From a virus: a DNA stretch of 43,800 nucleotides. Location of the stretch: IMG/VR virus record IMGVR_UViG_3300033153_006043, positions 1 through 43,800 of that record. One strand, 5' to 3'. Positions 1-43,800 of the stretch are shown in pieces (the first letter of the stretch is position 1; the number at the start of each line of letters is the position of its first letter). Made by a program: the position numbers and the translations under genes. The notes beneath the pieces were generated by a model, which was not told the origin of the DNA, searched no databases, and was given only the letters and a program-made list of their open reading frames with translations.

Positions 1-45
1 GGTGTGTGGTGGTAGTGGGCGCTCACATACTGAGCGGATACGAGG
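1..45. other. Non-coding left edge
   Basis: No supported gene lies here. The stretch is G/T-rich at its start and sits just past the stop codon of the leftward gene at 46-741. If the two window ends are contiguous, it and 43685-43800 form a roughly 160-base gap in front of the small terminase, the place where lambda-type phages keep cos. No terminator or clear repeat was recognised. Confidence 0.4.
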
Positions 46-741
46 TTATTTTAATACGTGAGAGATAGCACGAGCCCACTGCTTGCGGATGTTAGCTTTG
101 GTATTGATCTTGTGGGCGGCGGGCCGCATCCATCGTTTGCGTTTGACTTTCATATCATCGAACGATTGCAGCTGCTTGAGCTGTCCGCGTTTGCTAAATA
201 CGTAGATACCCTTGCGCATCTTCCTGTACTTACGGCGCATGACAAAGGGCTTATTAGAAAACTCTTTGCTCATGAGCTGTAAGAATATCTGAATACGATG
301 ATCGCCATCAGCAGCATGGGACAGGTCGAAGTTGTTAGGGCTGAAGAACTGATTAGCAGGCTTGAGCCTGGCCTTAGCTGAGGCTGTGTTCTTCTGCTTA
401 CCTCGACGGGCTGCTATGCCGAATGCTCTCGTGCGTAATGGCGCTTTGCCCGTCTCTTGTTCAATCCAGCCGCTGAATCTCGATGTGCGTACTGAGCCGA
501 CCTCGGCTTTCTGTTGTGAGATGGGGAGGGGCTTGGCACGCGCCACTTTCATACGACTATTGACGAATCGATCACTACGAATATTCATGTCGGAAGCGAT
601 GTTTATAAGGGCTGCGGTGCGAGTCTCAAAGGCCAGATTATTGATCATTCCAGCAGACGCACGAGCGAACTTTTTAGGGGCTTTTTTGAAGAATTTCTCG
701 AGGTTCTTCAATCCGATAGATTTTTGGTTAAAAGTGGTCAT
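46..741 (-). CDS. Tail completion protein, lambda gpZ / gp10-like (probable)
   Basis: A basic protein of 231 residues. I chose the ATG at 741 (MTTFNQKS) over the upstream ATG at 825, because the 28 extra residues are low-complexity and overlap the repeat region. The N-terminal helix (LKNLEKFFKKAPKKFARA), the following Ala-rich segment and the Arg/Lys-rich centre and C-terminus resemble minor tail protein Z / HK97 gp10-type morphogenesis proteins, which bind the head-proximal end of the tail. The family call rests on overall pattern, not on an invariant motif. The late gene block at the other end of the window lacks such a gene between the neck proteins and the sheath, which fits this assignment. 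If the genome is circular or circularly permuted, this is the gene just upstream of the small terminase. Confidence 0.5.
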   Translation of the reverse strand: MTTFNQKSIGLKNLEKFFKKAPKKFARASAGMINNLAFETRTAALINIASDMNIRSDRFVNSRMKVARAKPLPISQQKAEVGSVRTSRFSGWIEQETGKAPLRTRAFGIAARRGKQKNTASAKARLKPANQFFSPNNFDLSHAADGDHRIQIFLQLMSKEFSNKPFVMRRKYRKMRKGIYVFSKRGQLKQLQSFDDMKVKRKRWMRPAAHKINTKANIRKQWARAISHVLK

Positions 742-972
742 ATTCGATAGTTTAGAGTATGACGCGCTAAGTGTCCAAAAAGGCTGAAAAACAGTATGAC
801 CACTTCTCCGACTCAAGCGGTTCAAAATTACACATGTATGTTTACCGCATACGGGATACGCTATGACATACTACATACGGCTGTTAGCTTATATCATTAT
901 TTATCTTTTTAAGGTCTATAGAAGTGGTCAAAGTGGTTAAACGGCGCACGGCTGCGGGTTTCTGGTTGATTT

Positions 973-1008
973 GAAGTGGTCAGAGAAGTGGTCAGAGAAG
1001 TGGTCAGA
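973..1008 (+). repeat. Three tandem 12-bp iterons (GAAGTGGTCAGA)
   Basis: Perfect copies lie at 973-984, 985-996 and 997-1008. Two inverted copies at 1102-1113 and 1114-1125 complete the set, so that 983-1010 and 1100-1127 form a perfect 28-bp inverted repeat around an 89-base centre. Repeats of this size next to a P4-alpha-like gene are likely initiator binding sites; the initiator could also be the small HTH protein at 1236. Confidence 0.85.
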
Positions 1009-1045
1009 GCGGTGCATCGCGTAAAGTATAATTGCGCTGCCTTAC

Positions 1046-1090
1046 GTTAGGTTAGGTTAGGTTAGGTTAGGTTAGGTTAGGTTAGGTTAG
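1046..1090 (+). repeat. Pentanucleotide array (GTTAG)x9
   Basis: Nine uninterrupted GTTAG units are preceded by one degenerate unit (CTTAC, 1041-1045). The array sits in the loop of the large inverted repeat. The unit is a circular permutation of the insect telomere repeat TTAGG, almost certainly by coincidence. Arrays like this are prone to replication slippage, so copy number may differ between clones. Confidence 0.95.
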
Positions 1091-1099
1091 CGAGCGACA

Positions 1100-1127
1100 G
1101 CTCTGACCACTTCTCTGACCACTTCTC
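1100..1127 (-). repeat. Right arm of 28-bp inverted repeat (two inverted iterons)
   Basis: Exact reverse complement of 983-1010. It carries two TCTGACCACTTC units. The complement of the iteron contains TTGACC/CTGACC, close to a -35 box, so iteron occupancy could also affect nearby promoters; that is an inference. Confidence 0.9.
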
Positions 1128-1171
1128 AAAGAGGGTTTAGCATCCTCAAAAACAAGTGATTTTTAGGGAGG

Positions 1172-1200
1172 TTGACAATCATTAATGTGGCGTGTAGTGT
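1172..1200 (+). promoter_or_regulatory. Candidate sigma70 promoter for replication operon
   Basis: A perfect TTGACA at 1172-1177 is followed after 17 bases by a poor -10 (TAGTGT, 1195-1200). The predicted start near 1207 lies downstream of the ATG at 1185 and upstream of the ATG at 1236, which supports the shorter start for the first gene. The weak -10 suggests an activator or a different true promoter. Confidence 0.35.
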
Positions 1201-1235
1201 TGGCGGCCTATTTTGGAAAAACAGGAAAACAGAGC

Positions 1236-1421
1236 ATGAACGCCGTCCCTCAATTACTTAAGCCCTCAGAAGTATGCGAGCGACTTAACATCAGTGCTGA
1301 GACTATGCACAAGCTCATAGAAAGCGGGGATCTGAAAGCCACTAAATTAGGCCCGAGATGTACGCGAGTTTATGCCGATAGCGTGGAAAGTCTCATAGAA
1401 AACGGGGCGCAGAATGCTTGA
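1236..1421 (+). CDS. Small helix-turn-helix DNA-binding protein (excisionase/MerR-like fold)
   Basis: A protein of 61 residues starting MNAVPQLLKPSEV. The pattern LLKPSEVCERLNISAETMHKL followed by a KLGPRCTRVYADSVESLI-type wing is the HTH_17 / excisionase winged-helix family, which binds short DNA sites. The ATG at 1236 is preferred over 1185 because the earlier start would precede the predicted transcription start and adds 17 unrelated residues. The gene overlaps the primase-helicase by 8 bases, so the two are translationally coupled. Its place between the iterons and the initiator suggests it binds the origin or regulates the operon. Excision function is unlikely because no integrase is seen. 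Confidence 0.75.
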   Translation: MNAVPQLLKPSEVCERLNISAETMHKLIESGDLKATKLGPRCTRVYADSVESLIENGAQNA

Positions 1422-3843
1422 AGTTGCCCGGCAATTAGCGGCCAGCGGGCTGCCTAACTTCCCATGTACTGTAGATAAAAACCCAGCAATTCAGAAAGGC
1501 GTATCCTGGAAAGACGTGGCCACGTTGGCCCCAGATCAACTGTATTGGCCGTCAGGTTTGACCGGCGTGCCAATACCTGAAGGCGTCATCGTTCTTGATC
1601 TCGATACCTACAAAGGGGTGACCCGTCAGCAGGTTGAGCAGACTCTCGGGTGTCCGTTACCTTGGGATCAGGCCTTCATCCAGCGCACCCAGAACGGCGG
1701 CGAGCATTATGCTTTTACCATCAACTATGACGTGGCCAATGGATCGAATATGTTCAACGTGCACGGTCTCGACACTCGGGTAGGCGGCAAAGGGTACATC
1801 TGTACCGGTGAGGGGTATCCGTGGGAAGGCTTTGGCCCTCTTCGAATGGCGCAACCCACCACCATGCTGCCTCCAATGCCTGATGCTGCCAGGAATGTAA
1901 TGGAACGCAAACAGCGTGACGTTACCGCAGTCGATCTGCCTCAAGGTGACCGCGATATTGAACTCATTCGTGAAGCCCTTCAACATATTAGCTCTGACTG
2001 CTCACGGACCGAATGGGTGTCAACAGGCATGGCGCTCAAACACCAATTTCATGATAAGCAAGATGTGGGCTTCGCTCTGTTTAAAGAATGGTCAGAATAT
2101 AATGCCGGGCGGCTTGACTATGAAACCCTGGAACAACAGTGGGGAAGTTTTAAACCATTTAGCTCTGATGGTGCCAGTATCACCATTGCAACGGTCATCT
2201 ACAAGGCCATGCAGGCTGGCTGGCAACCGCCTGCGGACGTGGACACTGCTCTGGCTTTTGGTGAAGGCGCGGCAACTGTCCAGACATTCGGGGCACTAAT
2301 AGATCTCATCACTGAGAGTGGTGGTGACCCTAAAATGACGGCCGATATTATTGAAGCCGTCAAGCACACGCCCTGCAATGACATACAGCGAGCCACTCTG
2401 CTGGCCACACTACATCGTGAGCTCAAAGACGCCGGCCTACTGACTAAACAGGTCAGGAACGCTCTTGACACAGCAGTGACTGGTAGGCAAGCCCCCTTTG
2501 AAGGCACACGCAATGCTCCCGGCCGTTATGGGAAGAATCATGCCCAGAACGCCAAGCTATTCATTAAGGTATGCTACCCCGATGGTTTATTGTTGCGGTC
2601 AGATGAGGTCTGGTATGTGTATACAGGTAAATGTTGGGAAGAGCAGGAAGATGGCGCGATGGAGACTATTCTAACCTACGCAATGTTAGATAGTGATCCT
2701 ATGAGCAGTACAGTTAAGGGCACTCTGGCCGTCGTGACTAGCTTATGTAGGACGCCGGATAAGATAGGCGGCGTTGATCCCAATCTGATCATATATGCAA
2801 ATGGTGTGCTCGACATGCGTACTTGGCAAATGAGCCCGCACCGTAAAGAATTGTTTACAACTAACATCCTACCCTACGATTACAGCCCGAGCGCGTTGTG
2901 CCCACGCTGGGTACGGTTTTTAGATGAAGTCTTCGACAGCGATATTGAGCGTATTGCATTGCTGCAGGAGTGGCTCGGCTACCTGCTCAGTCCTTCACGC
3001 AGACACCATAAAATGCTCATGCTAATAGGCCCACCGCGTAGCGGTAAAGGTACCATCGGACGTATTCTCCGTCATGTAGTCGGAGGCCAAAATTATGCTG
3101 CGGGTAATCTCAGTCTGTTTGCTAAAGATTCGTTTCTTGACGCCCTGCGCACTAAGCCCGTGCTATTCGTCAGTGACGCTGAGACCAAGATGCACCCCAG
3201 TGTGTTAGGGGCGGTCATTGAGCGGCTCAAAACGATCAGCGGTAATGACGAGATTAACTTCACACGGAAATTCAAAAGTAATATCAGTGAGACGTTGCCT
3301 TGTCGCATCACGATGGGGGCCAACGGCATACCCCGTCTATTTGATGACTCAGGGGCGTTGGCCAGTCGGTTTATGCTGTTAACAATGGATCGTTCGTTCC
3401 TTGATAACGGTGACAACTTTCTTGATGAGGCGCTGATCGCAGAGATAGAAGGGATTGCAGCTTGGGCACTTGCAGGTCTGGAACGTTTAAATGTAACGGG
3501 AAAATTTACCGTGCCGAGTGCCAGCATCGATGAGACGCAATATTTAAAAGAAGCTTATAGCCCTTTAAGGTTATTTATTGACGAAATCTGCGAGCAAGTT
3601 GATGGATCACACACAACAACGACTGATCTGTATCTTGCATATAAAGTGTGGGCGCTCGGTCAAGGGGACGACATCCTACTACGTAAAGTGTTCACGAGCG
3701 CATTCAAAGACGCTACGCGGGGACAGTTCATCTATGCTAGGGAACTGATCGAGGGGGCATACCTGCGTGTTTTCAAGGACGTGCAGCTGCGCACCGTCAC
3801 GTCAACTTCTAACACAGCCGCAGCATTCGAGGTGGTCAAATGA
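1414..3843 (+). CDS. Primase-helicase, P4 alpha-like (PrimPol + PriCT_2 + D5/SF3 helicase)
   Basis: 809 residues. Residues 1-150 form an archaeo-eukaryotic PrimPol domain: LDLD with D62 and D64, and GGEHY with H98. Residues 185-250 match PriCT_2 (the TEWVSTGMALKH segment and QWGSFKPF). Residues about 380-700 are a D5/P4-type SF3 helicase with Walker A GPPRSGKGT (539-547), Walker B VLFVSDAE (583-590) and the arginine in ALASRF (652). Such proteins prime, unwind and often recognise iterons at their own origin; the iterons 400 bases upstream fit this. It overlaps the HTH gene before it and shares ATGA with the pentapeptide gene after it. Length and domain order are normal for the family. Confidence 0.92.
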   Translation: MLEVARQLAASGLPNFPCTVDKNPAIQKGVSWKDVATLAPDQLYWPSGLTGVPIPEGVIVLDLDTYKGVTRQQVEQTLGCPLPWDQAFIQRTQNGGEHYAFTINYDVANGSNMFNVHGLDTRVGGKGYICTGEGYPWEGFGPLRMAQPTTMLPPMPDAARNVMERKQRDVTAVDLPQGDRDIELIREALQHISSDCSRTEWVSTGMALKHQFHDKQDVGFALFKEWSEYNAGRLDYETLEQQWGSFKPFSSDGASITIATVIYKAMQAGWQPPADVDTALAFGEGAATVQTFGALIDLITESGGDPKMTADIIEAVKHTPCNDIQRATLLATLHRELKDAGLLTKQVRNALDTAVTGRQAPFEGTRNAPGRYGKNHAQNAKLFIKVCYPDGLLLRSDEVWYVYTGKCWEEQEDGAMETILTYAMLDSDPMSSTVKGTLAVVTSLCRTPDKIGGVDPNLIIYANGVLDMRTWQMSPHRKELFTTNILPYDYSPSALCPRWVRFLDEVFDSDIERIALLQEWLGYLLSPSRRHHKMLMLIGPPRSGKGTIGRILRHVVGGQNYAAGNLSLFAKDSFLDALRTKPVLFVSDAETKMHPSVLGAVIERLKTISGNDEINFTRKFKSNISETLPCRITMGANGIPRLFDDSGALASRFMLLTMDRSFLDNGDNFLDEALIAEIEGIAAWALAGLERLNVTGKFTVPSASIDETQYLKEAYSPLRLFIDEICEQVDGSHTTTTDLYLAYKVWALGQGDDILLRKVFTSAFKDATRGQFIYARELIEGAYLRVFKDVQLRTVTSTSNTAAAFEVVK

Positions 3844-4349
3844 AAGTACTAAGCTGGAAAACGGGTGAGGTACTCTTCTCAGGAAAGTACCGCACTATGA
3901 GGGACTGCGTAGAAGCTGCTCGACTTAACACTCGGCTAGCTTATGCAGATCTTACCGGTGCCGATCTGAGAGGCGCCAAATTAGATGGCATGGTGTTGGA
4001 CAGGGCGCGGCTAAATGGTGCGGATCTTAGGGGCGCTAGCTTACAGGCCACCCTAATGGAAGATGCGAAGCTCATAGAGACTGACCTACGTGGTGCTGAT
4101 TTGAGGTGGGCTAAAGTTCGTCGGTCTAACTTCCAAGGGGCTGATCTTCACGGTGCTGAGCTTGCGTCTATATACGTACGTGACGCCGACTTCCGGGGGG
4201 CTAAACTTGATCGGGGGGCATTTGCACTCGTCACGACCGAGGGCCTTAAGCGGGGTAAACTTCCGATTGATAGCCCAATATATGCTGCGCTGTACGCAAA
4301 GCGGCAAGGGATAACAGGAGAAACGATATGTCAAAACTCATCAAAGTAA
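3840..4349 (+). CDS. Pentapeptide repeat protein
   Basis: 169 residues. From about residue 38 to 130 the sequence follows the A(D/N)Lxx rhythm (ADLTGADLRGAKLDG, NGADLRGASLQ, TDLRGADLRWAK), which folds into a right-handed quadrilateral beta-helix. A short N-terminal piece (KVLSWKTGEVLFSGKYRT) is common in phage versions. Members of this fold can mimic DNA (Qnr, MfpA), but most phage copies have no known job. It is translationally coupled to the primase-helicase through an ATGA overlap, suggesting early expression and possibly a role at the replication fork or against host enzymes; that is speculation. Confidence 0.88.
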   Translation: MKVLSWKTGEVLFSGKYRTMRDCVEAARLNTRLAYADLTGADLRGAKLDGMVLDRARLNGADLRGASLQATLMEDAKLIETDLRGADLRWAKVRRSNFQGADLHGAELASIYVRDADFRGAKLDRGAFALVTTEGLKRGKLPIDSPIYAALYAKRQGITGETICQNSSK

Positions 4350-4399
4350 TAAAAGGTGAGCATGCCGGAACAATAGCGCATGTCACCAGCCAGGCCTGA
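4328..4399 (+). CDS. Tiny KOW-like ORF, possibly interrupted by TGA
   Basis: A 23-residue ORF (MSKLIKVIKGEHAGTIAHV...) with a good ribosome site (AGGAG) 6 bases before the ATG. KxIKGEHAGTIAHV resembles a KOW motif. The TGA at 4397-4399 ends it, yet the same frame stays open to 4600 and continues with protein-like sequence (ITFHTSQVEFIAGTWFC, then CxxC). The stop context is TGAC, known to be leaky in bacteria. Options are a short peptide, a pseudogene of a roughly 90-residue KOW protein, or stop readthrough. The intact frame overlaps the next gene by 17 bases. Confidence 0.5.
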   Translation: MSKLIKVIKGEHAGTIAHVTSQA

Positions 4400-4583
4400 C
4401 AATACAGCACCATGCGGGCCACACCCATCTATGGTAATCCGTTGGCCTCCATAACTTTCCACACCAGTCAAGTTGAATTTATCGCCGGGACATGGTTCTG
4501 CTCTCGCTGTAGGAAAGACGGCATCACTGCCAGCCGGCATAGGGGCTGTAGGTATTTAGCAACATTTTATGAGGAGCAAAACA

Positions 4584-4991
4584 ATGAAACAATGCCCTGA
4601 AACAAGTCTCCCATGCCATGCGGAATGTGGCCCAGCAGATTGTGAAGTTAAAGCTAACGCGCTTAACACGATCAACCAACAATATGAGGGGCTTTTTATA
4701 CCTGAATACTGCCCACGGCAACGAACTGACTGCAAAGCATTGTTTCAGCTTATTGCTGAGAATCACGCTAGCTTTATCTGTTGCGGCGAGAATGATGGCA
4801 CCAACCGAACAGTTGAGCAGGATAAGTACCGTATCTGCATTAAAAGCTCAGAAGATAATGACATCATGCAAGATTGCGATAAACGCGATCTCACGCACCA
4901 GGCCTCTGTCATTATAGGTGCACTGGCCAGTATCGAGCAGACTGATAGTGCGGCGTATCATAAGAATCCGAACAATGAAGAACATTTTTAA
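4584..4991 (+). CDS. Cys-rich hypothetical protein
   Basis: 135 residues from the ATG at 4584, chosen over 4569 because GAGGAG lies 8 bases upstream of it. The N-terminus is cysteine-rich (KQCPETSLPCHAECGPADC), and further Cys pairs occur in the middle (FICCGEN), suggesting a metal site or disulfides. The C-terminal third has no recognised domain. It is the last gene before the first of the duplicated promoters. No family recognised. Confidence 0.6.
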   Translation: MKQCPETSLPCHAECGPADCEVKANALNTINQQYEGLFIPEYCPRQRTDCKALFQLIAENHASFICCGENDGTNRTVEQDKYRICIKSSEDNDIMQDCDKRDLTHQASVIIGALASIEQTDSAAYHKNPNNEEHF

Positions 4992-5037
4992 AATAATTTG
5001 ATTAATTCCTTGACTCTATCAAACAGCTTGCTATAAT
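4987..5037 (+). promoter_or_regulatory. Early-type sigma70 promoter, copy 1
   Basis: TTGACT (5010-5015), 16-base spacer, TATAAT (5032-5037), preceded by an A/T-rich UP-like stretch (TTTAAAATAATTTGATTAATTCC). The whole 51 bases recur at 8318-8368 with three mismatches. The -35 box lies in an imperfect palindrome TTGAC-TCT-ATCAA, an obvious operator candidate. It drives the small-gene cluster beginning at 5075. Confidence 0.85.
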
Positions 5038-5074
5038 CATTATAACTTAACGAGATAACCCAAGGCAGACAGAT

Positions 5075-5341
5075 ATGATTGATTGGAATAAAACAACTAA
5101 CGAAGACCTCGATTTAATTCGTGATATTGCAAAACGTGCGGTTGATCTTGAACCCGATCTTGATTATTCAACGATAGAAATGGACATCACGGCGGCGCAT
5201 ACCGCAAATCCTTTAAAACTTGACGAGCTATTACATACTGACAGCATGAATTTCGCTCACGATGTTTTTGGTATTAATCAAAATATTAATCGTGATAGTG
5301 GTGAGATGAATAATTGTTTTTTACCTAGGTACGCAGCATGA
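5075..5341 (+). CDS. DUF6874-like hypothetical protein
   Basis: 88 residues. The central and C-terminal pattern (DYSTIEMDITAAHTANPLKL, then NFAHDVFGI, a RDSGE segment and CFLPRYA) is that of a small phage family I know as DUF6874, whose function is unknown. It is the first gene after promoter copy 1, with AAGG about 9 bases before the ATG. It shares ATGA with the following gene. The family name is from memory; the conserved pattern is clear. Confidence 0.7.
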   Translation: MIDWNKTTNEDLDLIRDIAKRAVDLEPDLDYSTIEMDITAAHTANPLKLDELLHTDSMNFAHDVFGINQNINRDSGEMNNCFLPRYAA

Positions 5342-5658
5342 ATAAAATCACAACATATGCACCGGAAGGGGGAAAGCACGTCGAGCTCACTGTCAGAATT
5401 GGTAACCGTTTTCAAAGTGTTTCAATTAAAAAGACAGCGAATAAGATTGATATTGCCGATTCCTTGCGCAAACTAGCTGATAACTTAGAACATGACGACC
5501 TCATGGGTGTTAAGGATGAGACAAACTCAAACGAGCCTACTTGCAAAATATGTGCAGCTTTTGAGTACATGAATAACAGTACTGGTTGTGGTTGGTGCCA
5601 TATACGAAAAGCCTCAGTACATAAAGACACCCTCACTTGTAAGGAATTCGGAATATGA
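5338..5658 (+). CDS. Hypothetical protein with C-terminal Cys motif
   Basis: 106 residues in two parts. The first 60 residues are beta-strand-like (KHVELTVRIGNRFQSVSIKK) followed by a helix (IADSLRKLADNLEHDD). The last 40 hold CKIC...CGWC...C, a likely zinc or disulfide knot. ATGA overlap with the gene before and a 4-base overlap with the gene after show tight coupling. No family recognised. Confidence 0.65.
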   Translation: MNKITTYAPEGGKHVELTVRIGNRFQSVSIKKTANKIDIADSLRKLADNLEHDDLMGVKDETNSNEPTCKICAAFEYMNNSTGCGWCHIRKASVHKDTLTCKEFGI

Positions 5659-6008
5659 CAGCATCTAAAATAGCCAAAGCCGCCGGCCTTGATAGCCTCA
5701 AGGAACTGGCCGCCATGAGCAAGCAATCCCCCCAAACGCTCACAAATTGGTATAACAATAAACCAGAACTCTTTGATCTTGTTGTCAAAGGTGCAATCGT
5801 ACAAAAGAAATGCGAAACATTAATCCAGTTTAACTCTGTCTGTGACCCGCAAGTACCCATCGCAGTGTCAGCATATGGCTTAGTAATTGATGGGGTAATG
5901 TACACGCATGAGAATTTTAGAGCAGCCCGACTCGGACTTATAGAAGCTGACCGCCAACGTGTGCATGCGGCCATACAACAATTCTACTTATTTGTAGGTG
6001 ATTTATGA
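5655..6008 (+). CDS. HTH-containing regulator (Cro/YdaS-like N-terminus)
   Basis: 117 residues. Residues 1-50 (SKIAKAAGLDSLKELAAMSK, then SPQTLTNWYNNKP) read as a lambda-Cro/YdaS type helix-turn-helix with the recognition helix around QTLTNW. Residues 70-117 have no recognised domain. Overlaps by 4 bases on both sides. It is the best candidate in this cluster for a protein acting on the palindromic -35 operators at 5010 and 8341, but nothing in the sequence proves that link. Confidence 0.65.
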   Translation: MTASKIAKAAGLDSLKELAAMSKQSPQTLTNWYNNKPELFDLVVKGAIVQKKCETLIQFNSVCDPQVPIAVSAYGLVIDGVMYTHENFRAARLGLIEADRQRVHAAIQQFYLFVGDL

Positions 6009-6241
6009 GAATTAATCTTATTACTTTAAAGAAACAAATAGCGCACCTGCCTGCACCTCAAGAAGCTGGGCAGTATCGTCACATAGAGTTAATGGGTAGA
6101 TGTGAGGAATTGAGCGGCGCTGCTTTCGCCGCAAACACCCCCGAAAACAGTAAGGTTAAGTGTAGGGCCATAATGCTAGTGGCCGTCGAATACTGCCGAC
6201 CCGGACTAGGGTGCTGGCTTGAATGGGAGTTAGATCTATGA
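6005..6241 (+). CDS. Small hypothetical protein
   Basis: 78 residues, soluble, with a Cys/Trp-rich end (EYCRPGLGCWLEWELDL). Start ATG overlaps the preceding stop, and its own stop overlaps the following start (ATGA). No family recognised; its reality is supported by the overlap chain rather than by homology. Confidence 0.6.
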   Translation: MRINLITLKKQIAHLPAPQEAGQYRHIELMGRCEELSGAAFAANTPENSKVKCRAIMLVAVEYCRPGLGCWLEWELDL

Positions 6242-6654
6242 AACGAGAAAAACGGTATTTAGTCTTTAAATTAAAGGACATTAAGAAATATCTCAACTTA
6301 TCCGATCAGATGGTTCTGGCCGCATTAACTAGCCGTATCAATGATTGCCGTAATACCGACAAGCGCCCTGACCTACAGTGCGCTGTTGTTGAATCTGACT
6401 GGCCTGAATATGAATCAACCTGGGCAGCCATTGCGGCCAGGGTTGACGCTGAGGCAGCGACTGAGGTGGATAATAAACACTATTGTAATGACGGCTGTTG
6501 GTGGCAGACAATTCGTTGTTTTGATGGCTCGGTGCTTGTTGAAATTGGTCAAAATAATCAGCTTTTAGAAATTGAGCGCTTCCCCGATTCGAACGCCGCC
6601 TACAAGCAGAAAAATAAATGGCTGACTAAATACAACATGTTTTGCCCGGAGTGA
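6238..6654 (+). CDS. Hypothetical protein
   Basis: 138 residues from the ATG at 6238, chosen over 6223 because it forms the ATGA overlap used throughout this operon and GGGAG lies upstream at suitable spacing. N-terminus is basic (MKREKRYLVFKLKDIKKYLN); a helical middle is followed by an aromatic segment (YCNDGCWWQTIRCFDG) and a beta-rich tail ending in Cys. No family recognised. Confidence 0.6.
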   Translation: MKREKRYLVFKLKDIKKYLNLSDQMVLAALTSRINDCRNTDKRPDLQCAVVESDWPEYESTWAAIAARVDAEAATEVDNKHYCNDGCWWQTIRCFDGSVLVEIGQNNQLLEIERFPDSNAAYKQKNKWLTKYNMFCPE

Positions 6655-6658
6655 TGAT

Positions 6659-6811
6659 ATGACCGAAGAACTCAAAGATAAGCTCGATGCGCGGGAAAGT
6701 GATGAGCAATACCCTGAGTATGCCGGCAAAAAAGTGCCGGACGGCGATATGGCTCAGGCTGAGAGTTTAGGCGATTCAGTGCTGTTAGAAAAAGAATGGC
6801 CGCGTAAATGA
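6659..6811 (+). CDS. Tiny acidic hypothetical protein
   Basis: 50 residues (MTEELKDKLDARESDEQYPE...), highly charged and acidic with an EKEWPRK end. It begins 4 bases after the previous stop and shares ATGA with the next gene. It fills what would otherwise be the only gap in a chain of coupled genes, which is the main support. Confidence 0.6.
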   Translation: MTEELKDKLDARESDEQYPEYAGKKVPDGDMAQAESLGDSVLLEKEWPRK

Positions 6812-7065
6812 CGACTGTGATCATTAAAAAGACTGCCAATGTCGGCACGACAGGGCATATCGATCATGGAGCTTTACGATTAGCAGTCATGAGACTAAAT
6901 GCTGCCATGCCAACAATTGCAGAGGCAGCCTATGCGTTTAAACGTGCAAGTGAGTGTCTTCGTATGGTAGCACCTGACCCCGTACAGGAATACGTAGCCC
7001 CCAAGCCACAACCATTCTGGACACAACGAGGCCGCCGTAAGAAAGGCGGGAGGAGTAAATACTAA
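6808..7065 (+). CDS. Small protein with degenerate EF-Tu-like G1 segment
   Basis: 85 residues. Residues 10-26 (ANVGTTGHIDHGALRLA) closely resemble the start of translational GTPases (NVGTxGHVDHGKTTL), but the essential GKT/S of the P-loop is replaced by GAL, so nucleotide binding by that loop is not expected. The remainder is a helix (AAMPTIAEAAYAFKRASECL) and a basic tail (RGRRKKGGRSK). Function unknown; the resemblance could be convergent. Confidence 0.6.
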   Translation: MTTVIIKKTANVGTTGHIDHGALRLAVMRLNAAMPTIAEAAYAFKRASECLRMVAPDPVQEYVAPKPQPFWTQRGRRKKGGRSKY

Positions 7066-7271
7066 TGATCTGGATAATAATTAATATCATACTTTTATGG
7101 GCAGGCATCTGTTTAATCGGTGCAAGCCACTGCATTCGTAGCGCAAATGATTACACCCCCGCGCCCGAAGACAGCCTCGATATTTTATTGAGGACGCTGC
7201 TGTACGGCATTGGGGTACTTTTCTTTGCTGCTTTCATCATTTCTGAGCCATTTAGATGGTGGCTGGGATGA
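7065..7271 (+). CDS. Small inner-membrane protein, two TM segments
   Basis: 68 residues. Hydrophobic stretches at about 2-22 (WIIINIILLWAGICLIGAS) and 43-60 (LLYGIGVLFFAAFIIS) flank a polar acidic loop. Start overlaps the previous stop by one base. No family recognised; it and the following gene are the first of several small membrane proteins in this early cluster. Confidence 0.65.
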   Translation: MIWIIINIILLWAGICLIGASHCIRSANDYTPAPEDSLDILLRTLLYGIGVLFFAAFIISEPFRWWLG

Positions 7272-7435
7272 TTACTAAGCATCTAATTGGGTACATAAAC
7301 GCGATACTGTTCACCGTATTAGCGGGGTTCTATCACGAACACGAACCTAGACATATTCTGCTCAGCGTGACACTCGCACTTAATGTGTACCACCTACTCA
7401 TTGGCGGGTATAGTAAAAAGGATGGCAAATTATGA
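7268..7435 (+). CDS. Tiny membrane protein
   Basis: 55 residues. Two short hydrophobic stretches (IGYINAILFTVLAGF and LLSVTLALNVYHLLIGG) are separated by a charged His-rich turn (YHEHEPRH). It overlaps both neighbours by 4 bases (ATGA type). No family recognised. Confidence 0.6.
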   Translation: MITKHLIGYINAILFTVLAGFYHEHEPRHILLSVTLALNVYHLLIGGYSKKDGKL

Positions 7436-8007
7436 GCAAAGACTACCCGTTACAGTGGCCAGATAGCATGCCACGAACTAACCGCCCCGTTTCCGATCAA
7501 TTCAGGACCACCCTCAATGGTGCGCTGACTAATGTCAAAAAGTCCCTCAAGCTATTTGCAGAAGACTCTAAGCATAAAGTCGAGAATATTGTGATCTCTT
7601 CTAATGTGACGCTCGGTAGCCTGACACCAAAAGATCCCGGCGTCGCAGTGTACTTCTCTTGGAACGGCCTATCAACCTGTATTCCAGTCGACCGCTATGC
7701 CAAGGTTGAAGCCAACCTGCAGGCCATACACCACTGTATCGAGGCTGAGAGAGTCAAGCTGCGACATGGCGGGGTCAACTTGGTACAGGCTGCCTTCCGA
7801 GGCTATGCAGCACTTGAGGCACCGACTACCAGCGCACACCGTCCATGGTATGAGGTGCTCGGCGTTGCTGAGGGTGAACCGGGGGCAAACATTGAAAATG
7901 CCTATAAACGTCTGCGCGGTAGGTTTCATACCGACAAACAGGAAACCGGTGACAGGATCAAGTATGACGAAGTGCAGAAAGCCTGGCGGGAGTATAAAAG
8001 TCTATGA
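7432..8007 (+). CDS. J-domain-like protein with altered HPD motif
   Basis: 191 residues. Residues 138-191 (PWYEVLGVAEGEPGANIENA, then YKRLRGRF-HTD-K and a YDEVQKAWREY helix) have J-domain order: helix I, helix II, loop, helix III. The catalytic HPD tripeptide reads HTD (166-168), so DnaK stimulation may be weakened or lost. The N-terminal 130 residues resemble no domain I know, with beta strands around NIVISSNVTLGSL and VAVYFSWNGL. It could redirect host DnaK during replication or assembly; that is an inference. Confidence 0.75.
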   Translation: MSKDYPLQWPDSMPRTNRPVSDQFRTTLNGALTNVKKSLKLFAEDSKHKVENIVISSNVTLGSLTPKDPGVAVYFSWNGLSTCIPVDRYAKVEANLQAIHHCIEAERVKLRHGGVNLVQAAFRGYAALEAPTTSAHRPWYEVLGVAEGEPGANIENAYKRLRGRFHTDKQETGDRIKYDEVQKAWREYKSL

Positions 8008-8192
8008 ATATCATCAGCATATTTGCAGCGGCATATTGTACAGCGGTGCTACTTTTAACCATATTTATTGCTTTTATGGTTCATACCAAACGATGGGAAA
8101 TTGTGGAAGTCGAATGTGGTGAGACTGACTGTGACCTTAAATGTGGAACTTGTAATCTTTTACCCACATTATTGGAAAAACCGGCGGATTGA
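8004..8192 (+). CDS. Small membrane-anchored Cys-rich protein
   Basis: 62 residues. One TM helix (ISIFAAAYCTAVLLLTIFIA, about 4-24) is followed by a Cys-rich tail (VECGETDCDLKCGTC). Four closely spaced cysteines suggest a metal-binding or disulfide knot. ATGA overlap with the J-domain-like gene. No family recognised. Confidence 0.6.
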   Translation: MNIISIFAAAYCTAVLLLTIFIAFMVHTKRWEIVEVECGETDCDLKCGTCNLLPTLLEKPAD

Positions 8193-8194
8193 CA

Positions 8195-8317
8195 ATGAAT
8201 TTAGCTACTTTTCTTGTGTTATTTTTTGTCTGTGGCGGGCTATGTGGCCCAATTAAGCCGCCACCGCCTTATGAATGGGATTGTGGTGATAGTGTTGGGG
8301 TCAGCCAACACAATTAA
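8195..8317 (+). CDS. Tiny secreted or membrane peptide
   Basis: 40 residues: a hydrophobic start (MNLATFLVLFFVCGGLCG), a proline run (KPPPPYEW) and a short polar end. It looks like a signal or anchor sequence plus short tail. It does not contain a convincing lipobox. It begins 2 bases after the previous stop. A hairpin overlaps its 3' end. Last gene before promoter copy 2. Confidence 0.5.
   Translation: MNLATFLVLFFVCGGLCGPIKPPPPYEWDCGDSVGVSQHN
8292..8311 (+). terminator. Hairpin before promoter copy 2 (weak terminator candidate)
   Basis: Seven-bp perfect stem GTGTTGG/CCAACAC with a 6-base loop, followed by AATTAATTT. The T-tract is poor, so termination would be partial. Its position between a gene end and a fresh promoter is the main argument. 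Confidence 0.4.
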
Positions 8318-8368
8318 TTTAAAATAATTTGATTAATTCCTTGACTCTGTCAAATAGTTTGCTATAAT
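8318..8368 (+). promoter_or_regulatory. Early-type sigma70 promoter, copy 2
   Basis: TTGACT (8341-8346), 16-base spacer, TATAAT (8363-8368), the same UP-like A/T-rich block as copy 1, 48 of 51 bases identical to 4987-5037. Here the -35 box sits in a perfect palindrome TTGAC-TCT-GTCAA (8341-8353). It drives the genes from 8406. Confidence 0.87.
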
Positions 8369-8405
8369 TACTACATTGAAGCAAACAACAGAAAAGGCAA
8401 ATAAC

Positions 8406-8567
8406 GTGAAAACACCTAATTTAAACAAGCTACCAAAACATTTACAAGAAGCTTTAAGCCACTATTATGATAAATGCCATTTTTTTGGGTTAAATCCGGA
8501 TTGGGCGATAAAAGCTAAAGAAAAAGCTGACAACGATGACTTTAATCCTATACACGGAATGATTTAA
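8406..8567 (+). CDS. Small hypothetical protein
   Basis: 53 residues from the GTG at 8406. A longer reading from a TTG at 8376 is rejected because that codon coincides with the expected transcription start of the promoter at 8341-8368, while AAGG sits about 9 bases before the GTG. The sequence (LPKHLQEALSHYYDKCHFFG) looks like a compact helical protein. No family recognised. Confidence 0.6.
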   Translation: MKTPNLNKLPKHLQEALSHYYDKCHFFGLNPDWAIKAKEKADNDDFNPIHGMI

Positions 8568-8773
8568 TGATAGGTAAAAAAGGTAAGATTATTAATGAAT
8601 GCGGGACGTATGACCCCACTATCAATGAAAAAATGAAATGGCTACAGGAACATAGCGGTGAAATTGTTGAAATCATCGGCGACAACGGAGATATAGCGCT
8701 CACTGCGTATAGAATTAAAGCTAATGACGGAACAGAAAACTGGTGTTGGGAAAGAGAGTTAAAGATACTTTAA
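8567..8773 (+). CDS. Small beta-rich hypothetical protein
   Basis: 68 residues, alternating strands (GKIINEC, GEIVEIIGDNGD, ALTAYRIKAN) and an aromatic end (NWCWERELKIL). The pattern is compatible with an SH3/KOW-like small barrel, but no motif is decisive. One-base overlap with the previous gene. Confidence 0.6.
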   Translation: MIGKKGKIINECGTYDPTINEKMKWLQEHSGEIVEIIGDNGDIALTAYRIKANDGTENWCWERELKIL

Positions 8774-8789
8774 TAGGGAGGGTGTAATT

Positions 8790-8936
8790 ATGCTAGTCGA
8801 ATTAGTAGGCAAATCACTGAAAGGTGTACTAGCCTTGGCCAGGAATCAAGGCTGTGTTGGCTTCCGGTCTCTTGTACGTCGTGCCGATGATAAACTCTGG
8901 CGCTTACGGGTAATTTTACCAGTTCAAAGGCGATGA
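8790..8936 (+). CDS. Tiny basic hypothetical protein
   Basis: 48 residues (MLVELVGKSLKGVLALARNQ...), basic, ending VILPVQRR. Preceded by an excellent ribosome site (GGGAGGG, about 7 bases before the ATG), the strongest in the cluster, which is the main support for a gene this short. No family recognised. Confidence 0.6.
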   Translation: MLVELVGKSLKGVLALARNQGCVGFRSLVRRADDKLWRLRVILPVQRR

Positions 8937-8939
8937 TGT

Positions 8940-9257
8940 ATGGCTAAAACCCCCGCCCGCTGTAACCGTCGAGACTGCCAGACCCGACGTAATTTATCGA
9001 AACGGCCGGAGCTTTATGTTACATGGCCGAAATGTCGTATGCCGGGGTGTTCCGGGAGAATGTATGTAGATAAATACTGGTTGCGGAAGGGGCCATATGA
9101 TCATGCGCCGATCTGTCGTTCTGATTGTTTGCCTTATCCGCACCCAGTTAGCACCCAGGAATGTAAGCAGCGGGAGGAATATGCGCTCAATAAGAGTTTT
9201 AAGCCCCGGTCGAAGCATAGCCCAAAACCGTTACGAGATGATGAAGCACCTTTTTAA
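8940..9257 (+). CDS. Cys-rich zinc-finger-like hypothetical protein
   Basis: 105 residues. Paired cysteines (CNRRDC, CRMPGC, CRSDC plus a later Cys) spaced through the first 75 residues suggest one or two zinc-binding knuckles. The C-terminus is basic and low-complexity (FKPRSKHSPKPLRDD). Possibly nucleic-acid binding; no family recognised. Confidence 0.6.
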   Translation: MAKTPARCNRRDCQTRRNLSKRPELYVTWPKCRMPGCSGRMYVDKYWLRKGPYDHAPICRSDCLPYPHPVSTQECKQREEYALNKSFKPRSKHSPKPLRDDEAPF

Positions 9258-9269
9258 GGGGAGATCAAC

Positions 9270-9476
9270 ATGACATGCAAAGCAATCAGACAAGGTGATC
9301 AGATGTGCTGCGGTAAATGTGGCCTACAATGGGACCTCGATGATGACGATAGGCCACAATGCCTGACAGATGATGAGATCACGCAAATGGGTGCCGAAAT
9401 TATGCAGCCTGCTCATATTGTTGGTACTGAGACCCTCAAAGAATTACATCGCATAGTTGGAGGGACAAAGGCATGA
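9270..9476 (+). CDS. Small CxxC protein
   Basis: 68 residues. MCCGKCGLQWDLDDDDRPQC is a zinc-ribbon-like half with three or four Cys, followed by a short helix (DDEITQMGAEIM). GGGGAG lies about 7 bases before the ATG. Overlaps the next gene by 4 bases. No family recognised. Confidence 0.65.
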   Translation: MTCKAIRQGDQMCCGKCGLQWDLDDDDRPQCLTDDEITQMGAEIMQPAHIVGTETLKELHRIVGGTKA

Positions 9477-9685
9477 CCGGTACTCAATATTTTGAAGGCC
9501 AAGAGTTCCTTTTTATCCCAGGGAGCACTAATACCGGCCCGACAATACCTCCCCGTCATTGCATCCGTGAGACTTTCAGCGAAGGCCCGGCACCAGGTTG
9601 TGCATCATCGCACTGGCTTAAGGTCTGGACGTTTCACTATTCTGACGGGACTACGGAACAACTCAAACAGGTGATTAAACTATGA
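9473..9685 (+). CDS. Small hypothetical protein
   Basis: 70 residues. Beta-rich with FFIPG-type turns (QEFLFIPGSTNTGPTIPPRH) and an end WTFHYSDGTTEQLKQVIKL that looks like a strand-helix. Overlaps both neighbours by 4 bases. No family recognised. Confidence 0.6.
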   Translation: MTGTQYFEGQEFLFIPGSTNTGPTIPPRHCIRETFSEGPAPGCASSHWLKVWTFHYSDGTTEQLKQVIKL

Positions 9686-10005
9686 TTTATTTAGCAGGAC
9701 CGTACAGCCATAAAGACGAAGCAGTCCGTGAAGAACGCTTTGAGGCTTTAACTAAGAAAGCGGCCGAGCTTATGCTCGGAGGGATTGTTGTTTTTAGTCC
9801 GATCACGCACGGTCACGCTATTGCACAGCGCCATGACTTGCCGCTTGAATTTGAATGGTGGCAGCATCAATGCATAACAATGCTGGGGCTCGCTTCACGG
9901 CTTATTGTGTTGCAACTTGATGGGCACGCTGAATCAGTAGGCGTGGCCGCTGAAATAGCTTTCGCTGAGAAACACGGCATATCTATTGGGTATGTAAATC
10001 CTTAA
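9682..10005 (+). CDS. DUF1937 protein (nucleoside 2-deoxyribosyltransferase-like fold)
   Basis: 107 residues. Starts IYLAGPYSHKD, has a REERFEAL helix, VVFSPITHGHAIA at 37-48, and HAESVGVAAEIAFAEKHG at 82-99. This is the DUF1937 pattern, a Rossmann-like fold related to nucleoside 2-deoxyribosyltransferases, in which the aromatic/acidic residues line the nucleoside site. A nucleotide salvage or modification role is plausible but unproven. Its stop codon abuts the end of the convergent leftward gene with 4 bases shared and no terminator between them. Confidence 0.8.
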   Translation: MIYLAGPYSHKDEAVREERFEALTKKAAELMLGGIVVFSPITHGHAIAQRHDLPLEFEWWQHQCITMLGLASRLIVLQLDGHAESVGVAAEIAFAEKHGISIGYVNP

Positions 10006-10310
10006 CCGACCAACATCTCAACAGCCCTGCGGCGTAATTCTTCGGGCGCTTCCTGGGCAATCGGATCACCGGTTGCCAGCCCCTGTGCAATGATGTCTAG
10101 CTCCTCGGTCTTGATAGCCCGGCGCATCACAGCTTGCCTTAAACTGTGCATACTAACAATATGGTGCATCACACCAGTACGACCTATCCCTAAAGCAGCG
10201 GCAATCTTCTTACCACTCACAGCAGCCAGTCCCGATGCCTTAGCGATATCGAGGGCCGCGCTGAGGATCTCCTCTTTGCGCACTTTTGTAGGGGTTCGTT
10301 TATTAGTCAC
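10002..10310 (-). CDS. Small TetR-like HTH regulator
   Basis: 102 residues. The first 55 (RKEEILSAALDIAKASGLAA, then VSGKKIAAALGIGRTGVMHH) match the TetR N-terminal helix-turn-helix. A full TetR ligand domain (about 140 further residues) is absent; the C-terminus is only a short helical piece, so this is a reduced phage form. It ends a leftward operon, 24 bases downstream of the methyltransferase. It may regulate this operon or another; no operator for it was identified. Confidence 0.75.
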   Translation of the reverse strand: MTNKRTPTKVRKEEILSAALDIAKASGLAAVSGKKIAAALGIGRTGVMHHIVSMHSLRQAVMRRAIKTEELDIIAQGLATGDPIAQEAPEELRRRAVEMLVG

Positions 10311-10334
10311 TGGTAAGCTCCTCGGATCTTCATG

Positions 10335-11807
10335 TTAGTAGTTCCTTACGTTGTAAGCATTATTTATGCGGGCATTGGCAATGTCAACCATGCGACCCTC
10401 CGGATCTTCTGGATCCCATTGAAACCCAATAAACTCAAAGCCTTCAAGCACAGCGCCCCGACCAGTACTGCCTGATCCAGCAAAAGGATCGAGAATCACG
10501 GCGCCTGGGTGCCCGATAAGCCGGCAGCACCACCGCATCAAGTCCGTAGGTTTGACAGTTGGGTGGTAGTTAGCTCTCGCACCGGTCTGTATACTGGCGC
10601 GAGGGTTATTCTGACCGGCTGATCCTTCTTTGCGCCCAGTTATCTCGTGGGGTTGTTTGATATTGAAACCTTCAAGGCCTGCATCTCGATCAGCTTTCGA
10701 TGTTTTTGCACAATAGAAATAGCGCGCCCACTCTTCGGTCAGGCCGTCATGTAGGACATTAGCAGGCCATCTGCCAAGATCACTTGGATTGTACGCAACG
10801 CGTTCACGGTGACCGCTCGTCAAGCCGTTGCCTGCAAAGGAAAGCTCATCACCGTTAACACCGTATTTGGTGCGATCCCCGTCTGCTTTTGTTATGCGGC
10901 AACCGTCAATATTGAAGGCACCTGTTCCGTGTTTGAGTACTGTTGCTGCAACTGTATCGCCTAAAGGCTTGCGGGCAATAATGATCGGCTCATATGCAGG
11001 TTTGAGAGCAGTGCCGTAGCCTTCCCATTGTTTAGCAGCGTCGGTATGAGCTGCAGTGACATCATAGTCGCCTTTACCCGTCATTATTGCGACATTTCGT
11101 TCATGGTTATCTGTTTTTGTTTCTAAAACTGCCCGCCGACTAATATTCTCCGATTCGATGGTTTTCCAGCGGATTATTTCTATAATTTCAACGGGCGGTT
11201 CAGGCAGTAGATGCTCTATTATTTTAAACATATTAAGTGTAGCGATCATAGGCTGAGACTTTTCAAGATAATGGCCAGCTAGATTACTTTTTTCAGTAAT
11301 AACCTTCGCAGTTATTAATGCCTTTTTTAATTGGGCAGCTTTGATCCCAGTGGACCGCATCCAAGCTGTAAACCTCAAAGCTCTCTCTTTACCGGCCCCA
11401 GTACCGTGTGCTTTTTCTACCACTTTCGACACATTCAATGACTTAGGAAACCCACTACCATACAACCACATAGCCACATCACGGATCTCAAAGCCGGCAA
11501 GCCTCAAACTAGTCGTCATAAGATCTTGTGTACGTGATCCCGCGAATATAAGCGCATGTCCTCCAGGCTTTAACACTCGCAGGGCTTCCCGCCATGTAGC
11601 TGGGCCAGGTACAAAGCTGTCCCAACTTTTACCCATAAACCCACCACCACCGTGATCATAATCATCACCGGCTAACCAGTGGCGCAATACTTCGGCCATG
11701 TCTGGCTCTTTGCTGAGGCCGTATGGCGGATCTGTGACCATAGCATCGACCGAATTCTCCGGCAGCGTCATCATGCCTGCGCGGCATTCCATGTTGATCA
11801 CAGTCAC
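10335..11807 (-). CDS. DNA N6-adenine/N4-cytosine methyltransferase
   Basis: 490 residues, GTG start overlapping the preceding stop (GTGA). Motif IV DPPYG at 26-30 comes before the SAM motif DPFAGSGSTG (about 440), the beta-class order of N6_N4_Mtase enzymes; DPPY favours adenine as target. About 230 residues between the two cores hold a variable target-recognition part. The enzyme transfers a methyl group from SAM to DNA, which in phages usually protects against host restriction. No cognate restriction enzyme of its own is evident, although a nuclease and helicase are coupled upstream. Confidence 0.9.
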   Translation of the reverse strand: MTVINMECRAGMMTLPENSVDAMVTDPPYGLSKEPDMAEVLRHWLAGDDYDHGGGGFMGKSWDSFVPGPATWREALRVLKPGGHALIFAGSRTQDLMTTSLRLAGFEIRDVAMWLYGSGFPKSLNVSKVVEKAHGTGAGKERALRFTAWMRSTGIKAAQLKKALITAKVITEKSNLAGHYLEKSQPMIATLNMFKIIEHLLPEPPVEIIEIIRWKTIESENISRRAVLETKTDNHERNVAIMTGKGDYDVTAAHTDAAKQWEGYGTALKPAYEPIIIARKPLGDTVAATVLKHGTGAFNIDGCRITKADGDRTKYGVNGDELSFAGNGLTSGHRERVAYNPSDLGRWPANVLHDGLTEEWARYFYCAKTSKADRDAGLEGFNIKQPHEITGRKEGSAGQNNPRASIQTGARANYHPTVKPTDLMRWCCRLIGHPGAVILDPFAGSGSTGRGAVLEGFEFIGFQWDPEDPEGRMVDIANARINNAYNVRNY

Positions 11808-12319
11808 AACGACACCTCACCCGTACTAAATGTTGCATAGCCGCCAATTTTGACAATGAGTTGCAACCAGGCAAGCTGTGCGGCTTCAATCTCAGTACCT
11901 TTATACATCCAGCCTGGACGCTTGCATTCAATCGCACCGAATTGGGCGATAGTCGTGCCGACCATAGCTAATGTGATAACACGTGGAATGGCCAGTATTA
12001 GATCGCTCGACTTAATCTGTGCGTTTAACTTCTGCGAGTCGTTGGCCAACCCATACCGGATAGGTGCCTGTTTGACTGTATGTTTAAAATTGCACTTCGG
12101 GCAGACGACCGGTACTTTGGCCGGTGTCGCTCCGACATTATTACGCCAGGCCATTGATCCGGCATGGGATATATTTAGACGGGCTCGCTGCTGTGCCCAT
12201 GCTTCCGACTTGTTAGTGACAGCCACATCGAGCGGTGGCCAAGCTACAGCACCGAGCATCTGATTAAGCTCTGCAGCGGCCTGAGGGTGGCGTGCTGCCC
12301 ATTGTTCGTATGTGATCAT
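11804..12319 (-). CDS. VRR-NUC family nuclease
   Basis: 171 residues. The C-terminal half has the PD-(D/E)XK layout of VRR-NUC: SSDLI (104-108), then IECKRPG with E131 and K133, and Q148 in AAQLAWLQ, ending in a strand GGYATFS. A CPKC pair (73-76) hints at a zinc ribbon before the core. Family members cut branched or flap DNA during replication and repair. It shares ATGA with the helicase gene and GTGA with the methyltransferase, so the three are made together. Confidence 0.85.
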   Translation of the reverse strand: MITYEQWAARHPQAAAELNQMLGAVAWPPLDVAVTNKSEAWAQQRARLNISHAGSMAWRNNVGATPAKVPVVCPKCNFKHTVKQAPIRYGLANDSQKLNAQIKSSDLILAIPRVITLAMVGTTIAQFGAIECKRPGWMYKGTEIEAAQLAWLQLIVKIGGYATFSTGEVSL

Positions 12320-13965
12320 GCAATCATATCCTCCGTAAATCTGGTCTTTATCGTATCGATCAATATATCGGTCTCTTTGGCGGAGAGGGTGAAGGCTGTC
12401 CCGATATCAATGCCGAACCGGTAAAAAAAGCGTTTATGCACCTCAGACATTTCCCGCCCGGTCTGTGCACCTACCCACCAGGCAACCAACTCACGCAGCA
12501 CCCCTCGGCGATACTTGGCTGCTTGATGGCGTTTAAGATCAACCCCTCGGCCTATCTGTGGAATTTTGCGGGCTATCTGCCCTCGTTGGTAGTCCCCATC
12601 TTCCATATCAGCCGCGTGCATCTTATCGAACAGGGCGGATAATGCTGCGACGTCCAGCTCAATGAGGTCGCCTTCGACCTGTTCCGGTGAAGCGCGCCCA
12701 GCAGGTGCGTTCACATAGTCACAATACGGGCAGGTCTTATAGTACGCCTCGTAGGGTTGTGTGCACTTATCGCATACTTTCTGTGGCATAGTGTCTCGAT
12801 TCTCGCCGGTTGTCTTTTTCTCACGGCTGCCAAGCGTCCAGGCCCTGGGCCAGTCAGGCATCCCGTGCCGTTCCCAGTTACGCACCGGATCAATGATGAT
12901 CGCTTCGAGTTTGCCTTCCAATATACGGAGCGACCGACCGACCATCTGCAAGAATTTACTCAGTGACTCCGTAGGCCTTGCGAGTATTACGCATTCCACA
13001 GCAGGAACGTCAAAGCCTTCATCGAATAGATCAACATTGACAAGCACGTCGTACTCGTCGCCCTCAAAACCATCGAGTGCGCGGTCACGTTCGCCGGCGT
13101 CCGTCTCGCCACTAAGTGCTATGGCTTTGTACCCGCCCGCCCTGAATGCTGCTGCTTGCTCCTGTGCCGTTTTGACATCGGTAGCAAAGACTATCGCTTT
13201 TTTGCCGTGGGCAAATTGTCGATAGTGCTTGACGACATCGCCAACAATATGCGACTCAACCACCCGTGCGCGTAGGGCCTTGGCATTAAAATCACCGGAT
13301 GCTGTAAGTGCCAGCCCGCTGACATCCAGATCAGTGCGCGGGGCTTTATAAGTGAACGGGGATAAATAGCCGTTTGCAATCAGCCACGCCGTTGTCGGGC
13401 CTTCAACCATCACGTCGCAGAATCCGTCTGCATCACTGCCCATACCCTTACCGTCGGCACGTTCTGGGGTTGCGGTAACAAATAAAAGCAAAGCCTGATC
13501 GAATAAATGCACGGCTTTTGCCCAGGAGCCAGAATCGACATAGTGATGGCCTTCGTCATAAACGGCGAGCGTTACCTGCTTGATCCATTTTTGCAGCTCA
13601 GCGTTGTTGCCTGCGCCTCTGCTGGTCAGTGTCTGGACTGACACAACGCCGCATTGTGCATTCGGATCGACAAATGACTTGCCAAATAGTTTGAGCTGTA
13701 CGCGTCTGATCCGGCGGACAACCTTTGGCGGCGCGATAATACGATGTTTGACGCCCAGCTTGGCCAGTGATATGGCAATCTGCCTGACAATCTCCTTACG
13801 ATGCACAATAGCCGCCGCCGCACCATTATGATCATGAATTATCGAACTAAAGGCGATAGTTTTACCCGCACCGGTCGGCAATACCGCCAGCACAGAGCGC
13901 ACCGTCTGCCAGGCCTCACGTATTGCGGTAATTAAGCGGGATTGATACGGGTAGAGAGAGAACAC
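12316..13965 (-). CDS. SF2 DEAD/DEAH-type helicase with C-terminal zinc ribbon
   Basis: 549 residues, GTG start with GAGG 6 bases upstream. Motif I PTGAGKT (30-36), motif II DEGH (137-140), motif III TATPER (164-169), motif VI QMVGRSLR (340-347). A four-Cys ribbon (C398, C401, C412, C415) follows. This is the Ssl2/RadD-like phage helicase group that remodels branched DNA. Coupling to the VRR-NUC gene suggests the two act together on replication intermediates. Confidence 0.9.
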   Translation of the reverse strand: MFSLYPYQSRLITAIREAWQTVRSVLAVLPTGAGKTIAFSSIIHDHNGAAAAIVHRKEIVRQIAISLAKLGVKHRIIAPPKVVRRIRRVQLKLFGKSFVDPNAQCGVVSVQTLTSRGAGNNAELQKWIKQVTLAVYDEGHHYVDSGSWAKAVHLFDQALLLFVTATPERADGKGMGSDADGFCDVMVEGPTTAWLIANGYLSPFTYKAPRTDLDVSGLALTASGDFNAKALRARVVESHIVGDVVKHYRQFAHGKKAIVFATDVKTAQEQAAAFRAGGYKAIALSGETDAGERDRALDGFEGDEYDVLVNVDLFDEGFDVPAVECVILARPTESLSKFLQMVGRSLRILEGKLEAIIIDPVRNWERHGMPDWPRAWTLGSREKKTTGENRDTMPQKVCDKCTQPYEAYYKTCPYCDYVNAPAGRASPEQVEGDLIELDVAALSALFDKMHAADMEDGDYQRGQIARKIPQIGRGVDLKRHQAAKYRRGVLRELVAWWVGAQTGREMSEVHKRFFYRFGIDIGTAFTLSAKETDILIDTIKTRFTEDMIA

Positions 13966-14012
13966 TAAAACCTCACAATTTTTTCTTCATGATAAAGCGC
14001 CCTATTACCTAG

Positions 14013-14303
14013 TTATGTGAACTCTCGCCAACCAATAATTCTTGGGTGTCCCATAGACCATTTTTCACACCCACCATGACCGTATTTCCAAATACGCCCA
14101 CCCCATGTATCTTCTATTAAAGCTTTTCTTACACTACCGTCAGAACACTTAACTTCTACCAGCACTCCATCAGGCGGTAGTTGTGGTCTTGGGTCAGTCC
14201 AACCACATAACAAATCATTAGAGTCGGACATACTTACGTCATGATGGCTTACGTACTTTTTCATTTGTCCAGCTACTTTTTTCATCTCGTCCGTCATACC
14301 CAT
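14013..14303 (-). CDS. DUF551-like hypothetical protein
   Basis: 96 residues. The second half (PPDGVLVEVKCSDGSVRKAL, a run of Trp and Gly, then PRIIGWREF) follows the DUF551 pattern of small phage proteins of unknown function. First gene of the leftward operon, reading away from the operator region at 14341-14389; GAGAGG lies about 9 bases before the ATG. A 47-base gap with no obvious signal separates it from the helicase. Confidence 0.6.
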   Translation of the reverse strand: MGMTDEMKKVAGQMKKYVSHHDVSMSDSNDLLCGWTDPRPQLPPDGVLVEVKCSDGSVRKALIEDTWGGRIWKYGHGGCEKWSMGHPRIIGWREFT

Positions 14304-14330
14304 AATCGTGCGCCTCTCAATTCAATTTCG

Positions 14331-14389
14331 TTAAAATAATTAGTTGACAGGGTTGTCAGTCTGCCCTAAGCTGACACCCTAGTCAACTA
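14331..14389. promoter_or_regulatory. Divergent operator/promoter region with two TGACA-N4-TGTCA sites
   Basis: Operator 1 at 14345-14358 is a perfect TGACA-GGGT-TGTCA; operator 2 at 14372-14385 is TGACA-CCCT-AGTCA with one mismatch; the centres are 27 bases apart. Together 14341-14359 and 14371-14389 also form a larger imperfect inverted repeat. A rightward TTGACA (14344-14349) with a weak -10 (TAAGCT, 14367-14372) is embedded in the sites, as expected for repression. The A/T block TTAAAATAATT (14331-14341) matches that upstream of the two early promoters. Confidence 0.7.
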
Positions 14390-14406
14390 ACAAACGGAAA
14401 AATATT

Positions 14407-15138
14407 ATGTCTATCATTAAAATTGAATTTCCGGCAGATCGTCCTGATATCGCTAAGGTGTTGGGTGCGGCTCTGATCACCCTAAGTGAAATAGGGGCCA
14501 AAACTGTCGGCAAAGTGCAGGAACTGGGTGAAGGCTACGCCGGTGCCGCCGAAACTGTTAAGGATATACAACACGAACCTGCTTTAGGCTCAGCTGTATC
14601 TCAAGACGCAGGTTCTGATGATAACGGTATGTTTACTGAACCCGAACTCGAAGAATCTCAGCGTCTCATGGACGCAGCAAATACTGATACTAAAGGCGTG
14701 CCGTTTAATGAAGAATTCTGCGGTAAAGCGGCGAAGCCATTTTATGCGTCAGGTAAGCGCGTAGGTCAGTGGAAGAAACGCCAAGGTGTTGATGATTTAG
14801 TATATGACAGCTGGTACGCAGCTGAATTAGCCAAAGCACCCACAACGAGTTCAACTACTGAGAACACTGTCAATACCGCCTCAGCATTCGGTAATCAGGC
14901 TCAAGGCCAACAACAGCAAAGTATTGCTGAACCAACTGCGCCACATGACGCTGGCACACTTATGGCATGGGTCTCTGAGATGCAAGCCGCTAGCCGTATC
15001 ACGCAGCAACAAGTCAATGAGGCGTATCAACAAGCCGGTGTCACTATGACTGATGTGTTCCCCGGACCTAATAAGACGGAGGTGACCATCGCGCAGGCTG
15101 TGCAAGCTGTTCACGCTATCTTACTGTCCTGGACGTAA
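14407..15138 (+). CDS. Hypothetical replication-block protein
   Basis: 243 residues, first gene of the second rightward replication block. A hydrophobic N-terminal helix (IAKVLGAALITLSEIGAKTV) is followed by an acidic region, a possible Lys-rich DNA-binding motif (ASGKRVGQWKKRQGVDDLVY, about 115-135), a Gln/Thr-rich linker and a helical C-terminus. Its position just before a DUF2800 nuclease and an ssDNA-binding protein suggests a recombination or replication accessory. No family recognised. Confidence 0.6.
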   Translation: MSIIKIEFPADRPDIAKVLGAALITLSEIGAKTVGKVQELGEGYAGAAETVKDIQHEPALGSAVSQDAGSDDNGMFTEPELEESQRLMDAANTDTKGVPFNEEFCGKAAKPFYASGKRVGQWKKRQGVDDLVYDSWYAAELAKAPTTSSTTENTVNTASAFGNQAQGQQQQSIAEPTAPHDAGTLMAWVSEMQAASRITQQQVNEAYQQAGVTMTDVFPGPNKTEVTIAQAVQAVHAILLSWT

Positions 15139-15140
15139 CA

Positions 15141-16331
15141 ATGTCGGGTCAGCACGCACTGTACGCACCGTCTGCTTTTCCTGTCACAGCATACTGCTCA
15201 GGATCAGTACTCGCCCGACAAGCTGTGCCTGATCAAGAAACACAAGCTACCCGTGAGGGGGACGCGTCTCACTGGGTTGTTGCTGAATGTCTCACAGCCT
15301 GGAAAAATGCCGTGGCACCTTTAGCATTGACATGCGACTGGGTGGGTAAGACCGCGCCTAACGGTGTGATCATTGATCAGGAAATGGCTGACGGTGCCGA
15401 CGTGATGGTCTCCGAAGTGCTGGCTGTATGCCATCAACATGGGGGCATAGAGCTATTACGCAAATTAATAGTTGAATACCGAGTACACATGACACGTATT
15501 CACCCCACAAACTGCTGGGGCACACTCGACGTTGCACTTGATTTACGCCATATCGGCCTGCTGTATATCTGGGACTATAAGTACGGCCATCTACAAATCG
15601 AAGCTAAAAATAATTACCAACTTATCGGCTATGTGCAAGGATTAAAGGAGCATTGGGACATCAACGGCGTGTACGACCAGCGCATTAAAGTTCATATGCG
15701 GATAGTACAGCCCCGTTGTTATCGACAATCAGGCCCTGTTAATGAGTGGGTGATGCCGTGGTGCGATCTACGTGGTGAGGTTAACCATCTTGAAGCTCAA
15801 GTACACGAAGCTGAAAACAACCCCCAGATGCAAGCAGGTGCTCATTGTCGATATTGTCCTGCAATTCGTAAGTGCGCCGCAGCCAGACAAGGCAGCTATC
15901 ATCTCATTGACTATATTAAAACCCCTTATGAGATTGAGTCATATAGCGACTCTGACTTGGCAACTGAGCGGATGATCCTGGAAGCCGGCAGCACACTGCT
16001 TAAAGCTCGTCTCGAAGCTGTTAATGATGATCTTGAGTTCCGGGTCTCAAATGGTGCGACTGAAACGGGTTTCGTTATGCAGGCCGGCAAAGGTAATCTC
16101 AAGTATACTGTGCCGCCTGCCCAGGCTGCCGCGTTTGCTATGCAATTCGGGGTTGACATTAGCGTCGAGAAAGTGCTCACACCTACGCAGACAATAGCTA
16201 AAACACCGGTCGACAAACGACCATTAATCACAGAAGCTCTCAAAGCAATCGCACGTCGCGAAGCTACAGGGCTAAAACTTGTACCAGCGGGTGACAGTAG
16301 AACCGCTCGCGCTTTCCAACGGAGTAAATAA
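15141..16331 (+). CDS. DUF2800 RecB/Cas4-like nuclease
   Basis: 396 residues. The catalytic core of the PD-(D/E)XK fold is visible: GTLD with D130, WDYKYG with D145 and K147, then a YQLIGY helix. Four cysteines (C19; C236, C239, C245 in HCRYCPAIRKC) are arranged as in AddB/Cas4 iron-sulphur nucleases. Members are 5'-3' or 3'-5' exonucleases in phage recombination. The next gene encodes its usual partner, a DUF2815-like ssDNA-binding protein, one base further on. Confidence 0.85.
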   Translation: MSGQHALYAPSAFPVTAYCSGSVLARQAVPDQETQATREGDASHWVVAECLTAWKNAVAPLALTCDWVGKTAPNGVIIDQEMADGADVMVSEVLAVCHQHGGIELLRKLIVEYRVHMTRIHPTNCWGTLDVALDLRHIGLLYIWDYKYGHLQIEAKNNYQLIGYVQGLKEHWDINGVYDQRIKVHMRIVQPRCYRQSGPVNEWVMPWCDLRGEVNHLEAQVHEAENNPQMQAGAHCRYCPAIRKCAAARQGSYHLIDYIKTPYEIESYSDSDLATERMILEAGSTLLKARLEAVNDDLEFRVSNGATETGFVMQAGKGNLKYTVPPAQAAAFAMQFGVDISVEKVLTPTQTIAKTPVDKRPLITEALKAIARREATGLKLVPAGDSRTARAFQRSK

Positions 16332-16332
16332 A

Positions 16333-17067
16333 ATGCCACAATTTGATGAAACACATGTAAAAATACAAGGTTGTATTGTTGTATGGGACGGGATGAACCG
16401 CGTTGAGGCCCCCAACGATAACGGCAATATTAAACGGTCACTTAAAGTTGTGATTGACCCCAACAACCCAGATATAGGGCTATTACAGCAACTCGCTAAC
16501 AATGAGTTACAGGCTTCTGAATTTAAAGGTATTCTGCCTCAAGGTGGCCTCATGCCTATCGGTACAGCACGTCCTGATGAGTTTAACGGCATGTATCCGG
16601 GCTGGGCTGTTGTGAACTGCAGCACATTCAAAATGCCAGATGTTTACAACGAACAAGGTCAGATGATGACTGATCCAATGCAATATTTGCCGACAGTCTT
16701 CCCAGGGCAAATAGTTGATGTGTTAGTTCACTGTAAGGCTTATAACCAGAAAAGCAAAGGTGTGGCAGCGCGCATGGACGGTTTCATGATCATGGTCAGC
16801 CGAAATGCACCTCGTCAGAACTTTGGCGGCGGGGGTATCGACACATCGAATGCGTTCGGTGGACAGCCTCAGCAGCAACCGGTTCAAGGTCAACCACAAC
16901 AGCAGACTTACCAACAGCCTCAGCAGCAACCGGTTCAAGGTCAACCACAACAGCAGACTTACCAACAGCCTCAGCAGCAACCGGTTCAAGGTCAACCACA
17001 GCAAGGCGGTGCGCCTAACCAGGCGCACGACTATATGCCTAATACCAATAACAACCCTCATCAGTAA
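16333..17067 (+). CDS. Single-stranded DNA-binding protein (DUF2815-like, gp2.5-type)
   Basis: 244 residues from the ATG at 16333 (MPQFDETHVKIQGC), which follows the previous stop by one base; the upstream start at 16279 overlaps the nuclease gene. Residues 1-165 look like an OB-fold protein of the DUF2815 group, known to sit beside DUF2800 nucleases. Residues about 177-232 are a Gln/Pro-rich tail made of a 17-residue repeat (two and two-thirds copies). Unlike gp2.5 or SSB it lacks an acidic C-terminal tip. It would coat single strands at the fork and in recombination. Confidence 0.75.
   Translation: MPQFDETHVKIQGCIVVWDGMNRVEAPNDNGNIKRSLKVVIDPNNPDIGLLQQLANNELQASEFKGILPQGGLMPIGTARPDEFNGMYPGWAVVNCSTFKMPDVYNEQGQMMTDPMQYLPTVFPGQIVDVLVHCKAYNQKSKGVAARMDGFMIMVSRNAPRQNFGGGGIDTSNAFGGQPQQQPVQGQPQQQTYQQPQQQPVQGQPQQQTYQQPQQQPVQGQPQQGGAPNQAHDYMPNTNNNPHQ
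16864..17000 (+). repeat. 51-bp in-frame direct repeat in the ssDNA-binding protein gene
   Basis: Identical copies at 16864-16914 and 16915-16965, and a 35-base partial copy at 16966-17000. It encodes QPQQQPVQGQPQQQTYQ. Perfect identity at the DNA level indicates recent expansion by slippage or unequal recombination; the length of this linker is probably variable. Confidence 0.95.
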
Positions 17068-17079
17068 GCTAATAACTCG

Positions 17080-17103
17080 CCGCCCTTCGGGGCGGTTAAT
17101 TTT
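17080..17103 (+). terminator. Probable intrinsic terminator with UUCG tetraloop
   Basis: Six-bp stem CCGCCC/GGGCGG closed by TTCG, followed by TTAATTTT. The stable tetraloop favours folding but the T-tract is imperfect, so it may only reduce transcription into the MazG-like gene. Confidence 0.65.
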
Positions 17104-17114
17104 GGAGCAACGAT

Positions 17115-17531
17115 ATGGCTGATAAATTTCCTAAAGATTCTCAGGCACCACAAAACATAGATATATTATTTTATGACGGTTTAGTCCGTGCTACGCGAAT
17201 TTGTCATGATGCATCTGTTCAGGGTGGCTGGTGGCACGATATCAAAACTGGTGAACCACTCGACCGTAACAAAGGCGAGATGCTGTGCCTGATCCATTCT
17301 GAGATATCGGAAGCAATGGAGGGCGAGCGTAAAAATACAATGGATGGGCACCTACCCCATCGCCCCTCAGTAGAAGTCGAACTCGCTGACGCTCTGATCC
17401 GAATTTTTGATTATGCCGGTGGTTTCAATCTGGATGTGGCTGGAGCACTTATTGAGAAAATGGCCTATAACGCTGAACGGGCAGATCATAAGCCTGAAAA
17501 CCGTGCCAAAGATGACGGGAAAAAATTCTAA
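17115..17531 (+). CDS. MazG-like nucleotide pyrophosphohydrolase
   Basis: 138 residues. The all-alpha MazG signature is present: HSEISEAMEGER gives ExxE (E63, E66) and VELADALIRIFD gives ExxD (E89, D92), the metal ligands for hydrolysing NTPs to NMP and pyrophosphate. Phage versions can alter the (p)ppGpp or dNTP pool. GGAG lies about 8 bases before the ATG; the stop overlaps the next start by one base. Confidence 0.85.
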   Translation: MADKFPKDSQAPQNIDILFYDGLVRATRICHDASVQGGWWHDIKTGEPLDRNKGEMLCLIHSEISEAMEGERKNTMDGHLPHRPSVEVELADALIRIFDYAGGFNLDVAGALIEKMAYNAERADHKPENRAKDDGKKF

Positions 17532-17758
17532 TGGCTACTAAAATCAAAACAATCCGCTACTGCTCAGAATGTGGAACTATTGGCGCAATACCTGCTAATA
17601 AGCAGAATTGCTGTCCTACAGCTAATCCGACATTCGCGCCCTATGATGTCGCAATCCAAGCGCATGCGGGCTTCCAGGCTGCCGCAGCATTGCATCGGGC
17701 TAAGCATATTATAGCCGCCACGAATACGGTCGGCCTTAAAGTAGTTGATCCGGAATGA
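17531..17758 (+). CDS. Small zinc-ribbon-like hypothetical protein
   Basis: 75 residues. N-terminal RYCSECGTIGAIPANKQNCC has the CxxC...CC spacing of a zinc ribbon; the rest is an Ala-rich helix (AGFQAAAALHRAKHIIAAT). It is squeezed between the MazG-like gene and the DNA polymerase, overlapping the polymerase start by 4 bases. No family recognised. Confidence 0.65.
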   Translation: MATKIKTIRYCSECGTIGAIPANKQNCCPTANPTFAPYDVAIQAHAGFQAAAALHRAKHIIAATNTVGLKVVDPE

Positions 17759-20277
17759 CGGTCGTCCACTGCAAACACCACACATATAATGTGTATATTG
17801 GCCGCCCAAGTAAATGGGGCAATCCTTTCGAGATTGGCAAAGACGGCACTCGTGAAGAGGTGATCCAGAAGTATGCTGACTGGATTAAAACGCAGCCCGA
17901 TTTAATTGCGGATCTTCCAGAATTGCGCGGACAAATATTAGGATGCTGGTGTACTCCTGAGGCATGCCATGGGGAAGTACTTGACTATATGGCTAATGAT
18001 CCGACCCTTCTACCTGCGGGCACTCAGATACCGGTTGGCTTCGGGTATGCCACGATATTGCCTGATTTTGACTTCGAAACATACAGCGAGGCGGGCTATG
18101 TGCTCGACCCCGTGACAGGTAAAGTGCGCGGTATTGGCCCGCAAGGCAAAGGCGGCCTTCCTGTTGTCGGCACGCCTGTTTATGCTGAGCATCCGAGTAC
18201 TGAGATACTCTGCCTATATTATGATTTAAAAGACGGTCAAGGCCGTCGTGCCTGGTATCCAGGTACGCCAGAGCCTACCGACTTATTGCAACATATCGCC
18301 GCTGGCAGCCCTATCGAGGCACACAATATAACGTTTGAATTCTGGATCTGGAACATAATCTGCGTCCGTCGATACGGTTGGCCGGCTCTTATACTCGAGC
18401 AGTGTCATTGCTCAATGGCTAAGGCCAGGCGGTTTGCGCTACCCGGTGCACTTGGCAATCTGGCTGGTGTTCTCGGCACGGCACAAAAAGACAAGCACGG
18501 TACCACTCTCATACAGCAATTATCTCGCCCGAACAATACAACAAAAAATCGGCAGTATTTCCGCCGTACGCCGGTTACCGACTGGGATTTATTCTGTGAG
18601 TTGTATGCTTATTGCGATCAGGATATCGTAGCCGAGGCCGGCGTATCTGCCCGTATGCCCGATTTAACTCCCTATGAGCGCCGGACATGGGAAGTTGATC
18701 AGACTATCAATGTACGCGGCGTGCAGGTCGATATAGACGCCCTGGATGCCTGCATCGACGTCATGCGCCAAGCTGAAACACGATATACCAATGAATTGGG
18801 CGTGATTACCGGCGGGGCGGTCAACTCTGTATCGGAAGTTGCTAAAATCGTGGGCTGGTTAAATGATCAAGGCCTGCACATACCTAATATGCAAGCCGAC
18901 ACCGTAAAGGAATACCTCGCCCGTGAGGATGTCAACCCCCCCTGCCGCCGAGTCTTGGAGATACGGGCTATCCTTGGCGGCGCTAATGTTAAGAAGTTGT
19001 ATACCCTTAAGCGCTCCGTCAGCAGTGACGGCCGACTCCGTGATCAGTATATGTACTGCGGGGCTGACAGGACAGGCCGCTGGTCTGCCGGTGGTGTACA
19101 ACTCCAGAACCTGACGAGTAAAGGCCCGAAATCAAAGACATGCAATGTCTGCGGGCGGATTGTTGGTAAGATCGCAATATGCTGTCCTGACTGCGGAGCT
19201 GGCGATCATCACTTTACTGAGCGCAAGGACTGGACGGTCGAGGCCGTCGAATGGGCTATTAAGGATATACTGACCCGTGATCTTGATCATATTATTACCA
19301 TCTGGGGTGATCCTGCTGACGTATTAGCAGGCTGTCTGCGTGGTCTATTGGTCGCTAAGCTTGGCCACGACTTAGTCTGTGCCGACTTCTCAGCCATTGA
19401 GGCGGTAGTTGCTGCATGCGTATCTCGCTGTCAGTGGCGGATCGACATATTTTCGAGTCATGCCAAGATTTACGAGGCGAGCGCAGCCAAAGCGACCGGC
19501 ATACCATTCGAGGAGATCCTGCAATATAAAAAAGACAACGGCCAACACCACCCTGCTCGTAAGACAATCGGCAAAGTACGCGAACTGGCTGGCGGCTATG
19601 GTGGCTGGATCAATGCCTGGAAGAACTTCGGCGCTGATAAATTCATGACAGACGACGAAATCAAAGCTGACGTCCTCAAGTGGCGCGAAGAATCCCCCGA
19701 GATCGTTGAGATGTGGGGTGGTCAGTTTAAATGGTGCGGTCCAGGTAAATGGGACTATAGGCCTGAACTGTTCGGTCTTGAGGGCGCTGTCATTCAAGCC
19801 ATACTTACACCAGGTCAATGGTTCGGCCATATCGATATTGGTTATATTGTACGGGACGATGTTCTGTTCTGTCGTTTGCCCTCCGGTCGATATCTGCATT
19901 ACCACCGTCCGAAACTGGTGCCTGCCCAGGATAAATTGAATCGCGGCCCCGCCTGGTCAATTACTTTCGAGGGGTTCAACACTGACACCACCAAAGGCCC
20001 GAGAGGCTGGCTCGTCATGGAGACATATGGGGGCCGGTTATTCGAGAATGCCGTCCAGGCTATCGCAGCCGATATACAGGCTGAGGGATTGGTCAGATTA
20101 GAAGACAATGGCTACCCCGTCGTAATGCACACACATGACGAGGGCGTCAGTGAGCTGCCAGAAGATCAGGGTAGCGTGGAAGAAATGGAGGCTATTATGG
20201 CACAGCGCCCCGAGTGGGCAACGTGGTGGCCTATCAGAGCAGCGGGCTGGCGTCACCGCCGTTATCAGAAGGATTAA
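17755..20277 (+). CDS. Family A DNA polymerase with N-terminal DUF4326 domain
   Basis: 840 residues. Residues 1-80 are a DUF4326 domain (VYIGRPSKWGNPFEIGKDGT, then GCWCTPEACHGEVL). Residues 100-300 hold a 3'-5' exonuclease: DFE at 106-108, HN at 190-191, YCDQD at 286-290. The polymerase has motif A CADFSAIE (D544), motif B K603...K607...L611...YG(615-616), and motif C HDE (794-796). A CNVCG...CCPDCG ribbon is inserted at 463-481. It would be the phage replicase. The residue equivalent to E. coli Phe762 is Leu611. Translationally coupled to the gene before it. Confidence 0.92.
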   Translation: MTVVHCKHHTYNVYIGRPSKWGNPFEIGKDGTREEVIQKYADWIKTQPDLIADLPELRGQILGCWCTPEACHGEVLDYMANDPTLLPAGTQIPVGFGYATILPDFDFETYSEAGYVLDPVTGKVRGIGPQGKGGLPVVGTPVYAEHPSTEILCLYYDLKDGQGRRAWYPGTPEPTDLLQHIAAGSPIEAHNITFEFWIWNIICVRRYGWPALILEQCHCSMAKARRFALPGALGNLAGVLGTAQKDKHGTTLIQQLSRPNNTTKNRQYFRRTPVTDWDLFCELYAYCDQDIVAEAGVSARMPDLTPYERRTWEVDQTINVRGVQVDIDALDACIDVMRQAETRYTNELGVITGGAVNSVSEVAKIVGWLNDQGLHIPNMQADTVKEYLAREDVNPPCRRVLEIRAILGGANVKKLYTLKRSVSSDGRLRDQYMYCGADRTGRWSAGGVQLQNLTSKGPKSKTCNVCGRIVGKIAICCPDCGAGDHHFTERKDWTVEAVEWAIKDILTRDLDHIITIWGDPADVLAGCLRGLLVAKLGHDLVCADFSAIEAVVAACVSRCQWRIDIFSSHAKIYEASAAKATGIPFEEILQYKKDNGQHHPARKTIGKVRELAGGYGGWINAWKNFGADKFMTDDEIKADVLKWREESPEIVEMWGGQFKWCGPGKWDYRPELFGLEGAVIQAILTPGQWFGHIDIGYIVRDDVLFCRLPSGRYLHYHRPKLVPAQDKLNRGPAWSITFEGFNTDTTKGPRGWLVMETYGGRLFENAVQAIAADIQAEGLVRLEDNGYPVVMHTHDEGVSELPEDQGSVEEMEAIMAQRPEWATWWPIRAAGWRHRRYQKD

Positions 20278-20278
20278 T

Positions 20279-20536
20279 ATGGCTAACGAGCACTATTTAG
20301 AAGGTGTCCGAGCTTGCCAGGCGTACTACTGCTCACAAGGTTTCTCGAATCTTACACGGCAGGTCAGGGCGGAAGATGCGATCAGGCTTTTCCTGCCTCC
20401 GGTAGCTGAGCAAATGACACCAATATCATCACCGCTGCCAAAGCCACGACGGGATTGGATCAAAGGGTTCAAGGAAGAACAAATCAATATATTAGAGCAT
20501 AATAATACGCTGTTAGACAAAGAACCTGACAGATGA
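20279..20536 (+). CDS. Small hypothetical protein after the polymerase
   Basis: 85 residues from the ATG at 20279, placed 2 bases after the polymerase stop with AAGGA about 8 bases upstream; a longer frame from 20135 overlaps the polymerase and is rejected. Two Cys near the start (ACQAYYCSQGF), basic middle and a charged helical end (EEQINILEHNNTLLDKEP). Last gene of the rightward arm. No family recognised. Confidence 0.6.
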   Translation: MANEHYLEGVRACQAYYCSQGFSNLTRQVRAEDAIRLFLPPVAEQMTPISSPLPKPRRDWIKGFKEEQINILEHNNTLLDKEPDR

Positions 20537-20574
20537 TAGGGTTAATCCTGATTATTTCCTCAGGTTAGACTTTT

Positions 20575-20604
20575 GCCCCGGCCCCAATCCGGGGCTTTTT
20601 TTTT
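20575..20604 (+). terminator. Strong rho-independent terminator at convergence point
   Basis: Seven-bp GC stem GCCCCGG/CCGGGGC with a 7-base loop and nine consecutive T (20596-20604). It ends the rightward replication block. The stop codon of the leftward Rz-like gene lies in the T-tract. In the leftward direction the hairpin is followed by AAAAG rather than T, so it should act on + strand transcription only. Confidence 0.93.
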
Positions 20605-21025
20605 ATTCCGTGGCTACTGAGTCGGCGTAGGTATAGCAGGCTTTGAGGGCTGTTCTGAGCCGGTCTGCCCTGGCAGCTTCCCGGACAAGAAAGTCTGAGT
20701 CCTGTCTTGAAAGCTCGGCCCCAGTGGCGCTCGTGCAGGCAATTCCGGTATTGTCGGACACGTGTCTGCGACTTGGACGGTTCCGCAACCTGACAAGATC
20801 ACCATTGAGGCGAGAATTAATAGCAGCCATCTCATCATATTGTTCTTGTGCAATTTCATTGACTTTCTCCTGTTTTGCTTGTTCTTTATCGCGGGCTTTT
20901 TTTACGGCTATTCTTACTGTCTCAGCCATATCAGCACGAACTGAATCGGCACCGGCCTCAAAAACGAACCAAGTAGCCGCCCCCAGCATAGATAAAACGA
21001 CAATAATTGCAATAATTTTACCCAT
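20603..21025 (-). CDS. Rz-like inner-membrane spanin (i-spanin)
   Basis: 140 residues. One N-terminal TM anchor (KIIAIIVVLSMLGAATWFVF, 3-22) is followed by a long helical periplasmic part (AETVRIAVKKARDKEQAKQE...) with coiled-coil character and two Cys near the end. This is the Rz layout. A lipoprotein gene lies wholly inside it in another frame. With it, the complex fuses inner and outer membranes in the last step of lysis. It overlaps the upstream membrane protein gene by 8 bases and is the final gene of the late operon. Confidence 0.85.
   Translation of the reverse strand: MGKIIAIIVVLSMLGAATWFVFEAGADSVRADMAETVRIAVKKARDKEQAKQEKVNEIAQEQYDEMAAINSRLNGDLVRLRNRPSRRHVSDNTGIACTSATGAELSRQDSDFLVREAARADRLRTALKACYTYADSVATE
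20614..20859 (-). CDS. Rz1-like outer-membrane lipoprotein spanin (o-spanin), nested in Rz
   Basis: 81 residues, entirely inside the Rz-like gene in a different frame. AGGAG sits 7 bases before the ATG. Signal sequence MKLHKNNMMRWLLLILASMV is followed by lipobox ILSGC (Cys25 as lipidation site), then a Pro-rich mature part (CPTIPELPARAPLGP, EQPSKPAIPTPTQ). Nested Rz/Rz1 pairs with this design are known from lambda. It indicates a host with an outer membrane. Confidence 0.88.
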   Translation of the reverse strand: MKLHKNNMMRWLLLILASMVILSGCGTVQVADTCPTIPELPARAPLGPSFQDRTQTFLSGKLPGQTGSEQPSKPAIPTPTQ

Positions 21026-21449
21026 TGTTAGGCTTACCCCTGATAAACAGCATCACACGCGACCAGACGGCGTCTATTATCGTTTTAATGGCGGGCCACA
21101 CATAGTCAATAGCTACGCGGTGCACGCCCATTGAGACTGTAGAGACCGTGAGACCTGTTAATACAAAGTAGCCTACATGAATCTTATCGCCATACAAATA
21201 AACCCCGCCCAGAGCTAACAAAATGGCAATCGGGAAGGAAATAGCCCAGAGTTTCTGTATACGTTCTTTTTTCCCGCATTGGGTTAAAAACGACTTTTTA
21301 ACATATTGCAATAAGATCGAGATAGTGAACATCATGGCAATATACATTTTCAATTCGATGGGCGTCATCTCCCAAAGATCAAGGATTGCCCGGTAGACAT
21401 AACTCGTTGTCTGAATAACTTCCTGGACTTCTCCGTTAATCTTTGTCAT
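21018..21449 (-). CDS. Holin-like membrane protein
   Basis: 143 residues from the ATG at 21449, chosen over 21497 because the longer frame lies inside the previous gene and GGAG is about 10 bases upstream. Three TM segments: MYIAMMFTISILLQYV, AISFPIAILLALGGVYLYG and VGYFVLTGLTVSTVSMGV, with charged loops. Position between the amidase and the spanins makes it the leading holin candidate, controlling the time of lysis. The family could not be named. Confidence 0.65.
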   Translation of the reverse strand: MTKINGEVQEVIQTTSYVYRAILDLWEMTPIELKMYIAMMFTISILLQYVKKSFLTQCGKKERIQKLWAISFPIAILLALGGVYLYGDKIHVGYFVLTGLTVSTVSMGVHRVAIDYVWPAIKTIIDAVWSRVMLFIRGKPNNG

Positions 21450-21810
21450 TATTTTTGCGCTCCGAATCTCTGGCAGGCCGGTGCGAGCCTTCGCCAATTA
21501 AAATATGGAAGATATCGTCAATCCTTGTATGCACCTCAGATACGCTGTCCGTAACCTTAGAGACGTCGTCTTTTAGTTCTTTCTGACACAATGCCATGTC
21601 AGTATACACTTGTTCTATATGCTTTTTTATTTCGGCATCAGGCATATGCGACGCGACCACCTTATCCCAACGGTTAAGCGTTCTTTTCCCGAAGAAACCG
21701 AGTGTTGTTAATAGCCCTATTGTTACGAGGAACCACAGCTCTATGATGCCATTAAGTACGACATCACCCATACTTTTAAGTATCTCGAGGGCTGTACTTG
21801 GGTCAGCCAT
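21436..21810 (-). CDS. Small membrane protein with coiled coil (lysis cassette)
   Basis: 124 residues. One N-terminal TM helix (GIIELWFLVTIGLLTTLGFF, 21-40) is followed by a long charged helix (MPDAEIKKHIEQVYTDMA, KELKDDVSKVTDSVSEVHTR) with heptad spacing and a polar tail. The layout is like XhlA/DUF2730-type holin partners. It overlaps the holin-like gene by 14 bases and touches the amidase gene. It could be an alternative holin, a holin regulator or an antiholin. Confidence 0.6.
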   Translation of the reverse strand: MADPSTALEILKSMGDVVLNGIIELWFLVTIGLLTTLGFFGKRTLNRWDKVVASHMPDAEIKKHIEQVYTDMALCQKELKDDVSKVTDSVSEVHTRIDDIFHILIGEGSHRPARDSERKNNDKD

Positions 21811-22367
21811 CAGTCGCGACCCGCCGCAGCAGATACACCCGCGATCATGTCGTACAGTATCTCCCAGGGGAAATGATCACCAGGATCGACTTTCTTTGCG
21901 ACTTTTTTCGCCTTAGCCTTATCAGGGTACCGTGCAATCCAGTCAGCTCGCACCTTATCGTGGCCCTGGACCCATTCAGATGTGAATCGATGCTCGGTCA
22001 TATCTTGCGCTAGTGCTGTGCCGAGGGTGAGGATCTGCTCGTCAGTATACGGCCAATCTGTGCCTCCGACTAATTCGTAGCCTTTCGTAAAGCTATTGCA
22101 CCCGTCGCGGCCATTCATACGTGAATAGCCTGCATGATACGCCTTATGAAGGTCAGGTACGAGTTCGATTTCTGTGCCGTCACGTTCAATCAGAGAATGC
22201 GCTGACAATTTATAGTCCTCGAATATGCTGATTATGGCTTCACGATTGAAAGGATCGTCAGGCAGTATGTTCTGTGCACTGATAAAATGAACCAGCGCAC
22301 CATCTACTGACAAGATTTTACTGGAAGAATAGCAGCGCGCTGGTAGATGACGTACGAGAGTCGTCAT
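21810..22367 (-). CDS. Endolysin, N-acetylmuramoyl-L-alanine amidase (Amidase_2/PGRP)
   Basis: 185 residues. LVHFISAQ (H27 as first zinc ligand), SAHSLIERDG (55-64), AYHAGYS with NSFTKGYELVG (76-101), and GHDKVR (H136) with KVDPGDHFPW (D161), the order of T7-lysozyme/AmiD enzymes that cut the amide between MurNAc and L-Ala. No signal peptide or cell-wall-binding domain, so it depends on the holin for access to peptidoglycan. The start overlaps the previous stop. Confidence 0.9.
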   Translation of the reverse strand: MTTLVRHLPARCYSSSKILSVDGALVHFISAQNILPDDPFNREAIISIFEDYKLSAHSLIERDGTEIELVPDLHKAYHAGYSRMNGRDGCNSFTKGYELVGGTDWPYTDEQILTLGTALAQDMTEHRFTSEWVQGHDKVRADWIARYPDKAKAKKVAKKVDPGDHFPWEILYDMIAGVSAAAGRD

Positions 22368-22723
22368 AATTTAGCTCTATACGCTGTTACCGCCGCCTGC
22401 TTAAATTTGCCCTTACCGTTCGGATCAGAGAAGGCGGCCTGTAACTCCACACTGTTATCCCATAATATGTCCATAAGAGCGGCAAAGGCTTTTTTAGGTT
22501 CTGCTAATTCATTAGCCGCTATATCTTTTCCCGCATCCAGATCAGCTGTGGAGACAGGATCATAGTCGGAGCCGTTCCAAATTTGACGAGCGTCGCCGGG
22601 GGCTTTTGGTACTTCTTGAGCATCGGCAGGAATATCGGGATGGTCCAGCTCGTTACCTTCATTATCTAAAGGCATCTCGAAAGTACCAATAAATTTACCT
22701 TTACTATCTACATAGTGCTTCAT
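22364..22723 (-). CDS. Tail-fibre-associated hypothetical protein
   Basis: 119 residues from the ATG at 22723, preceded by a purine-rich GTGAGGGGGTGGG stretch; the frame extends 9 codons upstream but those overlap the fibre gene. Acidic and proline-rich first half (IPADAQEVPKAPGDARQIWN), helical second half. The position right after the fibre gene, where many phages carry a fibre assembly chaperone, suggests that role. No diagnostic motif seen. Confidence 0.55.
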   Translation of the reverse strand: MKHYVDSKGKFIGTFEMPLDNEGNELDHPDIPADAQEVPKAPGDARQIWNGSDYDPVSTADLDAGKDIAANELAEPKKAFAALMDILWDNSVELQAAFSDPNGKGKFKQAAVTAYRAKL

Positions 22724-23586
22724 GCCCACCCCCTCACAATTAATTTCCAATTAGCATCTGTTATGATGAAAGCTACGCCGGTAGTTTTATCAAATATAAA
22801 CCAGAGTCCAGCAGCCCCGCCGTATCGTATGTTTATGTTTGTTGCATCAGGTACAATAGACGCGCCACGAGAGCCTGTACCGACAATATCACCGTTATAC
22901 CCGATAACAACTTCATCGCCAATAGAATAGTCTCCTTCCGCTGTTTTACATATAAGACGTAATTGAATTAATGATGGGGGGGCCGGTAGCCCGTGTGCTA
23001 AAATCAAAGCCCCCGCAACTGTTAAAGTTTGTTCTGCACTTATAAAGGGCGCTCCCTTTAGCTCAAGATGAGCAGACGGTGCCGCTCGATATATTAATGT
23101 CTCGGGCTTTCCTGAAACAATTTGGCCCGCAACAGGATCAGACACACCGCCCTGTATCTTAATATTTAACACGCCAAGCCCCGCAGGATTTGCAGTAGAC
23201 GCACCTGTATTCGTATTAGCCGGAATAAAATTAAATTCTAAGCCATCAAATAAAGTCTGAGGGGCTTGCTGATTAGCTTGTATGTCAAGGATATACGCGT
23301 CAGCTGCACCACTATCGTCGTAGTTAAAAGCACGGCCTGATGCTAACTCGACGATCATTTGCATATATTGTGATACGAGGGCGGTATCAGGTACGCCACT
23401 TGCCGCTTGCCCACCAGCTCTCAGTAATGCTTGCTCAAGCCCGAAGCGGTCGTTAAGTTGATCTTTTTCAAGTGGGTAGCCGTCAAGAGCACCGGGGGCA
23501 GAAGAATTAACAGCTTCCCCCTCAGGGTACGCAGCTGTAGCCGGTAACGTACCGACAGGGTATTTAGCATTTTGGTCTAAAGCCAT
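22720..23586 (-). CDS. Probable tail fibre / receptor-binding protein
   Basis: 288 residues. AGGAGG sits about 9 bases before the ATG. The sequence is rich in Gly, Ala and Thr with short strands, typical of fibre or baseplate-appendage proteins; the N-terminal segment (NAKYPVGTLPATAAYPEGEA) probably anchors it to the baseplate. It follows the Mu gp48-like gene, the normal place for the fibre. It is short, so the phage may have only a small host-recognition appendage. Confidence 0.65.
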   Translation of the reverse strand: MALDQNAKYPVGTLPATAAYPEGEAVNSSAPGALDGYPLEKDQLNDRFGLEQALLRAGGQAASGVPDTALVSQYMQMIVELASGRAFNYDDSGAADAYILDIQANQQAPQTLFDGLEFNFIPANTNTGASTANPAGLGVLNIKIQGGVSDPVAGQIVSGKPETLIYRAAPSAHLELKGAPFISAEQTLTVAGALILAHGLPAPPSLIQLRLICKTAEGDYSIGDEVVIGYNGDIVGTGSRGASIVPDATNINIRYGGAAGLWFIFDKTTGVAFIITDANWKLIVRGWA

Positions 23587-23601
23587 GAGAATAGCCTCCT
23601 A

Positions 23602-24390
23602 TTAGCTGTATATTACCATCATAACCGCCCACGTATGCAATGGTTTTAAACGTAGGACAGTTTGTTCAAGTTCTATTTTACGCAATGCGGGCACTTGTGC
23701 CACTTCAATCGTGATAAGTTCACCTGATCCGCCGAAAGTTGCAGGACCTCCAACAAAAAATATGAGGGGCCAAGTCGCCGGATCTGCTGGGATATCGTAA
23801 TCTATCGGTACGTCTGTAAACCCTGCTTGTTCTGCCACTGCACCCGGCTCGCCTGCAAATGCTTCATCGCCGCCCGCAACAATGAGCCATACGGGTATAG
23901 TACGGATTGCATCGCCGTTTACTAACACTACCGCGATAAAGACTTCCGCCACTGCACTTGGCTCGCCTGCAAAAGACTCAAGCCCACCAGCAACGGTCGC
24001 AAACTTTGTCGCAAATTGTCGAGGATCAACGGCCGGATCATTCGAGTAAACAAATAAATCAAAGCCAGCCGCCTGCAATTCTCGCTCCATACGGTCGCGT
24101 GTACCTGCGGCCTGCTCGGCATTTATTCTAGCTGCTAATCGTGACCGACGCACAGCATCAGTCAATGTCGGATCGGGAACAACCCCGAAATCAATCTCTA
24201 ATTCCTCAAGCTGGCCTGTCAGCTCTGGATTGCGAACATTTGCGAGTGTTGTCAGGTTAGTGCGTACTGATTCCAAAGAATCGCCGATCCCTAAGAGCAG
24301 GCCTTCCATACCGCCGCCGATTTTTTGCGTCCAGGCAGATCCTCTCGGCCAGACTGCATCAATGGCTTTCTTTAAGAGAGGATTAGGCAT
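23602..24390 (-). CDS. Baseplate protein, Mu gp48 / YmfQ-like (DUF2313)
   Basis: 262 residues. MPNPLLKKAIDAVWPRGSAW, the Leu-rich helix (SLESVRTNLTTLANVRNPEL) and RRSRLAARINAEQAAGTRDR follow the YmfQ/gp48 family, which connects baseplate wedge and fibre. The C-terminal half has a strand-rich module repeated three times around AGG-xx-FAGEP/FGG, and ends with a conserved KPLHTWAVMMV segment. Overlaps the gp47-like gene by 8 bases. Confidence 0.82.
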   Translation of the reverse strand: MPNPLLKKAIDAVWPRGSAWTQKIGGGMEGLLLGIGDSLESVRTNLTTLANVRNPELTGQLEELEIDFGVVPDPTLTDAVRRSRLAARINAEQAAGTRDRMERELQAAGFDLFVYSNDPAVDPRQFATKFATVAGGLESFAGEPSAVAEVFIAVVLVNGDAIRTIPVWLIVAGGDEAFAGEPGAVAEQAGFTDVPIDYDIPADPATWPLIFFVGGPATFGGSGELITIEVAQVPALRKIELEQTVLRLKPLHTWAVMMVIYS

Positions 24391-25561
24391 AAGTTATTGG
24401 GCCTGTCTTAACTAGTTCACCTGGGCGTAGCTGGTACCTTGTTTCTAATAATAAAACATCGAAGCCAAATCGTACGGTAGTCGCTGATCCGCCTGTCGCA
24501 CGGAGTGCATCATCCACCACGCCGCCTATTGACGCCACGCTTAGTGTGTCATTTCTATCACCTTCAAAGTCTAAACCACCAACAAACATCAACACATTAG
24601 CAAAATACAGGTCGAGCGCATCCTCGATGTCTTGCTTGGCCTGCACCTCTTTTGACGGATCGACAAGTAAATTCTGAACCTCTATGAAGACTGATAAACG
24701 AGTGATTGATTCTACGAAGAGGGTCTCATCCGTTAGGCCTAGCGGCTGACGCTCAAAGCCCGTCTCAGGATCAGTCGTGATTGAGTCTCGTACATCATCG
24801 AGAAGGGCAGGCGGTGCAATGCCGTCAGGATCAATAGATGTTTGAGCCTCCACATATACTGTGCGCTCTGGGGGTTCAGATGTAACACCGGAACCGATAG
24901 GCTGACCGGCGTACGGATATGCACGCCGCACACCTTCGGTTTCTTCCGACCAAATCCGGTAGTCTGCAGCATTACCGCCGCCAGTAGTCACTCGCTGGGC
25001 AGTTAACACCCGCGATCTATATGTTTCCTGTTCTTCCTCATCGGCACCGGTTGTCGTTGTTCCGGTCACAGTGGCTGTAGTTGCAGCACCTGAGATCTGC
25101 GCGCTAATTGATAACGTCTCACCATTATTAAGATTGCCGACTGCGCCTGTCTCTTCACAGGTGAGCGATAAGGTAGCAACGCCAGCAGCGATCACAACAT
25201 CGGCCGCAGCAAAATACCGCAAGCCGTTAGATGCTGCGACCCATGAAATGGTTGAAGGTATATTGATGCCGTTAGTGCCGGTTACGTCCGCAGTCACAAC
25301 AGCTGCTATGGCTTTCTTTTTGACAATGCTGCGATCTGCTCCAATATTATCAAGATCTTCGTCTGTGGCTGTCAGAGCTAACGATTGCCTCGCCCTCTCA
25401 GCACCAAATTTATATAGACCCGTAATGACAAGCGAAACTGACCCAGCAATCACACGGTTAAAAGCTCGCGCTAATAGTGGGGAGATCTGATTGATACGGG
25501 CTTCGATATTTGCCAGTAATTGATCGAAAGATTCTTGCGTCGTTGGTATCTGGAAGGACAT
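24383..25561 (-). CDS. Baseplate J-like protein (Mu gp47)
   Basis: 392 residues. The N-terminal helix-rich part (LLANIEARINQISPLLARAF...) and TDEDLDNIGADR, then Thr/Val-rich tandem strands, EEEQETYRSRVL and the C-terminal helical/strand layout identify the baseplate J family. It builds the wedges that dock onto the hub. Its start touches the gp46-like stop, as in Mu. Confidence 0.9.
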   Translation of the reverse strand: MSFQIPTTQESFDQLLANIEARINQISPLLARAFNRVIAGSVSLVITGLYKFGAERARQSLALTATDEDLDNIGADRSIVKKKAIAAVVTADVTGTNGINIPSTISWVAASNGLRYFAAADVVIAAGVATLSLTCEETGAVGNLNNGETLSISAQISGAATTATVTGTTTTGADEEEQETYRSRVLTAQRVTTGGGNAADYRIWSEETEGVRRAYPYAGQPIGSGVTSEPPERTVYVEAQTSIDPDGIAPPALLDDVRDSITTDPETGFERQPLGLTDETLFVESITRLSVFIEVQNLLVDPSKEVQAKQDIEDALDLYFANVLMFVGGLDFEGDRNDTLSVASIGGVVDDALRATGGSATTVRFGFDVLLLETRYQLRPGELVKTGPITYA

Positions 25562-26001
25562 TATAGCCTCTCATTCGCTGGGTTGTTTGCTTGGTTGATC
25601 CAGTTGAGCCCTTCACGGGTCACTAAAAGCTCCCCAACATCTTGACCTGGTGGTGTGCGTCTGATAACAACGGCTAAACTTGAGCCCGCAGGATTGACCA
25701 CAGACACCGTGATACTCTCCGTCTTTGCATTAGGTGAAGCCAGTGCCAAGCGTGCCGAGTTCTCAATAGTTGCCAATTTAGACAGCGTTATCGAGCCTGT
25801 GGCTTGCTCTTCAAAATCAGAACCTATCTGCTGATCGTCTTCTAACAGTACGTTACCTGGCCAGCCAGGCTCTGTGAATAGCGCTATTAAATCATTATTC
25901 TCAAGGCCTGCATCCATAACAGGCTGACCGTCACGGTATACAAGATTTGCGCCGTCTTTATCGATTACAATACGGGGATCGCCATCATAATTATCTGTCA
26001 T
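25561..26001 (-). CDS. Baseplate wedge protein (Mu gp46)
   Basis: 146 residues. PGWPGNVLLEDDQQIGSDFE and the following helix (LSKLATIENSARLAL) are the GP46 signature, a gpW/T4 gp25-type wedge protein at the sheath-baseplate junction. The order gp45, gp46, gp47, gp48 is kept exactly as in Mu. Confidence 0.88.
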   Translation of the reverse strand: MTDNYDGDPRIVIDKDGANLVYRDGQPVMDAGLENNDLIALFTEPGWPGNVLLEDDQQIGSDFEEQATGSITLSKLATIENSARLALASPNAKTESITVSVVNPAGSSLAVVIRRTPPGQDVGELLVTREGLNWINQANNPANERL

Positions 26002-26495
26002 GACGGCATCTCGATAGTGTCGACTTTGGCACCTGATACATCCGCCGTGGAGGGGGTTGGTACGACTTCGCCAGAAAAGTGGCCAGCATGACTATCAAAA
26101 TCTGATTTTAATTGATTGAAAGCCGTCTCTAACGCATTGAAACGCACAGCAAAATCCCCGGTACCGTTAAGCTCCAGCTGCCCATCGGTGCGCCAATATA
26201 TTGTCGCTTTACGTGCGCCGCCATCTTGTGAGTATACGCGCCGCTCGCCCACATTTATGTCAGGCGGGATCAAGTCGTCGGCTGCTAAAGCAACAACCCA
26301 CGCGGGGCCAATTTGTACAAGTAGGACTTGTGCATCATCAGGCGGACTGGCTTCGTCGCCTGCATGAGTCATCAGTTCGACTGTCTGTACGTCATCAGGT
26401 CCCGAAATTTCAACTTGCAGCAGTATGACGTCACCTTCACCGTTACGGTTGGGTTTTATTTCTCGTCCTCGAACTGTGCCGATCCTAATTGTCAT
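25998..26495 (-). CDS. Baseplate spike (Mu gp45-like)
   Basis: 165 residues. N-terminal OB-like strands (VILLQVEISGPDDVQTVELM, PAWVVALAADDLIP), then ERRVYSQDGGARKATIYWRT and a beta-helical repeat region leading to the tip. This is the gp45 central spike, the membrane-piercing needle. It shares ATGA with the gp46-like gene. Confidence 0.85.
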   Translation of the reverse strand: MTIRIGTVRGREIKPNRNGEGDVILLQVEISGPDDVQTVELMTHAGDEASPPDDAQVLLVQIGPAWVVALAADDLIPPDINVGERRVYSQDGGARKATIYWRTDGQLELNGTGDFAVRFNALETAFNQLKSDFDSHAGHFSGEVVPTPSTADVSGAKVDTIEMPS

Positions 26496-26504
26496 TTTGG
26501 TAGT

Positions 26505-27716
26505 CTACTCGCTGAGCCAAGGTTCTACAATATCCGCGCCCGTGTATACCCCCGGCGGTACGAGATTAAGTGTTGTACCTTCACCGCCTGGCGCTTGGAC
26601 CATTTCAGTGGAACGGATCAACATCTCGAATCCGTCAGGCATAAAGAGCGTCGGGGAGATAAGCGTCACAGTTTGCCCCGGTGCCCATTCTTTGCCATTG
26701 GGTGCTTTAAACCCCTCGGCTTGTATTGGGATAGTCAGAGCGTCTGCTAATGCCTTAGTTTTGCGCCAGTCAGCTGCCTGCTGAGCCTCACCAGTTGTCG
26801 TGTCATTTCCTGAGAAAGTCATGAAGCGAGTCACGGGAACGGCTTTATCAACAGCCGTCGCATTGGTTGAGGGGTCGCCAGGTGTCTGACTTAAAAATAT
26901 ATAAGCATTAAAACGCGCACGGCCGTCAAAGCCCGCCTCAAATCCTGAAAACCCGGGCGTGCCCTCCTCAATAGTGCCAACAGACTCCCCCTCGCCCGTC
27001 ACTTTAAATATGCGGAGAGCCCCGTCAGGATCTGAATTGATAAGCGCGCCACGTTGAGATGATAGCTCGAGAAGATGATCGCCCGCCCGTTGTGCCGAGG
27101 TTGCGGTCACACGATCAAATTTCCCGTCAGTTTCAAGATCTGATTCTACTTTCAGATTAAACGGGGCTGCCACTTCTTTGACCCGTTGGCTGAGTGTCAC
27201 ATTATTGGACTCATAAGGTGCCTTGAGCGTTGAATCAATTAAATCCGCTGCAAACGACCACCCCTCGAGGTTTAATTCACTGCGTCCGCCAAGACCGGGA
27301 GCCGTTCCGTATACTCTGCCCGCAATAGCTAAAGTACTATTAATAAACACACTTGCATCGGCATAGCGATATGGACGGATCAAAGCGTCAAGCGCGGGGT
27401 CGTCACCTAACTGCCATGCGATAGTCGCTGTCCAGCCATTAGCTATTGAGTCTAAGGATCGCATGATCCTCATATTCTCTGTTGGTATTTCACGGCCGCC
27501 TATGAATAGGCCTAGACCGTCAGTGCTCGGCGTGAAAGCTGTCAAATCCTCATCAGGCGGAAGGATAAGCACAACACCAGGGGAGACAATGATCGACGGG
27601 TTAGCCCGTATTATTTCTGCAGATCGACCAGCATCACCGTACGCAGTGGCCGCAATACGTTCAATAGTGTCACCGTTTTGGACAGTATATTGCGTGCCCG
27701 GTGTCGGCTTAGACAT
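26505..27716 (-). CDS. Baseplate hub (Mu gp44/gpP, gpD-like) with N-terminal LysM
   Basis: 403 residues. Residues 8-57 are a LysM-like domain (YTVQNGDTIERIAATAYGD). The remainder, with GREIPTENMRIMRSLDSIAN, NLEGWSFAADLIDST and a C-terminal VTLISPTLFMPDGFEMLI-type fold, is the hub/late-control gpD group that encircles the spike. The LysM piece is normal for this group and stabilises tail-tip assembly. Overlaps the DNA_circ_N gene by 8 bases. Confidence 0.87.
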   Translation of the reverse strand: MSKPTPGTQYTVQNGDTIERIAATAYGDAGRSAEIIRANPSIIVSPGVVLILPPDEDLTAFTPSTDGLGLFIGGREIPTENMRIMRSLDSIANGWTATIAWQLGDDPALDALIRPYRYADASVFINSTLAIAGRVYGTAPGLGGRSELNLEGWSFAADLIDSTLKAPYESNNVTLSQRVKEVAAPFNLKVESDLETDGKFDRVTATSAQRAGDHLLELSSQRGALINSDPDGALRIFKVTGEGESVGTIEEGTPGFSGFEAGFDGRARFNAYIFLSQTPGDPSTNATAVDKAVPVTRFMTFSGNDTTTGEAQQAADWRKTKALADALTIPIQAEGFKAPNGKEWAPGQTVTLISPTLFMPDGFEMLIRSTEMVQAPGGEGTTLNLVPPGVYTGADIVEPWLSE

Positions 27717-28971
27717 ATACTACGACCTCACGTCCTGCAGGCAGCAATAAAATATCATTAGCTTTTAATTCATTTGATGTTATGAATAGGTCAAAATTGC
27801 TGTCCTCGTCTCCGAGTTCGCCATATTCTGTGATGGTAATCTCGATAGGCGCACGCTCTCTGTCAAGCGTGAAGCGTTTTTCAATAGCCAGGTTAAACGA
27901 CGCCTCAAGCAGATATCGAGTAGCGCCTGCGGTAATCTGTGCAGATTCCACAAAGCTAGTGGACTGACTAAAATATTGTTGATCAACTCTTAGTGTCTCA
28001 AATTGGTTTTGTGCCACATCCAGTGAATCGGTAATTGTTTGAAACTGTAACGATAGCAAGTCAGCGGCTTCCAAAGCCTGTGCCCGTGTATCCAGCGTAT
28101 TTGCCGAGCTAACTAATGCCATGGATGAATTGGCTGATGTCAGGAAGATCTCACGGATTGCCAGTATGTTGAGATAATTCTGATCAGCCTCTTCATCTGG
28201 TAAGACTGAGATCTGATCAATAAAATCAGCGAACGGCTTCAAAGTTTGAAGCATATCTCCAGTAACTTTTGAAGGTGTGCGCATAACTGCCTGGATCTGG
28301 CCGCCTAAAACTGTCAAATCGAGCGGCGTGGTGCTCAAAGTATCTGCTATGCCGCGACGGATCCCAGCTGCCTCAGCAGCGAGACCGCCAGAGGTTTCTA
28401 ATAGTGACGCAACTGTCTTGTCATACACTGAGAGCGTTGTCTCGGTGGCATTCTTTATCGCATTAACTTCCTCGACTGATTGCTGATCAGCCACTATAGT
28501 CATTTGAGAGAGCGCGACATCGTCTATATTTCGGGACTGACTACGAATAAAAGCTGCCAGTTGTGCGGTCGAAACAACTGAGGCCGGTGAGACGGGCTGC
28601 AGCCATTCTGTGTCAAATACGGTGATACTGCCTGATTCAGTCGGCTCTATGTTTTCAGTGACAGTCAAAGGCTGCAAAGTCAACATACCTTTAGTCGGAT
28701 GCTGTATTTGCCATGTTCCGCGTGCCGTGAATGCATCAAAAAACCGCGAGGATTCGAGGTCATTATCAGGCCCATCGAAGTGTAATTTAAGTGGGTAACG
28801 TGTACCTGCCAGGCCTAAATCTTGAAGGACTGCGCCGTCAAATTTTGGATAGGTAAAAATACCGAGTTTTTTCTGGACAGATCGGGAATTGCCGATCCAT
28901 TTTGCCGAAAAGACCTCGCCATCAGGCGATGTCAGCTTAATTGTTCCTTGAACTCTATCTGACCAGCTCAC
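27709..28971 (-). CDS. Tail/DNA circularisation protein (Mu gpN-like, DNA_circ_N)
   Basis: 420 residues. N-terminus DRVQGTIKLTSPDGEVFSAK, LGIFTYPKFDGAVLQDLG and RYPLKLHFDGPDND are the DNA_circ_N signature; the middle is a long helical region. In Mu this protein is part of the baseplate hub beneath the tape measure, despite the old name. Shares ATGA with the tape measure gene. Confidence 0.88.
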   Translation of the reverse strand: MSWSDRVQGTIKLTSPDGEVFSAKWIGNSRSVQKKLGIFTYPKFDGAVLQDLGLAGTRYPLKLHFDGPDNDLESSRFFDAFTARGTWQIQHPTKGMLTLQPLTVTENIEPTESGSITVFDTEWLQPVSPASVVSTAQLAAFIRSQSRNIDDVALSQMTIVADQQSVEEVNAIKNATETTLSVYDKTVASLLETSGGLAAEAAGIRRGIADTLSTTPLDLTVLGGQIQAVMRTPSKVTGDMLQTLKPFADFIDQISVLPDEEADQNYLNILAIREIFLTSANSSMALVSSANTLDTRAQALEAADLLSLQFQTITDSLDVAQNQFETLRVDQQYFSQSTSFVESAQITAGATRYLLEASFNLAIEKRFTLDRERAPIEITITEYGELGDEDSNFDLFITSNELKANDILLLPAGREVVVYV

Positions 28972-30719
28972 GGGTTAGCACCCGCTAACTCTATGCGGAC
29001 AGGTGGCGCTCCTTTTGTTTCACCGGATACCGTCGATCCTTCTGGCGCGCCTGCGATATTTAACTGGCCATTAAATTGCACTTGTTGAGCGGCTATGTTT
29101 GCGGTGTTAGGTGCCTGACGTGTAGCTATATCAACAGTCTTTTTGACTTCCACCTCGTCGTCACCGAAAAAGTTAGCAACAGCATCAAAAATACCAAAAC
29201 CACTTTTAAATGCTTTGACAACAGCGTCCCAGTTATCAAACAGCAGTACAAGGCCGGCAACGAGCAGGCCAACCGCCGCAGCCACTAATCCGATAGGGTT
29301 TGCCATCATAACGATATTAAGTAGGCCTTGTGCAATTCCAACGGTTCTCAATGCCGCAGCAAAAGCTAAGAAAGTCTTAATTTTTGAGGCCAAAGCAAAG
29401 GCAATAAAAACAGCATTATAGGTAACAAAAGCTGCTGCTATACCGAGAATAACCCCTCTGAACGGCCGCAATGTATCTAAAAGACTGTTAAAACTGGCGA
29501 TCATTGCGGGGATATTTATACCCCGTACGAACTCGGTCAGACTGGTAATAGCCGGCCCGATCTTATTTTTGAATGTATCAAAGAATTGAAACCCTAACTC
29601 GATCAATGCTGAGTTGAGTCCTTTAAGTTGATTCCCAATAGACTGACGGATAATATCGGCCATTGTTTTGGATGCGCCGGCTGAGTCAATCAGACTATCA
29701 CGGTATACCCGTAATTCTTTCGTACCTTTTTGTAAGAGTATGTTAACGCCTCCGACTGCTCGTGCACCAAAAACTTCGGCAAGAGCGGCTGACTTATCGA
29801 CGGTGCCGTTCATTTTCTTAAGACCTGTTTCGAAATCAGCAAGAATGTCAATGATATCCCTGAAATTTCCGTCCCCGTCTTTTATTTTAACCCCTAATTT
29901 ATCTATAACTTTAGTAGCGGCGGGGGTGGCATTTGAAAGTCGAAGCATTACGTTCCTAAGGACTGTGCCCGCTCTGCCCCCTTTAATGGTTGAATCGGCC
30001 ATCACGCCGGCTAATGCTGAAAACGTCTCCATACTTTGCCCGGTCGCAGTGAACTGGACGCCGCCCTCAGATACCGCCTCAAAGAGTTGCTCCATGTTCG
30101 TATTGGCTGTGGTGGTTGCTTTTGCAAATACGTCGTTGACACGGGCTAAGTTTAAGGTCAACTGAGCCGTGTCTTTGGTCATGAGGCCGAAAGCACCCAG
30201 AGAATCAGACGCGATGTCTGTCGCTCGGGCTAGATCTACCTTTCCGGCAGTAGCGAGATCAACTACGCCAGGGAGTGCAGACATTGCTTGTTCCGCATTA
30301 AAACCTGCCACAGCTAGGAACTCAAGACCACTTGCGGCTTGTGTTGCTGAGAATTCAGTCGACGCACCGACATCTCGTGCTGTCTGCTTTAGAGCTTCGA
30401 GAGTTTTAATACCTTCTTGGGTGTTAAGGTTTAGCCCTTTAAATTTAGCCGACGCTGAAACGATAGCAGCATCGTAGTCAATAAATTCTGTAGTAACGGC
30501 CCGCAGGCCATCTCGGAGTGCACGCAGGCCGCCCCTGATCACATCAGTGACAAGAATGCCTTTGACGATATCGCCGAACCGTGAACCGGATCGGGATGCT
30601 TTGCGGAAAGCCTTGTCAGCGTTATCGCCAAAAAAGCCCGCCTGCTTCCCCATCTTACCGAAAACAGCAGAGACCCCATCTTTAGCTTTGAATACCGTTG
30701 ATACTGCAAAACTAGGCAT
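28968..30719 (-). CDS. Tape measure protein (TP901 family)
   Basis: 583 residues. The N-terminal TP901 core (FKAKDGVSAVFGKMGKQAG; GASTEFSATQAASGLEFLAV; GGRAGTVLRNVMLRLSNATP) sets it in the TP901 family. Residues about 400-490 carry hydrophobic segments, the usual membrane-active part used for DNA entry. Using the rough 1.5 angstrom per residue rule, tail length would be near 85-90 nm, short for a myovirus. Starts inside the end of the frameshifted chaperone ORF. Confidence 0.9.
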   Translation of the reverse strand: MPSFAVSTVFKAKDGVSAVFGKMGKQAGFFGDNADKAFRKASRSGSRFGDIVKGILVTDVIRGGLRALRDGLRAVTTEFIDYDAAIVSASAKFKGLNLNTQEGIKTLEALKQTARDVGASTEFSATQAASGLEFLAVAGFNAEQAMSALPGVVDLATAGKVDLARATDIASDSLGAFGLMTKDTAQLTLNLARVNDVFAKATTTANTNMEQLFEAVSEGGVQFTATGQSMETFSALAGVMADSTIKGGRAGTVLRNVMLRLSNATPAATKVIDKLGVKIKDGDGNFRDIIDILADFETGLKKMNGTVDKSAALAEVFGARAVGGVNILLQKGTKELRVYRDSLIDSAGASKTMADIIRQSIGNQLKGLNSALIELGFQFFDTFKNKIGPAITSLTEFVRGINIPAMIASFNSLLDTLRPFRGVILGIAAAFVTYNAVFIAFALASKIKTFLAFAAALRTVGIAQGLLNIVMMANPIGLVAAAVGLLVAGLVLLFDNWDAVVKAFKSGFGIFDAVANFFGDDEVEVKKTVDIATRQAPNTANIAAQQVQFNGQLNIAGAPEGSTVSGETKGAPPVRIELAGANP

Positions 30720-30903
30720 TACCGTTTTTCTCCGTTACTGACTTTTCTGCAGCATTATAAATATCATGCCACCCGGACCAATACTTTAGACTGCGATAGC
30801 CCATTGTTTCAATCTCAGACGGCGAACCGCCACGAAAAAAGATATTGCCCATCCATTGATCGACGCGCTGGATTACGCTAGAAGAAAAACAGTACCGAGG
30901 CAC
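30712..30903 (-). CDS. Frameshift extension of tail assembly chaperone (T-domain)
   Basis: An ORF of 63 codons overlapping the end of the chaperone gene in the -1 frame. Its body (VIQRVDQWMGNIFF, then SEIETMGYRSLKYWSGWHDI) has the aromatic pattern of the T half of lambda gpGT-type chaperones. It has no good independent start: the only candidate is a GTG without a ribosome site. A -1 shift at 30889-30882 would join residues 1-142 of the upstream protein to 57 residues here, giving about 199 residues. Confidence 0.75.
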   Translation of the reverse strand: MPRYCFSSSVIQRVDQWMGNIFFRGGSPSEIETMGYRSLKYWSGWHDIYNAAEKSVTEKNGNA

Positions 30904-31310
30904 TCCACTACGGACAGATCATGGCTTTTTAACTGAGTGACTCCCGCCTCACCTACCCCGCATAGTGACCCCATAAGCGCATAAGCTTTACCGTAACTAT
31001 CGTTCTCGCCCTTATTACCCATAGCGACTTTGGCTTTGCCATCAATTTCACGGTACACCAGCTGCTCACCATTACGGGTGTTCTGAACAACTGTAATGAC
31101 ATTATTGCTGTTAACGCCTATTTCAATGCGCCCTAAGCGAACAGATTTAAGTAGTTTTAAATCAGTAGCTTTCAGGGCGTTGCCCTGCTCTTTGGGCAGT
31201 TCGTCAAAATCAATCTCATAGTACGCATAAAGCATATCAAGCTGTGCTCTTGCGGCATCGCTTCCGATTTTAAACTTAGAATCTGCAAGTTTTGTGACTT
31301 TATCTACCAT
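30873..31310 (-). CDS. Tail assembly chaperone (Mu gp41-like, G-domain)
   Basis: 145 residues between tube and tape measure, the fixed position of the gpG-type chaperone that holds the tape measure during tail assembly. Helical N-terminus (DAARAQLDMLYAYYEIDFDE, LKATDLKLLKSVRLG) and mixed C-terminus. Ends in a T-run where a -1 shift can add the T-domain. Known Mu-type phages use the same arrangement, though Mu itself is reported to use -2. Confidence 0.8.
   Translation of the reverse strand: MVDKVTKLADSKFKIGSDAARAQLDMLYAYYEIDFDELPKEQGNALKATDLKLLKSVRLGRIEIGVNSNNVITVVQNTRNGEQLVYREIDGKAKVAMGNKGENDSYGKAYALMGSLCGVGEAGVTQLKSHDLSVVECLGTVFLLA
30882..30890 (-). other. Candidate -1 frameshift site in the chaperone gene
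   Basis: Leftward codons GTT TTT CTT (30890-30882) with a run of five T. TTT can re-pair after a -1 slip; the CTT to TCT pairing is poorer, so this is not a canonical heptamer. Slippage here exits into the T-domain frame 3 codons before the zero-frame stop. Confidence 0.5.
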
Positions 31311-31335
31311 ATCGTTCTCCAGTAATTAATTGTGA

Positions 31336-31710
31336 TTATTCTACTAAGAAAGGCTGCCACCCTTGATCTGGGATCAAAGTAACGTCGCGGCGATTTTCTT
31401 CTGTCTCACGGTTATCAAGATTGATCTGGCCAACAGCACGATAGACATCGCCGCTGCCCAATTCATAGGACATAGGGAAATTGATCGTGCGCTTAGATAA
31501 CCCCAATAACAGCTCGTTTTGAGAAGATGTTACAATCAAAGTCACACTTTCAACCTGTTCAGTTTGAAGTGTTTTTTTCATCATAACGCCACCTGTGTGC
31601 CGCACACCTTCGGTAAGTACGGGCGGCGTTTGTGCAAGGTTCGCATCAAAAGCAGCATTAAATGTAACGCCATCAAGCGTCACCCGGCGAATTGTTCCTG
31701 ATACAGACAT
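31336..31710 (-). CDS. Tail tube protein (Mu gpM-like)
   Basis: 124 residues. VSGTIRRVTLDGVTFNAAFD and the QVESVTLIVTSSQNELLLGL, DVYRAVGQINLDNRETEENR strands fit the Mu tail tube family, a beta-barrel that polymerises inside the sheath. It follows the sheath gene by 12 bases and precedes the chaperone. Confidence 0.87.
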   Translation of the reverse strand: MSVSGTIRRVTLDGVTFNAAFDANLAQTPPVLTEGVRHTGGVMMKKTLQTEQVESVTLIVTSSQNELLLGLSKRTINFPMSYELGSGDVYRAVGQINLDNRETEENRRDVTLIPDQGWQPFLVE

Positions 31711-31722
31711 AATCCTGTCTCC

Positions 31723-33306
31723 TTATGAAAGGGCTGCAGCGATTGAAGTATCAAACTCGACTACAGTGTCAAGGATGCCGCCTTCGCCAGAATAAACAAG
31801 CTTTAACAATGAGTCGAACCCCGTACCGCCCGCTCGAATAGTTACCGATCCAGCATCTTGTAGCGCGTCAATAGTAAATGACGAACTAAAGATCCAGGCC
31901 CGATCCTCAAAATCCAACGCTAACGCAACCAGGTCGTCAAGGACGCTGCTAATATCTCGCGCTTTCACTTTACTAGTCGCATTACCGACACGGTTCACAT
32001 CCGAGACAATGCTGATACCTTGCCATTTAGCCTGCTCAAAATTAAGGCGGACAGAATTAAGTACGTTCTGCGTGATCGAGATATTCCGCATTGACCGATA
32101 GCCGTTTGAAGCCACGGGCACTGAGTCCGGCCGGTAGAAAGTAACCATATTTTGCAGAACTACTGCGCCAGTTTTGATACTGGTAGGACTGACGCCGCTC
32201 TTAACAGCAAGATCACGATCATCATAATCAGCTGTCCATTGGTCTACTGCATCACCAGGCCACACACCTGCAAGAACGATATCAGTGTACGACTCTTCTG
32301 CGCGGATATTGTTAATACGTGCCAAATGGCCGATAGCTTGTGCCGCAATTTCAGAAGGGTGGCTCGCTGAGCCCGGTACTGCCAGAACACCATTAGCCCG
32401 ATCTGTTTTACGTGCATCGGTAATGACGATAAGTGCTGTAAGCGCCGCAGATCCTACCGCTGTGTCGCCTGTAAGCGCACGGAAAGGGCGGGCTACTGTT
32501 TTAGCATATAAGCCTGTAAAGTCGTTACCTTCACCGACATAAGTTGAGATTGCTGAGAGTGTTGTCGCATCTTGACCATATCCGTGAGTAAAATCAGTAA
32601 TGCCCAACTCGTTCGCAACATCGCCTGTGCCCAGGCCATTATCAAGCGCATCAGCCATAGTGGGAACACCTGCACCCAAAGCCATATCAACTGTAACAAC
32701 CGACACGCCGCCTGGCAGTTCTTCCGCAGTGCCAAGATTAAACTCGACGGTTATGTCGTTACCGTACGGGCCTTTACTTTTAGCCGTATAATTAACCTGT
32801 GAAAGGATTGTGCCGTCAACCACTGCCGTCACTGGGAAACCTGAGTCACCAGCTGCGATAGCTGCCACAACTAAGCCCGCAATATCGTCAGCTGTAGTTG
32901 CTACTGTAGCGATCTCCGCCGGAATGTCGATTGCAATGCGATCACCTGCAACATACAAATAGAGAACCCCCGCCACGACTGTGGTGACAGTAAAGTCCGT
33001 ACTGCCGTCAGCAACAACTGCGCCGCCCGCTTCTGATTGCGGGATAACATATGTCTCGATATTTTGTGAGCCTTTGAATGCTTCACGGGCTAAACGGTGT
33101 GCCATGAAGCCAAAACCAAATTTAGCCCCCGCATCTTCCGCACTTACCACTTGAACGGGTACTTCGTCAATGACCGTTAAAATTGCAGGATCATAAGTCG
33201 CCACGATACCGATACGTCGTTGTAAGACGTTAGCTTGTGGTTGAAATTGCGTATTGCGCACACTTGCGCCGACCGCATTCGCTAGACTGTTCTCATCAAG
33301 TGCCAT
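31723..33306 (-). CDS. Contractile tail sheath (Mu gpL-like)
   Basis: 527 residues. GIVATYDPAILTVIDEVPVQ, FGFGFMAHRLAREAFKGSQN and the C-terminal KARDISSVLDDLVALALDFE match the Mu sheath family. It forms the contractile outer tube, establishing that this is a myovirus. About 500 residues is normal for the family. AGGAG precedes the ATG. Confidence 0.92.
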   Translation of the reverse strand: MALDENSLANAVGASVRNTQFQPQANVLQRRIGIVATYDPAILTVIDEVPVQVVSAEDAGAKFGFGFMAHRLAREAFKGSQNIETYVIPQSEAGGAVVADGSTDFTVTTVVAGVLYLYVAGDRIAIDIPAEIATVATTADDIAGLVVAAIAAGDSGFPVTAVVDGTILSQVNYTAKSKGPYGNDITVEFNLGTAEELPGGVSVVTVDMALGAGVPTMADALDNGLGTGDVANELGITDFTHGYGQDATTLSAISTYVGEGNDFTGLYAKTVARPFRALTGDTAVGSAALTALIVITDARKTDRANGVLAVPGSASHPSEIAAQAIGHLARINNIRAEESYTDIVLAGVWPGDAVDQWTADYDDRDLAVKSGVSPTSIKTGAVVLQNMVTFYRPDSVPVASNGYRSMRNISITQNVLNSVRLNFEQAKWQGISIVSDVNRVGNATSKVKARDISSVLDDLVALALDFEDRAWIFSSSFTIDALQDAGSVTIRAGGTGFDSLLKLVYSGEGGILDTVVEFDTSIAAALS

Positions 33307-33316
33307 GTCGTGTCTC

Positions 33317-33937
33317 CTAATTATCGACGCGGACGCCGGTCTGTTCTACATCGTCGCCATCAATATCAACGACTGTGTCAAATTCAGTTGCCGGGGTACC
33401 TATCTCACCAAGGACTTGCTCTTCCATAGTGCAAGTCAATTGCGCGCTACCCGTTAGCATAACCACCTCGCCCTTAGGGACGGGATTGTCTTTATTAATC
33501 TGCCCAACCCATCGGCTCGATACTGCCCCGGCAATCAGCCCGAATAGTTCATTACGTGCGTCCATTATTACACCGTAAACGTCACTAAACAACTGATCAA
33601 AAATTCGGTCAACATCTCGCGCAGCGTCCTGGAATGTAGCCAATGCCGTAGCAAGTTGCCCCTCTGTGGCTAAATCATCTTGTAATGTTGCCAAGTCCCC
33701 TTTTGAGGGGGCCGTAACCGTAAATTCAAGACGGAATGTAGCCTCGTGCTTATTAGCATCTGCAATGCTGCCGCCGGACTGCGGGAAGTCACCCGAACCG
33801 TAAAACACAGCAACTGTCGGGACGATTCGCTCTTTGGCAGACGTCCCTTGTACTTGATACCCTATAACCTGGTACCGACCTGCGGCATCAGTATTAAGGA
33901 CATTCTCTATCGCATCTCTGACTGCCTGGAATTGCAT
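33317..33937 (-). CDS. Tail terminator / neck protein (probable)
   Basis: 206 residues directly upstream of the sheath. N-terminal helix (QFQAVRDAIENVLNTDAAG), strand (ERIVPTVAVFYGSG) and EATFRLEFTVTA are consistent with a gpU/Mu gp37-like terminator that caps the tube and sheath. The assignment is by position and secondary-structure pattern; no invariant motif. The start overlaps the preceding stop by one base. Confidence 0.6.
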   Translation of the reverse strand: MQFQAVRDAIENVLNTDAAGRYQVIGYQVQGTSAKERIVPTVAVFYGSGDFPQSGGSIADANKHEATFRLEFTVTAPSKGDLATLQDDLATEGQLATALATFQDAARDVDRIFDQLFSDVYGVIMDARNELFGLIAGAVSSRWVGQINKDNPVPKGEVVMLTGSAQLTCTMEEQVLGEIGTPATEFDTVVDIDGDDVEQTGVRVDN

Positions 33938-34335
33938 TAAACTTGCTCAGCCTTCTGTGGGTAGATACGAATAAAACCGAGGGAAGTGCCGCCTTCAAGT
34001 GGTCTCCCCTTAAAAATAAAGTCAACCAGCGGAGCCGTAGTAGACGGGCTCGTCGGCATCTTAATGCCCCATTTCTCACCGTCTGCCGGTACCCTTGCCA
34101 ATGACGTGATGCGGAGGGTAATTATCGGGGTATTGATATAAACATCTTGACCGGTGTCAGGGTTAAACTCTTTCTTACCGTAAAGAACCTGGCCGACTAG
34201 CGGCTTGGTTGGATCATTGGCAGAGATATCGTACTTAACGCCATCCGGATCAATTAAAACTACAGGGAGCCCCCATTCACTTTCCAGGGACTCCCCGAGG
34301 TCTTTTTCCACCTGCTCTCGCAGATTGACAGCCAT
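33937..34335 (-). CDS. Head-tail joining protein (lambda gpFII-position)
   Basis: 132 residues. A helical start (REQVEKDLGESLESEWGLPV) followed by strand-rich sequence (PIITLRITSLARVP, FIFKGRPLEGGTSLGFIRIY) resembles small head-closure/attachment proteins. It lies between the gpFI-position gene and the terminator gene, where gpFII sits in lambda. Function by position mostly. Confidence 0.6.
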   Translation of the reverse strand: MAVNLREQVEKDLGESLESEWGLPVVLIDPDGVKYDISANDPTKPLVGQVLYGKKEFNPDTGQDVYINTPIITLRITSLARVPADGEKWGIKMPTSPSTTAPLVDFIFKGRPLEGGTSLGFIRIYPQKAEQV

Positions 34336-34340
34336 GAGAT

Positions 34341-34871
34341 TTACTCAGCTGTCTCAGCTGCTATGGCCGCCTTGTCAGCTTCCATACGTAGACGTACCGC
34401 ATTTTCAGCAAGTGCATCAACATTAGGAAGATCAACGATTAGACGTTCAAGATTACTCTGCGCATCTTTTAACGCGTTAGCTGTATCGACAGCCGCCTGC
34501 TTGACTTCATCAGTCGCACCGTCAGCTTTAGCTGCTTTCTGAGCTTTAGTGTTCAAGCCTTTTGCCGTAGAGGCGGCTTTTTTAGCTTCCTCGACTTCTT
34601 TCACTAAATCCGCAGAATCTGTGGCCGCTTCCCTTGCAAGTTCCTCAGCTTCATCAGCTGCATCGCTTGCATCAAGTGCTGCCGCGTCCAGATCAACAGG
34701 TTCGTCTTCTGGCTTGACAACTTCGTCGACAATCATGCCTTTTTTCCGTAAAGACGTGCGAGCTTTTGACTCCAATTCTTTTGGAATCGGCTTGCCTACC
34801 GCAATTTTGCGACGGCCGAGGGAGAGAACGCCGGGGCCTGCCCAGACCTCCCGAGTTTCTTTATTAGCCAT
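34341..34871 (-). CDS. Ala-rich coiled-coil protein (lambda gpFI-position)
   Basis: 176 residues. A short N-terminal beta-like part (ETREVWAGPGVLSLGRRKIA) precedes a long Ala/Glu/Asp/Lys-rich helix with obvious heptads (DAADEAEELAREAATD, VEEAKKAASTAKGL). It lies right after the capsid gene, like lambda gpFI, which helps terminase bind proheads. It may be a packaging accessory. No sequence match to FI is claimed. Confidence 0.55.
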   Translation of the reverse strand: MANKETREVWAGPGVLSLGRRKIAVGKPIPKELESKARTSLRKKGMIVDEVVKPEDEPVDLDAAALDASDAADEAEELAREAATDSADLVKEVEEAKKAASTAKGLNTKAQKAAKADGATDEVKQAAVDTANALKDAQSNLERLIVDLPNVDALAENAVRLRMEADKAAIAAETAE

Positions 34872-34884
34872 AACTATCTACTCC

Positions 34885-36081
34885 TTAAGGCGTAGTTGTG
34901 ATGGTGACGAAAGCATCAGTCATCGTAGTGGCAAAGATAGGCGCGGCCTGTGTACGGATTGTCAACGCTTTACTGTTGGCAGCCATGTACGCATCACTGT
35001 GAAACATGTTGGCCATGAGAGTGCCCGTGCCTTTAATACTGGCGGGCATTGGCGGCGCGTCCATATTAAAACCGAACATTTCACGATACCATGCTGCCTG
35101 TGCGGCTGTACGTGGTAGCACATCAGGTGGTCCGAAATAACGGTCACAACGAGCACCACTGAAAGCAACAATAGTTTTGTTGTCAGCTAAATACTCAGCT
35201 GCCGCACCCGCGCCATCAGTGTATACATCCAGGTAAGTGAACATCCACAACTCGAAGCCCTTAGGTGTACGAAGACGACCGCGAGGAATAAAGCCGCCGG
35301 CAACAAAGCGATCAAACTTCGCGGGTACCGGGTTGTTAGTCGATACCTGGATCAACTCAAAGCGACGGTTGTCCGCTTGGGTTTGAATCGCAGTATTTTT
35401 GACAACCGAGTCCATATCGACTTTGCTCAAGATCATCATATCCGCATTAACGTGGGCGTCGGCGCGAACGAGTTCGCACGCATCATCTACATCGCCAAGA
35501 ATATCTGATGCGATATCTGACCAGGCGGTACCAACAGTCACAAAATGCGTAGCGGCACGTTTAAAGTCATAGATCAAATCAGTGTTGGTAGTACCGTCAA
35601 TCGCTTTCATCGTACCTGTAATGACTGACTGTGCTGAAAGTTCCTCGAACTTGCGGCCAATACGGCGAACATGTTCAATATGGTGGTCAAAAGCCAGTAT
35701 GCGTAAACGGTCATGGCGGGTCTGACCTGCATACGGGTTCTCACCTGCCACACGATTGATGAGTTGTAGCGAGTTGATGTCGCCTTCTTCTTCAATCAAT
35801 GGGAACTGACGAGAGAAATTAGAATATTTCTGCTCTTTTGTGTTTTCCTGACCTGATAGAGAACGCGTTGCGCCACGACGGACCATAGCTGCTAGTTTCT
35901 CATTACCACGGATAATGTCGATATCGACGGTACCCGCATCAGGTGCGAAAATTGTGCGTGCTCCAGTTTCAGGTCGGCCAAAAAACGCGGCAAAGCCACC
36001 GGGTACACCGATAGTGTCGCGATCATCGAACAGGTTAACCATGAAGCGGGAGAACTGATCAACTGCTTGAGGTGTAGACAT
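34885..36081 (-). CDS. Major capsid protein (lambda gpE-like)
   Basis: 398 residues. N-terminal TPQAVDQFSRFMVNLFDDRD, FGRPETGARTIFAPDAGTVD, PLIEEEGDINSLQLINRVAG and C-terminal PPDVLPRTAAQAAWYREMFG are in line with the gpE family of HK97-fold capsids that are stabilised by a separate decoration protein, which the previous gene supplies. Order protease, decoration, capsid is the lambda order. Confidence 0.9.
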   Translation of the reverse strand: MSTPQAVDQFSRFMVNLFDDRDTIGVPGGFAAFFGRPETGARTIFAPDAGTVDIDIIRGNEKLAAMVRRGATRSLSGQENTKEQKYSNFSRQFPLIEEEGDINSLQLINRVAGENPYAGQTRHDRLRILAFDHHIEHVRRIGRKFEELSAQSVITGTMKAIDGTTNTDLIYDFKRAATHFVTVGTAWSDIASDILGDVDDACELVRADAHVNADMMILSKVDMDSVVKNTAIQTQADNRRFELIQVSTNNPVPAKFDRFVAGGFIPRGRLRTPKGFELWMFTYLDVYTDGAGAAAEYLADNKTIVAFSGARCDRYFGPPDVLPRTAAQAAWYREMFGFNMDAPPMPASIKGTGTLMANMFHSDAYMAANSKALTIRTQAAPIFATTMTDAFVTITTTP

Positions 36082-36096
36082 CAGATTTGTGCTCCT

Positions 36097-36552
36097 TTAA
36101 GCGTTTTCAAAGCTAGAGATATCGACAGTCTCTTCAGTGAAGATCCCGCGATTCGCCAGGTGGTCGCGTACAGTACGCAGGTCAGTGGTGCCGACAGTGA
36201 TCACTGTATCGAGAGTTTTAGCATTCTCGATGACAATTTGATCGACATCTACTGTCACGTCTTTACCGACTAAAATAAATACGTCGGGAATATCGCCGGC
36301 CACGATATCTGCGCCGGCAATTGAATCACCGATGTAGATACCTTGTGGGATTGCTGAGCCGTCGACAGCTGCTTCGTCTGTAAACGGCACCCATTTCTGG
36401 GATGCAGCAATTTTAGCCATAAGTGTGAACGGTTCTAACGCTACCGCTCCACGGCCGGCATCCTGTAGAATGACCTGATCATCGCGTGAGAGGCCTACAC
36501 CGCTCAAGATGAAAGGAATGTTTGCATTATTGCTACTATTTTGCACGCCCAT
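36097..36552 (-). CDS. Head decoration protein (lambda gpD-like)
   Basis: 151 residues. GRGAVALEPFTLMAKIAASQ, PFTDEAAVDGSAIPQGIYIG and the DVFILVGKDVTVDVDQIVIE strand set the HDPD/gpD family. It trimerises on the capsid surface after expansion. It lies 3 bases after the protease stop and 15 bases before the capsid gene. Confidence 0.87.
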   Translation of the reverse strand: MGVQNSSNNANIPFILSGVGLSRDDQVILQDAGRGAVALEPFTLMAKIAASQKWVPFTDEAAVDGSAIPQGIYIGDSIAGADIVAGDIPDVFILVGKDVTVDVDQIVIENAKTLDTVITVGTTDLRTVRDHLANRGIFTEETVDISSFENA

Positions 36553-36555
36553 GAC

Positions 36556-36972
36556 TTAACCCTCCAGTCCGCGAGACTTACGTACGGCTTCTACTTGCGC
36601 GTCAAAGTCTTCATTAGTTTCAGCCACACCTTTATCATTACCTTGTGCGTGCTCTTGAGCAGAAGTATCCCCTTGATCACCACTTTCGCCGCCAGCATCT
36701 GAGCTTGCAGTGTGCTCAGTAACCGCATCAACCGCCGCAACAGCCGCAGTCAATGCTGATCCTTCAACCTCACCGGCTACTACGCGCACAGCTAAGGCTG
36801 TGATCGCTGCCGGATATTTAGAATCAGCTGATAAAAACGGGCTGGCCGCTTTGATGCGCGCTTCGACCGCTTTCTGGCCTTCGCTTACACCTTTTTCTTG
36901 TGCGGATTTAATCGCGGCGTCATGTTCTGCCTGAGCGCCAGGGTTCTCCGCTAATAGTTGCTTAAGACTCAT
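36556..36972 (-). CDS. Nested scaffold protein (lambda Nu3-like)
   Basis: 138 residues from an internal in-frame ATG at 36972 of the protease gene. AGGAG (minus strand, 36986-36982) lies 9 bases before this ATG. The protein starts MSLKQLLAENPGAQAEHDAA and is mainly helical and Ala/Glu-rich, as expected for a capsid scaffold. Lambda C/Nu3 is arranged identically. Confidence 0.8.
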   Translation of the reverse strand: MSLKQLLAENPGAQAEHDAAIKSAQEKGVSEGQKAVEARIKAASPFLSADSKYPAAITALAVRVVAGEVEGSALTAAVAAVDAVTEHTASSDAGGESGDQGDTSAQEHAQGNDKGVAETNEDFDAQVEAVRKSRGLEG

Positions 36973-37902
36973 AGTCTTGCTCTCCTGTATTGATGAATTT
37001 GCGGACCCCTGAGCGCCCTTTTGTTTTAACCCTGACGGGTTAGAATTCTGTTTATCAGATACGTCCAGATCGTTCTCTGCATCCTCGACAACAGACTCGG
37101 CTATTTCAAAACCTTCTGCTATTCGGTCAATTAGTCCGACAGATATCGCGTCTGGGCGCGTACTATCGGGATCTTGAGCGACTAATAGGCCCCCCTTTCC
37201 GAAGTCATCCAGTACGGTCTGCTCTGTTATACCACGACCTTCGGCTATACGTGCAATAAAAATACGCTCTACAGCATCAGCCTGGCGTTGCAATTCATCA
37301 CGGCCGTCTTTAGTGTCAACGCCTGCCGCTTTATTAGGAGCATTACGGGATAATATTGTGACCCGCTTATACCCCCATTCTTTAAGGGCGGCAGTATCGT
37401 CATAGCCGACTATTTTCACACCGATAGAGCCTGTCTCTACTGTGGGGGACATAGCAATTATCTCATGAGCTGCCGAAGCGAGCCAAACACCCGCCGAGGC
37501 GATCATACCGTGATTTTCAAATACTACGCGCTTGACTTTCGCAAGTTCTACTATAGCTTGGCGGGTCTCGTCTACCAGTGTGACCGTGCCGCCTGGTGTG
37601 TTCGTTGGGAACCGTACTTCTGTGATCGAGGCGTCGCCTTTTACTTCCTGTACGGCATCAATTATATCCTGATAGCCCGTACCGCCAAATCCAAAGAAAC
37701 GGCCAAGGGCGGAGGGACCTTTCGGTGAAAGTGGGCCGCTGATGCTGATACGCGCGATATTACCCTCAATCTCAAGTATAGACGGCAACGGCTGGCCGTC
37801 AAAACGATCAAAGGCCGCTTGTTGCTCTTCTGCCGTGGCATTCTCTATACGCTCTAAATAGCGGACAGTGAATTCCGGCTCTTGTGCGAGTATCATAGGC
37901 AT
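36556..37902 (-). CDS. Capsid maturation protease (S49/gpC-like) with C-terminal scaffold
   Basis: 448 residues. The protease part (1-300) has NTPGGTV (101-107), SAG at 136-138 with Ser136 as probable nucleophile, and TGSIGVKIVGYDD (157-169), all S49 features. Residues about 311-448 form a helical scaffold with its own start (see nested gene). It cleaves the scaffold during prohead maturation. The acidic linker and the LKQLLAENPGAQAEHDAAIK segment are typical. Confidence 0.9.
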   Translation of the reverse strand: MPMILAQEPEFTVRYLERIENATAEEQQAAFDRFDGQPLPSILEIEGNIARISISGPLSPKGPSALGRFFGFGGTGYQDIIDAVQEVKGDASITEVRFPTNTPGGTVTLVDETRQAIVELAKVKRVVFENHGMIASAGVWLASAAHEIIAMSPTVETGSIGVKIVGYDDTAALKEWGYKRVTILSRNAPNKAAGVDTKDGRDELQRQADAVERIFIARIAEGRGITEQTVLDDFGKGGLLVAQDPDSTRPDAISVGLIDRIAEGFEIAESVVEDAENDLDVSDKQNSNPSGLKQKGAQGSANSSIQESKTMSLKQLLAENPGAQAEHDAAIKSAQEKGVSEGQKAVEARIKAASPFLSADSKYPAAITALAVRVVAGEVEGSALTAAVAAVDAVTEHTASSDAGGESGDQGDTSAQEHAQGNDKGVAETNEDFDAQVEAVRKSRGLEG

Positions 37903-37956
37903 AGTGCGATAGTAGCCCCTATGTTAGTAGCGTGCAAGCCTGTTGTAATTTTAGAA

Positions 37957-38754
37957 TTATTCACCTTCTACGTGCCCCTGCATCTTAATTCTCAAAGTAG
38001 TGACCAGTTGCGGATCTTGTACTAAAAATTCCACAAAATCCCCTTGAGCTGGATCAAGTTTAATTACAACGCCTATTCTACTAAACGATCCACGACCATT
38101 CGTACCGTGTAGGCCGCCTCCTGCTTTATCACTATACACGACATCGAACATATCTAACTTAATGTCTCCGTTATTCTTCCAATTAGTGAAAGTGCCGTAT
38201 TGTCCGTTGATATTTACTCGGATGACAATTCCGTTTGTTAAAGCTGCCTCACCGCCAAATTTTGAGTCATCGGCTGTTGTACTATGGGTCATATCAAATA
38301 ACAATCTTGTTATATGCTCAATAAAACCGTTATGAGGACGGTATCTGTATACCACTGGCGCGGCTAAAGTAGCGCCTGCCGAATCTGTAGTCATATCAAC
38401 TATAGCGACCGAAACATCCGATCCGTTTGCATAATCAAAATCAAGCGGATGATCGAGGGTTATTACCCCGCCGGCTGGCGCTATAGTAACTTGAGGGTGG
38501 ATAGGTTCTTTAGTGTTACCTATCGGTCCCATATGGACGTATGCCCCGACTACAAAATCAGTCGTATCAACTACGGTAATTTGAGTGTCACCCTCAGAAG
38601 CGGCAGCAGCTAGTGTTGTGTTTGTTGTATGCCGGTGTACGTAATCATTTACAACGATATTGTGAACATCTGCAACATGCACATTTATTGCACCCCGTAG
38701 GGTCTTATAAGGCCCGCCGCCGTCACCTATAATGCTGTGCGCCTGATTATTCAT
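37957..38754 (-). CDS. Unknown virion-region protein, beta-rich
   Basis: 265 residues between the portal and protease genes, where lambda has no gene. A module with TLAAAASEGDTQITVVDTTD, DFVVGAYVHMG, VTIAPAGGVITLDHPLDFDY is repeated-looking strand sequence that I know from bacterial and phage surface or virion proteins. The rest is beta-rich (GIVIRVNINGQYGTFTN). A capsid- or neck-attached decoration, or an adsorption protein, are plausible. Function unknown. Confidence 0.55.
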   Translation of the reverse strand: MNNQAHSIIGDGGGPYKTLRGAINVHVADVHNIVVNDYVHRHTTNTTLAAAASEGDTQITVVDTTDFVVGAYVHMGPIGNTKEPIHPQVTIAPAGGVITLDHPLDFDYANGSDVSVAIVDMTTDSAGATLAAPVVYRYRPHNGFIEHITRLLFDMTHSTTADDSKFGGEAALTNGIVIRVNINGQYGTFTNWKNNGDIKLDMFDVVYSDKAGGGLHGTNGRGSFSRIGVVIKLDPAQGDFVEFLVQDPQLVTTLRIKMQGHVEGE

Positions 38755-39017
38755 GATAAGGACACCAATACTTCGCCATCGTCATCTATAGCCCGGATAT
38801 ATACGTCAATTGGAAAAGACGAGGAAATAACAGCTAGCGGCTCGAAAGGTACCGCATCGTCAAGATTTACCGGCACAGGATCGTCCGCCATGCGATATGT
38901 ATGCACATACCTACCTGGTGTCCTGTCTTTAATGTGAACCGTGCCCGTATTGACGGCGCTCGCTACTAGCGTCCAGATATCTGCCGGACAATCAACTGTA
39001 ATCGGATTAGCCGCGAT
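38751..39017 (-). CDS. Small protein after portal, non-canonical start
   Basis: About 88 residues. The reading frame has no ATG, GTG or TTG near its likely beginning: upstream codons lie inside the portal gene. An ATC at 39017 sits 4 bases after GGGAG and gives IAANPITVDCPADIWTLVAS, the natural protein start by composition, so ATC initiation or coupling from the portal stop (39007-39009) is possible. An internal start at MADDPVPVNLDD would remove half the domain. Beta-rich; overlaps the next gene by 4 bases. Confidence 0.5.
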   Translation of the reverse strand: MAANPITVDCPADIWTLVASAVNTGTVHIKDRTPGRYVHTYRMADDPVPVNLDDAVPFEPLAVISSSFPIDVYIRAIDDDGEVLVSLS

Positions 39018-40608
39018 TTTTCTCCCAGGGCATGCCCTTTCGTTCTTGGAGCTCTCGAGCCAGCTTACTACGATTCGCCTTGCCGTTACTGCCGTTAGTC
39101 TCACGGGCAACACGATCAAAGGTGGTCGCATTGATCTCTAAGTTCATTTTATTCGCTTTGGCAGACTTCACATCGTCAATGTTCGGAATAGGGCTTGCGA
39201 CTAAATCATGGCTTAACCATGCCGCGCGGAGTCTCGGATCAGTCCAGCCGGGTGCTGTCTCTCTGCCCGCTGCGATTTCTTCTGATAGCCATGACTCGTA
39301 TAGCGGTGTCATAAAGTCCGCATCCATCTCATGACGCCAGATCCAAGCCACCCGCCAGAATAAAATCAACGTACCGCGACTGGCTGAGTAGTTACTGTTA
39401 AATTTCATGAGCAATACTTCCAGCGGCATGGACATTGAGGCTGATAAGTGTGAAGTGAATGAATCGACAAACGCGTCAAAAGTGTCCGCCGGTGCCGTAT
39501 TCGGGAACGGCTTGAGTTCTTCACCTTCGGTCAAATTAAACACCCCCACAGACCCCGGCACACCGACAGTGGCCTCAGGTATGGGGTAGTATTCTACAGG
39601 CGTCGTGTCAACATTCTGCGCATTCTCTGCCGGTATTGGCTCACTGCCGAATTGGGTAGACGCGGGACCCGCGCGCCCTGTTAAGTCTTCAAGTGGATTA
39701 GATGCAGCATTATCATCACTCGGCTTCACATACATGGTGATATTAGACTGATTAATCGCTTTTTTAATCGTGGCCAGTGAAAAATCTGTCAAATTCTGGA
39801 ATTCCTGCAGTGCGTGGGCTAATCGGGAATACCCGCGACCCTGTGACGCATATTCCGGCGAAAAACCGTGCAGCATCATGCGGCGGCCTGATTTTGGCCC
39901 CCGTGCAGGTATTGTCACATTATCAAATTGGCCGAGGCTGCCTTTCTTTTTGAGCCAAACTTTATATCCAGTCTCGCGGCCAGCATTATCACGGACTATG
40001 CCATCACTCATATCGCCGCCATTAAAACCGGCTGATGATGTGAACGCATCACCACGAATCTGTGAGGGGTCTAAAAAACTAAATTGTAGTTTGCTCTGTA
40101 AACGTACACTGCCGTTATAGTGCAGGCGTGTAAATATATCGTTATCACGTTGTTGGGATATCTGATAGAGCCTTTGTGCCTGGTACCCCGTCATACTCTC
40201 TGCACGATGGCAGTCTTTTGAGGCCAACCACAGATCATACCGGTTTCCGATGCGTTCTGCCCAGCTTTCGGCTTCTTCTAGCGAGATGCCGAGTAATGAC
40301 GCATCCGGCGTCGGCTGGATCTTAATACCGGTGTCGACAACGATGTCAGCAAAACGATCAACTATCGCACGCGCTTGGGGGGTGTCGTGGTACGCCTTGC
40401 GGGCATTCATTCTCAGAATGTAGTGGTTTTGATAAACAATACTGCCGGAATGTGAAAGGCCTTGCTCCCACTTTGATCCGTCACCCGCATTGCCGTAAAA
40501 TCCCCGTCCATAAGGATTATATCCGCCAATGTGAGTCACTTCTTTAGTCACGGGCATTTCTGCCACAGTAGGTGTGACTAAACTTTTAAGATACGATATG
40601 ACTCCCAT
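39007..40608 (-). CDS. Portal protein (lambda gpB family)
   Basis: 533 residues. ARKAYHDTPQARAIVDRFAD near the start, SKLQFSFLDPSQIRGDAFTS, and MPLEVLLMKFNSNYSASRGT with ILFWRVAWIWRH toward the end are the gpB portal pattern. Twelve copies form the DNA entry ring and dock the terminase. Its start overlaps the gpW-like stop by one base (TAATG). Confidence 0.9.
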   Translation of the reverse strand: MGVISYLKSLVTPTVAEMPVTKEVTHIGGYNPYGRGFYGNAGDGSKWEQGLSHSGSIVYQNHYILRMNARKAYHDTPQARAIVDRFADIVVDTGIKIQPTPDASLLGISLEEAESWAERIGNRYDLWLASKDCHRAESMTGYQAQRLYQISQQRDNDIFTRLHYNGSVRLQSKLQFSFLDPSQIRGDAFTSSAGFNGGDMSDGIVRDNAGRETGYKVWLKKKGSLGQFDNVTIPARGPKSGRRMMLHGFSPEYASQGRGYSRLAHALQEFQNLTDFSLATIKKAINQSNITMYVKPSDDNAASNPLEDLTGRAGPASTQFGSEPIPAENAQNVDTTPVEYYPIPEATVGVPGSVGVFNLTEGEELKPFPNTAPADTFDAFVDSFTSHLSASMSMPLEVLLMKFNSNYSASRGTLILFWRVAWIWRHEMDADFMTPLYESWLSEEIAAGRETAPGWTDPRLRAAWLSHDLVASPIPNIDDVKSAKANKMNLEINATTFDRVARETNGSNGKANRSKLARELQERKGMPWEKNRG

Positions 40609-40883
40609 TAGCGACGTCTCAAGTTCATATTGACGATGCCTTTACCATTTAACCGGCGGCGTATATTATCAATCTCAGCTTGCAGTGAGTCGACTTGGTT
40701 TTTTATATCTTGTAGTTTGCGGCGTCTAGTTGTTTGCTCGCCTTCGGTTGAATCAAAGCGGTACATCTCGACATTATTAGCAAGTAACTCATCATAAGAC
40801 GCCTCAGCTATTACCAGTGAGGCCTCACGCTTAGCAAGACGGTCCAGCAATCGAGTCCGAGTTGTTGAGTTAATACACGTCAT
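40608..40883 (-). CDS. gpW-position head-tail connector (DUF6148-like)
   Basis: 91 residues from the ATG at 40883. Pattern LLDRLAKREASLVIAEASYD, ELLANNVEMYRFDSTEGEQTT and EIDNIRRRLNGKG...NMNLRRR is a small phage family lying between gpA and gpB, the position of gpW. A start at 40922 would overlap the terminase by 23 bases and adds 13 unrelated residues. Likely a connector or assembly factor. No strong ribosome site was seen. Confidence 0.65.
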   Translation of the reverse strand: MTCINSTTRTRLLDRLAKREASLVIAEASYDELLANNVEMYRFDSTEGEQTTRRRKLQDIKNQVDSLQAEIDNIRRRLNGKGIVNMNLRRR

Positions 40884-40899
40884 TGGGCGAGTGTATGTC

Positions 40900-42837
40900 C
40901 TAAAGTGCCCGCTGTAAAGCATGCAATACTGTCAAACTATTGACCTGTTGGATCTGCATTGGCGAAGCGCCGTTCTGTTTCATAGTAGCACGAATATCAG
41001 CCACGCGCGCCTCCAGATAGACATCAGCGGCGCACATGGCGTACACCCTGCAATCCGTTGGCTCATTACGTTTGCCGCTGGGACAATGAAATGAGCCGTC
41101 AACTCGTTTCTCTTCTGCTGTTAGCCCTTTGAAATAGTCCTCTCGATAATCAACAGGGAAATCACAGAAGCCTGGACGCTGAGCATTATGATCCTCACGC
41201 CGGATCTTTAGATTCTTATATAGCAAGTTTTTATAAAAATTTGTCGATACCTCATAAAGCGTAGTGTCCGTGCCAATTTTTTGCGCCCTAAACCGTTTGA
41301 AGTTGGTCGACATCATCTCGTCGCCTTTTTCACCTTTGCGCTTTTTCAGTGTCTGGAAGCCTTTGCAGGGGTAAGTTGCCTGCCAGCCGGAGCAAAACCG
41401 ATAGACGGTGTCAGTGTGCATGCCATCACCTGAATCAATGAAAATCAGCGAGGGCAGCATTTCTTGATCGTCTTTACGTTTGAATATAGTCCCGCCGGAC
41501 TCTGCCCATTCCTGAAAGCTGGCCCAGGCACCGGCGGAGGGATCGTCAATCTCGCCCTCAAAGCGGAAATACCCTATTGACCAGGTGCGGTACCCAAGGC
41601 CATGGCCAAGGACTTCAAATTCTATCCGGGGTGGGTTCTCTTTGTCTTTTTTTGACCCACGCTGTACGTCAGCACCGATGGTCAGAAAGAGCACACCTTC
41701 CGGCACCGTTCCGCTGGTATAGGCACCTTTGAGCTCGATAACATTTTCAAGTTTCGGGCGCTGGCCAGTCTCGCGGTAGGGGAGGCCTAAATACAAATTA
41801 GTAAACGACCGCATGCCGTCTGGCGTTTCCTGGGCTTTCTCATATTTGTCGTAAAGTTCCAGCCAGGACATCATGCCGACGGGGGAATAGAGTGAATTTA
41901 TATAATAACTGCGGCGAGCTTTCGTGTAGGTCTTGGCCGTTGGCTCCCATTCACCCCCCTGCAGCATTGCACCTTTATGGTAATTAAATACCGCCTCGTG
42001 GCAAAACTGACAAAGATAATATACATTAACAAGTCTGCCCGCCTCTTTATCTGGTCTTAATCCATGATTGGAGTCCTCGCTGCCAAGTTCTAACGGCTGT
42101 TTTTTACCACAATGGGGGCAAGGCACCATAAAATTGCGCTGATCACCAAGGGCGAACCGTTCATATATTACCGATGTCTCATATAGCGTCGGGGTTGAGA
42201 ACGCCATGATCTTTTTACGCGCACCCCAGGCATTTGTCCGGCCTTCGGCCACATCGACCCAGGCACCTTCGCCGGTACGCAGCAAACGGGGTGCACCGTC
42301 AACTTCATCAAGTATTAGTATGCGTTTTGTGTCCGACCGTAACGACGAGGCGGATTGAGCCGAGGCCATATCCAAAGCACCGCCAACGTATTCTTTGGAA
42401 AATGTTCGATCACCTGATCGGCGAGTCTTTGCGCTGGCATCACTCTGGGCGTGGATCTTATGCCGAAAACCACAAGAATCGATCAAGGGATCCAGACGCT
42501 TTGTCGCCCATTTAAGGAGCAACCCCTCAGTTGCTGATACGTAAAGTACCTCAGCGGGGCTTGCATCCATCCAGTATGCAACCACATTTTCAGCCGCAGC
42601 TGTCAGACCTAATTGCGCACCCTTCATACAGTCAGTATTGATGACCGGCGAAAACGGCCCCATGTTATCCATGATCTCGACGGCGTAAGGTGTGCGGCTG
42701 TTTTCCCACAGACCTGGGAACGGTGTTGAAGGGGGCAGAACCCGCAGACCCTCCACATAATTCGATATTGTGGCCGGTGGCCGTTTTGTTGGTTTGAGTT
42801 TGTTTTCGCGCTTAAGGAAAGCGATCTCACTACTCAT
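40900..42837 (-). CDS. Terminase large subunit (lambda gpA family)
   Basis: 645 residues from the ATG at 42837, preferred over 42861 because GAGGAG is 10 bases upstream and the ATG overlaps the small-subunit stop. Walker A-like KGAQLGLT (about 72-79), Walker B ILILDEVD (173-180), and a nuclease part with IGADVQRG, LIFIDSGDG. The protein translocates and cuts DNA. The gpA family usually uses cos ends. Confidence 0.92.
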   Translation of the reverse strand: MSSEIAFLKRENKLKPTKRPPATISNYVEGLRVLPPSTPFPGLWENSRTPYAVEIMDNMGPFSPVINTDCMKGAQLGLTAAAENVVAYWMDASPAEVLYVSATEGLLLKWATKRLDPLIDSCGFRHKIHAQSDASAKTRRSGDRTFSKEYVGGALDMASAQSASSLRSDTKRILILDEVDGAPRLLRTGEGAWVDVAEGRTNAWGARKKIMAFSTPTLYETSVIYERFALGDQRNFMVPCPHCGKKQPLELGSEDSNHGLRPDKEAGRLVNVYYLCQFCHEAVFNYHKGAMLQGGEWEPTAKTYTKARRSYYINSLYSPVGMMSWLELYDKYEKAQETPDGMRSFTNLYLGLPYRETGQRPKLENVIELKGAYTSGTVPEGVLFLTIGADVQRGSKKDKENPPRIEFEVLGHGLGYRTWSIGYFRFEGEIDDPSAGAWASFQEWAESGGTIFKRKDDQEMLPSLIFIDSGDGMHTDTVYRFCSGWQATYPCKGFQTLKKRKGEKGDEMMSTNFKRFRAQKIGTDTTLYEVSTNFYKNLLYKNLKIRREDHNAQRPGFCDFPVDYREDYFKGLTAEEKRVDGSFHCPSGKRNEPTDCRVYAMCAADVYLEARVADIRATMKQNGASPMQIQQVNSLTVLHALQRAL

Positions 42838-43684
42838 CGCTGGCACGCTCCTCACTTTCAACTTCTTCCAGGAAGCTATTGATCACCCGTTTGACATGAT
42901 CAAGCGTGCGGAATACTTGCCGCTCTATCAGATCGCTGATCTCAACCTCTTTGGTGGAATCTTCTACCTCACAGATCGCCATAATGTCGGGTGCTATGCG
43001 CGGACCGAGCCCCCGCCATTCTGTTGAATCGATAGTGTAAATTTTACGGAATACACGCGAGGCCAACTCACGAGAAATCAAATCTTTCATTTTAATCTTG
43101 ACTTCCATTTCGACCTTTTCGGCGTTGGCCAGCGCCTTACGCAGATCGACCCCCTGCCGTGAGCTGGCATTTTTTGCGATCCTCAATTCTATCTCGCTGG
43201 GTTGGCCGGCTTCGTCTTCGGCCGCCTGCTCACGTTTTAAGGTTGTGAGTATTCGCTGCGCTCGATCAAAGCCAACACCTAGTTGGCGCTGAATGTAAGC
43301 GACCGTATAGCTCCCCGCCTTAACACATAACATGCGGGCTTGATTAGTCAAATCCTCTTCGGTGGGGCGTGCAGCTGCCGGGGTGGTTTTCGCGGCCTTC
43401 TTTTTGGCTTTTTTCTTCGCCTTTTTTTTCGGTGTTTTTTTCTTAGGCATAGTTGGTTTCTTAGCGGTGACCTTCTTTTTAGCTTTTTTCTTGGGGACAG
43501 CTACGTGGCCTGTCTTTCTGCCTGGCCCTGGCTTTTTCAGGCGCTCAGCATTCAGGACGTCAAAGTCTGCCCCCTCGAAATAACCGTCCACATCTGCTGT
43601 AAGTTTTCCGGCCCTGATCCACCGCCCGATGGTAGACCGTGAGACGCCGGTGGCGGTGTGCGCCTGGGATGCATTCATTCTCAT
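42830..43684 (-). CDS. Terminase small subunit with FtsK-gamma-like domain
   Basis: 284 residues. Residues 1-50 form a Nu1-type winged HTH (MRMNASQAHTATGVSRSTIG). Residues 62-100 are an AKKKAKKKA-type Lys-rich stretch like histone H1. Residues 109-155 (EEDLTNQARMLC, SYTVAYIQRQLGVGFDRAQR) match the FtsK gamma winged helix. Residues 160-284 are a helical C-terminus, probably for oligomerisation and binding to gpA. It probably recognises cos and hands DNA to the large subunit. Confidence 0.85.
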   Translation of the reverse strand: MRMNASQAHTATGVSRSTIGRWIRAGKLTADVDGYFEGADFDVLNAERLKKPGPGRKTGHVAVPKKKAKKKVTAKKPTMPKKKTPKKKAKKKAKKKAAKTTPAAARPTEEDLTNQARMLCVKAGSYTVAYIQRQLGVGFDRAQRILTTLKREQAAEDEAGQPSEIELRIAKNASSRQGVDLRKALANAEKVEMEVKIKMKDLISRELASRVFRKIYTIDSTEWRGLGPRIAPDIMAICEVEDSTKEVEISDLIERQVFRTLDHVKRVINSFLEEVESEERASDE

Positions 43685-43800
43685 AGCCCGAGTGTACCAC
43701 TGTCTAAGGCGTCAGCATAGGCCGTCTGGTGTACCACCCCGCCGGAGGAACAGATCGGCCGCCTTCGGAGGTGCTAAAAAGCGGGATGCGCGACAACTAG
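43685..43800. other. Non-coding right edge with GTGTACCAC pair, cos candidate
   Basis: No gene. Two identical GTGTACCAC 9-mers at 43692-43700 and 43729-43737, 37 bases apart, lie just upstream of the small terminase, where cosB sites would be in lambda-like genomes. They could be Nu1-type binding sites. The end of the window may or may not be the physical cos end. Confidence 0.4.

Follow-up and report, generated by a model that had tools for sequence, protein, structure and literature searches.

Small terminases and FtsK gamma domains in described systems

The closest described counterpart of the locus is the small terminase (TerS) of the Bacillus phages vB_BcM_Sam46/Sam112, which carries an N-terminal FtsK_gamma domain together with a Terminase_2 domain (Kazantseva et al., 2021; PMC8190038). 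Headful packaging of these phages was established by experiment, and KOPS-like sites were proposed to orient it (PMC8190038). No other published fusion of a TerS with FtsK_gamma was found in the literature searched. KOPS recognition by FtsK of E. coli and V. cholerae involves N1296, R1300 and E1303 or their equivalents (PMC2533119). The second reference point is phage lambda, in which cosB, with its three sites for TerS, comprises about 120 bp (PMC4669245) and the TerS ring was proposed to be a sliding clamp (PMC10810279).

Here the window, i.e., the whole stretch of 43,800 nucleotides of the virus record IMGVR_UViG_3300033153_006043, was analyzed computationally. The protein encoded at 42830-43684 is a small terminase with an FtsK-gamma-like piece in its linker. 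The joining of a TerS to a gamma domain, including the KOPS idea, has been in the literature since 2021, and the window holds a different arrangement. By the published description, the gamma domain of Sam46/Sam112 is N-terminal (residues 11-70) and precedes Terminase_2, whereas the gamma domain in the window is internal, a Nu1-type domain and a Lys-rich linker are present in front of it, and the protein has no Pfam match to Terminase_2. The Sam46/Sam112 domain is near the gamma domain of the Bacillus host and has a conserved DNA-binding site, whereas that of the window is divergent and lacks the wing. Lastly, Sam46/Sam112 are headful (pac) phages, while the window represents a presumed cos phage with a lambda-type terminase. 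The joining of gamma and terminase apparently occurred independently here, in another terminase class, another arrangement and probably another packaging mode; taken together, the two cases suggest that a DNA translocase may borrow its reading head from a different one.

Gene identity and domain order

The terminase genes and the parts of the TerS are as follows (all on the minus strand).

40900..42837, minus: large terminase (TerL) of the lambda gpA type, ATPase plus nuclease (GpA_ATPase 2.8e-53, GpA_nuclease 9.7e-52)
42830..43684, minus: small terminase (TerS), 284 amino acids, whole gene; phrog_57 match, adjoins TerL
43532..43684, minus: N-terminal DNA-binding domain of the Nu1/MerR type, residues 1-51 (weak HTH_17 match, fold matches)
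43367..43528, minus: Lys-rich linker, residues 53-106 (composition; mostly low model confidence)
43211..43360, minus: FtsK-gamma-like three-helix domain, residues 109-158 (Pfam FtsK_gamma, fold)
43226..43360, minus: Pfam FtsK_gamma match, residues 109-153
42833..43201, minus: C-terminal TerS region, residues 162-284, all helical (phrog_57; aligned in relatives)

The gene terS lies directly upstream of the gpA-type terL, the start codon of which overlaps its end. Residues 162-284 matched the PHROG family of small terminase subunits phrog_57 (E 3.3e-10, phrog_57 positions 75-189), and this region is expected to serve oligomerization and contact with TerL. At the N-terminus, the weak Pfam match was to HTH_17; Phage_Nu1 of Pfam did not match the window TerS and matched one of 22 relatives. 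The fold of residues 1-51 resembled BldC, Xis, MerR, DNA-binding domains of phage TerS and gpNu1 (1j9i) with Z of 5-7, values that are not decisive alone for small helical domains and were used together with the profile match. The Nu1-type N-terminal domain proposed in the earlier note was thereby confirmed, and so was the Lys-rich stretch behind it, which comprises 22 Lys and 2 Arg and is devoid of Asp and Glu in its 54 residues. The best net charge over 40 residues was +21 in the window TerS, compared with +6 to +14 in 22 relatives; basic linkers also occur in several of these. A chimeric assembly as the origin of the gene was considered and is unlikely, because it would need two in-frame joins within one open reading frame with TerS sequence on both sides.

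Homology and fold of the FtsK-gamma-like domain

A search with the whole TerS yielded a Pfam FtsK_gamma match at residues 109-153 (E 4.7e-7, 29.9 bits), just below the curated cut-off of 30.6 bits, and the domain region alone scored above it (32.5 bits, E 6.9e-8). The six-frame search of the record also placed a gamma signal at the terS locus. With our own gamma profile of 72 sequences the TerS reached 19.5 bits; the highest score among 2000 shuffles of its residues 101-175 was 11.0 bits.

Two AlphaFold models were compared with known structures. The full-length model was based on an alignment of 16 TerS, almost none of which spans the gamma region apart from the window sequence, and was thus built without gamma relatives. 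It contained helices at 109-123, 128-135 and 139-158, a three-helix core with a block-mean pLDDT of about 79-91. Residues 110-154 of this model superimposed on the gamma domain of 5dcf with Z 6.2 and an rmsd of 1.5 over 45 residues, and aligned also with 2ve8, 2ve9 and 2j5p. The second model covered residues 103-166 and was built with five other gamma domains. FtsK gamma domains were again its best structural matches, with 2ve9 on top in Foldseek (prob 1.00, rmsd 0.5 over 40 columns, E 0.22).

The match to FtsK gamma exceeds chance, because Pfam, the own profile in comparison with shuffles and the fold matches of both models agree, and it spans the three-helix core only. Like the FtsK/SpoIIIE gamma domains (PF09397; 2ve8, 2ve9, 2j5p, 5dcf), the window domain has this core and the motif QRQLGVGFDRA, with RQ..G...R kept. 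It differs from them in that no FtsK motor is attached, no wing is predicted and two of the three KOPS-reading residues are changed (see below). The profile match did not extend beyond position 47 of 63, and a strand or hairpin that could form the beta wing was absent from both models. The earlier note had proposed a second winged helix of the FtsK gamma type; the gamma assignment held by profile and by fold, while "winged" did not.

Distribution among relatives and in other phage proteins

TerS relatives were gathered next to related TerL genes, which had been found by TerL searches in viral and bacterial contigs. All of the 23 TerS that were scanned, the window included, matched phrog_57, while FtsK_gamma was matched by the window TerS only. 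It was absent from three further TerS obtained with a C-terminal search, and six relative records did not contain a gamma domain anywhere. An alignment placed the insert in a linker that varies in length in all relatives. Since none of the 25 relatives carries the domain, it is, by sequence comparison, a lineage-specific insert into a variable linker. The window TerS resembles lambda gpNu1 and the phrog_57 family in its N-terminal Nu1/MerR fold, its C-terminal helices and the neighboring gpA-type TerL, and would presumably share with them a cos about 120 bp upstream of terS; it is set apart from the 25 relatives without gamma by the insert and by a far more basic linker. A gamma domain is not known from gpNu1 either, and the view that the layout is new for a lambda-type terminase was borne out among all 25 relatives.

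Relatives of the whole protein were found neither in phages nor in viral contigs nor in plasmids, and this TerS-gamma layout is represented by a single sequence from one genome. When viral contigs were searched with the gamma region of the window, five distant gamma proteins were recovered, none of which was evidently a terminase. Among the best 80 of 537 gamma loci, the open reading frames resembled RdgC, primase, FtsK or unknown families and not TerS; 10 of these 80 were scanned formally, so that the phage gamma loci were sampled.

Gamma domains are nevertheless common in other phage proteins, i.e., RdgC fusions, primases, FtsK motors and families without assigned function. Like the window TerS, the RdgC and primase fusions and the families phrog_6576 and phrog_22882 carry gamma on phage proteins, a number of them acting on DNA, but they are not terminases and their matches cover the gamma profile almost completely. 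Among phages, RdgC-type proteins whose FtsK gamma domain is C-terminal are widespread (e.g., L048:2541-3686 and many Vibrio phage records). A phage primase at L091:2295-5363 has a complete FtsK gamma domain in its middle, and L094, L101, L105 and L112 probably encode the same type, judged by similar length and start. The primase of the window (1414-3840) has a DUF5906 region in common with the L091 primase, and no gamma domain was seen in it.

The presumed genome end and the interval upstream of terS

Genes for portal, protease, decoration protein, capsid E, sheath, tape measure and baseplate follow downstream of terL on the same strand. By this gene content, the head genes of the uncultured phage are lambda-like and its tail is contractile. 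The following features lie at or near the ends of the window.

43781..43800, minus: presumed cos end, CTAGTTGTCGCGCATCCCGC (TGTCGC near contig end, common to relatives)
43729..43737, minus: candidate TerS-binding repeat GTGGTACAC, copy 1 (direct repeat)
43692..43700, minus: candidate TerS-binding repeat GTGGTACAC, copy 2 (direct repeat; may overlap promoter)
46..825, minus: minor tail protein gene (phrog_4688, E 2.2e-10)

Between terS and the contig end upstream of it lie 116 bp, and in several relatives this distance is about 60-160 bp. A few bases from the contig end, the hexamer TGTCGC was present exactly in 6 of 12 contigs (window included) and with one mismatch in 3 more, a count to be read with the facts that the hexamer was chosen after looking and that L035 and L131 among the 12 are close kin. 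The contig L008 has a 15-bp direct repeat, CTATGTGTCGCGCGG, at both ends (L127, L124), as expected for filled-in cohesive ends. Because the motif at the contig end is common to the ends of relatives, the phage looks like a cos phage. A gene similar to 46-825 precedes terS in the relatives L002 and L003; the window would accordingly be an almost complete genome unit that was cut at the presumed cos.

The interval between contig end and terS has about the size of lambda cosB. Its two copies of GTGGTACAC are 37 bp apart; a 9-bp direct repeat occurs by chance in 2-3% of such intervals, and the copies are no more than candidates for TerS-binding sites. One further copy was found at 7385-7393 (minus), just upstream of the open reading frame that starts at 7432; it is the sole copy outside the interval between cos and terS.

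KOPS sites and KOPS-reading residues

The earlier note had suggested that the domain reads KOPS sites to choose the packaging direction. The KOPS octamer GGGNAGGG occurred once on the plus strand and not at all on the minus strand of the phage genome, for which second-order Markov sequences predict about 1.2 and 1.6; the number was thus at chance level, and a skew was not apparent. All counts refer to the phage genome. The motifs GGGCAGGG, GAGAAGGG and GAGAAG, counted for the KOPS versions of P. aeruginosa, B. subtilis (SRS) and L. lactis, were likewise at chance level, and apart from A-rich tracts no octamer was conspicuous by over-representation or strand skew.

At the positions of N1296, R1300 and E1303 the window TerS has D140, R144 and T147, so that one of the three reading residues, the Arg, is kept. 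The gamma domain of L030 also has Asp at the position of N1296. In the 72 sequences of the gamma profile, N and R at 1296/1297 were universal, which is in part a selection effect, because most gamma loci were fetched by patterns, and one of these requires the NR of GYNRAA. The domain is unlikely to be a conventional KOPS reader, because KOPS is at chance level and two of three reading residues are changed. By analogy to lambda, packaging polarity would come from cos itself. Together with the missing wing and the cos-like end, these results do not bear out the suggested choice of direction, and the insert probably neither reads host KOPS nor sets the packaging direction.

Possible roles of the insert

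For the TerS as a whole, the N-terminal Nu1-type domain would recognize the packaging site between genome end and terS, while the C-terminal helices would assemble the TerS ring and hold TerL. The Lys-rich tether of the lineage-specific insert could contact DNA non-specifically, and in the gamma-derived domain the wing and two of the three residues that read KOPS would have been lost. We infer that the insert binds DNA, and also its place of binding and its role: it may provide a further contact to DNA, re-specified or in part non-specific, which adds affinity or a different preference and strengthens assembly on cos DNA. That the TerS of this presumably cos-type, contractile-tailed phage has gained a second DNA contact with changed specificity is the reading that we favor, at a chance slightly above even. 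It is consistent with the identity of TerS and TerL, with the gamma homology by profile and fold, and with the restriction of gamma to the window TerS among relatives with variable and often basic linkers. The chance level of KOPS, the changed residues and the absence of the wing from the models also agree with it, as do the common end motif 60-160 bp upstream of terS, the terminal repeat of L008, the three TerS sites in the about 120 bp of lambda cosB (PMC4669245) and the grafting of gamma onto other DNA-handling phage proteins (RdgC, primase). If the ring works as the sliding clamp proposed for lambda, an additional contact to DNA could be of importance. Against it stand that the insert could contact protein instead, that the GTGGTACAC repeats are only mildly unusual and that the layout was found in a single sequence. 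In a more elaborate form, for which we see a rather small chance, the lambda-type terminase would have acquired an FtsK gamma module and altered its target: the TerS ring would carry two different readers of DNA on a tether like histone H1, the first directed at cos and the other at a further, oriented signal by which loading or processivity is tuned. Together with Sam46/Sam112, the locus makes the published proposal that gamma guides packaging testable, since a gamma domain that lacks the wing and has altered KOPS residues would be predicted to have either a different DNA specificity or no specificity.

Of the alternatives, the one that fares best, although it is unlikely, is that the domain reads a different, phage-borne and oriented sequence in or near cos. 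The scaffold of the recognition helix is kept and the base-reading residues are changed, as would be expected for altered specificity, and the Asp of L030 fits as well; however, the site is hypothetical, the wing is missing and, with the layout in one genome, there is no second genome in which a conserved motif could be compared.

Somewhat less probable is a decaying or neutral insert, for which the length and the charge of the linker would matter and the gamma fold would not. It is nonetheless a real rival: linkers differ widely among the relatives, the wing is lost and key residues are changed. It is opposed by the pLDDT of the three-helix core, by the still recognizable motif and by a reading frame that is open across A-rich tracts.

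Docking to a protein, e.g., a Xer recombinase of the host or some other partner of gamma, in place of DNA reading is likewise a serious rival: in E. coli, XerD is bound by this very surface of gamma, and RQFRIGYNR (1289-1297) of FtsK suffices to activate Xer recombination (PMC5052618). The window has RQLGVGFDR at this place. Yet a dif signal was not found in the window, the best match to E. coli dif having 11 mismatches in 28 positions, and we know of no reason for a terminase to use Xer docking, so that this role seems improbable.

Least of all, and very improbable, would the domain set the packaging direction by reading polar KOPS-like octamers in host or phage DNA: the gamma homology, R144 with the RQ..G...R core and the same proposal for Sam46/Sam112 speak for it, but KOPS, SRS and the L. 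lactis motif are at chance level without skew, no strand-skewed octamer is over-represented, N1296 and E1303 are replaced by D and T, a wing is not predicted and the ends look like those of a cos phage.

Further genes of the window

Three further genes of the window, all on the plus strand, were noted. A family A DNA polymerase-like protein (17755-20274) has an N-terminal DUF4326 domain (E 3.2e-27), an unusual-looking fusion in which the DNA_pol_A match is below its cut-off. A small protein (7432-8004) has a C-terminal DnaJ-like domain with an E-value of 1.5e-5, just below the cut-off. A pentapeptide-repeat protein is encoded at 3840-4346, directly behind the primase-helicase gene.
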